Assembly: GCF_027947535.2 (NCBI RefSeq)
Contig: NZ_JAAGKO020000042.1
Location: 1 to 64,000, forward strand
Direction: 5' to 3'
From: Streptantibioticus silvisoli
Lineage (GTDB): Bacteria > Actinomycetota > Actinomycetes > Streptomycetales > Streptomycetaceae
Length of the DNA: 64,000 bases
Shown here piece after piece: positions 1-64,000 of the stretch; the stretch's first letter is position 1; the number at the start of each line of letters is the position of its first letter. The position numbers were made by a program, and so were the translations under genes. The notes under the pieces were generated by a model, which saw only the letters and a program-made list of their open reading frames with translations, had not been told where the DNA came from and made no database searches.

Positions 1-297
1 GGTTCGGGGGGTCGGGGGTTCGGGGCATTGTGCCGGCCGGCGGTGGCGGGACGAGGCGTTGCACCGGACGACGATGCGAGGGCGGAGGCGTTGCACCGGA
101 CGACGGCGTGGCGGCGGACGGCACGGCGGGCAGCGGGGGCCAACGGCGGCGGGGCGGAGGCGTTGCACCGGACGACGGTGTGGCGGCGCAGGGCACGGTG
201 GGCAGCGGGGGCCGGCGGATTCGGCGCCGGTGACTTTGGCGGGGCCGCAGACAGTAGTCGTGGCGGGAGCCGGTGACGGTGGTCGTGGCGGGACCGG
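1..297. repeat. Gene-free edge with ~72-bp tandem repeat
   Basis: No gene is supported here. Two copies of a roughly 72-bp G-rich unit lie at about 81-148 and 154-218, and a third partial copy of the core GGCGTTGCACCGGACGACG begins at 55. The open frames through this stretch are low-complexity Arg/Gly peptides produced by the repeat. It is downstream of mmuM, which is transcribed away from it. Confidence 0.6.
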
Positions 298-1215
298 TCA
301 GGGTTCCTGCGACAGCGCGGTGGCGAGCGCGGTGATCCCGGTCGGGCCGACCCGGCAGCAGCCGCCGATCAGCCGGGCGCCGTCCGCGTACCACTGCCGG
401 GCGGCCGACGGTGCGAATCGTGAACCGCCGTGCCACTCGCGCTGCCCGGGGTCCCAGTCCTCACCGCTGTTCGGGTAGACCACGACGGGCTTGCCGGTCG
501 CCGCGCGGGCCACCGGGATCGCCCGGCCGGCGTCCAACGGCGTACAGCAGTTGACGCCGACCGCGACCACCTCGGGAACGTCCGCCGCCAGCCCGAACGC
601 CTCCGCCAGCGGCTGACCGGCCCGCGTCACCCCACCGGCCACGCTGTAGGACAACCACACCGGCAATCCGATGCCGTCGACCACCCGCAGCAACGCCTCC
701 GCCTCGACCACGTCCGGCACGGTCTCCAGCGCCAGCACGTCCGGCCCCGCCTCCGCCAGCGCCTCGATCCGCGGCCGGTGGAACCGTTCCAGCTTCGGCA
801 CGCTCAATCCGTACCGGCCGCGGTACTCACTTCCGTCCGCGAGCATCGCCCCGTACGGTCCGACCGACGCCGCGACCCACACGCCCTGCCGCTCCCCCAC
901 CGCCCGCCGGGCCAGCGCCACGCTGTCGCGCAGCACCTCCGCCGCCCGCGAACGGCGCACGCCACGCCGTACGAAGCCCTCGAACGTCGCCTGATAACTG
1001 GCCGTCGTCAGCACCCGCGCCCCCGCCGCGAGGTAGGCCCGGTGCGCCGCGACGACCTGCTCCGGCTCCTCGGCGAGCACCCTCGCCGACCACAACTCGT
1101 CGGTCAGATCGCAGCCCTGGGCGGCGAGCTGATTCGACAGCCCGCCGTCCAGGACCACCGGCCCGGCCGCGATCGCGTCGGCGAACGCCACCGGACCACC
1201 AGCCGAACCTTTCAT
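298..1215 (-). CDS. mmuM: Homocysteine S-methyltransferase (MmuM-like)
   Basis: This 305-residue protein is predicted to transfer a methyl group from S-methylmethionine or SAM to homocysteine, giving methionine in the cytoplasm. It opens with the family signature VLDGGLSNQL and carries the zinc-binding cysteines of the fold in GVNCC (about residue 220) and in GGCCRVGP near the C-terminus. Length is normal for MmuM/YagD-type enzymes. It lies 62 bp downstream of the LLM oxidoreductase on the same strand and may be cotranscribed with it. Its position downstream of the ergothioneine genes suggests, by inference only, that it recycles homocysteine arising from SAM use by EgtD. The family assignment is firm; the methyl donor is not visible in the sequence. 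Confidence 0.88.
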   Translation of the reverse strand: MKGSAGGPVAFADAIAAGPVVLDGGLSNQLAAQGCDLTDELWSARVLAEEPEQVVAAHRAYLAAGARVLTTASYQATFEGFVRRGVRRSRAAEVLRDSVALARRAVGERQGVWVAASVGPYGAMLADGSEYRGRYGLSVPKLERFHRPRIEALAEAGPDVLALETVPDVVEAEALLRVVDGIGLPVWLSYSVAGGVTRAGQPLAEAFGLAADVPEVVAVGVNCCTPLDAGRAIPVARAATGKPVVVYPNSGEDWDPGQREWHGGSRFAPSAARQWYADGARLIGGCCRVGPTGITALATALSQEP

Positions 1216-1277
1216 CCGACGATCACCCCGCCCGTCAGCGCTCTCCGGTGCCTCTCGCTCTGCGGCAGCCGACTGTC

Positions 1278-2201
1278 TCAGCCGAGCTGCGACTGCACCT
1301 GCGAGGAGATCAGCTCCAGGTGGTCCAGGTCGTCCAGGTCGAGGATCTGCAGGTAGAAGCGGCTGGCCCCGGCCTCGGCGAACCGGCCGATCTTCTCGAC
1401 CACCTCGGCGGGCGTGCCGGCCAGCCCGTTCTCCCGCAGTTCGGCCGCGTCCCGGCCGATGGCGGCCGCCCGCCGCGTCACCTCGGCGTCGTCCTTGCCG
1501 ACGCAGGCGACCAGCGCGTTGGAGTACACCAGCTCCTGCGGGTCCCGGCCGATCTCACGCGCGGCCTCCCGCACCCTGCCGAACTGCTCCCTGGTCTCCT
1601 CCAGCGAGCCGAACGGCATGTTGAACTCGTCCGCGTACCGCGCCGTGAGCTTCGGCGTGCGGCTCGCGCCCTTGCCGCCGATGAGCACCGGCAACCGGTC
1701 CTGCGCCGGCTTGACCAGCGCCGGGGCGTCCGTGAGCTGGTAGTGCGTGCCGTGGTGGCTGAACGTCTTGCCCGCCGGCGTCGACCACAGCCCGGTGACG
1801 ATCGCCAACTGCTCCTCCAGCCGGCCGAACTTCTCCTTCGGGAACGGGATGCCGTACGCCTTGTGCTCCTCCTCGTACCAGCCCGCGCCCAGGCCGAGCT
1901 CGACCCGCCCGCCCGACATCCGGTCGACCTGCGCGACCTCGATCGCCAGCACCCCCGGCAGGCGGAACGTCGCCGCCGTCATCAGCGTGCCCAGCCTGAT
2001 CCGGCTCGTCTCCCGCGCCAGACCCGCCAGCGTGATCCACGCGTCGGTCGGCCCGGGCAGGCCGTCGACGTCACCCATCTTCAGGTAGTGGTCGGAGCGG
2101 AAGAACGCGTCGAATCCGAGGTCCTCGGTGGCCTTGGCGACGGTCAGCAGCGTCTCGTACGAGGCGCCCTGCTGCGGTTCGGTGAAGATACGAAGATCCA
2201 T
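1278..2201 (-). CDS. LLM-class F420-dependent oxidoreductase
   Basis: A 307-residue luciferase-like TIM-barrel protein. The N-terminus MDLRIFTEPQQ, the segment DAFFRSDHYL and the motif GGRVELGLGAGWYEEEH around residue 95-110 are typical of F420-dependent LLM oxidoreductases. The substrate cannot be read from the sequence. The ATG at 2201 has a perfect AGGAGG only one base upstream, unusually close, but no better in-frame start is present. It sits between egtD (205 bp upstream) and mmuM (62 bp downstream) on the same strand. An FMN-type LLM enzyme is the main alternative. Confidence 0.85.
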   Translation of the reverse strand: MDLRIFTEPQQGASYETLLTVAKATEDLGFDAFFRSDHYLKMGDVDGLPGPTDAWITLAGLARETSRIRLGTLMTAATFRLPGVLAIEVAQVDRMSGGRVELGLGAGWYEEEHKAYGIPFPKEKFGRLEEQLAIVTGLWSTPAGKTFSHHGTHYQLTDAPALVKPAQDRLPVLIGGKGASRTPKLTARYADEFNMPFGSLEETREQFGRVREAAREIGRDPQELVYSNALVACVGKDDAEVTRRAAAIGRDAAELRENGLAGTPAEVVEKIGRFAEAGASRFYLQILDLDDLDHLELISSQVQSQLG

Positions 2202-2406
2202 GCCTCCTATCCTGCCCCTTCCTCCCGCACGGGGCAGGGCGGGGCGATCCGGAAACGGCGAGCCGGCGCCGGCGGTCCGCAGCTCACGTCTTCAGCTCAC
2301 ATCTTCAGCTCACGGTCTTCAGGGGGCGGCCAGGTCATCGGGACTCCGGTGTTCGGGACTCCGGTGTCCGGCGCTCCCGATTTCGGCGCTCCCGTTTCGG
2401 CGGGGC
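2202..2406. repeat. egtD-LLM spacer with short direct repeats
   Basis: No gene. Contains three copies of a CAGCTCAC/TCTTCAG unit (about 2278-2320), followed by alternating GGGACTCCGGTGTYCGG and CGGCGCTCCCG units (2339-2400). These are local tandem duplications; no clear terminator hairpin was seen. Confidence 0.5.
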
Positions 2407-3378
2407 TCAGGGGCGGACCGCCAGCGAGAGTGCAAAGCGGTGCTCGGCGTCGGTCCACCAGTGACGTTGCTCCAATCCGGCGGCCAGCAGTTCGTCGCGC
2501 ACCCCGCTCTCGCGGAACTTCGCCGAGATCTCGGTCCGGATCTCCTCGCCACGGGCGAACTCGACCTTCAGGTCCAGCGCGGGGATCTTGGCGGTGAACG
2601 CCGCGGTGGCCCGCAGCCGCATCTCGATCCACTCGTGCTTGGCGTCCCAGCGGGCGACGTGCTCGAAGGCGTCCGGATCGAGGTCCGCGCCGAGTTCCCG
2701 GTCCAGGACCGCCAGCACGTTCTTGTTGAACGCCGCCGTCACCCCGGCCGCGTCGTCGTAGGCGGCCACCAGGGTCCGTTCGTCCTTGACCAGGTCGGTC
2801 CCCAGCAGCAGCGCGTCGCCCGGCGCCAGCGCGTCGTGCACCCGGCGCAGGAACTCCGCACGCTCCGAAGGCAGCAGATTCCCGATCGTGCCGCCGAGGA
2901 ACGCCACCAGCCGCGGCCCGTCGGCCGGCGGCAACGTCAGCCCGGCCTGGAAGTCGGCGATCAGCGCGTGCACCGCCAGCCCCGGATAGTCGGCGATCAG
3001 CGCCCGCCCGGCCTGTTCGAGCGCCGACTCGCTGACGTCGACCGGAACGTACCCGGTCAACGTACCGCCGGCCCGCAGCGCCTCGATCAGCAGCCGGGTC
3101 TTCTCCGACGATCCGGAGCCCAGCTCGACCAGCACGCGGGCACCGGTGACCGCGGCGATCGCACCGGCCTCGGCCGCCAGGATCGCCCGTTCCGCGCGGG
3201 TCGGGTAGTACTCGGGGAGTTGGGTGATCTCCTCGAACAGCTCGCTGCCTCTGGCGTCGTAGAACCACTTGGGCGGCAGCCATTTCGGCTCGGCCGTCAG
3301 TCCGTTGACGACGTCGGCGCGCAGGGCGCGTGCGGTGGCGTCGGCGGGCAGTTGCCTGGTCAGGGTGAAGGCACTCAT
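2407..3378 (-). CDS. egtD: L-histidine N(alpha)-methyltransferase EgtD
   Basis: EgtD trimethylates the alpha-amino group of histidine with three SAM to give hercynine, the first committed step of ergothioneine synthesis. The 323-residue product has the N-terminal segment PKWLPPKWFYDARGSELFE, the SAM-binding LVELGSGSSEKT at residues 83-94, the acidic VPVDVSESAL, and ends ALSLAVRP as family members do. The ATG at 3378 is chosen because it overlaps the egtC stop by 4 bp (ATGA), indicating translational coupling; the frame is open further upstream but that part lies inside egtC. Length matches mycobacterial EgtD (about 320 residues). Confidence 0.96.
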   Translation of the reverse strand: MSAFTLTRQLPADATARALRADVVNGLTAEPKWLPPKWFYDARGSELFEEITQLPEYYPTRAERAILAAEAGAIAAVTGARVLVELGSGSSEKTRLLIEALRAGGTLTGYVPVDVSESALEQAGRALIADYPGLAVHALIADFQAGLTLPPADGPRLVAFLGGTIGNLLPSERAEFLRRVHDALAPGDALLLGTDLVKDERTLVAAYDDAAGVTAAFNKNVLAVLDRELGADLDPDAFEHVARWDAKHEWIEMRLRATAAFTAKIPALDLKVEFARGEEIRTEISAKFRESGVRDELLAAGLEQRHWWTDAEHRFALSLAVRP

Positions 3379-4127
3379 ACCGGCGGCTCCTTGAGGGGGG
3401 TTGCGTCGATCCCGTCGGGGCGGGCCAGGATCACCGTGCGATCCGGGACCCGCGTCCAGCCGGGCGCGTCGTCGTAGGGTTCCGAGGCGACGACCACGTG
3501 GCTGCCGCGCTCCCATCGGTGCCAGAGCGTGTCGCCCCAGGCGGTGGCGGCGATGGTCTCGCCGTCGGTCAACAGCAGATTGAGCCGCGCCGGAACCCGG
3601 GCGGCCACCTCGGTGACGGTGTCGGCCAGCGCCTCACCCGGCGACGCGCCGTCACGCAACCGGTGCAGGACCAGCGCCCACACCAGCGCCGAGTCGCAGC
3701 GCGCCTCCAGGTTCAGCAGTTCCTCGGCCGGCAGCCGCCCGGCGAGCGCGGCGACCGAACCGGGCCAGCCGGGCAGGGCGCCGTTGTGGCTGAACAGCCA
3801 GCGCCCCTCGCCGTAGGGCGCCGCGGCCGAGGCGTCCGGCGCCGAACCGTCCGTCGTGTCCCGCACCGCGGCCAGGATCGAGCCGGACCGCACGACCCGG
3901 GCCAGGTCCGTGAACGACGGATCGGCCCACATCGGCCCCGCCCGGCGGTACCGCGCCGGCACTGGGTCACCGGGCGCGTACCACCCCACGCCGAACCCGT
4001 CCGCGTTCACCGTGCCGTGCTCCTGCTGACGCGGCGCCCACGCCTGTCGGTACAGCGCGTACGCCGGCTCGACCAGCACCGTGCCCAACCGCACGGGTGG
4101 ACCGAGATAGGCGACATGACGACACAT
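3375..4127 (-). CDS. egtC: Gamma-glutamyl hercynylcysteine sulfoxide hydrolase EgtC
   Basis: EgtC is a class II glutamine-amidotransferase-fold (Ntn) hydrolase that removes the gamma-glutamyl group from gamma-glutamyl-hercynylcysteine sulfoxide. The 250-residue sequence starts MCRHVAYLG, placing the catalytic cysteine at position 2 after Met removal, and contains NADGFGVGWY and the LFSHNGAL motif expected of the fold. It overlaps egtD by 4 bp but is separated from egtB by a 303-bp repetitive spacer, so its expression may partly depend on a signal in that spacer. No egtE lyase gene is present in the window. Confidence 0.95.
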   Translation of the reverse strand: MCRHVAYLGPPVRLGTVLVEPAYALYRQAWAPRQQEHGTVNADGFGVGWYAPGDPVPARYRRAGPMWADPSFTDLARVVRSGSILAAVRDTTDGSAPDASAAAPYGEGRWLFSHNGALPGWPGSVAALAGRLPAEELLNLEARCDSALVWALVLHRLRDGASPGEALADTVTEVAARVPARLNLLLTDGETIAATAWGDTLWHRWERGSHVVVASEPYDDAPGWTRVPDRTVILARPDGIDATPLKEPPV

Positions 4128-4430
4128 CGGAACTCCTCATTGACGCTCGGAATCGGCCTTCGACATCCGGGCTTGGGGCTTTGGAGCTTGGGGCTTCGGA
4201 GCTGGGGGCTTGGGGCCTGGGCTTGGGGCCTGGGGCAATCGACTCGGGCGTTCGGCTTGGGCTTGGGTAATGGGGCTTGGGCAATCGGCCGACGGGGCCT
4301 TGCAGGCGGCAGGCGCTTCGGACCGAGGGAATGGCGGTGCCACCGTGTCCCGTGCCCGGGCCGGCGCGCCCGGGCACGGGTCCACCTCGGGTGGGACCCG
4401 AGGACTCCGACGGATCACCGCCCGGCGCGG
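4128..4430. repeat. Repetitive spacer inside the egt cluster
   Basis: The only long gap in egtABCD. From about 4170 to 4290 it consists of degenerate GGGGCTTGGG/GGAGCTTGG units rich in G and T on the plus strand. The egtB-proximal half holds two strong inverted repeats (listed separately). No gene is supported. Confidence 0.6.
4349..4403 (-). terminator. Two adjacent hairpins between egtB and egtC
   Basis: A perfect 13-bp inverted repeat (4349-4361 with 4368-4380, 6-base loop) is followed by an 8-bp inverted repeat (4385-4392 with 4396-4403, 3-base loop). In the minus-strand transcript they lie 28 bp after the egtB stop and about 220 bp before egtC. No T-run follows, as is common in high-GC bacteria. 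They could attenuate transcription or mark RNA processing; the structure is certain, the function is inferred. Confidence 0.5.
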
Positions 4431-5795
4431 TCAGGGCGTGGCTGGACGTGCGTCGCGCGCGGTCCGGAAGCCGGCGAATATCTGGCGGCGCACGGGATAG
4501 TCCCAGTTGCGGAACGTGCCGCGGCACGCCACCTCGGCCACCGAGAACGCGCCACCGCGCAGCACCTTGCACTCCGGGCCGAAGAAGACCTCGGAGTACT
4601 CCCGGTACGGGAACGCCCGGAACCCCGGGTACGGCAGGAAGTCGCTCGCCGTCCACTCCCACACGTCACCGATGAGCTGGCGCACGCCCTGCGGCGAGGC
4701 CCCCTCCGGGTAACTGCCGGCCGGGGCCGGCCGGAGATGGCGCTGCCCGAGGTTGGCCAACCGGGCACTGGGCTCCGCGTCACCCCACGGGAAACGGCGG
4801 GACCGGCCGCTGTCCGGGTCGTGCCGTGCCGCCTTCTCCCACTCCGCCTCGGTCGGCAGCCGCCGTCCCGCCCATCGCGCGTAGGCGTCCGCCTCGTACC
4901 AGCTGACGTGCAGCACCGGTTCGTCGTCCGGAACCGGCTCGACGGTGCCGAACCTGCGCCGCGACCAGCCCTCCCCGTCCCTGCGCCAGGACATCGGCGC
5001 CTCGATCCCCTGGTCGCGCACCATCCGGTATCCGGCCGGCGCCCACCACCGCGGCTCGTGGTACCCGTTGTCCGCGATGAAACGCTTGTACGCCCCGCAC
5101 GTCACCGGCACGGTGTCGAGGAAGAACGGCGGCACGTCCACCCGATGCGCCGGCCGCTCGTTGTCCAGCGCCCACGGCTCACTGTCGGTCCCCATGACGA
5201 ACGGCCCGCCAGGGATGAGGACTTCGGCCGGCAGCGTAGCCGCGTCCGCCGGCGCCGGGCCCGGTGCCGGCGCGGTGAGGGCCGCCGGACCGCTGCGCAA
5301 CTGATGGGTGATCAGCATCGTCTCACCGTGCTGCTGCTCGTGCTGCGCGATCATGCCGAACGCGAACCCGGCGTCCAGCAACGGCTTGCCGTGCAACGCC
5401 GTGACCTCCAGCAGGTCGAACACCCTGCCGCGCACCTCGGCCGCGTACCCGCGCGCCTCACCGGGTGACAGCAGCGGCAACATCGGCCGCTCGGACCGCG
5501 GATGCTCGAACGCGTCGTAGATCGAGTCGATGTCCGGCCGGATCGCCTCCCGCCCACCGACGGCGCGCAGCAGCCACAGCTCCTCCTGGTTGGCAATGTG
5601 CGCCAGGTCCCAGACCAGCGGCGACATCAGCGGCGAATGCTGGGCGATCAGGTCGCTCTCGTCAACGCACGTCGTCAACACGTGGGTTCGAACCCGCGCG
5701 CCGTCCAGCACCCTGACCGCCCGGCGCCGCGTCTCCTCGGGGTCGAAGACGTCCCCGGTACCGCGGGGGTCGGACGGGGGAAGTGATGTGGTCAT
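4431..5795 (-). CDS. egtB: Ergothioneine sulfoxide synthase EgtB
   Basis: EgtB is a mononuclear non-heme iron enzyme joining hercynine to gamma-glutamylcysteine (or cysteine) with O2 to form the sulfoxide. The 454-residue product has an N-terminal DinB-like helical domain with the probable iron ligands His66 (DLAHIANQEE), His152 and His156 (QHEQQHGET), and a C-terminal formylglycine-generating-enzyme/SUMF1 domain (PFVMGTDSEPW through VLRGGAFSVAEVACRGTFRN). The ATG at 5795 overlaps the egtA stop by 4 bp; the frame stays open far upstream but only inside egtA. Presence of EgtA and EgtC supports a gamma-glutamylcysteine-dependent pathway of the mycobacterial type. Confidence 0.96.
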   Translation of the reverse strand: MTTSLPPSDPRGTGDVFDPEETRRRAVRVLDGARVRTHVLTTCVDESDLIAQHSPLMSPLVWDLAHIANQEELWLLRAVGGREAIRPDIDSIYDAFEHPRSERPMLPLLSPGEARGYAAEVRGRVFDLLEVTALHGKPLLDAGFAFGMIAQHEQQHGETMLITHQLRSGPAALTAPAPGPAPADAATLPAEVLIPGGPFVMGTDSEPWALDNERPAHRVDVPPFFLDTVPVTCGAYKRFIADNGYHEPRWWAPAGYRMVRDQGIEAPMSWRRDGEGWSRRRFGTVEPVPDDEPVLHVSWYEADAYARWAGRRLPTEAEWEKAARHDPDSGRSRRFPWGDAEPSARLANLGQRHLRPAPAGSYPEGASPQGVRQLIGDVWEWTASDFLPYPGFRAFPYREYSEVFFGPECKVLRGGAFSVAEVACRGTFRNWDYPVRRQIFAGFRTARDARPATP

Positions 5796-7096
5796 GATGC
5801 TTCGTCCTTCCCGCTGAGCGGGCCCGCCGCCGCGGCCGGCCGCCGCGCCGGAGTGAAAGTCTTCTGGTCGAGCAGGTCGTCGGCGGGACATCGGCCCCGA
5901 GCGACGTACCGTTCCGTGAACTCGGCCACCGCGTCCTGGATCGCCGCGCTCGCGCCCAGTCGCGGCAACGCCTCCCGCGCCGCGTCGAAGCACGCCGCAG
6001 CCGCCAGCCGCAACGCCGCGTCCGTCATCCCGTGCCGTGCCGCCCGCCGCCACAGCGGGTTGCCCGGCGCTCGGTAGTACGGCCGCAGGTCCAGCGGTCG
6101 CACCGCTTGCAGCGCCGTCCGCGACGCCACCGGATCGTCCAACAGCGCGGTGGTCACGGCCAACGGCACGATCCACCCGTCCTCGCCCGGCTGCGCGTCG
6201 ATCATCCGGAACTCCAGATGCCCTTGCGGCCGCACCGGCGGAAACAACGTCGTCAGGTGATACGCCAGATCGTCCGCCGTCGGCCGCCGCGACGCCGCGC
6301 TCCGACCGGCCAGCCACTCACGGAACGTCAGCCCGCTCGGCACCTCCCACGGTCCGCTGTCCCGCCGCACACACAGCACCGGCGTGCCGAGCGCGTAGGC
6401 CACCCACGCGTCCCTGGGGTCTTCCGCCTCATCCGGCGCCCGAGTGCGCGCCGGGTCCAGTGCCGCCCACACCGCCTGCCGCGTCGAGCGGATACCGGTC
6501 GGCCTTCCCCTGCTGAACGGTGAGTTGGCGAAGGCGGCCACCAGAACCGGTCCCAGCAGATGCGCCAGCCGCCACCGCTGCCGATACCCCTGCGACCCCG
6601 CACCCTCCGTGCCGGAGTCCAGGCAGACCTGCACCGAGGCCGTACTGCCCATCATCGCCCGCCCGACCGGCCCTGCCCGGTCGAAGTACTCCTCCATCGC
6701 GGCGTACCGCGGCAACGTCAGCACCCGCCGCGGCCGATGCCACGGATCATGCCCGAACCCCGCCAACCCCAGCCCGTGCTCCCGCAAACACTCCCGAACC
6801 GCTTCCAGATCGCGGTTCATGGTCTCCACACACCCGGTGAGCGACTCCTCCGGCGGCGAACTCAGCTCCACCTGCCCGCCCGGCTCCTGCGTCAACGCGG
6901 AACGCAGCGGAAGTCGCTCCAGATCTGTGTACGCCGCCCGCAACCGCACCGGACCCACCGGCACCAACGGGTCGCCATCGTCGTGCACCAGCCACTCCAG
7001 CTCCACGCCGACCTTGCGCGGCGGGCCGTTCTTGAAGCAGATGCCGTGCACACGCGCCGCAGCCTCCGCCTCATCGATCAACGTGACGTCACTCAT
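5792..7096 (-). CDS. egtA: Gamma-glutamylcysteine ligase EgtA
   Basis: EgtA makes gamma-glutamylcysteine from glutamate and cysteine using ATP and supplies the thiol donor for EgtB. The 434-residue protein belongs to the GCS2 glutamate-cysteine ligase family: VGVELEWLVHD at about residues 29-39, GQVELSSPP, and GHLEFRMIDAQPG late in the protein. The ATG at 7096 (MSDVTLIDEAE) is preferred over an in-frame ATG 63 bp upstream because GGGGGTCC lies just before it. It is the first gene of the egt cluster, coupled to egtB by a 4-bp overlap. A GGGAAC/GTT pair upstream resembles an ECF promoter but its spacing is poor. Confidence 0.93.
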   Translation of the reverse strand: MSDVTLIDEAEAAARVHGICFKNGPPRKVGVELEWLVHDDGDPLVPVGPVRLRAAYTDLERLPLRSALTQEPGGQVELSSPPEESLTGCVETMNRDLEAVRECLREHGLGLAGFGHDPWHRPRRVLTLPRYAAMEEYFDRAGPVGRAMMGSTASVQVCLDSGTEGAGSQGYRQRWRLAHLLGPVLVAAFANSPFSRGRPTGIRSTRQAVWAALDPARTRAPDEAEDPRDAWVAYALGTPVLCVRRDSGPWEVPSGLTFREWLAGRSAASRRPTADDLAYHLTTLFPPVRPQGHLEFRMIDAQPGEDGWIVPLAVTTALLDDPVASRTALQAVRPLDLRPYYRAPGNPLWRRAARHGMTDAALRLAAAACFDAAREALPRLGASAAIQDAVAEFTERYVARGRCPADDLLDQKTFTPARRPAAAAGPLSGKDEAS

Positions 7097-8701
7097 CGCC
7101 GGACCCCCAGTCACGGTCTTCCTCGGACAACCATTCCACTGCATCACGTTCCCGGGCATATCGCACGCCCTTTATCGAACTACAGTTCCTTTCTCCTCAT
7201 CCATTGCCTCCTTCTCTGCCCGCCGTCGCCGTCACCAATCCCCACGAATTGACCACCTCTCCCCACATCCGGCAAGCCTCCGGGGAACGCATACTCGCCC
7301 CGCCCCGGCAATCCGTCCGCGACCTGCGGATTCCGTGATCCTTTGCCGATTTCGGTCCGCCCGGCCGCACCGCCGATCCAGGCCGACCGCATGCGCCGCG
7401 TCCACGGCGGCCGACGCACCTTGCCTCCCTCACCGGAGGGGCCCGCCCCGGGAAGACCGCCGTACTCCGCCCGCTGCATCAGCGCCACACATCTCCTCCC
7501 TCCAGCCGATCCCTCCGGGCCCCTCCGGTCTCTCCGATTGCCGCTCCGCCCGATTGCCCGACTGCCGCTCCGCCCGATCGCCCGACTGCGTCCACCCCGA
7601 GTGCCTCGACTGCTGCTCCATCCGATCGCCCGACTGCCGCTCCGCCCGATTGCCCGACTGCCGCTCCGGCGTCTTCCCCACGGGGCCGTTCGACCAGGTC
7701 ACGGTCCGCGATCTCGCCGGCCGTCCGGCTGGGCTCTTCCCCCGGCTTGCCGAGGTCGGAATCCACTGCATTCGGTGTCACCCGAATGGCCGCTGCCTGC
7801 GGTCACCTACGGCTCGGCACCCCTCCCTGCCGCGTCGCCGGCGGCAGACGGCAGACGGAAGCTGCTGGCAGCCGCCCCCGTGGACCTCGAAGGCCTGGAC
7901 GCCCGCCTCGAACCATCCGCCAACCGATCGCGCGATCCCTCCGAAGACGGACACCATGCGGCCGTGGACGGCGGACCGGAGGGCGGCGAGCGACGGGCGA
8001 CCGGCGACCGGCGACCGGCGACCGGCGACGGCAAGGCTGCCACTGCGAGGCCTCCCGGCCGACGCGGTTGCCGCCGCTGCGGACTTCGCTTCAACCGCTG
8101 GCGCCAACCCGTCCATTCAGGGCCACGGTGGACAGTCGCGAGCAACGAAAGCGGCGATGTGTGAACCACGCAGGACACCTACCACTTCTCCCACGGGTTC
8201 TCCGATGAGCGAAGCGCTCATGCGCAACTGGTTGATCGATGGCAGCGACCGATGCGTCGCGCCTGAACGTCCACCAGCCATCGCCTCCCTCCCAATCCTC
8301 GAAGTCCTCAACGTTCCCGACGTCCTCAACTCACAGATCCCAGCGAATGCGATGGCGGCCCAGAGGCCGTGCCGGTCGATCAAGCCGGCGCGGCTGGCTG
8401 ACCCATTGCGATCGGACCGTTGAAGCCCCAGCCATGGGGCGGACCCCTTGAGCCAGGGGGCGTTGAAGCCCCAGCCGTGGGAACTGCCCTGTTGAGCCCG
8501 GTCCGTCGAAGTCCCAGCCATGGAGGCGCAGCCGTTGAACCAGGGGCGTTGAACTCGGCCTTGCCATCCCAAACCGATCCGCTGGATCAATCGATCCGGT
8601 CAACGGAAGCCCGACGCGTCGGCACGGTCGGAACAACCGTGGCGCGGACCGAAACAACTAGCCGCCGGTGATCGTTCGCAGAGAGTCGGGGCCGGGGCCT
8701 T
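7097..8701. other. 1.6-kb gene-free region
   Basis: Between egtA and the next gene no reading frame has recognisable domains, a convincing ribosome-binding site or balanced amino-acid composition. The long frames crossing it are Arg/Pro/Ser-rich and follow the repeats. It contains the 24-bp array at 7534-7669, four tandem GCGACCG units near 8000-8025, and imperfect copies of a GTTGAAGCCCCAGCCRTGG unit at 8420-8560. The egtA leader lies at its left end. Confidence 0.55.
7534..7669. repeat. 24-bp tandem array, about 6 copies
   Basis: Units begin with CCGATYGCCCGACTGC and recur at 7534 (shortened to 16 bp), 7550, 7574, 7597, 7622 and 7646. Because the unit is eight codons long, every frame reads as an 8-residue peptide repeat, which explains the misleading long open frames here. 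No gene or RNA function is evident. Confidence 0.8.
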
Positions 8702-9085
8702 TCAGGGTGGCCCCGGACCCGGCGAACAGAGCTCCAGGAGTGCCCGCACCTGGTCAGCGGCCTCAGCGATGGCATCAGCTGCCTCGATACAGCTCCAATA
8801 GAGAGCCAACTCCTCCGTCGAACGCGCGAGAGCGACCAGCGCGACCCCAGCCTCACCGGATATCGCCAACAGGTCCCGCAACGCACCGTCCGGCCGCCGA
8901 ACCGACGTCAGCCGCACCGCCCTCACCGACCCGGCTCGCACTCCGGGCAGTGGATTCATGGCAAGGCGCCCGACAACAGCTTCGACCAGAGCATGGGCTT
9001 CCCATGCCTCGGCCACGACAGCCCGTTCCTCAGGTGCGGCGGCGATCGCGAAACGCGTGATGGCGATCAGGCGTGCGGCGTCCAT
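8702..9085 (-). CDS. Small helical protein of unknown function
   Basis: I do not recognise this 127-residue protein. It is Ala/Leu/Glu-rich and predicted to be almost entirely alpha-helical, with no signal peptide or membrane segment. The start at 9085 (MDAARLIAITRFA) is chosen because GGGAGGGAA lies 7-8 bases upstream; the frame extends 34 codons further but with poorer composition. It is isolated, with gene-free DNA on both sides. The composition and ribosome-binding site make a real gene likely, but there is no functional clue. A cytosolic partner of a regulator is possible but not shown. Confidence 0.6.
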   Translation of the reverse strand: MDAARLIAITRFAIAAAPEERAVVAEAWEAHALVEAVVGRLAMNPLPGVRAGSVRAVRLTSVRRPDGALRDLLAISGEAGVALVALARSTEELALYWSCIEAADAIAEAADQVRALLELCSPGPGPP

Positions 9086-9564
9086 AGCAATTCCCTCCCT
9101 CGCGACCGCCCGCAAGCGGATCGCATCCGGTTCTTTCCGCGCCTCCCCTCGGGGCAGCGCTCGACTGTCCTCACTCAGCCCGTTCAACGGACCGCGCTTG
9201 ACTCGCTACTTACAGTGACATCGATCGCAAGCGAGCGCTAGAGAAGGGGAAAGATCCGTGGATAGAGGAGCATTTGTGGATAACTCAGTTACACGATCCG
9301 GTTGATTAGGCCTCGAAGTGCGAAATCAGCCGTCGGACCGGGGCAAGCTTGACTCAGCCGAGGGGCGCTCTTCGCCGAGGCGGCATCCAGCCGCCCGACT
9401 CCGCCCGCACAAGGCCCGGTCACGCCGACGATCGAGCCTCGCGCGGCAAGAGCATTCCCACGGCGCGCGGCAAGTCGGACGAGAGGAGGCGAGATGTAGG
9501 AGAGAGCGGCAGAAGCCGGCTGAGGACCGCCGGACAGGTCAACGGCGGCTGGACGGAGCCGCGG

Positions 9565-9676
9565 AGGCGGTCAGGCGGTCAGGCGGTCAGGCGGTCAGGC
9601 GGTCAGGCGGTCAGGCGGTCAGGCGGTCAGGCGGTCAGGCGGTCAGGCGGTCAGGCGGTCAGGCGGTCAGGCGGTC
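9565..9676. repeat. VNTR: 14 perfect copies of AGGCGGTC
   Basis: An uninterrupted head-to-tail array of the octamer AGGCGGTC fills 112 bp, followed by a partial copy. Since 8 is not a multiple of 3, all three frames cycle through the same 8-residue peptide. The perfect identity implies recent or ongoing slippage. Confidence 0.95.
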
Positions 9677-10140
9677 AGGCGAAGCCAACTGCATGGCGGC
9701 GGGCGGGCGCCGTCAGCGAGTGGGTGTGTCCAAGCGGTCCAAGACATCGTCGAAACGGAAGACCGGAGACCACGGTCCTCGGGGCCAGGTCTTGCGGGGA
9801 CAAAGTCGAAAGTGGAGAGGGATTCGAGCAATGAAGCGTTCAGAGTCGGAGTGGTACGGACGGAGCCCTGGAGGGGACCGCCCAAGGGGTCGTGCTCTGG
9901 GAGACGTTGGAGGGCATGGAGGACAAGGTTGGAATCACTCGCCCCCTTGAGGACGGCCTACTCGACGCCAGACACTTTGAAGACGCCCGGCGTTGAAGGA
10001 GACAACCCCGAGAAAGCGTGGCTGAACAAGCACCGGCAGGTGGCGATTCACGCGCAAGTCGCTGCCCAAGCCGCCCGGGAGTCGAGGCTTTGAGGCTGAC
10101 GAGGCGGTGCCGTGCGTCTTCAAAGGCGTTGAACTCCATA

Positions 10141-10167
10141 CGGCGATCCGATGGCAAGGGATCGCCG
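10141..10167 (-). terminator. 9-bp inverted repeat downstream of MazG-like gene
   Basis: CGGCGATCC (10141-10149) pairs perfectly with GGATCGCCG (10159-10167) across a 9-base loop, 40 bp beyond the stop codon of the minus-strand MazG-like gene. The position suits a transcription terminator, although no U-tract follows. Confidence 0.4.
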
Positions 10168-10206
10168 ATCCATGGATAGCCGGTCAGGTCATCCGAGATA
10201 TACGGA

Positions 10207-10545
10207 TCAGGTGTTGGAGTCGGCCTCGGGGACGGGGAAGCGATGCTCATTACGGTCGATCTTGGCTGACAGAGCGGAAAGGAGGTCGATGGCGAGCGAG
10301 TCGCAGAACTGAAGGAGGTAGGCGAGGACGTCGGCGACCTCGTCGCGGACCCTGTGGGCCGTATCGGAATCGGCCATCACGGCAGCGGACTGCTCGGGCG
10401 TCAGCCACTGGAAGATCTCCAGCAACTCCGACGCCTCAACGCTCAACGCGGCGGCTAGGTTCTTCGGGGTGTGGAACGGCTCCCAGTTGCGGGCCGTCGC
10501 GAACGCGGTGAGTCGGCGCCGCAGCGCGTTGATGTCTTCGGTCAT
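10207..10545 (-). CDS. MazG-like nucleotide pyrophosphohydrolase
   Basis: A 112-residue all-alpha NTP pyrophosphohydrolase of the MazG/RS21-C6 (dCTPase-like) superfamily, expected to hydrolyse a non-canonical or surplus dNTP to the monophosphate and PPi. The metal-binding acidic residues are visible as EASELLE (Glu37, Glu40, Glu43) and EVADVLAYLL (Glu69, Asp72), and WEPFHTPKNLAAAL matches the N-terminus of single-domain members. Length fits the short MazG-like class rather than two-domain MazG. It stands alone between gene-free stretches. The exact nucleotide substrate cannot be inferred. Confidence 0.9.
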   Translation of the reverse strand: MTEDINALRRRLTAFATARNWEPFHTPKNLAAALSVEASELLEIFQWLTPEQSAAVMADSDTAHRVRDEVADVLAYLLQFCDSLAIDLLSALSAKIDRNEHRFPVPEADSNT

Positions 10546-11028
10546 CCCGCAGGTCTACCTCATCAACGCTGACAGCGCCGGGGAGCGTTGCGCGGTCCGA
10601 AGACGTGGCCGCTGAAAGCGCTCCGTGTCCCCGCCGGCGGAGCGGCGTCGAGCCCCGCGGCAGCAACCGTCAGCCATCACACCCCCTACCAGCGTCCCCC
10701 TACCGCCACGCACCGCCTCTCGCCCCCGCCCCCGCCCAGACCTACCCGGCCAGAACCACCACCGCCTGCCTCCGCCAACCATCTCCTACCACCGCCACCA
10801 CCGCCATCCGCCCCTACCTCCGGTCTCGTCCACCACCCCCGTCTCCAACTGCCAACCGCCGACAGCATCTACCGCCCCCGGACTCCCCCTTCCACCGCCA
10901 GCCGCGCGTCCACCGCCCGTTCCCCTTCGCCGCCCGCCCCCTTCACCGGCGGCACCGGCGGCACCGGCGACTGCTTCACTGCCCGCCCCCCTCACCGGTG
11001 TCCGCCCCCGCCTACCGCCCGCCCCCGC
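10546..11028. other. C-rich low-complexity spacer
   Basis: Between the MazG-like gene and the ATPase end, the plus strand is dominated by CCACC/CCGCC runs. All open frames here are proline- or glycine-rich and lack domains. No terminator hairpin stands out. Confidence 0.5.
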
Positions 11029-12870
11029 CTACCGCCCGCCGCCGCCGAGGTCGCCGCGGCGGAGGTGGATGACCGTGATGCCGTCGGCGGTGACGGTGGC
11101 GGGGTCGTGGGTGGTGGCCAGGACGCGGACGTGGCCGTGTTCGGCGGCGCGACGGGCGACGGCGAGGAGGGCCGCTGTCTGGGCGTGGTCGAGGCCGGCG
11201 TCGAAGCCGTCGGCGACGACCGTCATCGCGCGGAGGGCAGGCGGGACCTCGATGCCCTGGTCCATCTCCAGGACGCCGGGACCGGTGAGGAGGACCAGGG
11301 CGAGGGCGAGGAAACGGAGTTGGCTGTCGCCGAGGCGGTCGACGGGGGTGAGTCCGAGCGGGCCGCGGTCGAGGGCGGCCATGACGCCTTCGCGGGGTTC
11401 GGCGGTGGCCGGGGCTGTGCCGCAGGCGTTGCGGGGATCGGGGGTGGACCGGGAGGAGGGACGACCGGTTCGCGTGCCGGTGGAGCGGACGGAGGTGCGG
11501 CCTCGGAGACGTTCGCGGAGACCGGGATCCGGCTCCGGGACGACCGGGGGCAGGTCGCGGCGGGTGACGACGATGCCGTCGAGAGGACCGTCGGTCACGG
11601 AGCGAACCGCGTCGACGAGGATGCCGTGGCGGATGCGGCATTCGGCGTTGGTGCGGTTGAGGACGGCGGAGAGGTTGTCGCAGCCGGCGCGCAGCATGCC
11701 GTCGGTGGGAAGGGAGGGGGAACGCATGCCGGAAGGTACGGGAGCGACGGGGAAGACGGCGCGTAGGCCGATCAGCATTTGTTCAGCCGCCTCGATGACC
11801 AGGCGTTGGCCCTGGGTGGTGCCGGCGACGCGGAGTGGGAGGAGGGCAGTGGCGAGCCGGTCGTCCGGCAGGGGTGCGCGGGTGACCGGGACAGCGCCGG
11901 CGGTGTACCAGGCGGCTTGGACGGAGGAGCGGGACGGATCGCGGAGGGCGGTGGTCAGAAGGGGGAGGTCCGAGCCTGTCAACCGCTCGCCGACAACGCG
12001 GAGTTCGGGCTCCGTCTGGACGGCGAGGTCGAGCCGGACCTCGCCGGATGGGCCGTTGACGGTGCAACCGAGGTGGAAGCCGCGGCGGCCCTGGTCGTCG
12101 GGGCGGCTGCTGTCCGGGGCACAGGCGTTGACGCCGCCGCTGACGGTTTGCTGGATGGCGGTGGCGAGTTCGTCTCCGGCGGCGAGGCGGGACAGCAGGA
12201 CGAGGGCTTCAAGGGCGCTGGACTTCCCGGTACCGGCGTCCCCGGCGAAGACCGTCACCGGTCCGAGCGGGAAGACGGCGCCGCGGTGCGACTTGAAGGC
12301 GGAGAGCCGCAACTCGGTGACGGTCGGGCGCAACGCGGGATACGCGGCGGGGGCTGGTTCGGTCGCGAGGGGCTGTCTCGGGGTCGGGAACTCGGTGAAC
12401 GCAGCCAGTACGTCGCCGTCGGTGCTCTCCGCAGCCTCGTCCGTGACGGAGTCGCGTTGCTCGACCACGGCGGGCCCGGGGTGGTCGAGCGCAACGGACC
12501 GGTCCCGCTCGCTCAGCATGGACTCGCAAGGGGCAGCAGGTTCAGCACCGGCGGCCTCGGACTCCAGCCCCGTCGCGGCCTGCGCCCTCACCTGCGTCTC
12601 CGTCTCCAACTCGTTGCCCTCCGTAGGTCGCGCCCCCGACGCCAGACCGTTCATCGACCGCGCCCCCGTCTCCGAACCCGCTCCCGGACCCGCTCCCGTC
12701 ACCAGCCGCACCCCCGACTCCGGTTCCACTCCCCTCACCGGCCGCGTCCCCCGCTCCAGACCCGTTCGCGGGGTCGGCGGGGAAGGGTGGGTGGGTTGCT
12801 TGTTGTTGGCCCCGGCTCCGTTGGAGGGGGTGTTCGCCGTGCCGACCGTGTCGGCGTTCGCCAGCTCCAT
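11029..12870 (-). CDS. AAA/ABC-type P-loop ATPase with long disordered N-terminus
   Basis: The 613-residue product has a poorly structured Gly/Pro/Glu-rich N-terminal third (about 1-185), then a RecF/OLD-like ATPase start: VTELRLSAFKSHRGAV, Walker A GDAGTGKSSALEAL near residue 215, and toward the C-terminus LGDSQLRFLALALVLL and the late ATTHDPATV that resemble the signature and H-loop regions of AAA_21-type ATPases. Role unknown; relatives are often annotated simply as AAA family ATPase. No Shine-Dalgarno sequence precedes the ATG at 12870, so translation may begin further in and the disordered part may be shorter. No toxin or nuclease partner lies next to it. Confidence 0.72.
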   Translation of the reverse strand: MELANADTVGTANTPSNGAGANNKQPTHPSPPTPRTGLERGTRPVRGVEPESGVRLVTGAGPGAGSETGARSMNGLASGARPTEGNELETETQVRAQAATGLESEAAGAEPAAPCESMLSERDRSVALDHPGPAVVEQRDSVTDEAAESTDGDVLAAFTEFPTPRQPLATEPAPAAYPALRPTVTELRLSAFKSHRGAVFPLGPVTVFAGDAGTGKSSALEALVLLSRLAAGDELATAIQQTVSGGVNACAPDSSRPDDQGRRGFHLGCTVNGPSGEVRLDLAVQTEPELRVVGERLTGSDLPLLTTALRDPSRSSVQAAWYTAGAVPVTRAPLPDDRLATALLPLRVAGTTQGQRLVIEAAEQMLIGLRAVFPVAPVPSGMRSPSLPTDGMLRAGCDNLSAVLNRTNAECRIRHGILVDAVRSVTDGPLDGIVVTRRDLPPVVPEPDPGLRERLRGRTSVRSTGTRTGRPSSRSTPDPRNACGTAPATAEPREGVMAALDRGPLGLTPVDRLGDSQLRFLALALVLLTGPGVLEMDQGIEVPPALRAMTVVADGFDAGLDHAQTAALLAVARRAAEHGHVRVLATTHDPATVTADGITVIHLRRGDLGGGGR

Positions 12871-13141
12871 GGGGGGACGGTAGCGACGGGAGGTGGTGAG
12901 GAACCGTTACGCCTGACCGCGTTTCCACCGAAAGAGTTACAGAAAGTAATAGAGCACCTTATATGTGCTTTGGCGGCCGAAGCAACGATGAGGTAGCTGG
13001 TGTCGGTTAATGCGATGAAAGCAGATGGATGCGTGAAATTCGCGACGGCGGACAGCCGAATGACGGACAATCGGACCGGAGTCGTACGCGCGACGGCTCA
13101 CCGAGAGATGAACGCCCGCCCCCGCCCCACAGGAGGCTCAC

Positions 13142-13780
13142 GTGTTGCATGGCATCGACGTCAGTTCGTACCAGTCGAGCGATTACTCGACCTCCGGCCT
13201 GTCCTTCGTCTTCATCAAGCTGACCGAGGGGATGTCGTACGTCAATCCGAAGTGGACCGCGCAGCGCACCAGGGCGCGGGGAGCCGGGCTGGTTACCGGG
13301 TTCTACCACTATCCGCATATCGCCAACTCCCCCACCGCCGAGGCGGATCACTTCCTGGAGCAGATCAACCTGACGGCCGGTGACATCCTGTGTCTGGACT
13401 GGGAGTGGTACGGGCAGGACGTGTCGAACGCGCGGGCCCGGTCGTACAAGGACACCTGGCTGTCGCATGTGAAGTCGAAGGCGCCGGCGCACCGGGTGGT
13501 GCTGTACAGCGACCGTTCCAACTGGCTGAACGTGGACGAGGATTCGCACTGCGGGGACGGCTTGTGGATCGCGGACCCCACGGCGGCCGGGCATCCGCGG
13601 GTGAAGCATCACTGGACGTTCCACCAGTACGCGGAGTCGTCGGCCGACAAGGACGTGGCGAATTTCTCGTCCGCGGCGGCGCTACGGTCCTGGGCCGGTG
13701 TGGCGAAGGCGGCGGACGAAGAGGTGGCGGGGCCGGCAACACCTGTCGCCAGTCGTACCGGTGACGACTCGAAGGGGTGA
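13142..13780 (+). CDS. GH25 muramidase (lysozyme-like)
   Basis: A 212-residue glycoside hydrolase family 25 domain, a family that cleaves the beta-1,4 bond between MurNAc and GlcNAc in peptidoglycan. The signatures are GIDVSSYQ (Asp6), FVFIKLTEG and CLDWEWY (Asp86 and Glu88 of the DxE catalytic motif). The GTG at 13142 has AGGAGG five bases upstream. No signal peptide is visible, so export, if any, is non-classical. It is followed 92 bp later by the long chaplin gene on the same strand, so both could serve the cell surface. The last 30 residues are Ala/Thr/Ser-rich and probably flexible. Confidence 0.9.
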   Translation: MLHGIDVSSYQSSDYSTSGLSFVFIKLTEGMSYVNPKWTAQRTRARGAGLVTGFYHYPHIANSPTAEADHFLEQINLTAGDILCLDWEWYGQDVSNARARSYKDTWLSHVKSKAPAHRVVLYSDRSNWLNVDEDSHCGDGLWIADPTAAGHPRVKHHWTFHQYAESSADKDVANFSSAAALRSWAGVAKAADEEVAGPATPVASRTGDDSKG

Positions 13781-13872
13781 AATCCGGTCGGGCCATAACC
13801 CCGGCCGTCCGAAGACCGTTGCCTCCGGTGCGGGCGCATGTCCCGTGAGCGATTCCGGAAGGCAGGAGACCT

Positions 13873-14544
13873 ATGAGACTGGACGCCAGGAAGGGCCTGG
13901 TCACCGCGTTGGCCGCTGGTGGGGCGTTGGCTGCCGCCGCCGGATGCGCGCAGGCGGACGCGGGGGCGCAGGGCACCTCCATCGGTTCGCCGGGCGTGCT
14001 GTCCGGCGACCTCGTGCAGATCCCCATCCATCTGCCGGTCAACGTGTGTGGAAACACCGTCAACATCGTGGGACTGCTGAACCCCACCACGGGCAACAGC
14101 TGCGCGAACACCTCGCAGGGCACCGGCACCGGAACGGGCCCCGGCGCCGTCAACAACGGCGGAGCCGCGGCCGAGGGCACTGCGGCGGGATCGCCGGGCG
14201 TCGGATCGGGCCTGACGGTTCAGCTGCCGGTCCACGTGCCGGTCAACGTCAGCGGCAACTCGGTCGGCGCGGTCAGCGTGCTGAACCCGACCACGGGCAA
14301 CACCGCGGTGAACGGTTCCGCGCCGGCGCCGACCGTCACGCACCGCACCGCGGCACCGCGGCCCGTGCCGCAGACGCCGAACCGGCCGGTGCCCCAGGTG
14401 GTGGAGCGGGCGCACACGCTGCCCGCGCAGGCGATGCTGGCCCACACCGGTTCCGACGGCATCGGGTACATGGCGGCCGGCAGCGCGGCGAGCCTGCTGG
14501 GCGGCATCGTGCTGTACCGGCGGTTCCGTCCGGGCCGCGGCTGA
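13873..14544 (+). CDS. Long chaplin with LAxTG sortase signal
   Basis: Chaplins are secreted amyloid-forming surface proteins that let streptomycete aerial hyphae break the water surface. This 223-residue product has an N-terminal signal peptide, two chaplin domains (about 37-78 and 106-147, each with a GSPGV start, a V(H/N)VPVN-like core and NPTTGN end), a Pro/Thr-rich spacer, the sortase motif LAHTG at 189-193, a hydrophobic segment (198-215) and a basic tail. Domain 1 has the usual cysteine pair (Cys59, Cys77); domain 2 has none. The layout is that of ChpA/B/C. AGGAG lies six bases before the ATG. A strong terminator follows at 14586. Confidence 0.95.
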   Translation: MRLDARKGLVTALAAGGALAAAAGCAQADAGAQGTSIGSPGVLSGDLVQIPIHLPVNVCGNTVNIVGLLNPTTGNSCANTSQGTGTGTGPGAVNNGGAAAEGTAAGSPGVGSGLTVQLPVHVPVNVSGNSVGAVSVLNPTTGNTAVNGSAPAPTVTHRTAAPRPVPQTPNRPVPQVVERAHTLPAQAMLAHTGSDGIGYMAAGSAASLLGGIVLYRRFRPGRG

Positions 14545-14585
14545 CCGCATACGCACATCGCCGACGGCGGGCAACATGACTCACC

Positions 14586-14617
14586 GCGGCCGGGACGAAC
14601 CCCTTCGTCCCGGCCGC
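14586..14617 (+). terminator. Terminator after chaplin gene
   Basis: A perfect 14-bp inverted repeat (GCGGCCGGGACGAA, 14586-14599, with 14604-14617) around a CCCC loop, 41 bp past the chaplin stop. The remaining 370 bp up to the thioesterase contain only imperfect GGCGTTCRCC repeats and no gene. Confidence 0.75.
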
Positions 14618-14987
14618 AGGCGCTCGCCCGGTTTCCGGTACGGCAATTCACCTGGGGCACGGCTCCCCCCGACGGGAGCCCGGCGGCAGGCGTTCAGTCC
14701 GATGCCCCGGACCTGCCGAAGGCGTTCGCCCGGCTACCCGACCCGTAGCCGTCGACGGCGTTCACCCCGACGTCCCGGCTCTACCGAAGGCGTTCACCGC
14801 ACGCCGTGCCCGCACGACCGCCCGAAGACGCCCGTCCCCGCACCGCCCCGCACCCCGGCTCCCGTCCCTGTCCCCGCCCCGCCTCCACATCCGGGCCAGT
14901 TCCATATCCGCACCCACCGGAGGCATCCCCCTCGCCGGTCGCAGTCCGCCCTGCATACTGGGCGCAACTGACGAAGGAGATCATCGG

Positions 14988-15773
14988 ATGTCCAGCCGAT
15001 CACCCTGGCTTGTCGCTCTACGGTCCGAGGCCGCAGCGACGCGCCGTCTCGTCTGCTTTCCGCACGCCGGGGGCGGGACGTTGTTCTTCCACTCCTGGGT
15101 GAAGCACGTCGGGCCGGACGTGGAGCTGCTGGCCGTCGGGTATCCGGGGCGGGAGAGCCGGTTCGAGGACCCGCTGGTGGGGTCCGTCGCTGAGGCGGCC
15201 CGTGCGGTGGCGGACGCGTTGCTGGCCGAACCGGCCCGGGAGACCGTGCTGTTCGGGCACAGCATGGGCGCGTCGATCGCCTACGAGACCCTGCGGCTGC
15301 TGGACGCGGACGGGCGGTCGGACGTCACCCGGCTGTGCGTGTCGGCGCGGCGGGCCACCGGGTTCCCCGAACCGATGAGGACCACCCCGCGCGACGACGA
15401 CGAACTGCTCAGCTCGATGCGGCAGCTGGGCGGCACGCATCCGGAGCTGCTGGAGAACGCCAGCTTTCGCGAGATGCTGTTTCCGATCATCCGGAACGAC
15501 TATCTGCTGGTCGACACCTACCGGCCGGACCCGGACGCCAAGCTGCTGGACGTCGACGTGCAGGTCGTGATCGGCGCCGACGATCCGCGGGTGAAGCCGG
15601 AGGAGGCAGCCGCCTGGGAGGGGGTCACGCGGGGCTCGTTCGACATGTGGACGATGACCGGCGGGCACTTCTACCTCACCGAACACGTCGCCGACGTGGT
15701 GTCCCTGGCGCTGACCGGCGAGCTGGCGGAGGCCGGTGGCGGTCAGCGGTCCCGGAGCCTGCGGACCCCGTAG
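14988..15773 (+). CDS. Type II thioesterase (alpha/beta hydrolase)
   Basis: A 261-residue GrsT/TEII-family thioesterase. These enzymes remove wrong acyl groups from carrier-protein phosphopantetheine arms of PKS or NRPS lines. It has the N-terminal FPHAGGGTLFFHSW, the nucleophile elbow GHSMG (Ser92), a GADDPRV loop carrying the acid, and GGHFYL with the catalytic histidine. GAAGGAGA sits 8 bases before the ATG. No PKS or NRPS gene is within the window, so it is an orphan whose client is elsewhere. Its end overlaps the convergent membrane-protein gene by 31 bp. Confidence 0.9.
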   Translation: MSSRSPWLVALRSEAAATRRLVCFPHAGGGTLFFHSWVKHVGPDVELLAVGYPGRESRFEDPLVGSVAEAARAVADALLAEPARETVLFGHSMGASIAYETLRLLDADGRSDVTRLCVSARRATGFPEPMRTTPRDDDELLSSMRQLGGTHPELLENASFREMLFPIIRNDYLLVDTYRPDPDAKLLDVDVQVVIGADDPRVKPEEAAAWEGVTRGSFDMWTMTGGHFYLTEHVADVVSLALTGELAEAGGGQRSRSLRTP

Positions 15774-16060
15774 AGCAGCAGTTGCGGCGCGACGACCAGG
15801 GCGAGGAAGAACAGCAGGTACCAGCCGAAGCCCGCGTGGTGGGTGTGCCGTTGCAGGACGTGGGCCAGGTAACCGCCGAGCGGGATGGCGACGGCGTTGT
15901 AGAGCTTGCCGCGAAAGGCGGCGTCGTCGCGCCGCATGCGGTCGATCCGCTCCGGGGTGTCCATGTACTCGCGGTAGTTCTCCAGGCGGTCGCTCCACTG
16001 CTCGGACCGGACCCACTCGTCCTCCCGGTCCCGCCCGGCCCCCGGCCGACTCCAGCTCAT
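15743..16060 (-). CDS. Small membrane protein of unknown function
   Basis: This 105-residue protein has a charged, Arg/Asp/Trp-rich N-terminal half (DEWVRSEQWSDRLENYREYM) and two hydrophobic segments (about 60-78 and 83-100), ending in the positive cluster RRLRDR, so both ends are probably cytoplasmic. I do not recognise the family. The ATG at 16060 is preferred over one 81 bp upstream because GGGGGAGAGG lies about 6 bases before it. Its 3' end overlaps the convergent thioesterase gene by 31 bp. Confidence 0.65.
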   Translation of the reverse strand: MSWSRPGAGRDREDEWVRSEQWSDRLENYREYMDTPERIDRMRRDDAAFRGKLYNAVAIPLGGYLAHVLQRHTHHAGFGWYLLFFLALVVAPQLLLYGVRRLRDR

Positions 16061-16531
16061 GTACGCCTCTCCCCCGTCACGACCGCGCCGCACCGCGCCG
16101 ACCCCGGCGCCACGCCCGCCATCCGGCGCCACGCCCGCCACGCACGCCGCGCCGACGACGGCTCCGGCTCCACGCCGGCTCCGACTCCGATGCCACCGCC
16201 GGCTCCAGCTCCCAGCTCCGACGCCAACGGATGACCACGCCTCAACACGCCAACGTCAACACACCACCACGCCAACGTCAACGCGCAGGCTGAACGTCAA
16301 CGGGAGCGACCGCGTCGACCCCGACCCCGACCGCGGCCCAGCACCGGCACCGGCACCGGCACCGGCACCCGCACCCGCACCCGCACCCGCACCCAACGAA
16401 CCCCGCGAACGCCCGTGCGCCGGAGCCCGAAGGCTCCGGCGCGGCAGCGGGATCGTGGAATCGACCGGTGTAATCGGCGGGACCGGTGAATCGGGGGAAT
16501 CGGTGGGATCGACCGGTGAGGGTCGGGGGAA
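16061..16531. repeat. Spacer with hexamer GCACCG/GCACCC array
   Basis: No gene supported. At about 16340-16394 there are consecutive GCACCG units that switch to GCACCC units, about nine in all. Neighbouring sequence is rich in CCGACNCC and CAACGTCAAC repeats (16245-16285). This lies downstream of the tandem hydrolase and upstream of the small membrane-protein gene. Confidence 0.65.
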
Positions 16532-18172
16532 TCACATGGTCACGGTCGGCTTGACGACGGTGTCGACGAAGTCGCCGATCGCGCCCAGGGTCTTCCCCAG
16601 CTGCTCGATGTGCGGGAAGTGACCGGCGTCGGGGACCGGAACGAAGTGGCCGTTGGGGAACGAGGCGGCGTAGGCACGGCCGTACTCGACCGTGGCGATG
16701 CCGTCCTGCTCACCCCAGGCCACCAACACCGGCACGGCGACACGGTGCAGGTGGTGCCGCAGCTTCGGGTCGTGCGTGAACGCCTCGCCCCCGTAAGTCG
16801 CGAGCGCCTTCTGGTTGGCGCCCACCGCGGCCCGCTGCTCGTCGCTGAAGGAGGAGAAGTCGGGGCGGAAGGCCGGGTTGACGAAGGACAGCTCGCCGAT
16901 CTGCGCCGGGGGCACGGTGCGGGGGTCGGTGATCTGCTTCTCGTCGCCGGGCTCGACGCCGAGTGCGTTGAGCAGGGTGAACGCGCCGATGCGGCCGCGG
17001 GTGTCGCGCAGTGCCATCTCGGCCGCGACCCAGCCACCGAACGAGTTGCCGATCACCATGACCCCGCTCAGGTCCAAGGTATCGAGCAGATCCAGGTAAG
17101 CGGTCGCCAGATCCGCGGCCGAGTCACACCACTGCGGACGCTCCGTGCCGTCGAACCCCGGATGCATCGCCGCGATGACGTACACGTGCTCGGACAACGC
17201 CGTCGCGAGACCCGCCATCGAACGGGGTCCGGCGCCGCCGTGCAGCACCAGCACGGCGCTGCTCTCGGTGGTGTCGCCGTACTCGGCGATGGTGACGGTC
17301 AGGCCGTCGGCCAGGTCGACGGTCCGGGAGGTGCTGGTGACGGCGGGGGCGGTCACGGTCGGCTTGACGACGGTGTCGACGAAGTCGCCGATCGCGCCCA
17401 GGGTCCGTCCCAGCTGCTCGATGTGCGGGAAGTGACCGGCGTCGGGGACCGGAACGAAGTGGCCGTTGGGGAACGAGGCGGCGTAAGCACGGCCGTACTC
17501 GACCGTGGCGATGCCGTCCTGCTCACCCCAGGCCACCAGCACCGGCACGGCGACACGGTGCAGGTGGTGCCGCAGCTTCGGGTCGTGCGTGAACGCCTCG
17601 CCCCCGTAGATCACGGTGGTGCGCCCATTAGCGGCCATGGTGGCCCGCTGCCGGTCGTCGAGCGCGGCGGGGCTCAGGCGGGTGGCCGGGTCGTGGAAGG
17701 CCAGCCGGCCCAGTTCGGCCACGGGGAGTCCGCGGGTGTCGACGAGTTCGTCGCGGCGGTCGGCCTCGACGCCGAGTGCGTTGAGCAGGGTCAGCGCGCC
17801 GATGCGGCCGCGGGTGTCGCGCAGTGCCATCTCGGCCGCGACCCAGCCACCGAACGAGTTGCCGATCACCATGACCCCGCTCAGATCCAAGGCATCGAGC
17901 AGATCCAGGTAAGCGGTCGCCAGATCCGCGGCCGAGTCACACCACTGCGGACGCTCCGTGCCGTCGAACCCCGGATGCGTCGCCGCGATGACGTACACGT
18001 GCTCGGACAGCGCGGTCGCGAACGCGGTCATGGAGTGGGGTCCGGCGCCGCCGTGCAGCAGCAGGACCGCGGTGCCCTCGGAGGTGTCGCCGTACTCGTC
18101 AACGGTGATCGACAGGCCGTCGGTCAGGTCGACGGTGCGAGAGGTGCTGGTGGACATCGGGTCGTTCATCAT
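16532..18172 (-). CDS. Fused tandem alpha/beta hydrolase (two complete domains)
   Basis: One 546-residue frame encodes two complete alpha/beta hydrolases in series, offset by exactly 813 bp (271 residues). Each has the oxyanion region LLLHGGAGP/LVLHGGAGP, nucleophile elbow GNSFGGW (Ser106, Ser377), acid in WGEQDG (Asp219, Asp490) and histidine in DAGHFPH (His247, His518), so both sites look active. Cores are nearly identical even at silent sites, but a cap-region block (residues 136-187 versus 407-458) is only about one-third identical. The ATG at 18172 has AAGGA six bases upstream. It diverges from an LLM oxidoreductase across a palindrome-rich promoter. Substrate unknown; esterase, epoxide hydrolase or C-C hydrolase are all possible. 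Confidence 0.9.
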   Translation of the reverse strand: MMNDPMSTSTSRTVDLTDGLSITVDEYGDTSEGTAVLLLHGGAGPHSMTAFATALSEHVYVIAATHPGFDGTERPQWCDSAADLATAYLDLLDALDLSGVMVIGNSFGGWVAAEMALRDTRGRIGALTLLNALGVEADRRDELVDTRGLPVAELGRLAFHDPATRLSPAALDDRQRATMAANGRTTVIYGGEAFTHDPKLRHHLHRVAVPVLVAWGEQDGIATVEYGRAYAASFPNGHFVPVPDAGHFPHIEQLGRTLGAIGDFVDTVVKPTVTAPAVTSTSRTVDLADGLTVTIAEYGDTTESSAVLVLHGGAGPRSMAGLATALSEHVYVIAAMHPGFDGTERPQWCDSAADLATAYLDLLDTLDLSGVMVIGNSFGGWVAAEMALRDTRGRIGAFTLLNALGVEPGDEKQITDPRTVPPAQIGELSFVNPAFRPDFSSFSDEQRAAVGANQKALATYGGEAFTHDPKLRHHLHRVAVPVLVAWGEQDGIATVEYGRAYAASFPNGHFVPVPDAGHFPHIEQLGKTLGAIGDFVDTVVKPTVTM

Positions 18173-18184
18173 GCGGAATCCTTA

Positions 18185-18206
18185 TCCTGAGGGCTGGCTC
18201 TCAGGA
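18185..18206 (-). promoter_or_regulatory. Inverted repeat in leader of tandem hydrolase
   Basis: TCCTGAG (18185-18191) and CTCAGGA (18200-18206) form a 7-bp inverted repeat 13 bp upstream of the hydrolase start codon, partly overlapping a direct repeat GGCTCTC (18196-18202 and 18215-18221). It could be an operator or a leader hairpin near the ribosome-binding site. Confidence 0.45.
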
Positions 18207-18239
18207 ATATAGAAGGCTCTCGCCACTTCATGCAAGCCC

Positions 18240-18442
18240 ACTCTCACCACGAGAGTCGCCCCGCCACGAATGGGCGATGCGGCGGCGGCCGGCGGAAGGG
18301 GTGAGCGGGACGCAGTCGCTCCGCGAGCAATGCCACCAACCGACCGCCGCCACGCCAAGCAATGCAGACGGCACACCCTCACCACGAGAGGTAACTTGCA
18401 TCGCACGACGCGAGTCATCTACGTTAACGAGAGTACACTCTC
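18240..18442. promoter_or_regulatory. Palindromic operators in divergent promoter
   Basis: Three related sites lie between the divergent hydrolase and LLM genes: ACTCTCACCACGAGAGT (18240-18256, 6-bp arms), an imperfect CCTCACCACGAGAGG (about 18377-18391), and GAGAGTACACTCTC (18429-18442, 6-bp arms, 2-base spacer). The first two share the ACCAC core. The last site is 14 bp before the LLM start codon, so binding there would block initiation. No regulator gene is adjacent. Confidence 0.6.
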
Positions 18443-18456
18443 ACAAAGGGGCAGCG

Positions 18457-19323
18457 GTGGAGATCGGTCTGCACATCTCAGACTTCACGTATCCGAGCGG
18501 GCCGAGCGGGCTCGCCGACGACCTCACGCGGGTCGTGGTGGCCGCCGAGGAGGCCGGCTTCGCGCGGGTCAGCGTCATGGACCATCTCTGGCAGATCGGC
18601 GTGGCGGGCCCGCCGGAGCACGACATGCTGGAGGCGTACACCACGCTCGGCTACCTCGCGGCCCGCACCTCGCGCGTTCAGCTACTGGCCTGGGTGACGG
18701 CCGTCAGCTACCGGCAGCCGGGGATGCTCGCCAAGCTGGTGAGCACGCTCGACGTCCTGTCGAAGGGCCGCGCCTGGCTCGGCATCGGCGCGGCCTGGAA
18801 CAGTGCGGAGGCCGCCGGCCTGGGCCTGCCGTTCCCCGGCACCGCCGAGCGGTTCGAACGGCTGGAGGAGACGCTGCAGATCTGCCGGCAGATGTGGAGC
18901 GCGAACGAGGGCCCGTACGAGGGCCGGCACTACCGGCTCACGCGCACGCTGAACGTCCCGCAGCCGATCCGGTACCCGCCGATCCTGATCGGCGGCGGCG
19001 GGGAGAAGAAGACCCTGCGCCTGGTCGCGCGCTACGCGCAGGCCTGCAACCTGTTCGCCGGCCCGGACCTGGAGCGCAAGCTCGACGTCCTGCGCGAGCA
19101 CTGCCGGGCCGAGGGCCGCGACTACGACGACATCGAGAAGACCGTCATGCTCTCCCTCGACCCGGGCGACCGGGGCGAGAAGATCGACGGCCTGCTGGCG
19201 CAGTTGGAACGGCTCGCCGCGCTCGGCTTCGCCGAAGCGCACGGCCGGGTACCGCGGGTCTGGGAGACCGAGCGCCTCGCCCTGATCGGCAGGGAGATCG
19301 TGCCGGCGGTCTCCGGGCTCTGA
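18457..19323 (+). CDS. LLM-class F420-dependent oxidoreductase
   Basis: A 288-residue luciferase-like protein: EIGLHISDFTYPSGP at the N-terminus, SVMDHLWQIG, RAWLGIGAAWNSAEA around residue 105, and ILIGGGGEKKTLRLVARYA near 185, all typical of F420-dependent LLM enzymes. The GTG at 18457 is chosen because AAAGGGGC precedes it; an ATG 180 bp upstream would add a low-quality peptide spanning the operator sites. It diverges from the tandem hydrolase gene, suggesting joint control and perhaps one catabolic or detoxification route (inference). The substrate is unknown. Confidence 0.88.
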   Translation: MEIGLHISDFTYPSGPSGLADDLTRVVVAAEEAGFARVSVMDHLWQIGVAGPPEHDMLEAYTTLGYLAARTSRVQLLAWVTAVSYRQPGMLAKLVSTLDVLSKGRAWLGIGAAWNSAEAAGLGLPFPGTAERFERLEETLQICRQMWSANEGPYEGRHYRLTRTLNVPQPIRYPPILIGGGGEKKTLRLVARYAQACNLFAGPDLERKLDVLREHCRAEGRDYDDIEKTVMLSLDPGDRGEKIDGLLAQLERLAALGFAEAHGRVPRVWETERLALIGREIVPAVSGL

Positions 19324-19780
19324 GGGGACCGATTGCCGGCGGGGGTGGGACGGGCGTCGCGAGGCGGATGTCGAGGGCGAGGCCGAGGGCAAGGCGGATG
19401 TCGGAGGCGGGACGGATACCGCGAGGCCGATGTCGGAGGCAGAACCGGCGGCGGAGGCGGGACGAACGGCGGGAGGCGACCGACGCCGGAGGTGAGTCGA
19501 ACGTCGGAGGTGGCGGGTCGAACCTCCCGCCGGCCCCCTGCCTGGCCCCCACCACCGCAAGACCACCCCCGCCCCAGCAGAGCCAACCGCAGGACCACCA
19601 CCGCCGCGGGAAAACAGCCCCCTGTACAGGCCCCGCCCCCTGGTGGACCCTGGTGCCCGTGAACGACACGACGGGCGATCGGGCTCGGCCCGGCGCCATC
19701 AAGGACCCGGCCGGAGAACCCCGGAAACCGCGGACCGCCGCTTCCCACGGCCCCGCCGACCGCATTCAGGAGAACACACG
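19324..19780. other. Repetitive spacer
   Basis: No gene. The first half on the plus strand carries degenerate GGCGGATGTCGGAGGC/GGCGGGACG units (19333-19520), which then give way to C-rich sequence. The last 40 bp form the leader of the DinB gene. Confidence 0.5.
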
Positions 19781-20287
19781 GTGACCACCGCGCCGGACCC
19801 CGAAGTCCGAACGCTGCTGTCGTTCCTGGCCGGGCAGCGCCGCCATGTCCTCGGCGCACTCGACGGGCTCGACGCGGAGGCGTTGCGGCGGCCGGTGCTG
19901 CCGTCGGGGTGGAGCTGTCTGGGACTGGTCCAGCATCTCGCGCTGGACGTCGAGCGGTTCTGGTTCCGCGCGGTCCTCACCGGTGACAAGGACGTCATCG
20001 CGGCGCTGGACGACGCCGACGACGCCTGGCAGGTGGGGCCCGACGTGCCGGTCGCGGACGTTCTGGGCCGTTACCGCACGGAGGTGGACCTCGCGGACGC
20101 CGTCGTCACCGCGGCGGCCGCGGACACCCCCTTGGCCTGGTGGCCCCGTCACCTCTTCGGCGAACCGCACCTGCACACTCTGCGGGACATCCTGCTGCAC
20201 GTCATCACCGAGACCGCCTGCCACGCGGGCCACCTCGACGCGGCACGGGAGCTCATCGACGGGCGGCAGTGGATGGTCCTGCCCTAG
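19781..20287 (+). CDS. DinB/DUF664-family protein
   Basis: A 168-residue four-helix-bundle protein of the DinB superfamily, the group that includes mycothiol-dependent and other thiol S-transferases. The metal-binding histidines appear in CLGLVQHLALDVERFW and in ETACHAGHLDAARELIDG near the C-terminus. LTGDKDV and WWPRHLFGEPHLHTLRDILLHVITE match the actinobacterial DUF664 group. The GTG at 19781 has CAGGAG 8 bases upstream. It stands alone; the substrate cannot be told. Confidence 0.85.
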   Translation: MTTAPDPEVRTLLSFLAGQRRHVLGALDGLDAEALRRPVLPSGWSCLGLVQHLALDVERFWFRAVLTGDKDVIAALDDADDAWQVGPDVPVADVLGRYRTEVDLADAVVTAAAADTPLAWWPRHLFGEPHLHTLRDILLHVITETACHAGHLDAARELIDGRQWMVLP

Positions 20288-20653
20288 GGGCACGGCCGGC
20301 GTCCGCCGTTCCCCGTCACGGGGGCCGGAGGAGGCCCGGGGTCCGCGCCGACCCCCTGCGCTGCGCGCCACGAAGCGAGGCGGGCCGCGGAAGGGCGGGG
20401 CAGCGCTGGCCAGTGAATATCTTCATACCGGCTGCCGTCCACCGCCCGGTTCCCGATAACGGGCCCCGTTCACGATTCCCGTTCGGCGGTCCCCGTGCGG
20501 CGATTCCCGGTCACGTTCCCGTGCGGCGGCCCCCGTGGGCCTCCGTGCGACATTCGTCGCATTGTGACGCGGGGACTTCTGCGGTCGGCGGCCCTTTGTT
20601 AGACAGGAAGGAGGGGGCAGGCAGACGCGACAGGCGAGACCCGGGAACGCACC
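20288..20653. other. Intergenic leader of small-protein pair
   Basis: No gene supported. Contains a short direct repeat CGTTCCCGTGCGGCG (20470-20530) and, close to the next gene, GACAGGAAGGAGGGGGC, a Shine-Dalgarno-like sequence that lies too far (about 45 bp) from the GTG at 20654 to serve it directly. Confidence 0.4.
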
Positions 20654-20920
20654 GTGACAGATGACGGCTCCAGCGAGCACATATCCGCATTCGACATCGA
20701 CCTGACCCGTGAAGAGGCCCGGCGGCAGACCGAGGTGATCGCGGCGCTCGGCCCGGACTGGGATCCGGTCGCCGTCCTGGAGGGCGAGCGGGAGGCGTAC
20801 CGCCTGCTCTACTCCGGACTGGACGCCGGGCAGCTGGCGACGTACCGGCGCCTGGAGGCGGCCGGCGTGCTGCCCCCGCTGCCGCCGCCGGCCGAGGGGG
20901 ACGGCCATGCTGCCCATTGA
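20654..20920 (+). CDS. Small acidic protein (DUF6400-like)
   Basis: An 88-residue acidic protein: ISAFDIDLTREEARRQ, ALGPDWDPVAVLEGEREAYRLLYSGLDAGQLATYRRLEAAGVLP, then a Pro/Gly/His tail. The pattern resembles short streptomycete proteins I recall as DUF6400, but that name is from memory and not certain. No membrane segment or metal motif. The last 14 bp overlap the next gene, a strong sign that the two are translated together. The GTG start has only a weak ribosome-binding site. Function unknown. Confidence 0.72.
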   Translation: MTDDGSSEHISAFDIDLTREEARRQTEVIAALGPDWDPVAVLEGEREAYRLLYSGLDAGQLATYRRLEAAGVLPPLPPPAEGDGHAAH

Positions 20921-21131
20921 CCCGACCGCCGACATCGGACGGCGGGCCTGGGTGCCCTGCCCCGGCTGCGAGAACCACCGCGGCTGCGCGACCTGCGAGG
21001 CCGGCCGCAACTGCCCGGACCACTGGCGCTACCTGCTGTCCAACACCGGCCGCCTGCTGCACCTCCAGTGCCCGGCCTGCGCCCACCTGTGGTCCTGGGA
21101 CTCCGGCTTCGGCAGCCGCCCGACCGGCTGA
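20907..21131 (+). CDS. Small zinc-ribbon protein
   Basis: A 74-residue cysteine-rich protein with CPGC at residues 18-21, further cysteines in CATCEAGRNC (27-36), and CPAC at 55-58, followed by HLWSWDSGF. The two CxxC knuckles suggest a zinc ribbon, and extra Cys/His could bind a second ion. It begins inside the end of the upstream acidic-protein gene (14-bp overlap), so the two products are probably made together and may act as a pair. No recognised name. Nucleic-acid or protein binding would be typical of such folds. Confidence 0.72.
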   Translation: MLPIDPTADIGRRAWVPCPGCENHRGCATCEAGRNCPDHWRYLLSNTGRLLHLQCPACAHLWSWDSGFGSRPTG

Positions 21132-21165
21132 CGCCACGACTCCGGCGCGCCCGCCACACCACCGG

Positions 21166-21305
21166 CTTCCGCGACCCCGCCGCCGTCCACCGGCGTCCGC
21201 CACCCCACCGGCGTCCGCCATCCAACCGCCTACGCCACCCCACCGGCGTCCGCCATCCAACCGCCTACGCCACCCCACCGGCGTCCGCCACCCAGCCCTC
21301 CTACA
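21166..21305. repeat. 35-bp tandem repeat
   Basis: Copies beginning CACCCCACCGGCGTCCGCCA start at 21201, 21236 and 21271 (period 35), with degenerate flanking copies. The array reaches the 3' end of the TetR gene, whose last codons are read from degenerate repeat sequence. Confidence 0.8.
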
Positions 21306-22020
21306 GCGACCCACCGCTGTCCGCCACCCCACCGCCATCCATCACCCCGCCGTCGTACGGCAACCCCGTGCGGGTCGCCAGGCCGGCGATCAGCGTTTCG
21401 AGACCGTAGCGGAACTCCGCGTCGTGATCGCTGACGGCCAGGTGCGGCGCGACGGCGGCCAGGAGGGGGTCGCCGGTGGCCGTGATCTCCTCGACCCGGT
21501 GCCGTACCTGGTCCGGGTCCATCACGCCGACGGTGATGGCCGAGCCCAGTTCCCGCATGATCGTGCCGATGACGAAGGCGACGTAGGTGCGCAGCGCGTG
21601 GACGAGTTCCGACGGCGGGAGGGGGACGCCGGACAGGCCGGACAGTGCGCAGCGGATGGTCTCCAGGGCGGACGCGGCGTGCGGGGGCCGGGTGAGGACC
21701 AGCTGGAACGCCCTGGGGTGCCGCTTCGCCGCGGCCCGGAAGGCGTTGGCGTTGGCGCGGACGCGGTCCTGCCAGGAGCCGGTGCCGCCGGCGGACAGGT
21801 CGATGCCGGCGAGCAGCAGTTCGGCGACACCGTCGAGGAGCGCCTCCTTGTTCGGCACGTGGTTGTAGAGCGACATCGTCTCGACGTCGAGTTCGTCGGC
21901 CAGCCGCCGCAGGGAGAAGGCGTCGAGGCCGTCGCGTTCGATCACGGTGACCGCCGCGGCGATCACCTTCTGCCGTGTCAGTCCCAGCCGCCTGCCGCGG
22001 CCGGTGCCCCGAGTGCCCAT
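21301..22020 (-). CDS. TetR/AcrR-family transcriptional regulator
   Basis: A 239-residue TetR-type repressor. The HTH is in residues about 12-58 (LTRQKVIAAAVTVIERDGLDAFSLRRLADELDVETMSLYNHVPNKEALL, read in pieces), and the C-terminal part (VHALRTYVAFVIGTIMRELG) matches the TetR_C-type ligand domain. The ATG at 22020 has AGGAGG six bases upstream; an ATG 60 bp earlier is less likely because it lies next to the operator. It diverges from the MBL-hydrolase/SnoaL pair, and a perfect ACTTAC-N3-GTAAGT palindrome lies in that promoter, so it very probably represses them and itself. The Gly/Asp-rich C-terminal tail comes from the adjoining repeats. Confidence 0.92.
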   Translation of the reverse strand: MGTRGTGRGRRLGLTRQKVIAAAVTVIERDGLDAFSLRRLADELDVETMSLYNHVPNKEALLDGVAELLLAGIDLSAGGTGSWQDRVRANANAFRAAAKRHPRAFQLVLTRPPHAASALETIRCALSGLSGVPLPPSELVHALRTYVAFVIGTIMRELGSAITVGVMDPDQVRHRVEEITATGDPLLAAVAPHLAVSDHDAEFRYGLETLIAGLATRTGLPYDGGVMDGGGVADSGGSL

Positions 22021-22070
22021 CCGCCGCCTCCTGCGCGGGTCGGCGGTAAGGACCGCCGCCAGCAAGGTCG

Positions 22071-22100
22071 TTGACATCACTTACGGCGTAAGTCTAGCGT
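22071..22100 (+). promoter_or_regulatory. Promoter with embedded TetR-type operator
   Basis: TTGACA (22071-22076) and TAGCGT (22095-22100) form a -35/-10 pair with an 18-bp spacer reading toward the MBL hydrolase. The perfect inverted repeat ACTTACGGCGTAAGT (22079-22093) fills that spacer. This is the standard geometry for repression by steric occlusion and fits the adjacent divergent TetR gene. Confidence 0.65.
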
Positions 22101-22230
22101 CCGGAGCGAAGACCGGCATGGCAGGTCTTCTGCTCCCGAGGACGCGGCCCGGCCGAGGGAGGACCGACTCGGACCGGCAGCGCCCGACCGCACACCGGGG
22201 CGGACGGCCGCCGGACATCCTGGGGGAACC

Positions 22231-23337
22231 GTGCAACTCGCCTGGCGGGACGCCGACGTCGCCGACATGCCGACGATCGGCACGCGGATCACCACGTTCG
22301 ACGGCCTGCGGCAGGTGCCCGGCGGCCACGGTGCCCGGCTGGAGTGGGTCCGCGCCCGGGCGAAGGCGTTCCGTGCCGAGTTCACCTCCACCGGAACGCC
22401 CGCGAGCGTGACCACCTGCGACCTGGTGACCCTGCCGTATCCCACGCGGTTCGGGCTCTTCCGGGCCAGCCGTGCGGTGGCGCCGTTCCTGGCCATCACC
22501 AACCGCATGCTGGTCATCCGCTGGCAGGACGGCGACGGGCGCCGGCGCGTTCTGCTGTTCGAGCCGAGCGACGTCGAACTGGGCCGCAGCACGCCCTACT
22601 TCGCCGCGCTGGCCCGGCGCACCCCGGCCGCGCTCAGCTCCCTGCTGGTCACCGAGCACGGCACGGTCCTCGGTCACCTGGCCCGGCTGGGCATCGCGCC
22701 CGAAGAGGTCGACTATCTGATGTTCGACCACCTGCACACCCAGGATCTGCGCCGCTGGGTCGGCACCACCACCCCGCAGCCCGACCTCGGCGGCGCCGTG
22801 GTGGAACCGCTGCTGCCGAACGCCAAGGTCGTCGTGCAGCGCGACGAACTGCTCGCCATGACGTGCCTGCACCCGATCCAGCGCCCCTGGTACCAGCCGG
22901 AGGCGTTCCGTGCCGTGCGCACCGGCGCGTTCCTCGCGGTCGACGGCGCACTGCTCCTCGGGCCGGGCGTCGCCGTGCTCGCCACCCCCGGCCACGTCCA
23001 CGGCAACCAGACGCTCGCGCTGAACACCTCCACCGGAGTGTGGGCGAGCAGCGAGAACGCCATCGCCGCCGAGTGCCTGACCCCCGAGCACTCCCGCATG
23101 CCGGGCATCGCGCGGTGGACCCGGACCTGGCAGCAGGAGGTCGTCCTGAACGCCAACACCATCGAGACCACCGCGGAGCAGTACAACTCGCTGGTGCTGG
23201 AGAAGACCCTGGTGGACCGCTCCCAGGCCGACCCGCGGTTCCTCCAGTTCTTCCCGTCCAGCGAGCTGACCGCCGCGTGGACCAACCCCGGCACGAAGCC
23301 CACCTTCTCCCACCACGCCATCCACCACGCCGCGTGA
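22231..23337 (+). CDS. MBL-fold metallo-hydrolase
   Basis: A 368-residue metallo-beta-lactamase-fold hydrolase. The first metal motif reads FDHLHTQD (His167, His169, Asp172), which departs from the canonical HxHxDH, and GHVHGNQ later supplies another histidine. ATPGH and an N-terminal DGLRQVPGG are also visible. Lactonase, esterase or other hydrolysis is possible; the altered motif makes single-metal or changed chemistry plausible. The GTG at 22231 has GGGGGA upstream. It is followed 19 bp later by the SnoaL-like gene and shares the TetR-controlled promoter. Confidence 0.8.
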   Translation: MQLAWRDADVADMPTIGTRITTFDGLRQVPGGHGARLEWVRARAKAFRAEFTSTGTPASVTTCDLVTLPYPTRFGLFRASRAVAPFLAITNRMLVIRWQDGDGRRRVLLFEPSDVELGRSTPYFAALARRTPAALSSLLVTEHGTVLGHLARLGIAPEEVDYLMFDHLHTQDLRRWVGTTTPQPDLGGAVVEPLLPNAKVVVQRDELLAMTCLHPIQRPWYQPEAFRAVRTGAFLAVDGALLLGPGVAVLATPGHVHGNQTLALNTSTGVWASSENAIAAECLTPEHSRMPGIARWTRTWQQEVVLNANTIETTAEQYNSLVLEKTLVDRSQADPRFLQFFPSSELTAAWTNPGTKPTFSHHAIHHAA

Positions 23338-23356
23338 CCAGCCCCCCGGAGCACCC

Positions 23357-23902
23357 GTGATCACCGAAGACGTCCGCAAGGCACGCCAGAAGCTGGTCCT
23401 CGACCACTTCCACGACGAGGTCCGCCAGGACTGGGACGACGTCCTCGCGACCTTCCCGCATCCGCACTACGAACTGATCCCGACCATGACCGTCCACGAC
23501 GGCGATGCGACGGTCCGGGGTTATTACCATTCCACGCGGCTCGCGTTCCCCGACCAGGACCACGAGATCATCGCGTTCCGGCACAGCGACGACGCCGTCA
23601 TCGTCGAGTTCTGGCTGCTGGGCACCCACCTCGGCCCGCTCGGCGGCATCCCGCCGACCGGCAGCCGCTTCCGGGTGCGCATGACCGCCTACTTCATCTT
23701 CGACGAGCACGAGAACCTCGTCTGCGAGCGCGTCTACTTCGACAGCCTCAGCATGCTCAAGCAACTCCTCGGCGGGATCAACCTGAAGAACCCCAGGAAC
23801 TGGCTCCTGGTCGCCCGCTGCCTCAAGGGCGCCCTCGGCGCCAGCGGCGGCACCCCCGACCCGTCCCTCGTACACACCACACCGCCGGTCCTTGCGGACT
23901 GA
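23357..23902 (+). CDS. SnoaL-like (NTF2-fold) protein
   Basis: A 181-residue NTF2-fold protein of the SnoaL-like polyketide cyclase/ester cyclase group: VLDHFHDEVRQDWDDVLATFPHPHYELIP, the HDGDATVRGYYHSTRLAFPD segment and FRVRMTAYFIFDEHENLV. Members act as cyclases, isomerases or hydrolases on small hydrophobic compounds. It lies 19 bp after the MBL hydrolase and begins with GTG. The pair under TetR control suggests inducible conversion of a lactone- or polyketide-like compound, an inference from context. Confidence 0.8.
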   Translation: MITEDVRKARQKLVLDHFHDEVRQDWDDVLATFPHPHYELIPTMTVHDGDATVRGYYHSTRLAFPDQDHEIIAFRHSDDAVIVEFWLLGTHLGPLGGIPPTGSRFRVRMTAYFIFDEHENLVCERVYFDSLSMLKQLLGGINLKNPRNWLLVARCLKGALGASGGTPDPSLVHTTPPVLAD

Positions 23903-24256
23903 GCGGACGGTACGGGCAGGCGGGCGTACGTGCGTATGCCGAGGTGCCGGTGAGGTCGGTGGCGTCGTCGGCGTCGGCGTCGGTGCCGACGAGGCGTCGT
24001 CGGCGGCATCGGTGACGTCAGGACGCCGGCCGGCATCGCCGGCGTAGGAGCGCCGCCTGCGACGGTGACGTCAAGGCACCGCCGACATCGGTGACGTCAA
24101 CGCGCCGCCTGCATCGGTGACGACGAAGCGCCGCTCGGCAACGGTGACGTCCGGCCCGGTCCGCCGAGAAGCCGAGAACATGTGCGCGCAGGTCTTGCGG
24201 GCGATGCGTGGTGCGGATAGAAACCCCGATAACGTTGTCATACGAGAGGTCGCGGG
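23903..24256. repeat. Spacer with repeated GGTGACGTC units
   Basis: No gene. CGGTGACG occurs five times between about 24010 and 24150, three of them extended to GGTGACGTCA, which contains the 8-bp palindrome TGACGTCA, with partly conserved ACGCGCCGCCTGC between copies. The right end is the leader of the GH92 gene. The sites could be operators or simply another spacer repeat. Confidence 0.55.
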
Positions 24257-27200
24257 ATGCATCTCCATCGCAGACACAGACGCCGCTTGCGGGCCGCGGT
24301 GGTCGCGGTAGCCGTCGCGGGCATGTATGCGGCCGGCGGCGGGACCGCCGGGGCCCAGCCGCCGCAATCGTCCAGCGCGGACACCCTGGTGAGCGATCCG
24401 GCGTCGCTGGTCGACCCGCTGATCGGCACCGGGTCCGGCGGGGCCACGGTCGGCCAGGTGGACACCTATCCGGGAGCGACCGCACCCTTCGGCATGCTGT
24501 CCTTCAGTCCTGACACCCCGTCGCGTCCGGACGGCGGCGGCTACAACTACGACGACACCTCCACCACCGGCTTCAGCCTCACCCACATGTCGGGTCCGGG
24601 CTGCGGTGCCTACGGGGACTTCCCCGTCCTGCCGACCGTGGGCGCGGTCGGCGCCGACCCGGCGAACAGCACCGCCGCGTTCAAGCACAGCGACGAGCAC
24701 GCCGCGCCCGGTTCGTACTCCGTCGCGCTGAACCCGGGTACCCCCACCGCCGTACAGGCGGATCTGGCGGCCACCGCCCGTACCGGGATCGGCGAGTTCA
24801 CCTACCCCAGCACGACCGCGGCCAACATGCTGTTCAAGATGGGTGACGCGCAGTCCGGCAACCAGGCGGCCGACGTCTCGGTGGTCGGCGACCACGAGGT
24901 GACCGGCACCGAGACGGCCGGGCAGTTCTGCGGCTCGCCCGGCACCTACCCGGTGCACTTCGTCGCCTCCTTCTCCCGGCCGTTCTCCACCTACGGCACC
25001 TGGCACACCGCGCCGACCGGGGCCAACGCCTTCACCGGAGCCACCGGTGACCTGTCCTGGAGCTACCACGAGGTCGCCAGCGGCGGCAGCACGGCGGCCA
25101 TCGCGCCCGCCACGACGCCCGGCGGGGACAGCGCCGTGTCGTGGAAGCAGACCAACGCCCTGGCCAACACCTGGATCCAGGCCACGCCCCCGGCACTGAC
25201 CCAGGGCGACAACTACCAGGCGAGCGTCACCCTGCAAGGTGCCGGCGACGTCTACCTCAACTTCTACAACGGCCAGCAGGACGTGGGCGGCAAGGCCGTC
25301 AACCTCACCTCCACGCCGGTCACCCTGACCGTCGACGCGGCCATCCTGACCGGTTCCATCGGCACCCCGCAGTTCCAGGTGCGCACCGCCGGCACCGGCC
25401 CGGTCGACCTGCTGGCCTCGGCGGTCTCGCTGCGGCAGGACACCGTGGTCACCTCGCCGGGTACCGCCAAGGTGGCCACCCACGGCTCCGGCGCGTCGCG
25501 GATTCCCGCCGGGTCCAACGGCAAGCCGGCCGGCGCCGCGGCGATGGCCCCGCGCGGTGTCGAGGCCAAGGGCGCGCAGTCGCGCACCCAGGTCGCCGGC
25601 ACCGACGGGCTCCAGTCGGGCGCCTGGGTCGGGTTCGACACCACGAAGGACCGCAAGGTGACGATGAAGGTCGCCCTGTCCTACGTCAGCCAGGACGACG
25701 CGGCCGCCAACCTGGCGACCGAGGACCCCGGCTGGAGCGTTCCCGCGGTCGCCCACCGCACGTACGGGCAGTGGAACGACCTGCTGTCCCGCATCCGCGT
25801 CGGCGGCGGTACCGCGGCCGAACGCCAGCAGTTCTACACCGCGCTCTACCACACGATGCTGGAACCGACGCTGTTCTCCGACGCCAACGGCGCCTACCTC
25901 GGCTTCGACGACAAGGTCCACCGGACCGCCCGCGGCAAGGACCAGTACGCCAACTTCTCCGGCTGGGACATCTACCGTTCCGAGATACCGCTGCTCGCCG
26001 TGATCGCCCCCGAGCAGACCAGTCAGATGATGACCTCACTGCTCAACGACCAGGCGCAGGGCGGCTGGCTGCCCAAGTGGGGGTTCGCCAACGACTACAC
26101 CGACGTCATGAACGGTGACGCCGCCGACCCGATGCTGGCCGAGGCGTACGCCCTGGGCGCGCGGGACTTCGACGCCAAGGCCGCGCTGGCCGCCATGGTC
26201 AAGGGCGCCACCGAGACACCGTCCTCACCGGCCGCGATGGGCCAGGGCTGGTACGTCGAACGCCCACAGCTGTCCTCCTACGAGTCGCTCGGCTACGTAC
26301 CGAACACCACGCAGAGCTCGCTGTCCCCCGAGGACAACGGCGCCTCGGAGACCATCGAGTACGCCACCGCCGACTTCGGCATCGCGCAACTGGCCAAGGA
26401 CCTGGGCGAGACGTCGACCTACCGGACGTTCCTGGGCCGGTCGCAGGACTGGACCAACATCTTCAACACCGCCACCGGCTACATCCAGCCGCGCGACGGC
26501 GACGGCCGGTTCCCCGAGTTCGACCCGACGACCGACGGCATGGGCAGCTTCGGCCAGTCCGGCTTCCAGGAGGGCAACGCCGCCCAGTACACCTGGTCCA
26601 TCCCGCAGGACATCCACGGCCTCACCACGGCGATGGGCGGTGACCAGGCCGCCGTCCAGCGCCTGGACACCTACTTCCAGCAGCTCAACGCCGGCCCCAA
26701 CCTGCCCTACGAATGGGCCGGCAACGAGCCCGCGTTCGGCACCCCGTGGATGTACGACTACGTCGGCGCGCCGTACAAGACCGAGGAGACCGTGCACCGG
26801 CTGCTCACCTCGGTCTACGCCGACATCCCGGGCGGGGAGCCCGGCAACGACGACCTCGGCGCCATGAGCTCCTGGTACGTCTGGTCCAGCCTCGGCATGT
26901 ACCCGGAGACCCCGGGAACGCCGGTGCTCGCGCTGGGCGCGCCGATCTTCTCCCGGGCGCAGTTCGACCTGCCCGGCGGCCACCGGCTGCGGATGACCGC
27001 GCCGGGCGCCTCCACCAGCACCTACGTGCACAGCCTGTCGGTCAACGGCCGCTCCTGGGGCCCCGCGTGGCTGCCCGCGTCGCTGCTCACCGGCGGCGGA
27101 CCGGGCCGCGGGTCCAACGAGCTGTCGTTCACCATGTCGCCCACCGCCGACCGGACGTGGGCGGCCGCGTCCGCCGACGCACCGCCGTCCTACCCGGCCG

Positions 27201-27694
27201 GCCCGCTGAAGTTCCCGCCGGGACGCAAGCCGGTCATCCTCACCCCGACCGGTCCCAACCTGCTGGGCAGTACGCCCACCGGCCAGCTGGCCTGGCAGGG
27301 ACCGGTGCAGAACGGCGCGGGCTCGGTGCCTGGCACGGTCACGGCCACGACCACGCCCGAAGGGGCCAGCGCGGTGCGGTGGACGTCGGCGGACCCGGCC
27401 GCCAACACGTGGATCTGGGTCGACCCGGCCACCGAGCCGACCGTCGGGCAAAGCTACGAGGCGTCGGTCACCGTGGAAGGCACGGGTTCGGTGTACCTGG
27501 ACTTCTGGAACGGCTCGCAGGACCTCACCAGTGCGACCGTCCAGCTGACCGGCACCCCGCAGACCCTCACCGTCCAGGGCGCGGACACCTCCGCCGACGG
27601 CACCCACCTGCAGATCCGCACGGCCAACCCCGGCCCGGTGGACCTCTACGCCAGCGCCGCGTCCCTCCAACTCCTCACCCCGCAGACCGGCTGA
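24257..27694 (+). CDS. Secreted GH92 alpha-mannosidase with two beta-sandwich modules
   Basis: A 1145-residue glycoside hydrolase of family 92, calcium-dependent exo-alpha-mannosidases acting on mannan or N-glycans outside the cell. A Sec/Tat-like signal (basic MHLHRRHRRRLR, hydrophobic stretch, AGAQP) leads into the family start VDPLIGTGSGG. The catalytic (alpha/alpha)6 domain contains YANFSGWDIYRSE, NDYTDVMNGDAADPM, and DLGAMSSWYVWSSLGMYPETPG. A beta-sandwich, probably carbohydrate-binding, is inserted at about residues 255-395 and a second copy closes the protein (about 998-1145); both share ANTWI, Y(Q/E)ASVT, VYL(N/D)F and GPVDL. A strong terminator follows. Confidence 0.92.
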   Translation: MHLHRRHRRRLRAAVVAVAVAGMYAAGGGTAGAQPPQSSSADTLVSDPASLVDPLIGTGSGGATVGQVDTYPGATAPFGMLSFSPDTPSRPDGGGYNYDDTSTTGFSLTHMSGPGCGAYGDFPVLPTVGAVGADPANSTAAFKHSDEHAAPGSYSVALNPGTPTAVQADLAATARTGIGEFTYPSTTAANMLFKMGDAQSGNQAADVSVVGDHEVTGTETAGQFCGSPGTYPVHFVASFSRPFSTYGTWHTAPTGANAFTGATGDLSWSYHEVASGGSTAAIAPATTPGGDSAVSWKQTNALANTWIQATPPALTQGDNYQASVTLQGAGDVYLNFYNGQQDVGGKAVNLTSTPVTLTVDAAILTGSIGTPQFQVRTAGTGPVDLLASAVSLRQDTVVTSPGTAKVATHGSGASRIPAGSNGKPAGAAAMAPRGVEAKGAQSRTQVAGTDGLQSGAWVGFDTTKDRKVTMKVALSYVSQDDAAANLATEDPGWSVPAVAHRTYGQWNDLLSRIRVGGGTAAERQQFYTALYHTMLEPTLFSDANGAYLGFDDKVHRTARGKDQYANFSGWDIYRSEIPLLAVIAPEQTSQMMTSLLNDQAQGGWLPKWGFANDYTDVMNGDAADPMLAEAYALGARDFDAKAALAAMVKGATETPSSPAAMGQGWYVERPQLSSYESLGYVPNTTQSSLSPEDNGASETIEYATADFGIAQLAKDLGETSTYRTFLGRSQDWTNIFNTATGYIQPRDGDGRFPEFDPTTDGMGSFGQSGFQEGNAAQYTWSIPQDIHGLTTAMGGDQAAVQRLDTYFQQLNAGPNLPYEWAGNEPAFGTPWMYDYVGAPYKTEETVHRLLTSVYADIPGGEPGNDDLGAMSSWYVWSSLGMYPETPGTPVLALGAPIFSRAQFDLPGGHRLRMTAPGASTSTYVHSLSVNGRSWGPAWLPASLLTGGGPGRGSNELSFTMSPTADRTWAAASADAPPSYPAGPLKFPPGRKPVILTPTGPNLLGSTPTGQLAWQGPVQNGAGSVPGTVTATTTPEGASAVRWTSADPAANTWIWVDPATEPTVGQSYEASVTVEGTGSVYLDFWNGSQDLTSATVQLTGTPQTLTVQGADTSADGTHLQIRTANPGPVDLYASAASLQLLTPQTG

Positions 27695-27729
27695 CCGGCT
27701 GACCGGCTGACCGATCCACCGAAGGGTTC

Positions 27730-27759
27730 GGGGCTCCCTCACCGCGATGAGGGAGCCCC
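27730..27759 (+). terminator. Terminator after GH92 gene
   Basis: A perfect 12-bp stem (GGGGCTCCCTCA, 27730-27741, with 27748-27759), 6-base loop, followed by GGCCTTTTGGTGCTTTT. A convincing intrinsic terminator 36 bp past the stop codon. Confidence 0.88.
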
Positions 27760-28031
27760 GGCCTTTTGGTGCTTTTGGGTGGGCGGGAGCGGGGGGCCGG
27801 CTTGCGCGGCAGGACAGGTCAGCCCTGGCCATGGCAGAGAGGGCAACCCGCTTTTTGACGGGACCGGGGTGGACCCAGCATTTCGAAATTGTGCGGTGCC
27901 CGGTCCCACGTGACCGATGAGGACCCCCGATAATTCAGCATCTGAGCCCCGACTTCGGTCTCGCCACGAGAAGGCCGGGTGATGCATGAGGGCCCGGGCA
28001 CGCGAGTTTCCGGACTTCACGACGTCGAGCG
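27760..28031. other. Spacer before decayed toxin gene
   Basis: I see no gene. The sequence is less GC-rich than its neighbours and has no repeats. Short frames on both strands show no domain or ribosome-binding site. Confidence 0.4.
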
Positions 28032-28425
28032 TCAGGAAAGGGGAAACCAGGCCGACAGACGCTTGGCAATGACAGGTACATCGACCCTGTCTTGTGCGAC
28101 TTCCTCGACGAACGGGCCGGCCACGGAGGCGGGCGGCGGGACGGTGCCGGCGCTGGCACCGTTGAACCGCAGGAAGACGCGCATGGCGAGCTAGGCGGTG
28201 CGCTTGTTGCCGTCGATCAGCGCGTGATTGCGGGCAACCGAGTGCAGCAGCGCCGCCGCCTTCTCGTGCAGCGTGGGATACAGCTCGACCCCGAACATGT
28301 TGGTCCGGGGCCGCTCGATCGCCGACACCAGAAGTCCCATGTCACGCACGCTGTGTCCGGTGCCGTTGACCGCGCGGGCGATGGCCAGCGATCTCGTCGA
28401 TGTGGATGTGGCGCGCTTCGGTCAC
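28032..28425 (-). pseudogene. Doc-family (Fic fold) toxin pseudogene
   Basis: Read on the minus strand from a GTG at 28425 that overlaps the antitoxin stop (GTGA), the sequence starts VTEARHIHIDEI. One extra base near 28386-28390 shifts the frame; the shifted frame continues AIARAVNGTGHSVRDMG, FGVELYPTLHEKAAALLHS and NHALIDGNKRTA, the Fic/Doc motif HxxxxxGNKR. It is then cut by TAG at 28191-28193, where a Trp codon TGG would be expected. After the stop the same frame runs LAMRVFLRFNGAS to a TGA at 28032-28034. Doc toxins phosphorylate EF-Tu; this copy cannot make a full protein unless both lesions are sequencing errors. Confidence 0.85.
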
Positions 28426-28616
28426 TTCAGGTGGTCCAGGATCTCCGCATCGCTGTCCATGAGCTCGGCAAGGACGTCACCGACCTGTAGCTCGGCCCGG
28501 TTCTGGGCATCACGGATGGCCTCAATGGCAAGCTCCTGCTTGCTGCGCCGCTCCCGGCGAGCACGCTCGGTGAGTTTCGCGTCAAGGTCGTCGGGAAGTC
28601 TGAGCGTCATGGCCAT
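28422..28616 (-). CDS. Ribbon-helix-helix antitoxin
   Basis: A 64-residue RHH (CopG/Arc-like) DNA-binding antitoxin: MAMTLRLPDDLDAKLTERA forms the beta-strand and first helix, RRSKQELAIEAI the second helix, and the acidic LAELMDSDAEILDHLK tail is the usual toxin-binding end. It would repress its own promoter and neutralise the Doc toxin whose gene starts within its stop codon. The frame is intact although the toxin is broken, consistent with loss of the toxin before the antitoxin. Confidence 0.88.
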   Translation of the reverse strand: MAMTLRLPDDLDAKLTERARRERRSKQELAIEAIRDAQNRAELQVGDVLAELMDSDAEILDHLK

Positions 28617-28627
28617 ACGGCGATGAC

Positions 28628-28657
28628 ACCAGACTGGTATCTGGGCGGGATGGTATC
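28628..28657 (-). promoter_or_regulatory. Likely antitoxin operator
   Basis: TGGTATC occurs twice with a 16-bp period (28635-28641, 28651-28657), and the first forms part of an inverted repeat ACCA-GAC-TGGT (28628-28638). The sites lie 12-41 bp upstream of the antitoxin ATG, where RHH antitoxins bind for autorepression. Confidence 0.5.
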
Positions 28658-28913
28658 AACCCTTCGGGACCCCGAACCGCAGCACCGCCTTTTGCGCCCG
28701 GACGGGCCACGCTCTCGGTTCCGCGGCACGTGCGACCGAGGGAGCCGGCGGCCCCGCCCGCTTCGAGCGTCACATTCCGCATTTCGCATCCCGCGTTACC
28801 CGCGCCAGCAGTTGAAACTGCGACTCAGAACGTTCTGCACAAACGAACCTTGGTCGACGCGTTCCGCAAGCGAAAACAAGTCGAATCGACCACCCGGAAT
28901 GCAATGCGACAGG

Positions 28914-28988
28914 TCAGGCGCCCTTTTCGGCAGGCTCCAGAATCGCCACGCACTCCCCGTGGTGCGTCATCGGGAAGAGGTCACGAGA
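28914..28988 (-). pseudogene. Detached 3' end of an RNA methyltransferase gene
   Basis: On the minus strand this fragment reads RDLFPMTHHGECVAILE followed by PAEKGA and a TGA at 28914-28916. It matches the C-terminus of the intact RNA methyltransferase gene at 31670 (DLFPMTHHVECVAILE then RVAEEG). A 47-bp block (28936-28982) is identical to 31692-31738 at 43 positions. The homology stops abruptly on both sides. It has its own plausible stop codon, so it looks like the original or a foreign 3' end of such a gene rather than a chance match. Confidence 0.75.
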
Positions 28989-29130
28989 ATCGAAAGCTGG
29001 CAGAAGCGCAGGTCAGCGCGGGTTCACTCCGCCGTGAGCGGCCATCTGGCTACCCGGAGACTCCGGACGCCGCACCGGCAACCTGCACCGACCGAAACGC
29101 TAAAGCCGCCGCCTGCGCAGGGCTTCTACT

Positions 29131-29319
29131 TGTCCGCCCAGACCAGCATCATCGGGGACGGTCCCCACCGGGACTTCTACCTCAAGAAGCGCGCCGAGGG
29201 GGTGCAAGCACGTCCAAGCGATCACCGCCCTGGCCCGTCGCCGGGTCAGCGTCCTGCGGGCGCTCCTGCGCGGCAACCGGACCTTCACCCCCGCCCGGCC
29301 GGTCGCGCAGGCAGCTTGA
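29131..29319 (+). pseudogene. Transposase C-terminal remnant (IS110-like)
   Basis: One frame reads TSIIGDGPHRDFYLKKRAEG; after a frameshift near 29200 another frame continues KHVQAITALARRRVSVLRALLRGN and ends at TGA 29317-29319. The order of an FY-x-KRAEG segment, KHxQAxxALARRR and a short basic end resembles the C-terminus of IS110/IS116-type transposases. No inverted repeats or N-terminal DEDD domain were found nearby, so only the tail survives. Confidence 0.5.
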
Positions 29320-29334
29320 CTCGGTCATTGAGAC

Positions 29335-30202
29335 TCCTTCACGAAGAAAGCCGTACTGCAACAGCAGCAACAGCTGCACCAACACCGGCTCCGACGGCAG
29401 CGACCCGTGCCCGGACGAGGACGACCGCTGCTGGTGGGACGGATCAGTGAGCTGGACGTCCCCACCCGAGGTCAATCTGTTGTCCACGGAGAACCTGACC
29501 TACTCGCTGGGCGCCGGTGAGCCGACGCTCACCCCGCAATACCCGGCGCCACCGTGCGGCGGTGCCCCTGGTGGCACCGGGACCATCGTGATCGATGACG
29601 TCCCGTCGGGAGACAACACCTACGGCTGCAACGATTCGGCCACCGCGCACGGCACCTTCAAGCTGGTCCTGGGCGACGACGTCTCCTACCAGCGCGTCAC
29701 GAGCAACTTCCCCACCAGCAGTCCCTACTTCGGCACGTGGCGGTACACCCCGGACATCGCGCAGGTCGACCTGCACCAACTGGGCACTGGGTACGACGGC
29801 CACATGTGGTTCACCCACCAGTACGCCACCAACGACGTCTGGCACGAGGTAACGGCCATCTGGACCCCGGACCCGAGCCTCCTGCCGACGGAGCCCACCA
29901 CGGCGCACTTCGACGTCTACGTTCACCTGCCGAGCCACGGGGGCCAGGCGACCGTTCAGTACACCGGCCACAGCGGGGGTGATGGGGGCGGAGACTCCCA
30001 CTCCTGTTCGATCAACCAGGCGGGCGGCAACGGTTCCGACACCTGGAAGGAACTCGGTAGCCTGCCGCTCTCCAAGGGGGCGTACCTCACGGCCGACAAC
30101 CTGTCCTCCTCGGGAACCGGTGACGCGGACGTAACGTTCGACGCCATCGCCCTCGTCCCGGTGAGCTCCGGTGTCCCGGGCGTCTGCGGCTGGGGCCACT
30201 GA
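29335..30202 (+). pseudogene. 5'-truncated secreted protein, golvesin-like C-terminal domain
   Basis: The frame ending at 30202 reads as an extracellular, Cys- and Thr-rich protein (NTGSDGSDPCPDEDDRCWWDG) with a C-terminal beta-sandwich: HFDVYVHLPSHGGQATVQYT, DTWKELGSLPLSKGAYLTADN and DVTFDAIALVPV, resembling golvesin C-terminal-like domains of large secreted proteins. No signal peptide and no start codon with a ribosome-binding site occur after the transposase remnant; a GTG at 29447 is the only internal candidate. It is most simply the 3' end of a larger gene whose front was lost. The fine coding quality up to the stop argues that truncation is not ancient. Confidence 0.6.
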
Positions 30203-30215
30203 CACATCACCACAC

Positions 30216-30248
30216 AGGTGGTGCCCCGGATTTCCCGGGGCACCACCT
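30216..30248 (+). terminator. 14-bp hairpin before lipoprotein gene
   Basis: AGGTGGTGCCCCGG (30216-30229) pairs perfectly with 30235-30248 around a 5-base loop. It begins 13 bp after the stop of the truncated secreted protein and ends just before the lipoprotein ribosome-binding site, so it may terminate upstream transcription or influence the next start. Confidence 0.6.
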
Positions 30249-30263
30249 CGCAGGGAGAATCAC

Positions 30264-30959
30264 ATGAACTCAAAGAACCACTCCCGGCCCCGCAGCATCG
30301 CGGCGCTGGGGATCGGTGCGGTGCTGACTGCAGGTCTGCTGACCGGATGCGCCGGGCAGTCCACGTCCAAAAGGGCCTCCAGCGCGACGAGCACTGCCGC
30401 TCCCTCACCTTCCGCTCCGGCAACCGCGACGACCGCACCGGCCGGGGAGAACGGGAAGACGAAGAAGAGCATGTCCCGGATAGCAACGGGGTACACCGGG
30501 AAAGCCTTCGTCGGGCGCCTCGCCGCCACCTGGCATGTGAGCCTTCGTGCCTCGACGCTCAAGGCGGGTAACCCGGCGGCTGGCGACACGGTCACCTACG
30601 GCTCGGGACGGCTGCCCTCCGGCACGGAGATCGAGATCTCCGCCCTCCGGGACCACACGGGAGCCCTCATGCGGATTCTGTGCCGGGTGCACGGCACCGA
30701 CGCCACCACGGCCGCCTTCTTCGCCGGCTGCGCCGCCATCGACGCCCCGAGGCTGCACCCGGCCGCACAGGAGGCGTGGGCGAAAGCGGCGACCGCTTCA
30801 GTGCGCCGCTCATACTCGGCGGCGGTCGGCGCGTCACAGAGTGCCCCTCACCAGGCCGGAAACCTGACGGTCAAAATCAGCGAGGCCGCAACGGTGACGA
30901 GGGGCACGACGTACACCCGTCCGGAGATGGACCTGCTCGCCTACGGCGTGGGCGACTGA
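30264..30959 (+). CDS. Predicted lipoprotein of unknown function
   Basis: A 231-residue protein with a lipoprotein signal: basic MNSKNHSRPR, hydrophobic core, and lipobox LLTGC, followed by a Ser/Thr/Ala/Pro-rich linker (about 33-65). The folded part (TWHVSLRASTLKAGNPAAGDTVTYG, LMRILCRVHGTDATTAAFFAGCAAIDAP, NLTVKISEAATVTR) contains two further cysteines that could pair outside the cell. Family not recognised. The ATG at 30264 has AGGGAGA upstream; the open frame before it is not needed. It follows the truncated secreted gene and could once have been expressed with it. Confidence 0.8.
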   Translation: MNSKNHSRPRSIAALGIGAVLTAGLLTGCAGQSTSKRASSATSTAAPSPSAPATATTAPAGENGKTKKSMSRIATGYTGKAFVGRLAATWHVSLRASTLKAGNPAAGDTVTYGSGRLPSGTEIEISALRDHTGALMRILCRVHGTDATTAAFFAGCAAIDAPRLHPAAQEAWAKAATASVRRSYSAAVGASQSAPHQAGNLTVKISEAATVTRGTTYTRPEMDLLAYGVGD

Positions 30960-31669
30960 GTCAGGTCGGCACAGCACAACGGCCCGGGCCGGGCCAGCGG
31001 TTCGGGCCGGGCCGTCAGCGGCGTGGACCCACCGTCTCGGAGAAAGCCGGCGGACACCGGCCCAGGAACGTGAGCACACGGGAACGGAGCCGGCACCTCG
31101 GTGACCGCCGAGCCGGGACGAGCCAAGGCCTTTCGACAGCAGGCCGGGACCGCACCGCCCGTGGTGCTTCCGGGAGCAGCCGGCACCAGTAGTTCACCGC
31201 GAAGATGAGCACCACATCGACGCCATTCTGCCGGGCGCCGACCATGCCCGTACCGCTGGGCCGGGCGAGGTCGCGGAGGCCGTCCCGAGTGCATTGGTGG
31301 GCGGCCCGCGCCTGCTGCCCGAGGGTGTGCGCGACGGACAGCGTCCCGGTCCGTGCGGCAGCCAGGGGGAGGAACGGAGCCGACACCGACGCGACACGGA
31401 TGACGGGGCCTGTCAGCGGGACTGCACCCGCCAAGGAGTGGTCGATACCCCTGGTCCTTCAGTCGGGCAATGGTCAGCTGCGGCCGTCCGACAACCGCAA
31501 GACCGTCGGGGCTGTGGGGGCGGCTCCGGATCGCCATGTCCACGGTACGGGGGTGGTGCCCGTCAGCCATGCGTTCGCGATCAGCCGACGAACCTGGCGA
31601 CCCATCAGCGTCAGCGTCAAGGCATCGCCCGCAACGCCCATGCCACACACACCGTCCCCGACCCCCACG
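30960..31669. other. Gene-free decayed region
   Basis: No complete gene is supported. A minus-strand stretch (31035-31434) reads as moderately normal protein sequence (APFLPLAAARTGTLSVAHT, GVDVVLIFAVNYWCRLLPEA) without a recognisable domain or a good start, and may be a gene remnant. There are no long repeats. Confidence 0.4.
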
Positions 31670-33028
31670 TCACCCCTCCTCCGCCACCCGTTCCAGAATC
31701 GCCACGCACTCAACATGATGCGTCATCGGGAAGAGGTCGAAGGCTCGCAGGGAGACCGGGCGGTAGCCCTCGGTGGCGAAGTAGGACAGGTCGCGGGCCA
31801 GGGCGGCCGGGTCGCAGGCCACGTAGGCGATCGCGCGGGGGGTGAGCGCCGCGAGCTGGTGGACGGTGGACTTGCCGGCGCCCACGCGGGGCGGGTCGAG
31901 GACGATGAGGTCGGCCTCGGTGATGCGGGTGCGCGGCAGCACGCGTTCGACCGTGCCGTGCTCGACGCGGACGCGGTCGAAGTCGGCCAGGTTGTGCCGG
32001 GCGTCCTCCACCGCGCGCTTGACCGACTCGATGCCCACCACCGCGCCGCGCTCCCCCACGCGTTCGGCGAGCGCGCCGGCGAACAGGCCGACGCCGCAGT
32101 ACAGGTCGAGGGCCGTCTCGCCGCGCCGGGGGCGCAGTCCGTCCAGCACCGCGCGGGCCAGGATGTCGGCGGCCTGCGGATGCACCTGCCAGAAGCCGCC
32201 CGCACCGACCCGCCAGGTGCGCTGTACGGCCCGCTCGCGCACGAACCCGCGTCCGTGGACCTGGTGGACCCCGCCCTGCTCGTCGACCCGCAGGACCGAC
32301 ACCGGGCGGTCCAGCTCGACGAGGGGCAGCCGGCCGCCGGGGGCCGGGGTGATGACCACCTGGCGGTCGGAGGAACCGGTCGCGGCGATCGCCTCGACGG
32401 TGGCGGTGGCCGGCCAGTCGCGGGACTCGACGCCGAGCTCGGTGATCTCCGGCGCCGCGATCATGCAGCGGTCGACCGGCTCGACCTCGTGGGAGCGGTG
32501 GCGGCGCAGCCCGGCGCGGCCGCCGGCGTCGACCGCGTAGGTCACCCGGGTCCGCCAGGCCGGCACCTCGCCCTTGGCCACCTTGTCGCCCGGCGCGGGC
32601 ACCACCGTGCCGTCCCAGCCCGCCTCCTCGGGGGTCAGGCCGGCCAGCCGGGACAGCTGCTCGGTGATGACGGCGACCTTCAGCCTCCGCTGCGCGCCGG
32701 GCGCCACGTGCTGGAAGTCGCAGCCGCCGCAGCGGCCGGGGCCGGCGTAAGGGCAGGGGGCCTCGACGCGGTCGGCGGAGGGGGTGAGCACCTCGACGGC
32801 GTCGGCGCGCAGGAAGCGTGACTCCTCGTCGCCCTCGGTGACCTCGGCGACGACCCGCTCGCCGGGCAGCGCGTGCCGTACGAACAGCACCCGTCCGTCG
32901 TGCCGGGCGACGCAGTGGCCGCCGTGCGCCACCGGGCCGACCTCGACCTCGAAGCGTTCACCGACCAGGGAGGCGGCCGCCGACTCCGAACGGTCCTTCA
33001 CGCGGTTCGTACGGATGCGATTGTTCAC
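31670..33028 (-). CDS. RNA (uracil-5-)-methyltransferase, TrmA/RlmD family
   Basis: A 452-residue SAM-dependent RNA m5U methyltransferase. A TRAM domain (about 23-83) is followed by cysteines of a 4Fe-4S cluster (Cys92, CGGC 100-103, and CMIAA later), the SAM site LYCGVGLFAGAL, LIVLDPPRVG, and the nucleophile in YVACDPAALARDL. Which rRNA or tRNA uridine it modifies cannot be read. The GTG at 33028 is preferred because the longer frame adds a Gly/Pro-rich stretch; the ribosome-binding site GGAG is somewhat distant. Its 3' end contains a 47-bp block repeated 2.76 kb away, suggesting a past integration event there. Confidence 0.9.
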   Translation of the reverse strand: MNNRIRTNRVKDRSESAAASLVGERFEVEVGPVAHGGHCVARHDGRVLFVRHALPGERVVAEVTEGDEESRFLRADAVEVLTPSADRVEAPCPYAGPGRCGGCDFQHVAPGAQRRLKVAVITEQLSRLAGLTPEEAGWDGTVVPAPGDKVAKGEVPAWRTRVTYAVDAGGRAGLRRHRSHEVEPVDRCMIAAPEITELGVESRDWPATATVEAIAATGSSDRQVVITPAPGGRLPLVELDRPVSVLRVDEQGGVHQVHGRGFVRERAVQRTWRVGAGGFWQVHPQAADILARAVLDGLRPRRGETALDLYCGVGLFAGALAERVGERGAVVGIESVKRAVEDARHNLADFDRVRVEHGTVERVLPRTRITEADLIVLDPPRVGAGKSTVHQLAALTPRAIAYVACDPAALARDLSYFATEGYRPVSLRAFDLFPMTHHVECVAILERVAEEG

Positions 33029-33220
33029 GTCGGGCCAGGCTCCATCAGCGGGTGGTACGGGCGGCGGGGCAACAACGGCCCAGTCTACGGGCAGCTTCTC
33101 CCCCGCCGCGCCGCCGCCGATCCCCGCCGCTCCCCGGCTGTCCCGGCCGTCCGGACCGCCTCCGCCGCTCACCGCCGTCCGGACCGCCTCCGCCGCCCGG
33201 ACCGCCCCGAACCTTCTCCG

Positions 33221-35278
33221 CTACTTGCCCTTGATCCGCTGCTTGGAGCCGCCCTGCCGGGGCGGGCGGATCTCACCGCGGCGCACCGAACCGGGGGCGT
33301 TCCAGTCGCGGGCCTTCTTGTAGCGGTCCTTCGCCACCTGGCTGGAGTCCAGCTGCCACGGCACCGAGGTGACGGTGACGCCGGACATGAACAGCAGGCG
33401 GCCCTTGAGACGCAGGGCGCTCTGGTTGTGCAGCAGGTGCTCGTACCAGCGGCCGACGACGTACTCGGGGATGAAGATGCTGATCACATCGCGCGGGCTG
33501 GAGCCGCGCAGGCCGCGGACGTACTCGATGATCGGCCGGGTGATCTCGCGGTAGGGCGAGTCCAGCACCTTCAGCGGCACGTCGATGCCGCGGCGTTCCC
33601 ACTCGGCCTGCAGGACCTTGGTGTCGGCCGGGTCGACGTTGATGCTGAGCGCCTCCAGGCTGTCGGAGCGGAACAGCTTGGCGTACGACAGGGCGCGCAG
33701 GGTGGGCTTGTGGACCTTGGAGACCAGCACGATGGTGTGGACCCGGGAGGGCAGGACCGTTTCGTCGGGTGCCGCCTCGGCCGCCGACAGTTCGTCGGAG
33801 ACCCGGTCGTAGTGCCGGCGGATGCCGGTCATCGTGGCGTAGAACACCACCATGCCGAGCACCGCGACCCACGCGCCGTGGGTGAACTTGGTCAGCAGCA
33901 CGACGATCAGCACGATGCCGGTGAAGAAGCCGCCGAAGGTGTTGATGACGCGCGAGCGCATCATGCGGCGGCGCTTGGCCGGATCGGTCTCGGTGCGCAG
34001 GTGCCGGTTCCAGTGCCGCACCATGCCGGTCTGGCTGAGGGTGAACGACACGAAGACGCCGACGATGTACAGCTGGATCAGCCGGGTGGAGTCGGCGCCG
34101 TAGATGTAGACCAGCACGCCGGCGAACAGCGCCAGCAGCACGATGCCGTTGGAGAACGCGAGGCGGTCGCCGCGGGTGTGCAGCTGCCGCGGCAGGAAGC
34201 GGTCCTGGGCGAGGATCGAGCCGAGGACCGGGAAGCCGTTGTAGGCGGTGTTGGCGGCCAGGAAGAGCACCAGGGCGGTGACGGCGGCCAGGAAGACGAA
34301 CGGCGGCGAGCCCTTGCCGAAGACAGCGGCCGCCACCTGGGCGATGACCGGGTCCTGGGTGTAGCCGGTACCGACCGGCTTGCCGTGCAGCAGCAGGTCG
34401 GTGGCCGGGTTCTCGGCCATCTTGACCTTGGTGTTGAGCGCCAGCGCCACGATGCCGCAGAACATGGTGACCGCCAGGCCGCCCATCAGGGCCAGCGTGG
34501 TGGCGGCGTTCTTCGACTTGGGCTTGCGGAAGGCCGGCACGCCGTTGCTGATGGCCTCGACGCCGGTGAGCGCCGCACAGCCGGAGGAGAAGGCCCGCAG
34601 CAGCAGGAAGACCAGCGCGAAGCCGGACAGCCCGCTGTTCTCCGCGTGGACGGCGTAGTGCGCCGAGGGCGCGATCATCGTGTGTCCGGTGGTGAGCCGG
34701 AAGATGCCCCAGGCGATCATGCAGAACACGCCGGTGACGAACGCGTACGTGGGGATGGCGAAGATCGTGCCGGACTCGCGCACGCCGCGCAGGTTCATCA
34801 CCGCCAGCAGCGCGATCATCAGCAGCCCGACGAGCACCTTGTTCTGCTCGACGAACGGGATGGCCGAGCCGAGGTTCTCCACCCCGGAGGCCACCGACAC
34901 CGCCACCGTCAGCACGTAGTCGACCAGCAGGGCGCTGGCGACCGTCAGGCCCGCCCGGGGTCCGAGGTTGGTGGTGGCCACCTCGTAGTCGCCGCCACCG
35001 GATGGATAGGCGTGCACGTTCTGCCGGTAGGAGGCGACGACGGTGAACATGAGCACGACCACCGCGACCGTGATCCACGGGCTGAAGTGGTAGGCGCCCG
35101 CGCCCGCCACCGACAGAACGAGGAGCACCTCCCCCGGGGCGTAGGCCACGGAGGAGAGTGGGTCGGAGGCGAAGACGGGCAGAGCGAGGCGCTTGGGGAG
35201 CAGCGTTTCCCCCAGTTTGTCGCTGCGCAGCGCCCGGCCGATGAGGATTCGCTTCGGCAGGTCGGTCAGATTCGGCAC
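33221..35278 (-). CDS. APC-family potassium transporter, KimA-like
   Basis: A 685-residue integral membrane protein with about 12 transmembrane helices and a large cytoplasmic C-terminal domain (from about residue 470). The motif LPVFASDPLSSVAYAPGEVLLVL matches the KimA/YdaO branch of the APC superfamily, high-affinity H+/K+ symporters that in Firmicutes are inhibited by c-di-AMP. It diverges from two TrkA/RCK genes, and KdpDE follow, so potassium uptake is the best reading; a generic amino-acid permease is the older annotation. The 137-bp divergent spacer is too short for a full ydaO riboswitch and none was seen. Confidence 0.82.
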   Translation of the reverse strand: MPNLTDLPKRILIGRALRSDKLGETLLPKRLALPVFASDPLSSVAYAPGEVLLVLSVAGAGAYHFSPWITVAVVVLMFTVVASYRQNVHAYPSGGGDYEVATTNLGPRAGLTVASALLVDYVLTVAVSVASGVENLGSAIPFVEQNKVLVGLLMIALLAVMNLRGVRESGTIFAIPTYAFVTGVFCMIAWGIFRLTTGHTMIAPSAHYAVHAENSGLSGFALVFLLLRAFSSGCAALTGVEAISNGVPAFRKPKSKNAATTLALMGGLAVTMFCGIVALALNTKVKMAENPATDLLLHGKPVGTGYTQDPVIAQVAAAVFGKGSPPFVFLAAVTALVLFLAANTAYNGFPVLGSILAQDRFLPRQLHTRGDRLAFSNGIVLLALFAGVLVYIYGADSTRLIQLYIVGVFVSFTLSQTGMVRHWNRHLRTETDPAKRRRMMRSRVINTFGGFFTGIVLIVVLLTKFTHGAWVAVLGMVVFYATMTGIRRHYDRVSDELSAAEAAPDETVLPSRVHTIVLVSKVHKPTLRALSYAKLFRSDSLEALSINVDPADTKVLQAEWERRGIDVPLKVLDSPYREITRPIIEYVRGLRGSSPRDVISIFIPEYVVGRWYEHLLHNQSALRLKGRLLFMSGVTVTSVPWQLDSSQVAKDRYKKARDWNAPGSVRRGEIRPPRQGGSKQRIKGK

Positions 35279-35415
35279 CCGGCGATGTTAAGGGTTCGTC
35301 AAGATAGGCGGCCACCCTGCACCCCCACTCCGGGTGCGCGTGTGTAGCTTTGGCGACGCGGTACGAGACTCTTCAGGTGAGTCCGGACGCGAGGACAACA
35401 GCCGGAAGGACAGGC

Positions 35416-36084
35416 GTGCACGTCGTAATCATGGGCTGCGGACGAGTGGGATCGGCACTCGCGCAGACCCTCGAAGAGCGCGGTCATACGGTCGCGGTGG
35501 TCGACCAGGACCCGACGGCCTTCAGACGTCTGGGCTCCGGCTTCGCCGGACGCCGGGTGACCGGGGTCGGCTTCGACCAGGACACCCTGCGCGAGGCGGG
35601 CATCGAGGAGGCGGGGGCGTTCGCGGCTGTGAGCAGCGGCGACAACTCCAACATCATCGCCGCCCGGGTCGCGCGGGAGATGTTCAACGTCGAGCACGTG
35701 GCCGCCCGGATCTACGATCCGCGGCGTGCGGAGGTCTACCAGCGGCTGGGTATTCCGACGGTGGCGACGGTGCGCTGGACCGCCGACCAGATGCTGCGGC
35801 GGCTGCTGCCGTCCGGTTCCGAGCCGCTGTGGCGCGACCCGAGCGGCGGGGTGCAGCTGGCCGAGGTGCCGGTCTCGGCCGCCTGGGTCGGGCAGCGGAT
35901 CCGCAAGATCCAGGAGGAAACCGGTGTCCGTGTGGCGTTTCTCACCAGATTGGGCGAGGCGATGCTGCCAGGAACCGACACGGTCCTGCAGGAAGGCGAC
36001 CTGGTCCACGTGATCATGCGCACCGGTGACGTGGACAAGGTCGAGGCGGCGTTCGCCCAGGGCCCGGAGGAGAGCCGGTCATGA
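35416..36084 (+). CDS. trkA: TrkA/RCK potassium-transport regulatory subunit (first copy)
   Basis: A 222-residue NAD-binding RCK protein: VVIMGCGRVGSALAQTLEERGHTVAVVDQD is the Rossmann start with acidic residue for the ribose, and the C-terminal half (VQLAEVPVSAAWVG, EGDLVHVIMRTGD) is a TrkA_C domain. It gates potassium uptake or efflux through a membrane partner, plausibly the divergent KimA-like protein. The GTG at 35416 has GGAAGGAC upstream. Its stop overlaps the next trkA gene by 4 bp (ATGA). Confidence 0.9.
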   Translation: MHVVIMGCGRVGSALAQTLEERGHTVAVVDQDPTAFRRLGSGFAGRRVTGVGFDQDTLREAGIEEAGAFAAVSSGDNSNIIAARVAREMFNVEHVAARIYDPRRAEVYQRLGIPTVATVRWTADQMLRRLLPSGSEPLWRDPSGGVQLAEVPVSAAWVGQRIRKIQEETGVRVAFLTRLGEAMLPGTDTVLQEGDLVHVIMRTGDVDKVEAAFAQGPEESRS

Positions 36085-36803
36085 GGGTCGCGATCGCCGG
36101 AGCCGGCGCGGTGGGCCGTTCCATCGCCGGAGAACTGCTGGAGAACGGGCACGAGGTTCTCCTCATCGACAAGAACCCCTCCTCCATCTCCGTCGAGCGG
36201 GTGCCGCAGGCCGAGTGGCTGCTGGCCGACGCCTGCGAGATCACCTCGCTGGACGAGGCGGCGCTCCAGCGCTGCGACGTGGTCATCGCGGCCACCGGCG
36301 ACGACAAGGTCAACCTCGTCGTGTCGCTGCTGGCCAAGACCGAGTACGGGGTGCCGCGGGTGGTCTCGCGGGTCAACAACCCGAAGAACGAGTGGCTGTT
36401 CAACGAGGCGTGGGGTGTCGATGTCGCGGTCTCCACGCCGCGGCTGATGTCGGCGCTGGTGGAGGAGGCGGTCAGCGTCGGCGACCTGGTGCGCCTGCTG
36501 CGCTTCAGCCAGGGCGACGCCAACCTGGTGGAGCTGACGCTGCCGCCGGACGCCGCGCTGGTGGGCACCCGGGTCGGCGACGTGCGCTGGCCGACGGACA
36601 CCTCGCTGGTGACGATCATCCGCGGCCACCGGGTCGTGACCCCGGCCAAGGACGACGTGCTGGAGGCGGGCGACGAGCTGCTCTTCGTGGCCGCGACCTC
36701 GCGCGAGGAGCAGCTGGAGGACCTGCTGTCGGTGCCGCGCGGCGAGGAGGCCGCCCAGGCCGTCTCCAGGGCCGACGGGGAGCCGGACGAGCCCCGCGAC
36801 TGA
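36081..36803 (+). CDS. trkA: TrkA/RCK potassium-transport regulatory subunit (second copy)
   Basis: A 240-residue RCK protein with MRVAIAGAGAVGRSIAGELLENGHEVLLIDKNP at the N-terminus (GxGxxG nucleotide site), a central FNEAWGVDVAVSTPRL, and a TrkA_C domain ending in ELLFVAATSREEQLEDLL. It is translationally coupled to the first trkA, as in the paired ceoB/ceoC arrangement of mycobacteria, and the two probably assemble together. A strong bidirectional terminator follows. The last 20 residues are acidic and probably flexible. Confidence 0.92.
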   Translation: MRVAIAGAGAVGRSIAGELLENGHEVLLIDKNPSSISVERVPQAEWLLADACEITSLDEAALQRCDVVIAATGDDKVNLVVSLLAKTEYGVPRVVSRVNNPKNEWLFNEAWGVDVAVSTPRLMSALVEEAVSVGDLVRLLRFSQGDANLVELTLPPDAALVGTRVGDVRWPTDTSLVTIIRGHRVVTPAKDDVLEAGDELLFVAATSREEQLEDLLSVPRGEEAAQAVSRADGEPDEPRD

Positions 36804-36833
36804 TCCGTGGCACGCGACTGATCCGTGGCACGC

Positions 36834-36873
36834 GAAGGGCCCGCCACCCCCGGCCGGGGGTGGCGGGCCCTTC
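36834..36873. terminator. Bidirectional terminator between trkA and DUF3159 gene
   Basis: An 18-bp perfect inverted repeat (36834-36851 with 36856-36873) around a GGCC loop, A-rich on one side and T-rich on the other, lies between two convergent genes. A tandem repeat of a roughly 20-bp unit beginning CGACTGATCCGTGG precedes it (36797-36834). Confidence 0.88.
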
Positions 36874-36895
36874 ACACGCGCTTGCCGCTGCCGGG

Positions 36896-37669
36896 TCAGG
36901 CGGCCGGGGCGTTCTCCTCGTCGCGCTCGGCGGCCTCGCGCTTGTCGCGCTCCTCCATCTCCGCGATCACGTCGATCGGCGGCGGCGCCTTGGCCAGGAA
37001 GATCCAGGTCAGGTAGACCGACAGCAGGAACGGCGGGATGCCGAGCGCCACCTTGACCCAGCCCAGCTGCGTGGCGTCGCCCCACCAGTACAGCGGGAAG
37101 AGGATCGCCGACTTGGCCAGCAGGATGACGCCCCACGCCCAGGTGGACTTGGTGTACGCCCTCATGCGCCCGGGGTTGCGGGTGCGCCACGACAGGTTCT
37201 CCCGCAGGATCGGGCCGAGCAGCACGCCGATCAACGGGAAGCGGGCGAGCGCGGAGACCACGTAGGCGACGGCCAGGCCCAGGGTGTAGAGCATGCCGGG
37301 CAGGTAGAAGTTCTTGGCGTTGCCCGACAGCACCGCGAAGAACGCGCCGAAGGCGATGCCGAAGACGCCGCTGAAGGCGTGCTTGAGGGTCTGCTTGCGC
37401 ACCACGCGGGCGACCGCCAGCACCAGGCTGAGCGCCAGCGCGCTGATCGCGGAGACCAGGATGCTGCGGGTCGAGGTGAAGACGGCCACGAACACCAGGC
37501 CGGGCACGGTGGTGTCCACCATGCCCCACACGCCGCCGAACGCCTCCAGCAGCGCCTTGTCGGCCGCCGCCTTCGCCGCCGCGGCCTCCTCCTCGGTGCG
37601 CTCGGGGCCGGGGGGCGGGGCGCCTCCCGGGGTCGTCTCTTCATCGGTCCGCTGATTGGTGGGGGCCAC
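36896..37669 (-). CDS. DUF3159 membrane protein
   Basis: A 257-residue integral membrane protein of the actinobacterial DUF3159 family. Charged N-terminal 35 residues precede TM segments at about 48-75, 80-95, 103-120, 125-150, 180-200 and 210-230, and a Glu/Arg-rich cytoplasmic tail. Signature segments are FGGVWGMVDTTVPGLVFV and RNPGRMRAYTKSTWAWGVILL. It starts 3 bp after the OB-fold gene and is certainly cotranscribed. Its place next to trkA and KimA-like genes suggests a link to ion transport, but the molecular role of the family is unknown. Confidence 0.88.
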   Translation of the reverse strand: MAPTNQRTDEETTPGGAPPPGPERTEEEAAAAKAAADKALLEAFGGVWGMVDTTVPGLVFVAVFTSTRSILVSAISALALSLVLAVARVVRKQTLKHAFSGVFGIAFGAFFAVLSGNAKNFYLPGMLYTLGLAVAYVVSALARFPLIGVLLGPILRENLSWRTRNPGRMRAYTKSTWAWGVILLAKSAILFPLYWWGDATQLGWVKVALGIPPFLLSVYLTWIFLAKAPPPIDVIAEMEERDKREAAERDEENAPAA

Positions 37670-37672
37670 CGG

Positions 37673-38071
37673 CTACTCCTGTCCGACGGGGCGCAGCTCG
37701 TACTTGGGGTTGAACAGCACCGGGCGGCCGCGGTTGAGCGCGATCCGGCCGGAGGCGATGATCTTGCGCCCGGGTTCTATACCCGCGATGCTGCGGCGGC
37801 CGAGCCACACCACGTCCAGCGGCGCGGAGCCGTCGAACAGCTCCGCCTCCAGCGCCGGCACCCCCGCGCGCGGGCGCAGGGTGACGGTGCGCAGTGTGCC
37901 GGTGACCGTGACCTGCTGGCGGTCGTGGCAGTCCTGGATACGGGTGCAGCCGACCGCGGCCGCCTCCTGCCGCAGCTCCTCGGAGAGCAGGTCCTCCTGG
38001 GAGGAGGCGAGACGGTCGAGTATGCGGCGGATCCGGCCTGCCGGTTTGTCCGAACGGGTGGCACCACTCAT
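37673..38071 (-). CDS. OB-fold nucleic-acid-binding protein
   Basis: A 132-residue protein with a helical N-terminus (residues 1-50) and an OB fold similar to RecG/aaRS anticodon-binding domains: QQVTVTGTLRTVTLRP, ALEAELFDGSAPLDVVWLGRR and RKIIASGRIALNRGRPVLFNPKYEL. It probably binds single-stranded nucleic acid. It is the first gene of a two-gene unit with DUF3159 (3-bp gap). Cys residues at about 42 and 48 in VGCTRIQDC could pair but no metal motif is clear. Confidence 0.86.
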   Translation of the reverse strand: MSGATRSDKPAGRIRRILDRLASSQEDLLSEELRQEAAAVGCTRIQDCHDRQQVTVTGTLRTVTLRPRAGVPALEAELFDGSAPLDVVWLGRRSIAGIEPGRKIIASGRIALNRGRPVLFNPKYELRPVGQE

Positions 38072-38120
38072 AGGGGGAAGCGTACCGGCCGGTCGCCGGA
38101 TCGGTCCCGGTTGACGTCGG

Positions 38121-38918
38121 TTACCGCTCGAACCTGTACCCCATGCCCGGTTCGGTGACGAAGTGCCGGGGGTGGGCGGGGTCGGGTTCGAGCTTGCGGC
38201 GCAGCTGTGCCATGTAGACGCGCAGGTAGTTGCTCTCGGTGCCGTAGGCCGGTCCCCAGACCTCCTGGAGCAGCTGGCGCTGGCTGACCAGCCGGCCGGG
38301 GCTGCGGACCAGCACCTCCAGCAGGTGCCACTCGGTGGGGGTCAGCCGTACGTCGGCGCCGGAGCGGTGGACCTTCTTGGCGGCCAGGTCGACGGTGAAC
38401 GAGCCGGTCTCCACCAGCACGCCCTCGCCGTCCTCACCGGTGGGCGCGGCCCGGCGCACCGCGGCGCGCAGCCGGGCCAGCAGTTCGTCCATGCCGAACG
38501 GCTTGGTGACGTAGTCGTCGGCGCCGGCGTCCAGCGCCTCGACCTTCTCGTCGGAGGCCTGCCGGGCCGACAGCACGATGATCGGCACCCGGGTCCAGCC
38601 GCGCAGCCCCTTGATGACGTCGGCACCGTCCATGTCGGGCAGCCCCAGGTCGAGCACGACGACGTCGGGGTGGCGGGCGGCGGCGAGCTGGAGGGCGGTG
38701 GCGCCGTCGGGGGCCGCGTCGACGTCGTAGTGGCGGGCGCGCAGGTTGATCACCAGGGCGCGCACGATCTGCGGTTCGTCGTCGACGACCAGCACCCGGA
38801 CCGGGTTCCTGGGCCGCTCGGCCGGGGGCTGCGCCATGGCGTCCGCCTTTCGTGCGGTGTCCTGCTGCGCGGGGGCGTTCCCCGGCCGTACGCGTACGGG
38901 GTGGGCGGCCGGGGTCAT
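38121..38918 (-). CDS. kdpE: Response regulator KdpE
   Basis: An OmpR-type regulator with an N-terminal receiver (VRVLVVDDEPQIVRAL, phosphoacceptor Asp in VVLDLGLPDMDG, TKPFG lysine) and C-terminal winged helix (LTPTEWHLLEVLVRSPGRLVSQRQLLQEVWG, TVxxYxxxLRRKL-like NYLRVYMAQLRRKL). KdpE activates kdpFABC in potassium starvation. The ATG at 38918 overlaps the kdpD stop by 4 bp; another ATG at 38837 (27 codons later, with GAAAGGCGG upstream) would give the standard N-terminus and is equally plausible. The kdpFABC operon it normally controls is absent here. Confidence 0.92.
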   Translation of the reverse strand: MTPAAHPVRVRPGNAPAQQDTARKADAMAQPPAERPRNPVRVLVVDDEPQIVRALVINLRARHYDVDAAPDGATALQLAAARHPDVVVLDLGLPDMDGADVIKGLRGWTRVPIIVLSARQASDEKVEALDAGADDYVTKPFGMDELLARLRAAVRRAAPTGEDGEGVLVETGSFTVDLAAKKVHRSGADVRLTPTEWHLLEVLVRSPGRLVSQRQLLQEVWGPAYGTESNYLRVYMAQLRRKLEPDPAHPRHFVTEPGMGYRFER

Positions 38919-41455
38919 GAGGTGGCCCCGGCGGGCAGTACGGGTTCGCGGTCGGCGGCGCCGTGCCCGGCCCGCAGGGTCAGCACCATGGTCAGGCCGC
39001 CGCCGGGGGTGTCGTCGGCGACCAGGGAGCCGCCCATGGCCTCGGCGAAGCCGCGGGCGACGGCCAGGCCCAGGCCGACGCCGGAGCCGCGCGGGGCGTC
39101 GCCGTAGCGCTGGAAGGGCTCGAAGATGCGTTCCTTGGCGGGGTCCGGGACGCCGGGGCCGCGGTCGGCGACCCGCAGTTCGACGCGGTCGCGCAGCGCG
39201 CTGGCGGCCACCAGGACCCGGCCGCCGCGCGGGTGGTACTTGACGGCGTTCTCCACCAGGTTGGCCACCACCCGCTCCAGCAGCCCGGGGTCGGCCACCA
39301 CCATGGGCAGCGTCTCGGGGATGTCGAGGGCGACCGAGCCGGGCGGCACGCCGCCGAAGGCGATGGGCACCACCTCGTCGAGGTCGACCTCCTGCATGAG
39401 CGGGGAGACGGTGCCGGTCTGGAGGCGGGACATGTCCAGGAGGTTGCCGACCAGGTGGTCGAGCTTGTCGGCGCCCGCCTCGATGGCCTCCAGCAGGTCC
39501 GCCTCGTCCTGCGGGGACCAGGCGACGTCGTCGGAGCGCAGCGAGCTGACGGCGGCCTTGATGGCGGCCAGCGGGGTGCGCAGGTCGTGGGAGACGGCGG
39601 CGAGCAGCGCGGTGCGGATGCGGTTGCCCTCGGCCAGCTCACGGGCCCGCGACGCCTCCCCCACCAGCCGCTGGCGGTCCAGCAGGACGGCGGCCTGGGC
39701 GGCGAACGCGGACAGCAGGCGGCGGTCCTCGGCGGGCAGGACGCGGCCGGTGAGGGCCAGCGACATGCGGTCGCCGACCGGCACTTCGACGTCGGCGTCC
39801 TCCGGGCGCGGACAGGGGTCGGGGCCGACGCCGCCGGCCCGGGTCCACGGACCGTGGTCCGCCTCGCGTTCCAGCAGGGCCGCGGAGGTCATGGCGAACG
39901 TCTCGCGGACCCGTTCCAGCAGCGCGTCCAGCGAGGACTCGCCGCGCAGCACACTGCCGGCCAGCAGGGAGAGGATCTCCGCCTCGGCGCGCGATCTGGC
40001 CGCCTGGTGGGTGCGCCGGGCGGCCAGGTCGACGACGGAGGCCACCGAGACGGCGACGGCGGCGAAGATGACGATGGCGACGATGTTGTGCGGGTCGGCG
40101 ATGGTGAAGCGGTGCAGCGGCGGGGTGAAGAAGTAGTTCAGGAACAGCGAGCCGACCGCGGCCGAGGCCAGCGCCGGCAGCATGCCGCCCAGCAGGGCCG
40201 CCGCCACGGTCAGCGCCAGCAGGAGCAGCAGGTCGTTGCCGAGGCCGAGGCCGGGCACCACGTGGATCAGCAGCAGCGTCATCAGGGCCGGCCCGGCGCA
40301 GCCGACGGCCCAGCCGGTGATGATGCGGACCCGGCCCAGGCGGGCGCCGCGCGCGACGGGCAGGCCGCGGCCCTTGGCGGCCCGCTCGTGCGTGACGATG
40401 TGCACGTCGATGTCGGCGGACTCCCGGGCCACGGTGGTGCCGACGCCGGGCCCCAGGACGTACTGCCAGGTCTTGCGGCGGGAGGTGCCCAGCACGATCT
40501 GGGTGGCGTTGACGCCGCGGGCGAAGTCGAGCATGGCGGTGGGGACGTCGTCGCCGATCACGTGGTGGAAGGAGCCGCCCAGGTTCTCCACCAGGGTGCG
40601 CTGGACGGCGAGTTCCTCGGGCGATCCGGCGGTCAGGCCGTCGCTGCGGGCGACGTGGACGGCGAGGATCTCGCTGCCGGAGCCCTTGGCGGCCATCCGC
40701 GCCGCCCGGCGGATCAACGTGCTGCCCTCGGGGCCGCCGGTCAGGCCGACCACGATGCGTTCGCGGGCCTGCCAGGTGGAGGAGATGCGGTGTTCGGCGC
40801 GGTACTGCTGGAGGTACTCGTCGGCCCGGTCGGCGACCCACAGCAGGGCGAGTTCGCGCAGTGCGGTGAGGTTGCCGGGCCGGAAGTAGTCGGCCAGCGC
40901 GGCGTCGACCTTGTCGGGCTGGTAGATGTTGCCGTGCGCCATCCGCCGCCGCAGCGCCTGCGGCGCCATGTCGACCAGCTCGATCTGGTCGGCGCGGCGC
41001 ACCATTTCGTCCGGCACGGTCTCGCGCGGGCGGACACCGGTGATGGACTCCACGACGTCGCCCAGCGACTCCAGGTGCTGGACGTTGACGGCGGAGACCA
41101 CGTCGACGCCGGCCGCGAGCAGCTCCTCCACGTCCTGCCAGCGCTCGGCGTTGCGGCTGCCCGGCACGTTGGTGTGGGCCAGCTCGTCGACCATCGCGAC
41201 ACGCGGTGCGCGGGCCAGCACCGCGTCGACGTCCATCTCCTCGAAGACGGCGCCGCGGTGCCGCAGGGGGCGGCGGGCCACCGTCTCCAGGCCGGACAGC
41301 AGGGCCGCGGTGCGGGGGCGTTCGTGCGGCTCGGCGAAGCCCACGACCACGTCCGTGCCGCGCTCCAGCCGCCGGTGGGCCTCCTCCAGCAGGGCGTAGG
41401 TCTTGCCGACGCCGGGGGCCGCCCCCAGGTAGATGCGCAGTCTGCCGCGTGCCAT
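38915..41455 (-). CDS. kdpD: Sensor histidine kinase KdpD
   Basis: An 846-residue KdpD: N-terminal KdpD domain with Walker A GAAPGVGKT at 11-19, FAEPHERPRT and VDELAHTNVPGSRN; a Usp-like domain (IVVGLTGGPEGSTLIRRAARMA); four TM helices (about 385-480); GAF-like segment; HisKA with the phosphorylated His623 in AVSHDLRTPLAAIK; and HATPase with NLVENAVKYHP and GVGLGLAVARGF. It senses potassium limitation and phosphorylates KdpE. The ATG at 41455 has a GGATGGAG ribosome-binding site; the frame is open 75 bp further without one. Directly upstream is gene-free DNA rather than kdpC. Confidence 0.95.
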   Translation of the reverse strand: MARGRLRIYLGAAPGVGKTYALLEEAHRRLERGTDVVVGFAEPHERPRTAALLSGLETVARRPLRHRGAVFEEMDVDAVLARAPRVAMVDELAHTNVPGSRNAERWQDVEELLAAGVDVVSAVNVQHLESLGDVVESITGVRPRETVPDEMVRRADQIELVDMAPQALRRRMAHGNIYQPDKVDAALADYFRPGNLTALRELALLWVADRADEYLQQYRAEHRISSTWQARERIVVGLTGGPEGSTLIRRAARMAAKGSGSEILAVHVARSDGLTAGSPEELAVQRTLVENLGGSFHHVIGDDVPTAMLDFARGVNATQIVLGTSRRKTWQYVLGPGVGTTVARESADIDVHIVTHERAAKGRGLPVARGARLGRVRIITGWAVGCAGPALMTLLLIHVVPGLGLGNDLLLLLALTVAAALLGGMLPALASAAVGSLFLNYFFTPPLHRFTIADPHNIVAIVIFAAVAVSVASVVDLAARRTHQAARSRAEAEILSLLAGSVLRGESSLDALLERVRETFAMTSAALLEREADHGPWTRAGGVGPDPCPRPEDADVEVPVGDRMSLALTGRVLPAEDRRLLSAFAAQAAVLLDRQRLVGEASRARELAEGNRIRTALLAAVSHDLRTPLAAIKAAVSSLRSDDVAWSPQDEADLLEAIEAGADKLDHLVGNLLDMSRLQTGTVSPLMQEVDLDEVVPIAFGGVPPGSVALDIPETLPMVVADPGLLERVVANLVENAVKYHPRGGRVLVAASALRDRVELRVADRGPGVPDPAKERIFEPFQRYGDAPRGSGVGLGLAVARGFAEAMGGSLVADDTPGGGLTMVLTLRAGHGAADREPVLPAGATS

Positions 41456-42187
41456 GGCTCCATCCTCATCCTGCCGCCGCCCGGTACGCCCGTCAGGCGC
41501 CGGCGCTGGGACGGCGCCGGCCTCCCGCACGGCCCGGCGTCCACCGCGCCGGCCTCCCCGCGGTCCGGCGTACGCCGGTGAACCGTTGCCACGGCAGGCG
41601 ATCCTAGGCAGCGTTTCACCCGTTCGGGCGACGGAAAGGGCGTTCGGGGCGTTAGGGAGGCGTATGGATTGGCCGCGGGGGCGGTCTCCTGCGGAGGGCG
41701 GGGCGGCAGGGGCCGGAGTGGGGTGGGGCGCTTTCGGGGGTGGCGGCGGCTGCGGGCCTGGCGGCTTCGGGGGCTGAGGACGCCTTCGGGCCCGGGGGAC
41801 GCTTCGACGGGCCTGCGAGCGCCTTCAGGAGGCGGCGGTGCTGCCAGGGGCGGGGTCGGCTGCCGCTGGGCACCGCAGGGCTGCTGGGTGCCGCGGGGGC
41901 ACCACGGTGCCGGCTGAGGGCGCCGGGGACGCCTGCGGTACGGGACGCTGGCCGACGGTGTTGGGGGCCGGCCGGGGTCGCCGGGGAAACCCGTCCCGTC
42001 GGAGAGGCCGGCTGCCGTCCGGCATCGCCGCGGCCCGGCCGAGCCCCCCGGAGGGAGAAGCCGGCTGCCGTCGCAGAGGCCGCCGCCGGCCGGTCCGAAC
42101 GGCGCGGCCGGGCGTGCGGAGCGTGCGAACGGGCCGGGACCGCAGGGGTGCGGTTCCGGCCCGTCGGCGATGACGCGTGCGGCGGTC
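41456..42187. other. 0.7-kb gene-free region upstream of kdpD
   Basis: No gene is supported. The plus strand is G-rich with degenerate repeats of GGGGGC, GAAGCCGGCTGCCGTC and similar (two copies near 42008 and 42057). Neither kdpA/B/C fragments nor other domains were found. The right end holds the terminator of the DUF3710 gene. Confidence 0.55.
42129..42164 (-). terminator. Terminator after DUF3710 gene
   Basis: A 16-bp stem with one G-T pair (42129-42144 with 42149-42164) and a GGGG loop begins 24 bp past the DUF3710 stop on the minus strand. It ends the PaaI thioesterase-dut-DUF3710 transcript. Confidence 0.82.
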
Positions 42188-42973
42188 TCAGCGGACCTCG
42201 GTGATCTCCGGGCCGCGGCGCATGGGGTCGATGCCGTCGGAGAACTTGCCGGGGGCGGCCTCGTCCTGCGTCTGGGCCATGCCCTCGGGGACCATCTGGG
42301 CGTCCTCGGGGAGCTTCAGCACGATCGGGTCGCGGGGTGCCATCGGCGTGTCGCCGCGGGTGACGACCGTGTCGCGGAAGATCTGCTCCAGCACGCCGGC
42401 CGCCTGCGGGGCGACCGCGCCCTGGCCGGAGATGACGCCGCGCAGGAACCAGCGCGGGCCGTCGCAGCCGACGAAGCGGACCAGCTGGACGCCGGCGGCG
42501 CCGTCGGGCAGCTGCACCGGGACCTGGGCGCGCAGCTCCCAGCCGATCGGGCCCTCGACGGTGTCGACCACGCCGCCCTGCTGGGTGATGCCGGAGGCGA
42601 TCTCGTCGCGGACCTCGCCCCAGATGCCCTCGGACTTCGGCGCGGCGAAGGCCTGGAGCTGGATGGCGCTGTCCTGGAGCACGACAGTGGCGGCGACGAT
42701 GGAGTCACCGGCCACCTCGACCCGCAGTTCCATGCCCTCGACACCGGGCACGAACAGCCCGCCGAGGTCGACGCGGCCCTCGCCGGGGTTCTTGACCTCG
42801 CTGATGTCCCACGGGCCGTCGGGGCGCGGGGCGGGCGGCAGGTTGTAGCGGGGAGACTCGCCCTCGTCGGCGCCCTCGGACGCGTCGGCGTCCTCGGTCG
42901 ACTCGTCCGGGCCCGCGTCTTCGGCGAGCTCGTCGTGGGCGTCTTCGCGCTCCTTGCTGCGACGACGGAACAC
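42188..42973 (-). CDS. DUF3710 protein
   Basis: A 261-residue actinobacterial DUF3710 protein. After a very acidic N-terminus (KEREDAHDELAEDAGPDES) come the family segments YNLPPAPRPDGPWDISE, VDLGGLFVPGVEGMELRVEV, DSAIQLQAFAAPKSEGIWGEVRDEIA and LVRFVGCDGPRWFLRGVISG. No enzymatic function is known to me. Two GTG starts are possible: 42979 overlaps the dut stop (GTGA), whereas 42973 lies 9 bases after AAGGA; the latter is used. Cotranscription with dut is conserved across actinobacteria. Confidence 0.9.
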   Translation of the reverse strand: MFRRRSKEREDAHDELAEDAGPDESTEDADASEGADEGESPRYNLPPAPRPDGPWDISEVKNPGEGRVDLGGLFVPGVEGMELRVEVAGDSIVAATVVLQDSAIQLQAFAAPKSEGIWGEVRDEIASGITQQGGVVDTVEGPIGWELRAQVPVQLPDGAAGVQLVRFVGCDGPRWFLRGVISGQGAVAPQAAGVLEQIFRDTVVTRGDTPMAPRDPIVLKLPEDAQMVPEGMAQTQDEAAPGKFSDGIDPMRRGPEITEVR

Positions 42974-42975
42974 GG

Positions 42976-43509
42976 TCACTGTCCTTCCCGGTCTGAGGCG
43001 ACCGTTGCGTAGCCCTGCGTGGTTACGGTCGTACCGTCCGCCGGTGCCGCCACGGCGTGTCCTCCAGTGGAGCCGAAACCGCCCTCGGCCCTGGCGGAGC
43101 CGGGCAGCTCCGCGACCTCGTGGAAGCGGACCTTCTCGACCTGCTGGACGACCAGCTGGGCGACCCGGTCGAACCGTGCGAACCGCACCTTCTCGCGCGG
43201 GTCGAGGTTGACCACAATCACCTTGATCTCCCCACGGTACCCGGCATCGATCGTGCCCGGCGCATTCACCATGGAGACGCCGCACCGGGCCGCCAGGCCC
43301 GAGCGCGGGTGGACGAAGGCGGCATAGCCGTCGGGCAGGGCGACGGCGATACCGGTGGGCAGGACCGCACGCTCACCGGGGGCGAGTTCGGCAGCCTCGG
43401 TGGTCATCAGGTCGAGTCCCGCGTCGCCGGGCTGCGCGTACGCGGGCAGGGGGATCTCGGGGTCCAGGCGTCGCACCAGGACGTCCAGCCGGGGGCGGAC
43501 GGCGCTCAC
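42976..43509 (-). CDS. dut: dUTP diphosphatase
   Basis: A 177-residue trimeric dUTPase hydrolysing dUTP to dUMP and PPi, keeping uracil out of DNA and feeding thymidylate synthesis. All five motifs are visible: GDAGLDLMT (I), PRSGLA (II), [16 protein letters not shown] (III), DRVAQLVV (IV) and GGFGSTG (V). The GTG at 43509 overlaps the thioesterase stop (GTGA). It is followed by DUF3710 with overlapping or abutting start. Confidence 0.96.
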
Positions 43510-44111
43510 GGGTTCACCTCGAAGGCACGCACGACCTTGTGCTGGTCGGGGTTGTCCAGGGCCGCCTTGATCTCCTCGGGGCGGCCGTTCTTCGTGAAGT
43601 GTTCGAGCTGGACCTCGACGAAGACGGCTCTGGCACGCACCGCGACCGGACCGTCGGGGCTGCCGATGCGGCCCTCGGCGGAGGAGTAGATCTTGCGGCC
43701 GGACACGCCGGTGCAGTGGGCCCTCAGGTGCAGCGTGGTGCCGACCGGTACCGGGCGGACGAACTCGGTCTCCAGCCGGCCGGTGACCGCGATGGTGCGC
43801 AGCAGCCACTGGACCGAGCCGAGGGTCTCGTCCAGCGCGGAGACCAGCACGCCGCCGTGCGCGAGGCCGGGGGCGCCCTGGTGGGCAGGGCGTACGGTGA
43901 ACTCCGCGGTGACGCCGACGCCTTCGCCGGCCCGGGCTTCCAGGTGGAGGCCGTGCGACTGGGCTTCGCCGCAGCCGAAACACTGCTCGTAGTGCGATCC
44001 GAGCGGGGTGCCGGGTTCGGGCGCGTCGGGATGGCGCACCGGGGTCTCGGCACCGGGCGGCGGCGTCAACGCCGAACCGCCTGTGCTGTCGGTAGCAGTA
44101 GCTCCACTCAC
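43506..44111 (-). CDS. PaaI-family hotdog thioesterase
   Basis: A 201-residue hotdog-fold acyl-CoA thioesterase. The N-terminal 50 residues are Pro/Thr-rich; then [20 protein letters not shown] (two cysteines spaced CxxC), [20 protein letters not shown] with the HGG signature and catalytic acid, and [15 protein letters not shown]. Substrate unknown; PaaI-type enzymes clear aryl- or fatty-acyl-CoA. The GTG start at 44111 faces the SDR gene across a very short divergent spacer. It is first in a three-gene unit with dut and DUF3710, coupled by a GTGA overlap. Confidence 0.88.
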
Positions 44112-44135
44112 GGCCCGAACCCTACCCTCCTGGTG

Positions 44136-45098
44136 ATGCCCCACCCTTACGTCGCGTTCTTTAGGTCGGTTCCTGTGAGTCCGAAGATCCCGCTGAATCC
44201 GAAGATCCCGCGTTCGCGCCCGTCGGTCGTGGTCACCGGCGCCACCAGTGCCACCGGTCAGGCCATCACGATGGAGCTGGCCCGCACCGGATTCGCGGTG
44301 ATCGCCGCGTGCCGCACCCGGGAGAAGGCCGAGGCGCTGCGGGAACGCGCGGCGCGCACCGGTCCACCGGTGCGCACGGTGGTGGTGGACGTGGCCGACG
44401 CGACGTCCACGGTCCGGGCGTTCACCGAGATCGCCACGATGACCGGCGGCGGGCCGTGGGCGGTGGTGAACAACGCCGACTTCGCGCAGCCCGGCGCGGT
44501 GGAGGACGTCGACGACGAGCTGGCGCGGCGGCAGCTGGAGACCAATCTGCTGGCCCCGGCCCGGATCGCGCGGCTGGTGCTGCCGTCGATGCGGGCCCGC
44601 AGGCGGGGGCGGATCGTGAACGTCTCCTGCCTGGCCGGGCGGGTGACCATGCCGATGCTGGGCTGGTACTGCGCGAGCAAGCAGGGCCTGGAGGCGGTGA
44701 CGGACGCGCTGCGCATGGAGTGCGCGCCGTTCGGGGTGCGGGTGTCGATGGTCGAGCCGTGGTCGTACGGGTCGCGGCTGTGGGCGGGCAGTTCGCAGCT
44801 GCTGCCGCAGTCGCGGGTGTCGGCCTACCGCAAGCAGTACGAGGCGGCCGGCGAGCCGGTGCGGCGCGGCGCGCGCAACCGGGAGCCGGCGCCGGGCGAG
44901 GTGGCGCGGGCGGTGCGGCGGGCGCTGACCGAGCGGCGGCCGCGGTCGCGGTATCCGGTGGGCGGCGGGGCGCGGTCCACCGCGGCGCTGGACGCGCTGG
45001 CGCCGACGGCGGCGTCGGACTGGGCCAAGATGATCGCCACCGGGCTGCGTGAGGCGCCGCCGCGACTGGCACGGGTCATCGGGCTGCCGCTGCCCTGA
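44136..45098 (+). CDS. Short-chain dehydrogenase/reductase
   Basis: A classical SDR of up to 320 residues: VVVTGATSATGQAI (TGxxxGxG cofactor loop), VDVAD acidic loop, VVNNADF in place of NNAG, NVSCLAGR with the catalytic serine, and YCASKQG (YxxxK). The arginine following the second strand (CRTREKA) hints at NADP(H). Its substrate is unknown. Start is uncertain: ATG 44136 lacks a Shine-Dalgarno sequence; GTG 44175 has AGGTCGG 9 bases upstream and may be the real one, removing 13 residues. A short repeat of TCCGAAGATCCCGC lies in the N-terminal codons. Confidence 0.88.
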   Translation: MPHPYVAFFRSVPVSPKIPLNPKIPRSRPSVVVTGATSATGQAITMELARTGFAVIAACRTREKAEALRERAARTGPPVRTVVVDVADATSTVRAFTEIATMTGGGPWAVVNNADFAQPGAVEDVDDELARRQLETNLLAPARIARLVLPSMRARRRGRIVNVSCLAGRVTMPMLGWYCASKQGLEAVTDALRMECAPFGVRVSMVEPWSYGSRLWAGSSQLLPQSRVSAYRKQYEAAGEPVRRGARNREPAPGEVARAVRRALTERRPRSRYPVGGGARSTAALDALAPTAASDWAKMIATGLREAPPRLARVIGLPLP

Positions 45099-45198
45099 GC
45101 GGGCCGCAGCGGGCCGCCCGGGGCCCTGGGGCGGCTGTCGGGCGGCCGGCGGCGGTGCCCGCGCCGGGTTCACAACCGGACGTGCCAAGCTTGTCGTC

Positions 45199-45648
45199 AT
45201 GCAGCCTTACGACGAGCGCCTGACCGCGCCGCGTTCCTGGTGGTTCCTGGCCGTGCTGACCGGTGTGGGGTGCGGGCTGATCGCCCTGCCCTTCGGGCCG
45301 TTGCCGCTGCTCGGCACGTTCGTCGGGGCGACCGCGCTGTCGTGCGTGGTGGTGAGTTCCTACGGCTCGGCGCGCATCCGTGTGGTGGCCGGTTCGCTGG
45401 TGGCCGGCGACGCGCGCATCCCGGTGTCGGCGCTGGGCGAGGCGGTCGAGCTGGACCGCGAGGAGGCGACGGCCTGGCGCACCTACAAGGCGGACGCCCG
45501 CGCCTTCATGCTGCTGCGGTCCTACGTGCCGACGGCGCTGAAGGTCGAGGTGAGCGACCCGGCGGACCCGACGCCGTACCTGTACCTGTCGACGCGGTCG
45601 CCGAAGCGGCTGGCGGACGCCCTGCGGAAGGTCACCGCGGCCTCCTGA
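45199..45648 (+). CDS. DUF3093 membrane protein
   Basis: A 149-residue actinobacterial DUF3093 protein: YDERLTAPRSWWFLAVLTG at the N-terminus leads into two TM helices (about 14-32 and 36-52), then a cytoplasmic beta-rich part with RIRVVAGSLVAGDARIPVSALGE and ALKVEVSDPADPTPYLYLSTRSPKRLADAL. The fold resembles a small PH-like domain anchored in the membrane; function unknown. It follows the SDR by 100 bp. In streptomycetes this gene is usually close to dut and DUF4193, as here. Confidence 0.88.
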   Translation: MQPYDERLTAPRSWWFLAVLTGVGCGLIALPFGPLPLLGTFVGATALSCVVVSSYGSARIRVVAGSLVAGDARIPVSALGEAVELDREEATAWRTYKADARAFMLLRSYVPTALKVEVSDPADPTPYLYLSTRSPKRLADALRKVTAAS

Positions 45649-45878
45649 GGGCACCGCGGCGCAGGACGTTCACGGGTACACCGAAGACGTTCCCGCGGGC
45701 GGTGCGGACGCTCCGTGGCGGTGGATGACGCTCGCGCGGGGCGTCGCGGATGCCGTGCCGGTGCTGACGTTCGCCCCGGGCCGTCGCGGTGCCGACGTGC
45801 GCCGTGCTGACGTTCCTGCGGGGCGTCGCCGTCCTGATACGTGCGCGCGGGCCGACCGGGGAGCCCGGGTACGGGTGC

Positions 45879-46619
45879 TCAGTCGCCGGCGGGCGGCAGG
45901 CGGTCCCAGGGGATCTGCCGGGTGCGCAGGTCGGCGCGGACCTTGTCGGCGAGGGCGTGGGTGCTGCGCCGGTTGAACACCGCCCCCACGACGGCGCCGA
46001 TCATGAACGGGGTGAGGGTCGGCAGGTTGCGTGCGGTGCGGCGCACCAGGCGCTGGCGCAGCTGGCGTTTGAGCTGGCCGCCGAGGGCCGCGTCGAAGCT
46101 GGCCGGCTTGGTGACGCTGATGCCGCGCTGCTGGGCCCAGGCGCCCAGGTACGCGGCCACCCGCTGTTTCGTGCTGCCGGGGGCGCGCAGTCCGTAGACC
46201 TCGTGCAGTTCGGCGATGAGCTTGTACTCCACCGCGGCGACCGCGATGGTCTCGGCGGCGAGTTCCGCGGTCATGGCGGGCGGTACGGGCAGGGCGGCCG
46301 CGGCGCCCACTCCCGCCCCCACCCCGGCGGTGCCGGTGGTGGCGCCGGTGACCAGCTTGTCCGCGATCTGCTCGGGTCCCAGGCCGGGGAACTGCCGGCG
46401 CAGGGTTTCCAGATCGCGGACCGGGATACGCGGCGCCACGTCGATGAGGCGGTCGGCGAGCGCGCTCACCGCCGCCCTGGCGCCCCCTCGGACGCGTCGC
46501 GCGAGCGAGGCCCTCCGGCCGTCCCACGCCACCTCACCGTCAAGGGGTGGCGTCGCGTACGGCTGGTGCCGGTGCTCCAGGGAGCCCCGCTCGTCGTCTG
46601 GTCCCGCCGGGTCCGACAT
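45879..46619 (-). CDS. EcsC-like conserved actinobacterial protein
   Basis: A 246-residue protein with a charged N-terminus, an Arg-rich amphipathic segment, a Gly/Ala-rich stretch GATTGTAGVGAGVGAAAALPVPPAMTAEL (about 95-120, read in parts) and a second one near the C-terminus (MIGAVVGAVFNRRSTHALADKV). This Gly-rich pattern resembles EcsC-family proteins, but the match is weak. Function unknown. It starts 13 bp after the DUF4193 stop and is likely cotranscribed. About 230 bp of GCGGTGCCGACGT-type repeats follow its stop. Confidence 0.75.
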   Translation of the reverse strand: MSDPAGPDDERGSLEHRHQPYATPPLDGEVAWDGRRASLARRVRGGARAAVSALADRLIDVAPRIPVRDLETLRRQFPGLGPEQIADKLVTGATTGTAGVGAGVGAAAALPVPPAMTAELAAETIAVAAVEYKLIAELHEVYGLRAPGSTKQRVAAYLGAWAQQRGISVTKPASFDAALGGQLKRQLRQRLVRRTARNLPTLTPFMIGAVVGAVFNRRSTHALADKVRADLRTRQIPWDRLPPAGD

Positions 46620-46632
46620 GGCCGCCCGACCG

Positions 46633-46932
46633 TCAGGCCGCGCAGTCGCGGCAGATCGGGTTGCCGTTCTTCTCCTTGGCGAGCTGGCTCCGGTGGTGGA
46701 CCAGGAAGCAGCTCATGCAGGTGAACTCGTCCGCCTGGCGGGGCAGCACCCGCACCGACAGCTCTTCGTTGGAAAGGTCGGCGCCGGGCAGTTCCAGCCC
46801 CTCGGCCTGTTCGAACTCGTCCACGTCCACCGCGGAGGTGGACTTCTCGTTCCGTCGGGCCTTCAGCTCCTCAATGCTGTCCTCGTTGATGTCGTCATCG
46901 GTCTTGCGTGGCGTGTCGTAATCCGTAGCCAT
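46633..46932 (-). CDS. DUF4193 protein
   Basis: A 99-residue actinobacterial DUF4193 protein: ATDYDTPRKTDDD, a long acidic stretch, then EFTCMSCFLVHHRSQLAKEKNGNPICRDCAA, where two CxxC pairs form a zinc ribbon. It resembles small RNA-polymerase- or nucleic-acid-associated factors, but no function is established to my knowledge. The ATG at 46932 has GGGGGAGAG upstream. Very widely conserved next to dut/DUF3093 in streptomycetes. Confidence 0.92.
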   Translation of the reverse strand: MATDYDTPRKTDDDINEDSIEELKARRNEKSTSAVDVDEFEQAEGLELPGADLSNEELSVRVLPRQADEFTCMSCFLVHHRSQLAKEKNGNPICRDCAA

Positions 46933-47378
46933 AGCGCTCTCCCCCTCTGGGTGTCTGCGGTCTCTCCAGCGCACGTAACGCGCGAGGGGCGGAACTTGTG
47001 CCCGACCCGAGGCGGGAATTTTGCCTCACTTCAAGCCCTGTTACTCAATCGACACCCAACGCCACCCCCGAAGGGGTGATGGTGTCGGCCATCGATCAGG
47101 GCTCGCAGGTGGCCGGTCACGGTGCCCAAAGGGCACTGTCCCGTGTACTTCCCGTGATCATGACCAGTGGAAACATGGATTTTTCGGCTTTTTCGCCGTG
47201 AGCGTCCCTCACGGTACGTGCCCATTGACCCGCCGACCTGTGCGATCGGTCACACCGGGGATGGGCCGGTTGTGGACGGACATATTCCGCTCGGAGCGAA
47301 CAATATTTCCACGCAGTGTGACACGTGCCGTACCGTGCGCGACCGGCGGATCGGTGTCGGATACATCACTTCCCGCCC
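46933..47378. other. Intergenic region between DUF4193 and cutS
   Basis: No gene. Less GC-rich near 47160-47330. Holds a short hairpin GTGCCC-AAA-GGGCAC (47122-47136) and an imperfect one CCGTGAG/CTCACGG near 47199-47217, plus the DUF4193 leader at the left. Confidence 0.45.
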
Positions 47379-48638
47379 TCACAGCGGGATCGCGACCCGC
47401 ATGACCAGCCCTCCCCCGGAGCGGGACTCGGCCGTGATGGTGCCGCCGTGGGCGCGTACGACCGAGCGGACGATGGACAGGCCGAGGCCGGCCCCCTTGT
47501 CGCTGCCGGTGCGCTCGGCGAGCCGCCGGAAGGGCTCGAAGATGTTGTCCAGCTCCTCGACCGGCACCGGCAGGCCGGTGTTGGTCACGGTGAGCAGCGC
47601 GGCGCCGTCGCGGACGGCGGTGGCGACCCGCACCCAGCCGTCCGGCTCGTTGTACCGCACGGCGTTCTGCACCAGGTTGAGCGTGACGCGTTCCAGCAGC
47701 ACGGCGCTGCCCTGCACGACGGCGGGGGCCAGGTCGGCGCTGAGTTCCACGCCCTTGCCCTGGGCCTCGGCACGCGTCTGCTCGACGGTCTGGTTGGCGG
47801 CCTCGGCGAGGTCGACCGCCTTCTTCTCGGTGAGTTCGTTGTCGCTGCGGGCCAGCAGCAGCAGGCCCTCGACCAGTTGTTCGCTGCGCAGGTTGGTGGC
47901 CAGCAGGTTCTTGCCGAGGTCCTGAAGGTCCGGTGAGGCGCCCGGATCGGCGAGGTGGACCTCCAGCAGGGTGCGGTTGATGGCCAGCGGGGTGCGCAGT
48001 TCGTGGGAGGCGTTGGCGACGAACCGCCGCTGCGACTCGAAGGAGCGGGCCAGCCGGTCGAGCATGTCGTCGAAGGTGTCGGCCAGCTCCTTCAGCTCGT
48101 CGTCGGGTCCGTCGAGCTGGATGCGGCGCGACAGGTCGATGGCGACGACCTGCCGGGCGGTGCGGGTGATGTGGCCCAGCGGCGACAGCACCCGGCCGGC
48201 CATCAGGTAGCCGCCGGCGAACGCGACCACCGTCAGCCCCAGCAGGGCCAGCAGCGAGCGGCGCAGCAGGTCGGCGAGGGCCACCTGGCGCTGCTGGTCC
48301 ATGCAGGACGACAGCGCGCTGTTGAAGGTGTTGACGTCGATGGCCCGGCCCGGGCCGACGCCGACCAGGCCGGGGCAGGCGGCACTGTTGACCACCACGT
48401 TGGAGCCGGCCTGGAGGTGGTACGGGACCTGGTCGCCCTCCTTGAGGGCCTGCGCGGCCAGCAGGTAGATGATCAGCAGCAGCAGGACGCCGGCGATGAG
48501 GAACATCCCGCCGTACAGGACGGTCAGGCGTATACGGATGGTCGGACGCAGCCACGGCGGCGGGATCTCGGAGGCGCGCGGCGGCCAGGTGGGCTTCGGC
48601 GGGGCCTTGGGCGCCGGTGGGGGGAAGGAACTGCCCAT
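47379..48638 (-). CDS. cutS: Sensor histidine kinase CutS
   Basis: A 419-residue kinase: Pro-rich cytoplasmic N-terminus, TM1 (about 37-62), an extracytoplasmic loop with just two cysteines (Cys88, Cys112), TM2 (128-149), HAMP, HisKA with His212 in ANASHELRTPLAI, and HATPase (NLVQNAVRYNE, GAGLGLSIVRSVV). Size, the two sensor cysteines and the RR-5 bp-HK layout match CutS of Streptomyces, linked to copper and to secreted-protein redox folding. It follows cutR by 5 bp. Assignment rests on recognition of architecture, not on an alignment. Confidence 0.85.
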   Translation of the reverse strand: MGSSFPPPAPKAPPKPTWPPRASEIPPPWLRPTIRIRLTVLYGGMFLIAGVLLLLIIYLLAAQALKEGDQVPYHLQAGSNVVVNSAACPGLVGVGPGRAIDVNTFNSALSSCMDQQRQVALADLLRRSLLALLGLTVVAFAGGYLMAGRVLSPLGHITRTARQVVAIDLSRRIQLDGPDDELKELADTFDDMLDRLARSFESQRRFVANASHELRTPLAINRTLLEVHLADPGASPDLQDLGKNLLATNLRSEQLVEGLLLLARSDNELTEKKAVDLAEAANQTVEQTRAEAQGKGVELSADLAPAVVQGSAVLLERVTLNLVQNAVRYNEPDGWVRVATAVRDGAALLTVTNTGLPVPVEELDNIFEPFRRLAERTGSDKGAGLGLSIVRSVVRAHGGTITAESRSGGGLVMRVAIPL

Positions 48639-48643
48639 GCCGG

Positions 48644-49297
48644 TCAGATCCGGTATCCGGAGCCGGGGATGGTGACGATGACCGCGGGCTCACCGAGCTT
48701 GCGGCGCAGTGTCATGACGGTGACCCGCACGACGTTGGTGAACGGGTCGGTGTTCTCGTCCCAGGCCTTCTCCAGCAGTTGCTCGGCGGAGACCACCGCG
48801 CCCTCGCTGCGCATGAGGACCTCCAGGACGGCGAACTCCTTGGGCGCGAGGTGGACCTCCTTGCCGTCGCGGGCCACCTCGCGGCGGTTGGGATCGAGGC
48901 GGATGCCGGCGCGTTCCAGGACCGGGGGCAGCGGGGTGCTGGTGCGGCGGCCCAGGGCGCGCACGCGGGCGGTCAGCTCGCTGAAGGCGAACGGCTTGGG
49001 CAGGTAGTCGTCGGCGCCCAGCTCCAGCCCCTGGACGCGCTCGCTGACGTCGCCGGAGGCGGTCAGCATCAGCACCCGGGTGGGCAGCCCGAGCCCGACG
49101 AGCTGGCGGCACACCTCGTCACCGTGGACGACCGGGAGGTCACGGTCGAGGACGACGACGTCGTAGTCGTTGACGCCGATGCGCTCCAGCGCGGCGCCCC
49201 CGTCGTAGACGACATCGACGGCCATGGCCTGGCGGCGCAGGCCGTGGGCCACCGCATCGGCGAGCAACTGCTCGTCCTCGACGACGAGTACGCGCAC
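48644..49297 (-). CDS. cutR: Response regulator CutR
   Basis: A 217-residue OmpR-type regulator, the same length as CutR of S. lividans. Receiver: MRVLVVEDEQLLADAV, phosphoacceptor in VVLDRDLPVVHGDEV, LPKPF lysine motif. DNA-binding winged helix: VHLAPKEFAVLEVLM, VVRVTVMTLRRKLGEP, GSGYRI. The GTG at 49297 has GGAAGGAAC upstream. It forms an operon with cutS. A 21-bp palindrome (49503-49523) about 200 bp upstream may be its own or another regulator's site. Confidence 0.88.
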   Translation of the reverse strand: MRVLVVEDEQLLADAVAHGLRRQAMAVDVVYDGGAALERIGVNDYDVVVLDRDLPVVHGDEVCRQLVGLGLPTRVLMLTASGDVSERVQGLELGADDYLPKPFAFSELTARVRALGRRTSTPLPPVLERAGIRLDPNRREVARDGKEVHLAPKEFAVLEVLMRSEGAVVSAEQLLEKAWDENTDPFTNVVRVTVMTLRRKLGEPAVIVTIPGSGYRI

Positions 49298-49502
49298 AGA
49301 GGTGTTCCTTCCGGGAAACGATCAATGATGAGGACTCCATCCTGCCTTCGATGCCCATAAAACACCGGTAAGCCCGTTCGCCGGACGCATCGGCGCCCGA
49401 GCGCCCAACACCCCTGACAACGCTGTCGGATGACCGTTGCAGGCGCAGGGCAACCGTGGGAAACCGCTGGAAAACACATCGTGATACGGGCGGTTTCGCT
49501 AC

Positions 49503-49523
49503 GTGACGGATGGAATCCGTCAC
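49503..49523. promoter_or_regulatory. 21-bp palindrome upstream of cutRS
   Basis: GTGACGGAT (49503-49511) and ATCCGTCAC (49515-49523) form a perfect inverted repeat with a 3-base centre; a further CGTCACG lies at 49529-49535. It lies in the 440-bp spacer between cutR and the divergent 57-residue gene, the rest of which holds no gene. Typical operator geometry; the regulator is unknown. Confidence 0.6.
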
Positions 49524-49739
49524 AGTACGTCACGAAAACCGTCCCATGAGATTTTTTCTGCGGGGGAAGGTTTTCGGCCCACCGGGGGAGGGGATGACGA
49601 TTCCAACCCCGCGATCCAGCCGCATCTGCGGCTTCTGCCGCATCTGCCGCGCGTCCTGTACGCGTTAGGCGGTGATCGCCACACCCCGCACATCGGCACC
49701 ACCCACCTTGTGCACCCGACGACGACGAGGGGGCGCTTC

Positions 49740-49913
49740 ATGGACGCGTTCACCACTGGCATCACGCAGCGCATACGCCGCACCGAGACCGACCTGCACC
49801 GCGCGAAGGAGACCGGCGACGACTATCTCGCCGAGATCGAGCAGTCGGAGCTGGAGGAACTGCGCCGCACGGCCGCCGAGCACGGGGTCGAGATCGTACC
49901 GAAGGTCGCCTGA
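49740..49913 (+). CDS. 57-residue protein of unknown function
   Basis: A short, charged, mostly helical protein: MDAFTTGITQRIRRTETDLHRAKETGDDYLAEIEQSELEELRRTAAEHGVEI. The heptad-like spacing of hydrophobic residues suggests a small coiled coil or helical hairpin. GAGGGG lies 7 bases before the ATG at 49740; the frame is open upstream but that part reads as noise. Similar small proteins are common in streptomycetes without assigned function. It diverges from cutR. Confidence 0.72.
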   Translation: MDAFTTGITQRIRRTETDLHRAKETGDDYLAEIEQSELEELRRTAAEHGVEIVPKVA

Positions 49914-49971
49914 CACCCCGCCCACCCGCCCGACACCCCGTCCGGCCGCGTGGCCGCCGTGTCCCGCGGCG

Positions 49972-50781
49972 TCAGTCGCGACCGGCGCCCAGTTCCGCCA
50001 GCAGGGCCTGGAGTGGCTCGAACAGGCCGGGCGGGGCCGCGATCGTCAGGTCGTCCGACTCCCGCTCACCGGGCCGTCCGCCGGTCAGCGCGCCCGCCTC
50101 CCGGGCGATGAGGGCGCCGGCCGCCCGGTCCCACGGGTGCAGTCCGCGCTCGTAGTAGGCGTCGAGCCGCCCGCAGGCCACGTCGCACAGGTCGATGGCG
50201 GCCGAGCCGCCGCGGCGGATGTCGCGCACCCGGGGCAGCAGTTCGCGCAGCACGGCGGACTGCGCGGCGCGGCGCGCGGCGATGTAGCCGAAGCCTGTGC
50301 CGACCAGGGCCTGCTCGAAGGCCGGCGCGGTCCGGCAGCGCAGCGGGCGGTCGCCCAGGAAGGCGCCGCCGCCGGCCACCGCCTGGTAGGTCTCGCCGCG
50401 CATCGGCGCGTACACCACGCCGGCGACGGTCTCCCCGTCGCGTTCTGCGGCGATGGAGACCGCCCAGGACGGCAGGCCGTACAGGTAGTTCACCGTGCCG
50501 TCGAGCGGGTCGATGACCCAGCGCACGCCGCTGGTGCCCTCGCGGTCGGCGCCCTCCTCACCGAGCAGGCCGTCGTCGGGGCGGTGCTCGGCGAGGTGGT
50601 CGGTGATCAGCTTCTCGGCGGCGATGTCCATCTCGGTGACGATGTCGATCGGGCTGGACTTGGTGGCCGCCACCGCCAGGTCGGCGGGGCGGCCGTCGCG
50701 CAGCAGCGTCCCGGCCAGGCGGGCCGCCTCCAGGGCCACGGCCAGCAGGTCGCGGTCGGATGCGGTCTCGGATGCGGTCAC
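49972..50781 (-). CDS. Inositol monophosphatase family protein
   Basis: A 269-residue Mg2+-dependent phosphatase of the IMPase/SuhB family, hydrolysing inositol monophosphates or related sugar phosphates. The metal-binding motifs are LLGEEGADREG, WVIDPLDGTVNYLYGLP (the DPLDGT core) and LHPWDRAAGALIAREAGA. In actinobacteria this step supplies inositol for mycothiol and phosphatidylinositol, though several paralogues exist and histidinol-phosphatase activity is possible. The GTG at 50781 has AGAGGAA upstream. It follows hemH by 49 bp on the same strand. Confidence 0.9.
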   Translation of the reverse strand: MTASETASDRDLLAVALEAARLAGTLLRDGRPADLAVAATKSSPIDIVTEMDIAAEKLITDHLAEHRPDDGLLGEEGADREGTSGVRWVIDPLDGTVNYLYGLPSWAVSIAAERDGETVAGVVYAPMRGETYQAVAGGGAFLGDRPLRCRTAPAFEQALVGTGFGYIAARRAAQSAVLRELLPRVRDIRRGGSAAIDLCDVACGRLDAYYERGLHPWDRAAGALIAREAGALTGGRPGERESDDLTIAAPPGLFEPLQALLAELGAGRD

Positions 50782-50830
50782 AGGGTGTTCCTCTCGTCGG
50801 GCCCGGCCGCGGTCGCCGGGCGCGGGCACG

Positions 50831-51946
50831 TCAGTCACGGCCGGCCGCCGCCGCGCGGGGCACCCGGGCCGGACAGCAGCCGGCCGGGCAGACGTCGTGG
50901 CTCGCGCCGAGGGCGCCGAGGGCGCAGCGCGCGGGCTGTTCGCCGCGTTCGGCGGCGGCGCGTTCGGCGACCAGGTCGCGTACCGCGGCGGCGAACCGGG
51001 GATCGGCGCCGACGGTGGCGGCGCGGGCGACCGGCAGGCCGAGGTCGGCGGCCTTGGCGGCGGCCTCGGTGTCGAGGTCGTACTTGACCTCCATGTGGTC
51101 GGAGACGAACCCGATCGGCACCATCACGACCGCGGGCGCGCCGGCCGCGTGCTCAGCCTCCAGGTGGTCGCAGATGTCCGGCTCCAGCCACGGGATGTGC
51201 GGGGCGCCGCTGCGGGACTGGTAGACCAGCCGCCAGGGGCGCTCGACGCCGGTGGCCTCCCGGACGGCGCCGGCGACCAGGGCGGCGGCGTCCAGGTGCT
51301 GGGCGACGTAGGCGCCGCCGTCCGCGGGGCCGCCGGCCGGGCCGGAGGTGTCGGCGGCCGCGGTGGGGATGGAGTGCGTGGTGAACGCCAGGTGGGCGCC
51401 GTCGCGGACCCCGGGGGGCAGGGCGGCCAGCGCGGCCAGGACGGCGTCGGTCATCGGGCCCACGAAGCCGGGGTGGTTGAAGTAGTGCCGCAGCTTGTCC
51501 ACCACCGGTACCGGGCGGCCCTCGGAGCGCAGGACGGCCAGGGCGTCGGCGAGGTTCTCCCGGTACTGGCGGCAGCCGGAGTAGGAGGCGTAGGCGCTGG
51601 TGGTCAGCACCAGCACGCGGCGGCGGCCGTCGTCGGACATCTCGCGCAGCGTGTCGGTCAGGTAGGGCGCCCAGTTGCGGTTGCCCCAGTAGACGGGCAG
51701 GTCCAGTCCGCCGGCGGCGAAGTCGTCGCGCAGGGCGTCGAGCAGTTCGCGGTTCTGGGCGTTGATCGGACTGACGCCGCCGAACAGGAAATAGTGCTGT
51801 CCGACCTCCTTGAGGCGCTCGCGGGGGATGCCGCGCCCGGCGGTGACGTTCTCCAGGAACGGAACGACGTCGTCGGGTCCTTCGGGGCCGCCGAAGGACA
51901 GCAGCAGCAGGGCGTCGTACGGAGTGGGATCGAGCTGGTCGGCCAT
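50831..51946 (-). CDS. hemH: Ferrochelatase (coproporphyrin type)
   Basis: A 371-residue ferrochelatase inserting Fe2+ into a porphyrin. In actinobacteria this enzyme (CpfC/HemH) acts on coproporphyrin III. Visible are [48 protein letters not shown] with the catalytic histidine, and [16 protein letters not shown] with its conserved glutamate. An internal cysteine (SGCRQ) and the C-terminal cysteines in [19 protein letters not shown] would bind a 2Fe-2S cluster, as in the mycobacterial enzyme. The ATG at 51946 begins [13 protein letters not shown]; the long upstream frame is Pro/Arg noise. IMPase follows closely. Confidence 0.94.
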
Positions 51947-52395
51947 GCCCCGATCCTGCCACCCGGCACCGGCCGGCCGGCGGCACCCCGGCGGGCGCGG
52001 GGCGGTGGACGGGAGCGGACGGGAGCGGACGGGAGCCGGAGCGGCGGACGCCATGGCCGGCGGGGCGGGCGCCGGGGCCGGACGTCGTGGGCCGGCGGGG
52101 CGGGCGCCGGGATCGGGGCCGCGCCCGAGCCGGGGGGCGGGTCGGCCGATGGAGGAGCCGCGTCCCGGAGCCGGGCGGATGTCGGGCCGGCGGGGTCGCG
52201 TGTCCGCCGGCGGGGGTCGCGCGTCGGCCGGTGGAGGGGGCGCGTGTCGGCCGACCGTGGCGGACGCCGGCTGGCCGGAAGCGACCGGTGGGAATATCAC
52301 TTGCTCCGACACGTAAGCTTTATTGGTTGTTTACCCCCACCGGCACCCACCTCGCCCTGTCCGCCGGTGTTACCCCCGCCGCGCCTGGAGTGCCC
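51947..52395. repeat. Divergent spacer with GGGAGCGGAC repeats
   Basis: No gene. Three or four copies of CGGGAGCGGA sit at 52008-52038, followed by degenerate GGGCCGGCGGGGCGGGCGCCGGG units up to about 52260. The right part (TTGCTCCGACACGTAAGC near 52301) is the leader of the MFS gene. Confidence 0.5.
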
Positions 52396-53643
52396 GTGCT
52401 CGCCCCTTATCGTGCGATCTTCGCCGCGCCCGGCGCCCGTGGCTTCTCCGTGGCCGGGGCGGTGGGCCGGCTGCCGTTGTCGATGCTGGGGATCGGCATC
52501 GTGACGATGATCTCCCAGGTGACCGGGCGGTACGGGCTGGCCGGGGCGCTGTCGGCGACGGTGGCGCTGGCGGCGGCGGCGTTCGGCCCGCGGGTCTCGC
52601 GGCTGGTGGACCGCTACGGGCAGCGGCGGGTGCTGCGGCCGGTCGCGGCGGTGACGGTGCTGGCGGTGGCGGGCCTGGTGGTGTGCGTACGGCTGAACGC
52701 GCCGGTGTGGACGCTGTTCGTGTGCGCGGCGGCGGCCGGCTCGACGCCGTCGCTGGGCTCGATGGTGCGGGCCCGCTGGGCGGCGCTGTACCGCGGTTCG
52801 CCGCTGCTGCACGCCGCGTACTCCTACGAGTCGGTGATCGACGAGTTCTGCTTCATCATCGGGCCGATCGTCTCCATCGGGCTGTGCACCGGGTGGTTCC
52901 CGGAGGCCGGCCCGCTGCTGGCGGCCCTGTGCCTGGCGGGCGGGGTGCTGTCGCTGACCGCGCAGCGCTCCACCGAGCCGGTGCCGCATCCGCGCGAGGA
53001 GCACCAGGCCGGCGGTTCCGCCCTGCGATCACCCGGACTCCGGGTTCTGGTGTTGACGTTCGTGGCCACCGGTGCGATCTTCGGTTCGGCGGACGTGGTG
53101 ACGGTGGCGTTCGCCCAGGCGCTGGGGCACAAGGCGGCCGCCAGTCTGCCGCTGGCGGTCTACTCGCTGGGGTCGTGCCTGGCCGGTGTGGTCTTCGGAC
53201 TGGTCGCGCCGCGCAGGAGCCCGGCACGGCGGTTCCTGGTGGGGGTGTGCACGATGGCGGTGAGTATGATCCCCCTCCAACTGGTGGGAAACTTGCCCGA
53301 GTTGGCCGCGGCCCTGTTCGTCGCGGGGCTGTCGGTGGCACCCACGATGGTCACCACCATGGCCCTGGTCGAGCAGCACGTGCCGCGGTCACGACTGACC
53401 GAGGGCATGACGTGGACCAGCACCGGGCTCGCGATCGGCGTGGCGGCCGGCTCGTGGGCGGCCGGCGCGGTGGTGGACGCGGCGGGTCCCACGGCGGGGT
53501 TCACGGTGCCGCTGGGCGCCGGGACGCTGGCGGCCGTGGTGGCGCTTGTCGGGTACCGCCGGCTGCGTCCGGCGCCGGAACGGGAGGAGCAGCGGGGCGA
53601 TGAACTCGACGCGAACGACCGGCGGGACGACCTCGTGGCGTAA
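52396..53643 (+). CDS. MFS transporter
   Basis: A 415-residue major facilitator with about 12 TM helices. SRLVDRYGQRRVLRP matches the loop 2-3 MFS signature, and the two halves are separated by a hydrophilic loop near residue 200 (STEPVPHPREEHQ). Probably a drug or metabolite exporter; the substrate is unknown. GTG at 52396 (GGAG upstream) or 52390 can serve as start. Its last 44 bp overlap the lactone-oxidase gene, so the two are cotranscribed, which might mean transport of a sugar-acid or related compound. Confidence 0.85.
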   Translation: MLAPYRAIFAAPGARGFSVAGAVGRLPLSMLGIGIVTMISQVTGRYGLAGALSATVALAAAAFGPRVSRLVDRYGQRRVLRPVAAVTVLAVAGLVVCVRLNAPVWTLFVCAAAAGSTPSLGSMVRARWAALYRGSPLLHAAYSYESVIDEFCFIIGPIVSIGLCTGWFPEAGPLLAALCLAGGVLSLTAQRSTEPVPHPREEHQAGGSALRSPGLRVLVLTFVATGAIFGSADVVTVAFAQALGHKAAASLPLAVYSLGSCLAGVVFGLVAPRRSPARRFLVGVCTMAVSMIPLQLVGNLPELAAALFVAGLSVAPTMVTTMALVEQHVPRSRLTEGMTWTSTGLAIGVAAGSWAAGAVVDAAGPTAGFTVPLGAGTLAAVVALVGYRRLRPAPEREEQRGDELDANDRRDDLVA

Positions 53644-54922
53644 CTGGGCGGGGACGGTCACCGCCCACCCGGTGCGGACGGTGACGCCAGCCACGGTGGA
53701 GGAGCTCGCGGCGCAGGTGCGGCGCGCGGCCGCCGAGGGCCTGACCGTCAAGGCGGTGGGCACCGGTCACTCCTTCACCGCGGCGGCCGCGACCGACGGG
53801 GTGCTGGTGCGGCCGGAGCGGCTGACCGGCCCGGTGCGGCTGGACCGGGCGGCGCGGACGGTGACCGCCGGCGCCGGGACCCCGCTGAAGGTGCTCAACC
53901 GGGCGCTGGACGCGGCGGGATGGTCGCTGACCAACATGGGCGACATCATGGAGCAGACGGTGGCCGGCGCGGTGAGCACCGGCACGCACGGCACCGGCCG
54001 GTCCTCGGCGTCGGTGGCCGCGCAGATCACCGCGCTGGACCTGGTCACCGCGGACGGGTCGCTGCTGCACTGCTCGGCGCGGGAGAATCCGGAGGTCTTC
54101 GCCGCGGCGCGGATCGGCCTGGGGGCGCTCGGGGTGATCACCTCGGTGACCTTCGCCGTCGAGCCGCGCTTCCTGCTGACGGCGCGTGAGGAGCCGATGC
54201 CCTTCGACCGGGTGGTCGGCGACTTCCACCAACTGGTCTGGGGCAACGAGCACTTCGAGTTCTACTGGTTCCCGCACACCGAGCACTGCAACACCAAGCG
54301 CAACAACCGCTCCCCCGGTCCGGCCGACCCGCTGCCGCGGGTGCGCGGCTGGGTGGACGACGAGCTGCTGTCCAACGCGGTCTTCCAGGCCGCCTGTTCG
54401 CTGGGCCGGGCGGCGCCGGCCGCGGTGCCGGCGATCGCGCGGGTGGCCGGCCGGGCGCTGTCGGCGCGGGTCTACACCGACACCGCCTACCGGGTCTTCA
54501 CCAGTCCCCGCCGGGTGCGGTTCGTGGAGATGGAGTACGCGCTGCCCCGGGAGGCGGCGGTGCCGGCGCTGCGCGAGCTGAAGGCCATGGTGGAGCGGTC
54601 GGACCTGCGGATCGGCTTCCCCGTCGAGGTGCGGGTGGCGCCGGCCGACGACATCCCGCTGTCCACCGCCTGCGGCCGCGAGGCGGTCTACATCGCGGTG
54701 CACCAGTACCGCGGCGTGCCGTACCGGGAGTACTTCGGCGCGGTGGAGCGCATCATGACCGCGCATCAGGGCCGGCCGCACTGGGGCAAGCTGCACACCC
54801 GGGACGCGGAGTACCTGTCCGCCGCCTACCCGCGGTTCGCGGAGTTCACCGCCGTCCGCGACCGGCTGGACCCCGACCGGGTGTTCGGCAACGCCTACCT
54901 CGGGCGGGTGCTGGGGACATAA
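53600..54922 (+). CDS. D-arabinono-1,4-lactone oxidase family FAD enzyme
   Basis: A 440-residue VAO-family flavoprotein oxidising a sugar-1,4-lactone (gulono-, arabinono- or xylono-type). The FAD domain shows VKAVGTGHSFTAAAATDG, MEQTVAGAVSTGTHGTGRSS and GLGALGVITSVTFAVEP; the ALO domain ends with the conserved GRPHWGKLHTRD and DRVFGNAYLGRVLG. The ATG at 53600 (GGGAGGAGC upstream) lies inside the MFS gene. No histidine of the covalent HAGH type is seen, so FAD may be non-covalent. Cholesterol-oxidase-like alternatives are unlikely. Confidence 0.9.
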   Translation: MNSTRTTGGTTSWRNWAGTVTAHPVRTVTPATVEELAAQVRRAAAEGLTVKAVGTGHSFTAAAATDGVLVRPERLTGPVRLDRAARTVTAGAGTPLKVLNRALDAAGWSLTNMGDIMEQTVAGAVSTGTHGTGRSSASVAAQITALDLVTADGSLLHCSARENPEVFAAARIGLGALGVITSVTFAVEPRFLLTAREEPMPFDRVVGDFHQLVWGNEHFEFYWFPHTEHCNTKRNNRSPGPADPLPRVRGWVDDELLSNAVFQAACSLGRAAPAAVPAIARVAGRALSARVYTDTAYRVFTSPRRVRFVEMEYALPREAAVPALRELKAMVERSDLRIGFPVEVRVAPADDIPLSTACGREAVYIAVHQYRGVPYREYFGAVERIMTAHQGRPHWGKLHTRDAEYLSAAYPRFAEFTAVRDRLDPDRVFGNAYLGRVLGT

Positions 54923-55355
54923 CGGGTCGTACGCACACGTCGTGAGCCGGTGAACGGAGGCAGCACTTCCGTTTCTGGCCGTCGGGAGAAGATCGCCGCG
55001 TCGCGAAAGCCACGGCGCGGCGCCGCCCCCGCATGGCCCGAATGGAGTACTGTTACCAGCCTGTGCACCGGCCTCCCGTCCGGCTGCCCGGAACCTGCCG
55101 GAGGGGGCCCCGAAGGTGCCGTTCGACCAACACCGTTCAGCAGGAGCGTTGTTCGCAGGAATCGCCACGGGCAGCGGTCCTCGGGCCGTCGCTGGTGGCG
55201 AACAGGTAACCGTGCCATGACGGTGCGTTGGGAAAGGCTCCCGACACGCCGTTGAAGTCGGCAAGGTTGTGGCGTGCCGCGGCTGGGCAGGTCACACTCG
55301 TTCTTCGGGAGCAGCGACGCACGTGACGTCGGCAGGCACCACCCGGGAGGTCCCC
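54923..55355. other. Intergenic region upstream of sepH
   Basis: I see no gene, repeat or clear hairpin. It carries the sepH leader at its right end (GGGAGG before the start) and probably the sepH promoter, which could not be pinned to a consensus. Confidence 0.4.
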
Positions 55356-56396
55356 ATGCCCGATCTGCGTGTCGTGGCCGTCAGCAACGACGGCACACGA
55401 TTGGTGCTCAAGGCTGCGGACAATACGGAATACACCCTTCCCATCGATGAGCGGCTGCGGGCCGCGGTGCGCAACGACAGAGCCCGGCTCGGCCAGATCG
55501 AGATCGAGGTCGAGAGCCATCTGCGCCCGCGGGACATCCAGGCGCGGATACGGGCCGGCGCGTCGGCCGAAGAGGTCGCGCAGCTGGCCGGCATCCCGGT
55601 GGAGCGGGTCCGCCGTTTCGAGGGACCGGTGCTCGCGGAACGCGCCTTCATGGTGGAACGGGCCCGCAAGACCCCGGTGCGCCGTCATGGGGAGAGCGCC
55701 GGGCCGCAGTTGGGCGACGCGGTGGCCGAACGCCTGATGATGCGCGGTGCGGAGAAGGACACCAACCAGTGGGACTCCTGGCGCCGTGACGACGGCACCT
55801 GGGAGGTGCTGCTGCTCTTCCGGGTGGCGGGCGAACCGCACTCGGCGACCTGGACGTTCGACCCGCCGCGCCGGCTGGTGCAGGCGGTCGACGACGAGGC
55901 CCGCGCGCTGATCGGCGAATCGGTCGCCCAGCAGCCCGAGCCGAGCTTCCCGTTCGTGCCGCGCATCGCCCGGCTGCCCCGGGACCGGCCGCTGGACCGG
56001 CCCGACCGGCTCGGCGACCGCTTCGAGGACCGCCCGGAGCGTGCCGAGCGCGACGACGACCGCGATTCGCTGACCAGCCTGCTCGAAGCGGTGCCCAGCT
56101 TCCGCGGCGACATGGTGGTGCCGGCCGCGCCGCCGCCCGTCGAGGCACCGCCGGAGGAGGTCGCGGACCTGCCCGACGAGGTCGAGGAGGCCGCGCCGCC
56201 CGCCCCGGCGGCCAGCGTCGGCGCCGGTTCCGCCTACGCGGACGTGCTCATGCCGCGGTCGGTGGCCGGCCACCGCGACCGGCTGGTCGGCACCACCGAC
56301 CGCCAGGCGGAGGCCGACGGCGTACGGCCCGGCCGCCGCGCGACGGTGCCCAGCTGGGACGAGATCGTCTTCGGCAGCCGGCGCAAGAAGGAGTAA
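55356..56396 (+). CDS. sepH: Cell-division protein SepH
   Basis: A 346-residue SepH protein, the actinobacterial FtsZ regulator that promotes FtsZ filament assembly during sporulation septation and growth. The N-terminal DUF3071 domain (MPDLRVVAVSNDGTRLVLKA) contains the helix-turn-helix-like motif at about 57-90 (RPRDIQARIRAGASAEEVAQLAG). A middle domain with WDSWRRDDGTWEVLLLFRVAGEP follows, then an acidic/Arg disordered C-terminus ending in VPSWDEIVFGSRRKKE, the conserved tail. GGGAGG is 5 bases before the ATG at 55356. Monocistronic, with a convergent neighbour and terminator. Confidence 0.95.
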   Translation: MPDLRVVAVSNDGTRLVLKAADNTEYTLPIDERLRAAVRNDRARLGQIEIEVESHLRPRDIQARIRAGASAEEVAQLAGIPVERVRRFEGPVLAERAFMVERARKTPVRRHGESAGPQLGDAVAERLMMRGAEKDTNQWDSWRRDDGTWEVLLLFRVAGEPHSATWTFDPPRRLVQAVDDEARALIGESVAQQPEPSFPFVPRIARLPRDRPLDRPDRLGDRFEDRPERAERDDDRDSLTSLLEAVPSFRGDMVVPAAPPPVEAPPEEVADLPDEVEEAAPPAPAASVGAGSAYADVLMPRSVAGHRDRLVGTTDRQAEADGVRPGRRATVPSWDEIVFGSRRKKE

Positions 56397-56419
56397 CACC
56401 GCCCGTCGGTGTACGTGGT

Positions 56420-56450
56420 GGGCCCGTCCGGGATCGATCCGGGCGGGCCC
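56420..56450. terminator. Bidirectional terminator between sepH and sulfurtransferase
   Basis: A 12-bp stem with one T-G pair (56420-56431 with 56439-56450) and 7-base loop, 24 bp after the sepH stop, between convergent genes. Confidence 0.75.
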
Positions 56451-56525
56451 GATCCGTATGCGGGTACCTGCTTCCTGCGACGCGGGCGCACGCGGGCGCT
56501 GAGCCGTCGCGCGCGGGGCGGCCGG

Positions 56526-57353
56526 TCAGCCCGGTTGCGGCCCGGTGGCCACCTCGCGGGCCGGGTCGGCCGACCACTCGCTCCACGAACCCACGTACAG
56601 CGCGGCGGGCCGGCCGGCCACCGCCATGGCCAGCACCTGGTGGGCCGCGGAGACGCCCGAGCCGCAGTAGACGCCGGCCCCGACGCCCTCGGTGGCACCC
56701 AACCGCCCGAACCGCTCGGCCAGTTCGGCGGCGGGCAGAAGACGTCCCTCCGGGCCGGTGTTGGCGGCGGTGGGCGCGCTGACGGCGCCGGGGATGTGGC
56801 CGCCGATCCGGTCGACGGGCTCGACGTCGCCCCGGTAGCGTTCCGCCGCGCGGGCGTCCAGCAGGACACCGGTGCGGGCCAGCCCGGCCGCCTCGTCGGC
56901 GCTCAGCAGCGGCATGCCGCCCGGCCGCGCCGTGAAGTCGCCGGGCCGGCCGGCCACGTCGCCGGTCTCCAGCGGGCCGCTCCAGGCGGGCAGTCCGCCG
57001 TCCAGCACCCGCACGTCGCGGTGTCCGGCCCAGCGCAGCAGCCACCAGGCCCGGGCCGCCGCCCAGCCCTGGCCGCCGTCGTAGACCACCACCGGCAGGT
57101 CGTCGCACACCCCGGCACGGCGCATCGCCGTGGTGAAGACGTCGAGGTCGGGCAGCGGGTGGCGGCCCGCTCGGCCGGGCCGGCCGGCGAGTTCGGTGTC
57201 GAGGTCGACGTAACGCGCCCCGGGCAGGTGGCCGGCTTCGTAGTCCGGGCGTCCGGACGGGCCGCCGAGCTGCCAGCGCACGTCGAGCAGGACCGGCCGG
57301 AAAGCGTCGGTGCGCAGCGCGTCCGCGGAGATGATGGAGTCCATACGGCCCAT
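56526..57353 (-). CDS. Sulfurtransferase (two-domain rhodanese)
   Basis: A 275-residue thiosulfate/3-mercaptopyruvate sulfurtransferase with two rhodanese domains. The inactive N-terminal domain has LLDVRWQLGGPSGRPDYEAGHLPGARYVDLD (in pieces) and the C-terminal one the active-site loop YCGSGVSAAHQVLAM with the persulfide cysteine. CGSGV is closer to mercaptopyruvate than to thiosulfate enzymes. ATG 57353 has GAGGAC 5 bases upstream; ATG 57344 is an alternative. It could supply sulfane sulfur for cofactor or thiolation pathways. Confidence 0.92.
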   Translation of the reverse strand: MGRMDSIISADALRTDAFRPVLLDVRWQLGGPSGRPDYEAGHLPGARYVDLDTELAGRPGRAGRHPLPDLDVFTTAMRRAGVCDDLPVVVYDGGQGWAAARAWWLLRWAGHRDVRVLDGGLPAWSGPLETGDVAGRPGDFTARPGGMPLLSADEAAGLARTGVLLDARAAERYRGDVEPVDRIGGHIPGAVSAPTAANTGPEGRLLPAAELAERFGRLGATEGVGAGVYCGSGVSAAHQVLAMAVAGRPAALYVGSWSEWSADPAREVATGPQPG

Positions 57354-57599
57354 TGTGTCCTCAAGCAGTCCGCCGTTCTCCCGCACGCGTACCGGCCCGC
57401 CGGCCGGATTGTCCCGCCGGCGACGGACGCGATGCGCCGGAGGGCGGCGGCGACCGTTTCTCCGCGGGCGGGACGCCAGGGGCCCGGGCGTTGACCGGAC
57501 GACACGCCGCACTCAGGGCGGCAGTGGCTTTCCGGCCAGGCGTGGTGCGCCCCGGGCCGCCTCCGGCACGCGGGGAGCACCCGAAGGAGAGAAACCAAG

Positions 57600-58391
57600 A
57601 TGACCGAGGTACCGGCCCAGCGTCCCCAGGGTGCGCCGTGCTGGGTCAGCCTGCTGGTGCGCAGCCTGCCGGCCGCCCAGGAGTTCTACGGCGGCCTGTT
57701 CGGCTGGCGGTTCCAACCGGGCCCCACGCATTTCGGACCGTACGCCAGAGCCGTACTGGACGGCCGCCTGGTCGCCGGGATCGGTGAGAGCCCGCGCCGG
57801 CTCGGCCAGCCGGTGGCGTGGACGACGTACCTGTCCACCGCGGACGCCGACGCGGCCGCCGAGACGATACGGGTCAGCGGCGGCACCGTCGCCGTCGGCC
57901 CGCTGGACGCCGACGGCGAGGCCGGCCGGATGGTGATCGCCGCCGACCCCTCCGGCGCCTCGTTCGGCGTCTGGCAGCCCAAGGGGCACACCGGCGTCGG
58001 CGTCACCGGGGTGCCGGGCACGCTGGCGTGGAACGAACTGGTCACCCGGGAGGCGGACGTCACCGCCTTCTACGGCGCCGCCTTCGGCTTCGAGGCGGAC
58101 GCGCCGGTCCCGGCCGACGACGGGTCCGGCTCGCCGGCGCAGGACGTGACGCTGCGGCTCGGCGGCCGCCCGGTGGCCGGTCTGCACGCGGTCGGCGCCG
58201 CGCTGCCCCGCGCGCGGGGGGCGCGCTGGACCACGTGGTTCGAGGTGGCCGACACCGACGCCGCGGTGGAACGCGCCGGTGCGCTCGGCGGCCGGGTGCT
58301 GCGCGCGGCCCACGAGGTCAAGCGCGGCCGGATCGCGGAACTCGCCGACCCGCAGGGCGCCGCGTTCACCGTGGTCCGCAGCAACGGCTGA
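57600..58391 (+). CDS. VOC-family protein (two glyoxalase-like domains)
   Basis: A 263-residue protein with two vicinal-oxygen-chelate repeats, roughly 12-125 (CWVSLLVRSLPAAQEFYGGLFGWRF to DPSGASFGVWQP) and 140-262 (AWNELVTREADVTAFYGAAFGFEAD to DPQGAAFTVVRS). Such proteins include glyoxalases, dioxygenases and antibiotic-binding proteins. AAGGAG lies 9 bases before the ATG. Related tandem-VOC proteins of streptomycetes are generally of unknown substrate. Confidence 0.88.
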   Translation: MTEVPAQRPQGAPCWVSLLVRSLPAAQEFYGGLFGWRFQPGPTHFGPYARAVLDGRLVAGIGESPRRLGQPVAWTTYLSTADADAAAETIRVSGGTVAVGPLDADGEAGRMVIAADPSGASFGVWQPKGHTGVGVTGVPGTLAWNELVTREADVTAFYGAAFGFEADAPVPADDGSGSPAQDVTLRLGGRPVAGLHAVGAALPRARGARWTTWFEVADTDAAVERAGALGGRVLRAAHEVKRGRIAELADPQGAAFTVVRSNG

Positions 58392-58499
58392 CCCCGGCGC
58401 GGCGGCCACCGGGCCGCCTCCCCCGGGCACCGCACCGGCGGTGTGGCCACGTCGCACGGGTCGGCGCGGCCGCACCGCGCGGCCCGACGGCGGACGCGA

Positions 58500-58610
58500 G
58501 CGCGTCGGCGTTCCCGTGCGTCGGCATGCGTCGGCATGCGTTCCCGTACGTCAGCGTGCGTCCCCGTGCGTCAGCGTGCGTCGGCGTGCGTGCCCGTGCG
58601 TTCGCGTGCG
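58500..58610. repeat. GCGTSSGY repeat overlapping the tdk 3' end
   Basis: Degenerate 8-10 bp units such as GCGTCGGCAT, GCGTTCCCGT and GCGTCAGC repeat from about 58505 to 58610. The last codons of the thymidine kinase gene (its tail THADAR) are read from this repeat. Confidence 0.7.
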
Positions 58611-59254
58611 GTCATCACGTCGGCCGCGCTGTCGGCGCGCGCGCCCGCTTCGGCGTTCAGCGCGGTCTGGCGGCGCAGGTGGTGGCGGCGGCACAGCACC
58701 TCGTACCCCGTCTCACCGCCGGTGCCGTTGACGTCGCCCACCACGACCTGGGCGCCCTCGACGACCATGTGGCCGTCGACGGTGCGGGCGTTGTGGGTGG
58801 CCCGCGCGCCGCACCAGCACAACGCCTCGACCTGCAACACCTCGATGCGGTCGGCGAGTTCGACCAGCCGCTGCGAACCGGGGAAGAGCCGGGTGCGGAA
58901 GTCGGTGGTGATGCCGAAGGCGTAGACGTCGAGGTCCAGGTCGTCCACCACGCGGGCGAGTTGCTCGATCTGGCCGGCGGTGAAGAACTGCGCCTCGTCG
59001 GCGATCACATAGTCGGCCGGGCGCCCGCAGGCGAGGTGGTCGGTGACGTGGGCGTAGAAGTCGAACGCCTCCGGCGCCTCGACGGCCTGGGTGCACAGGC
59101 CGAGCCGCGAGGACAGTACACCGGCGCCGGCCCGGTCGTCCCGGGTGAAGATCAGTCCGCGTTTGCCGCGGGCCGACCGGTTGTGCTCGATCTGCAACGC
59201 CAGGGTGCTCTTGCCGCAGTCCATCGTGCCGCAGAAAAACACCAGTTCGGACAT
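58571..59254 (-). CDS. tdk: Thymidine kinase
   Basis: A 227-residue type II thymidine kinase, salvaging thymidine to dTMP with ATP. P-loop GTMDCGKST at 9-17, Walker B DYVIADEAQFF, substrate loop FGITTDFRTRLFPGS, lasso zinc site CWCGARATHNAR with CRRHH, and TGYEVLCRRH. The C-terminal tail (ADSAADVMTARERTGTHADAR) extends beyond the usual end and runs into repeated DNA. The ATG at 59254 (MSELVFFCG) is chosen by homology; a GAAAGG motif is rather far upstream. It follows the phosphatase-fold gene on the same strand by 71 bp. Confidence 0.93.
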   Translation of the reverse strand: MSELVFFCGTMDCGKSTLALQIEHNRSARGKRGLIFTRDDRAGAGVLSSRLGLCTQAVEAPEAFDFYAHVTDHLACGRPADYVIADEAQFFTAGQIEQLARVVDDLDLDVYAFGITTDFRTRLFPGSQRLVELADRIEVLQVEALCWCGARATHNARTVDGHMVVEGAQVVVGDVNGTGGETGYEVLCRRHHLRRQTALNAEAGARADSAADVMTARERTGTHADAR

Positions 59255-59325
59255 GATGCGGCCACGAGCCTTTCGGTGGGGGACGGTGGGGGGCGGTGCG
59301 GGGCCGGCCGGCGGCCTCGCACCGG

Positions 59326-60507
59326 TCAGGTGCGCACTTCCAGCAGCGGCACCAGCAGTTCCGAGGCGGCCAGCGAGCCGTGCAGGCCGACCATGGTGGA
59401 GTCGCGCGGCTCGGCGGCGGTGGCGATGATCGCGACGTCGTCGGTGGCGGCCACCGCGATCACGTCGCCGAGCCGGTCCACCACCCGCTCGTCCACCCGG
59501 GGGCCGAACCAGCCCGCGTCGATGGCCTGCTGGCGGGTCGCGACCCACATCCGGTCGCCGACCACCTCGCGCCACACCGCGTGCACGTCGGCGGCCGCCC
59601 CCGGGACGGCGTACACGTGCCGGGCCCGGGCCTCGCCGCCGAGCAGCGCGACGCCGGCCCGCAGCTCCCAGTCCTCGTCGAAGTCGATCCGGTCCTGCGG
59701 GGCGACGTCGATCATGCCGTGGTCGGCGGTGACGTACAGCACCGCACGCGGCGGGAGCGCCTCGGCCAGCCGGCGCGCGAGCCGGTCGACGATCATCAGC
59801 TGACCGCGCCAGGCGTCGGAGTCCACCCCGAACTTGTGCCCGGCGAAGTCGAGATCGCGGTAGTACGTGTAGACCAGGGTGCGGTCGGCGGCGGCCAGGC
59901 GTTCGGCGGCCAGGTCGACGCGCTCCTCACCGGAGGCGCGGCCCAGGAAGGTGCCGCCGGACAGGGCGACCCGGGTCAGCACGGTGTGTTCGAAGTCCGG
60001 TGAGGAGACCTGGCAGGTCGCGACGCCGGCCGCGTGCGCCAACTGGAAGACGGTCGGGTACGGCTGCCAGCGCTCGGGGTCGGTGTGCGGCTGCCAGCGC
60101 AGCTGGTTCATCAGCACGCCCCGGCCCGGCACGGCCACCCGATAGCCGGCCAGGCCGTGTTCGCCGCTGGGCCGGCCGGTGCCGACCGAGGTCAGCGAGG
60201 TGGCGGTGGTGGAGGGGAAACCCGCGGTCAGCGGGGCGCCGGAGCCGGCCGTGGAGGTGGCCAGCAGCGAGGTCAGGAACGGCGCCTCGTCCGGGTGGGC
60301 GCGCAGCTGCTCCCAGCCCATGCCGTCCACCAGGAAGACGCACACCCGGTCGGCGGGCGGCAGCACCAGGCCGGTCGCGGGCAGGCCGGGGATCGCGTGC
60401 CCGGCGACCGCGGCCGGCAGCAGGTCGGCGAGCGCCGCCTCGCCGTACCGCGGCACCGGTGCGGCACGGTGGTCGAGCAACGGCGGTTCGGCGGCCGGAT
60501 GGAGCAT
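59326..60507 (-). CDS. Alkaline-phosphatase-fold protein (type I phosphodiesterase/nucleotide pyrophosphatase)
   Basis: A 393-residue member of the alkaline phosphatase superfamily. Metal and nucleophile motifs: VFLVDGMGWEQL (Asp), AGFPSTTATSLTSVGTG (Thr nucleophile), YYRDLDFAGHKFG, YVTADHGMIDV and MVGLHGS. These are of the nucleotide-pyrophosphatase/phosphodiesterase type. No signal peptide, so cytoplasmic. Its ATG shares one base with the DUF5998 stop (TGATG), showing coupling. Substrate unknown. Confidence 0.9.
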   Translation of the reverse strand: MLHPAAEPPLLDHRAAPVPRYGEAALADLLPAAVAGHAIPGLPATGLVLPPADRVCVFLVDGMGWEQLRAHPDEAPFLTSLLATSTAGSGAPLTAGFPSTTATSLTSVGTGRPSGEHGLAGYRVAVPGRGVLMNQLRWQPHTDPERWQPYPTVFQLAHAAGVATCQVSSPDFEHTVLTRVALSGGTFLGRASGEERVDLAAERLAAADRTLVYTYYRDLDFAGHKFGVDSDAWRGQLMIVDRLARRLAEALPPRAVLYVTADHGMIDVAPQDRIDFDEDWELRAGVALLGGEARARHVYAVPGAAADVHAVWREVVGDRMWVATRQQAIDAGWFGPRVDERVVDRLGDVIAVAATDDVAIIATAAEPRDSTMVGLHGSLAASELLVPLLEVRT

Positions 60508-61097
60508 CAGCGCTGCGCCGCCGCGGTGGTGGCCTCCGAGAGCGCCTGGGCGAACGCCAGGGTCTCGCGGACCGCTTCGGCCCCGTCGCCGGCCTCGCTG
60601 ACCCGCAGCGACAGGTCGTCGGCGGTGGCGGAGCCGGTGTAGCCGTGGTCCGCCTCGCAGTTGGGATCACCGCAGGCGGCCGGCTCCAGGTCGAGGCGGC
60701 TGACGGCACCCCAGCCGATGGTCAGCACCACCTCGCGCGGCAGCGTGCCCGGCTTGTACGACTCGGGGTTGGCGACGACCCGGTTGACCACGACGGACGA
60801 GATCCGGCCGATCTTCACCGACTCGGTCGACGTCGTGGCGTACGGGGAGGGCGAGGTGTCGTCGGCGCCCTGCTCGTCGGTGTGGCTGACCAGGAACCGG
60901 GTCGCGGTCAGGACCAGCACCGTCACGTGCCGCCGGACCTCGTTGGCGTCGAAGGTGGTCTCCTGGTTGACCAGGTAGGCCACCGGGGTCTCGGTGCCGA
61001 CCGAGGCCTCCACGGCCTCGGCCACGAGCGCCGGGTAATAGCCGCTGCGCTCGATGGCCGTGCGCAGCCCCTGGGTGGTCGTACCGGTTTTCGCCAT
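60507..61097 (-). CDS. DUF5998 protein
   Basis: A 196-residue actinobacterial protein (DUF5998): GLRTAIERSGYYPALVAEAVEASVG, LTATRFLVSHTDEQ, a phosphate-rich acidic loop DDTSPSPYATTSTE, VVLTIGWGAVSRLDLEPAACGDPNCEADHGYTGSATADDLSLRVSEAGDG. Two cysteines and a histidine in CGDPNCEADH suggest a metal site. Function unknown. The ATG 61097 follows GGTGGG; ATG 61106 is an alternative. Coupled to the downstream phosphatase-fold gene. Confidence 0.88.
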   Translation of the reverse strand: MAKTGTTTQGLRTAIERSGYYPALVAEAVEASVGTETPVAYLVNQETTFDANEVRRHVTVLVLTATRFLVSHTDEQGADDTSPSPYATTSTESVKIGRISSVVVNRVVANPESYKPGTLPREVVLTIGWGAVSRLDLEPAACGDPNCEADHGYTGSATADDLSLRVSEAGDGAEAVRETLAFAQALSEATTAAAQR

Positions 61098-61165
61098 ACC
61101 CACCATCTTAGTGTCGGGCCCGGCATGCCCCGGACGTCCGCGCGACCGCCGCCCGGGGTCGCCGT

Positions 61166-64000
61166 TCACAGCACCGCCAGCGCCCGCGGGCCCAGATCGC
61201 CGCGGGCCGGCGGCGGGGCCAGCCGCACGGTGGCGCCCAGGACCGCCAGCCCGCTGCGGGCCACCACGACCGGCTCCAACGCGACGGAGACCACCTCGGG
61301 CAGGTCGTCGACCAGCCGCGAGACCCGCAGCAGCAGTTCCTCCAGCGCCGCGGTGTCCACCGGTTCCGATCCGCGCCAGCCGAACAGCATGGGCGCCGCC
61401 TTGATGGAACGCACCAGTTCGGCGGCGTCCCGGTCGGTGACCGGCACCAGGCGGTGCGACAGGTCGCCGAGCAGTTCGGCCGGCGCCCCGGCCAGGCCGA
61501 AGGACAGCACCGCCCCGGCCGCCGGGTCGACCACCGCGCGCACCACGGTGTCCACCCCGCGCGGCGCCATCGCCTGCACCACCGGCCGCACTTCGCCGGC
61601 CCGGCCCTGCCGCTCGGTCAACTCGGCGTAGGCGCGGCGCAGGTCGGCGTCGCCGGCCAGGTCCAGGCGCACGCAGCCGAGGTCGGCGCGGTGCCGCAGG
61701 TGGGGCGCGGTGGCCTTCAGCGCGACCGGGTAGCCGAGCCGGTCGGCGGCCCGCACGGCGGTGTTGGCGTCCGGGGCGGGCAGCGCGGGCCGCACCTGGA
61801 TGCCGTAGCGGCCCAGCAGGGCGCGGGCCGCCTCGTCGTCGAGGGTGCGGCCCTGGCCGGCCGGTCCGGCGTCGCCGTCCAGCAGCCGGTCGACGTCGTC
61901 GCGGGCGGCGGCCTCGTCGACGCCCTCCAGCTCCGGCACCCGGCCCGGCGCCCGGGCCTCCTTGCGCCAGCGCGCGTACCGCACCGCGTAGGCCAGCGCC
62001 CGCACCGCGCGTTCCGCCGAGGGGTAGGCCGGGATGCCGGACGTCCTGGGTTCGTGCGGCGGGCGGGGCGCCGGGTGGCTGCCGGCGCCGTCGGCGGGCG
62101 GCGCCGGGCTGCCGGGACGCGGCATGAACCCGGCCGCGGAGGAGGCACCCGGCGGTTCGGGGGCGGCGGAGGGTGCGCGGGCCGGCGGTGCGGTGTCGCG
62201 CGGCGGTGCGGTGTCCGGCGGGGGCGTGGCCTCCGACGGGGGTGGGGTGTCCGGCGGGGGTGGGGTGTCCCCCGGCCCCGCAGGCGTGCGGGCCGGTGCG
62301 GTGTCGGCGGAGGGTGCGTGGGCCGGCGGTGCGGTGTCCCCCGGGGGCGTGGCGGTCGGTTCGGGGGCGGCCAGGCGGTCGGCGAGGGCGTCGAGGGTGA
62401 GGTGGACGACGACGACCGGTTTGCCGGCGCCGGCCACCGCGGCGCGCAGCGCGTCGGCCAGCGCGGGGTCGTCGCCGCTGTCGGGGTCGGCGCTGTCGGC
62501 GGGGCCGACCCGCGGGATGGCGGTGACCACGACGGCGTCGACCGCCTCGTCGGCCAGGGCGCCGGCCAGCGCCTCCCGGAAGTCGGTGGCCGACGCCTCG
62601 GTGGTGAGGTCGTGCGGGGGTGCCGGGCGCAGTCCGGTGGCCATGCAGACGTCGTAGGCGAGCAGGGCCAGCGACTCGGAGTTGCCCAGGATGCCGATCC
62701 GGCCGCCGCGCGGCAGCGGCTGGTGGGCCAGGAGCAGGCCGGTGTCCAGCAGTTCGGTGACGGTGTCCACCCGGATGATGCCGGCCTGGCGGAACAGCGC
62801 CGAGACGGTGGTGTCCGGGATGCGGGTGGCCGGCACCGTGTGGCCGGGCGGCAGGCTGCCGGAGTGCCGGGCGCCCTTGACCACGACCACCGGCTTGGCG
62901 GCGGCGGTGCGGCGGGCGAGCCGGGTGAACTTGCGCGGGTTGCCGATGGACTCCAGGTACATCAGCACCACGTCGGTGCGCGGGTCGTCGTGCCAGTACT
63001 GGAGCAGGTCGTTGCCGGACAGGTCGGCGCGGTTGCCGGCCGAGACGAAGGTGGAGACCGCGCCGAGCGCGCCGCCGGCCCGGCGCAGTCCGGCCAGCAG
63101 GGCGATGCCGATGGCGCCGGACTGGGTGAACACCCCCAGCCGGCCGGGGGCGGGGGCCTGCGGTGCCAGCGAGGCGTTCAGCCGGACGTCGGGGGCGGTG
63201 TTCAGCACGCCGAACGCGTTGGGGCCGATGACGCGCATGCCGTAGGAGCGGGCCTGGCGGATCAGCGCGCGCTGGCGGTCGCGGCCCTCGGCGCCGGACT
63301 CCGCGTAGCCGTTGGCCACCACCAGCAGGCCCTGCACGCCGTGGGTGCCGCAGTCGGCGACCGCCTCGGGGACGGCTTCGGCGGGCACGGCGAGGATCGC
63401 CAGGTCGACCGGCTCGCCGATGTCGCCGACCGAGCGGTGCGCGGGGACGCCCTCGGGCTCCAGCCACCGCAGGCCGGGGTCGAAGTGGTGGTTGACGGCG
63501 TAGGCGCGGCCGGTGAAGCCGGCGGCCAGCAGGTGGCGCAGCAGGGTGCGTCCGACGCCGGACTCGTCGCGGCCGGTGCCGATGACGGCGACCGAGCGGG
63601 GGGCGAGCAGCCGCTGGACGGAGCGGGCCTCGGCACGCTGTTCGCGGGCGCGCATGACGGCCACCGACGCCTCGGTGGGCGACAGGTCGAGGTCGAGGTG
63701 GACCACGCCGTCGGTGAAGCTGCGCCGGGCGGTGTACCCGGCGTCGGTGAAGACCTTGACCATCTTGGCGTTGGAGGGCAGCACCTCGGCGTCGAAGCGG
63801 CGGATGCCGCGTTCGCGGGCGACGGCGGCGATGTGCTCCAGCAGGGCGGAGGCCACGCCGCGGCCCTGGTGGGCGTCCTGGACCAGGAAGGCGACCTCGG
63901 CCCGGTCGGCCTCGCCGACCGCCGGGGCGCCGTCGTCGCCGATGCGGTCGTAGCGGACGGTGGCGATGAACTCCCCGCCCATGGTGGCCGCCAGTCCGAC
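61166..64000 (-). CDS. GNAT acetyltransferase / NDP-forming acyl-CoA synthetase fusion (partial)
   Basis: The 5' end lies beyond the window; the visible part is about 945 residues. An N-terminal GNAT domain (AEVAFLVQDAHQGRGVASALLEHIAAVARERG, acetyl-CoA loop QGRGVA) is followed by a CoA-binding domain (RSVAVIGTGRDESGVGRTLL), ligase domains (QSGAIGIALL, GILGNSESLA), a Pro/Thr/Ala-rich linker (about residues 560-650) and an ATP-grasp domain. This GNAT-first order is that of Streptomyces PatA-type protein lysine acetyltransferases, which acetylate acetyl-CoA synthetase and other enzymes. An active ADP-forming acyl-CoA synthetase is the alternative. The linker DNA is itself repetitive. Confidence 0.9.
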   Translation of the reverse strand, partial: VGLAATMGGEFIATVRYDRIGDDGAPAVGEADRAEVAFLVQDAHQGRGVASALLEHIAAVARERGIRRFDAEVLPSNAKMVKVFTDAGYTARRSFTDGVVHLDLDLSPTEASVAVMRAREQRAEARSVQRLLAPRSVAVIGTGRDESGVGRTLLRHLLAAGFTGRAYAVNHHFDPGLRWLEPEGVPAHRSVGDIGEPVDLAILAVPAEAVPEAVADCGTHGVQGLLVVANGYAESGAEGRDRQRALIRQARSYGMRVIGPNAFGVLNTAPDVRLNASLAPQAPAPGRLGVFTQSGAIGIALLAGLRRAGGALGAVSTFVSAGNRADLSGNDLLQYWHDDPRTDVVLMYLESIGNPRKFTRLARRTAAAKPVVVVKGARHSGSLPPGHTVPATRIPDTTVSALFRQAGIIRVDTVTELLDTGLLLAHQPLPRGGRIGILGNSESLALLAYDVCMATGLRPAPPHDLTTEASATDFREALAGALADEAVDAVVVTAIPRVGPADSADPDSGDDPALADALRAAVAGAGKPVVVVHLTLDALADRLAAPEPTATPPGDTAPPAHAPSADTAPARTPAGPGDTPPPPDTPPPSEATPPPDTAPPRDTAPPARAPSAAPEPPGASSAAGFMPRPGSPAPPADGAGSHPAPRPPHEPRTSGIPAYPSAERAVRALAYAVRYARWRKEARAPGRVPELEGVDEAAARDDVDRLLDGDAGPAGQGRTLDDEAARALLGRYGIQVRPALPAPDANTAVRAADRLGYPVALKATAPHLRHRADLGCVRLDLAGDADLRRAYAELTERQGRAGEVRPVVQAMAPRGVDTVVRAVVDPAAGAVLSFGLAGAPAELLGDLSHRLVPVTDRDAAELVRSIKAAPMLFGWRGSEPVDTAALEELLLRVSRLVDDLPEVVSVALEPVVVARSGLAVLGATVRLAPPPARGDLGPRALAVL

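What the first reader, a model, noticed from the sequence alone, without database searches (positions are those of the whole stretch)
16532..18172. Tandem alpha/beta hydrolase with near-identical cores but divergent caps
Two complete hydrolase domains share one frame at an exact 813-bp offset. The 3' parts (16532-16798 versus 17345-17611) differ at only a few bases, and the segment around the nucleophile (about 16960-17150 versus 17773-17963) is also almost identical. Yet the block between them (16799-16954 versus 17612-17767), which should form the cap over the active site, is only about one-third identical by hand alignment. High identity at silent sites outside and low identity inside points to gene conversion of the cores, or a cap swap, giving one polypeptide with two specificities.
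Basis: seen in the sequence. Interest (0 to 1): 0.75.

Follow-up and report, generated by a model that had tools for sequence, protein, structure and literature searches.

The report
Fused twin hydrolase with mismatched caps
One actinomycete gene encodes two joined copies of an ordinary hydrolase enzyme; recombination appears to have kept their catalytic cores nearly identical but left them with two quite different lids over the active site, so one protein may act on two substrates.

Summary
One 546-aa ORF (18172-16532, minus strand) holds two complete alpha/beta-hydrolase domains at an exact 813-bp offset, each with Ser-Asp-His motifs. The cores differ at 8 of 164 codons (silent differences 4/155). 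The cap, placed by AlphaFold models between the strand after the nucleophile helix and the Asp strand, is 31% identical in protein (58% in DNA). Silent divergence in the cap (3/16) and in the N-terminal 46 codons (7/32) approaches the family level (26-32%). Family rates predict about 92% cap identity for a pair this alike in the core. Core and cap trees conflict: cores are sisters (100/99), caps are not (AU p=0.027). Selection on a recent duplicate does not explain this; recombination does, most simply intragenic conversion of two core tracts. A cap import is not excluded. Single-domain relatives are common; the fusion was found only here among about 395 family and 395 class genomes. Dual specificity is inferred, not shown. 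In passing: a conserved promoter-operator module, probably bound by a TetR-family regulator, precedes this gene, its paralogue and the divergent F420-type oxidoreductase gene.

The parts
16532..18172 (-). Two-domain alpha/beta hydrolase gene, 546 aa
   Evidence: Single ORF; Pfam Abhydrolase_1/Abhydrolase_6 in both halves
17342..18172 (-). Unit D1 (277 aa): motifs GNSFGG at 104-109 (Ser106), GEQDG at 216 (Asp219), AGHFPH at 245 (His247)
   Evidence: Motif positions; invariant S106, D219, H247 in the 32-row alignment; AlphaFold mean pLDDT 93.2
16535..17341 (-). Unit D2 (269 aa): Ser100, Asp213, His241 of the unit (Ser377, Asp490, His518 of the whole protein)
   Evidence: Motif positions; invariant columns; AlphaFold mean pLDDT 93.9
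17609..17764 (-). Cap of D1 (codons 137-188), nearest to the L102/L103 type
   Evidence: 31% aa identical to the D2 cap; cap tree with L102, 91/75; helices 151-158 and 173-190 between strands 124-130 and 211-216
16796..16951 (-). Cap of D2, L009/L095 type (59-63% identical to these)
17765..18007 (-). Core tract A of D1 (codons 56-136), near-identical to 16952-17194 of D2
   Evidence: 5 nt differences in 243; exact runs of 85 and 90 nt
17351..17608 (-). Core tract B of D1, near-identical to 16538-16795 of D2
   Evidence: 5 nt differences in 83 codons; exact runs of 69, 52, 77, 55 nt
18188..18246 (-). Promoter-operator module of the hydrolase: TGAGAGTGGGCTTGCA ... TATATT ... TGAGAGCCAGCCCTCA
   Evidence: same module before single-domain relatives
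18385..18443 (+). Second copy of the module, in front of the divergent F420-type LLM oxidoreductase gene
   Evidence: gene (TIGR03560)

Best explanation
The gene is an in-frame head-to-tail fusion of two members of one actinomycete single-domain alpha/beta-hydrolase family. Inferred: the units descend from two diverged paralogues (D2 of the L009 type, D1 of a lineage nearer L102), and recombination between the adjacent repeats copied the D2-type core over D1 in two tracts, sparing the N-terminus and the cap. Inferred: both active sites are catalytic and, because the cap shapes the substrate pocket in this superfamily (established knowledge), the chain offers two substrate ranges from one transcript. 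Expression is probably controlled by a TetR-family repressor encoded beside the single-domain paralogue.
For: Silent differences: core 4/155, cap 3/16 (p=0.019), N-part 7/32 (p=0.0005); third positions core 4/164, cap 16/52 (p=4e-8). Family mean silent difference is 26% core, 26% cap, 32% N, so cap and N of D1/D2 are near family level and only the cores are young. Over 703 family pairs cap identity follows core identity; D1/D2 has 0.31 against 0.92 predicted, residual sd 0.096. Permutation 0/20,000. Trees: cores D1+D2 100/99; caps sisters in 0% of 200 bootstrap trees, AU p=0.027; core of D1 with L102 rejected, AU p=0.006. D2 is nearest the L009/L095 group in cap and core alike, whereas D1 has an L009-like core and an L102/L103-like cap. 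Triads and folds intact. Single-domain relatives common, fusion only here.
Against: The cap tree rests on 52 columns, D1's cap is a long branch (0.71), and forcing D1 into the D2 half of that tree is not rejected (p=0.19). The N-part tree leaves D1+D2 as possible sisters (54/0). Only 16 silent-testable codons in the cap. No unconverted close relative of D1 is known. Two conversion tracts cost as many events as two imports. Substrates and activity are untested.
Confidence: 0.6

Rival explanations
1. Cap (and N-terminal) swap: the gene duplicated recently as a whole, and D1 then took its cap and its first 55 codons from another homologue of the L102 type by recombination with an outside donor.
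For: D1 cap nearest L102/L103 (54%), cap tree 91/75 with L102. The same 9 bases ACCGTGACC stand at the unit junction and just before the stop, as a duplication between the two ends of one gene would leave.
Against: No donor found: the best outside match to the D1 cap is 54-56%. Needs two separate imports and an external donor. The own-genome paralogue on C109 has a third cap type (38% to D1) and is not the donor.
Confidence: 0.25
2. Recent duplication followed by strong diversifying selection on the cap alone, without recombination.
For: The cap is the fastest part in the whole family (mean 52% identical against 70-75% for the core).
Against: Silent sites are also raised in the cap and in the N-part; cap identity is about six residual standard deviations below the family line; trees conflict.
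Confidence: 0.05
3. Assembly artefact: two separate genes or alleles with near-identical cores were joined, or their cores made alike, by the assembler.
For: Draft genome of 130 contigs, 2.9% contamination; exact shared runs up to 90 nt; fusion not seen in other genomes.
Against: No exact shared run exceeds 90 nt, shorter than ordinary reads; residual differences are spread through both cores; the frame is kept over the junction and only one copy of each half exists in the genome.
Confidence: 0.08

Closest known systems
Single-domain alpha/beta-fold hydrolases of Streptomycetaceae and Nocardia (L009 Actinacidiphila oryziradicis 75%, L010 Nocardia alni 62%, own-genome paralogue L002 about 60%)
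   Same: Triad motifs, cap place and length, promoter-operator module
   Different: One domain only; no fusion in any of the family, order and class genomes sampled
Meta-cleavage-product C-C hydrolases (HsaD, BphD, CumD, DxnB2)
   Same: Best sequence matches in the PDB (E about 3e-12) and among the best fold matches
   Different: About 20-25% identical; scores far below the NCBIfam cut-offs for HsaD and BphD; no ring-cleavage genes seen beside it
Lipase/esterase-type alpha/beta hydrolases (phospholipase A 6i8w, ABHD6 7ots, arylesterases)
   Same: Best fold matches, TM 0.7-0.83
   Different: 18-25% identical; single domain
Concerted evolution by gene conversion between paralogues
   Same: Homogenised tracts beside diverged ones (kind of event described for mammalian gene pairs in PMC2720389; title and abstract only read)
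   Different: Here within one fused reading frame, with tract borders at the structural cap

Membership tests
Alpha/beta hydrolase superfamily (Pfam Abhydrolase_1/6) | Profile match above gathering score, both units | tested here: met
   75.9 and 72.4 bits against 25.8
Alpha/beta hydrolase superfamily (Pfam Abhydrolase_1/6) | Nucleophile elbow, acid, histidine in order, both units | tested here: met
   GNSFGG, GEQDG, AGHFPH in both, Ser, Asp and His invariant in 32 sequences
Alpha/beta hydrolase superfamily (Pfam Abhydrolase_1/6) | Predicted fold | tested here: met
   pLDDT 93-94; 1572 and 1485 PDB matches at E up to 0.001
HsaD/BphD meta-cleavage-product hydrolases | NCBIfam equivalog score | tested here: not met
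   57.9 of 400 bits (HsaD), 33.1 of 462 bits (BphD)
3-oxoadipate enol-lactonase PcaD | NCBIfam equivalog score | tested here: not met
   61.2 of 255.9 bits
Gene-conversion mosaic | Tract-wise drop of silent divergence and tree conflict | tested here: met
Gene-conversion mosaic | Donor identified and direction shown | tested here: inconclusive
   L009-like core in both units suggests D2 as donor; no unconverted relative of D1 found

The most novel reading that the evidence does not exclude
A self-maintaining two-specificity enzyme: recombination between fused repeats keeps the catalytic cores identical while selection shields the two caps, so that one chain evolves as a common core with exchangeable lids.
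Probability: 0.2. Interest if true: 0.65.

Novelty: new variant of a known kind. Interest (0 to 1): 0.42.

Why it matters
Caps largely set substrate range in alpha/beta hydrolases. A natural protein with two near-identical cores under two different caps is a built-in control experiment for what a cap does, and shows recombination borders falling at a structural module.

Tried and rejected
Tandem-looking hits L056, L073, L081 proved to be two distant neighbouring domains, 22-34% identical to ours, not this fusion. The own-genome paralogue (C109) was considered as cap donor and rejected (38% to the D1 cap). Class-wide and junction-specific order-wide searches found no other fusion. Paper searches for hydrolase cap conversion and for the TGAGAG operator gave nothing relevant. 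Plasmid collection: only relatives below 60%. Selection alone and chance were rejected on silent sites, trees and permutation.

Full report
What is there. The minus-strand ORF 18172-16532 encodes 546 aa. Both halves match Abhydrolase_1 and Abhydrolase_6 well above cut-off. At an offset of 271 codons the halves share 215 of 275 residues; neighbouring offsets give 13-29. GNSFGG, GEQDG and AGHFPH stand at 104/375, 216/487 and 245/516, and the Ser, Asp and His are invariant among 32 sequences.

How the differences lie. N-part (codons 10-55): 25 nt differences; core A (56-136): 5; cap (137-188): 67; core B (189-271): 5. Silent differences at codons of unchanged residue are 7/32, 1/74, 3/16 and 3/81. 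With codon rates taken from 38 single-domain relatives, the unevenness was not reached in 20,000 permutations.

What the divergent block is. AlphaFold models of both units (pLDDT 93.2 and 93.9) place it between the strand that follows the nucleophile helix (124-130 in D1) and the strand that leads to Asp (211-216), as helices 151-158 and 173-190, the usual place of the cap. This is a predicted structure, not an observed one. Nearest solved folds are lipase/esterase and C-C hydrolase types at 18-25% identity, so the substrate cannot be named.

Where it comes from. The single-domain form is widespread in the family: 94 of 395 genomes have a match at E up to 1e-50, and outside this genome no listed match spans both units. 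No other fusion was found in the class sample or with a junction query in the order sample. These samples overlap and do not cover every species. Across 703 family pairs, cap identity tracks core identity; the D1/D2 pair has 98% core and 31% cap against a prediction of 92%. In the core tree D1 and D2 are sisters (100/99); in the cap tree they lie on opposite sides of the deepest split (100/95), D2 with L095, D1 with L102. Sisterhood of the caps is rejected at p=0.027, sisterhood of D1 and L102 in the core at p=0.006. D2 is L009-like throughout; D1 is L009-like in the core only. The simplest account is that the D2-type core was copied over D1. An import of cap and N-part into D1 from outside fits nearly as well. 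The cap tree is short and D1's branch long, so the source of D1's cap is not settled (p=0.19 for D1 with the D2 half).

The junction. D1 ends ...VVKP-TVT-APAVTSTSRTVDL and D2 ends ...VVKP-TVT-M-stop. The nine bases ACCGTGACC stand at both places, and several relatives begin MTVTAP. A fusion or duplication through this short repeat would explain the in-frame joint without a linker. This is inference.

Regulation (seen in passing, then followed). A module TGAGAGTNNNCTTGCA-N27-TGAGAGYNAGCTCTCA stands before this gene, before the divergent F420-type oxidoreductase gene and before the paralogue on C109; under the pattern used these are the only places in 8.7 Mb, the reversed control giving none. 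In 121 family genomes it occurs at 29 places, against one for the reversed control; by comparison with the coordinates, 24 of these lie within about 1.5 kb upstream of a homologue of this hydrolase. TTGCA(T/C) and TA-rich hexamers inside it look like -35 and -10 boxes. In several relatives the hydrolase lies near a TetR-family gene and a cupin gene whose upstream region holds the same palindrome. The only close match to that TetR in this genome lies on C109, with similar boxes upstream. A trans-acting TetR repressor is therefore likely but untested.

Verdict. The finding is genuine and more than a simple duplication. It is a recombination mosaic in a fused two-domain enzyme of a known superfamily, found so far in one genome. 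Function as a two-specificity enzyme is plausible and cheap to test, but not shown.

Noticed in passing
18188-18246 (-) and 18385-18443 (+): Conserved promoter-operator module (TGAGAGTNNNCTTGCA, 42-43 bp further TGAGAGYNAGCTCTCA) on both sides of the divergent region; only three such places in the genome (third: C109 paralogue), and 24 of 29 places in 121 family genomes precede a homologue of this hydrolase.
   Followed up: partly
L158:about 3598-4230 (C109), L159:8319-8981, L163:5656-6255, L164:2205-2843: TetR-family gene, often beside a cupin gene, near single-domain relatives, with the same palindrome in its upstream region; likely the regulator.
   Followed up: partly
18460-19323: Divergent gene of the TIGR03560 F420-dependent LLM oxidoreductase family, apparently co-regulated with the hydrolase.
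   Followed up: partly
17348-17362 and 16532-16549: Nine-base repeat ACCGTGACC at the unit junction and just before the stop codon, a possible point of fusion or duplication.
   Followed up: partly
L164:4462-5289 and 15983-16810: In genome G057 the single-domain hydrolase lies in an inverted duplication of several genes, with identical copies about 11 kb apart.
   Followed up: no
14988-15773: Type II thioesterase-like gene (Pfam Thioesterase) close by; no biosynthetic cluster was looked for.
   Followed up: no
16348-16395: Short run of CACCGG/CACCCG six-base repeats downstream of the gene.
   Followed up: no
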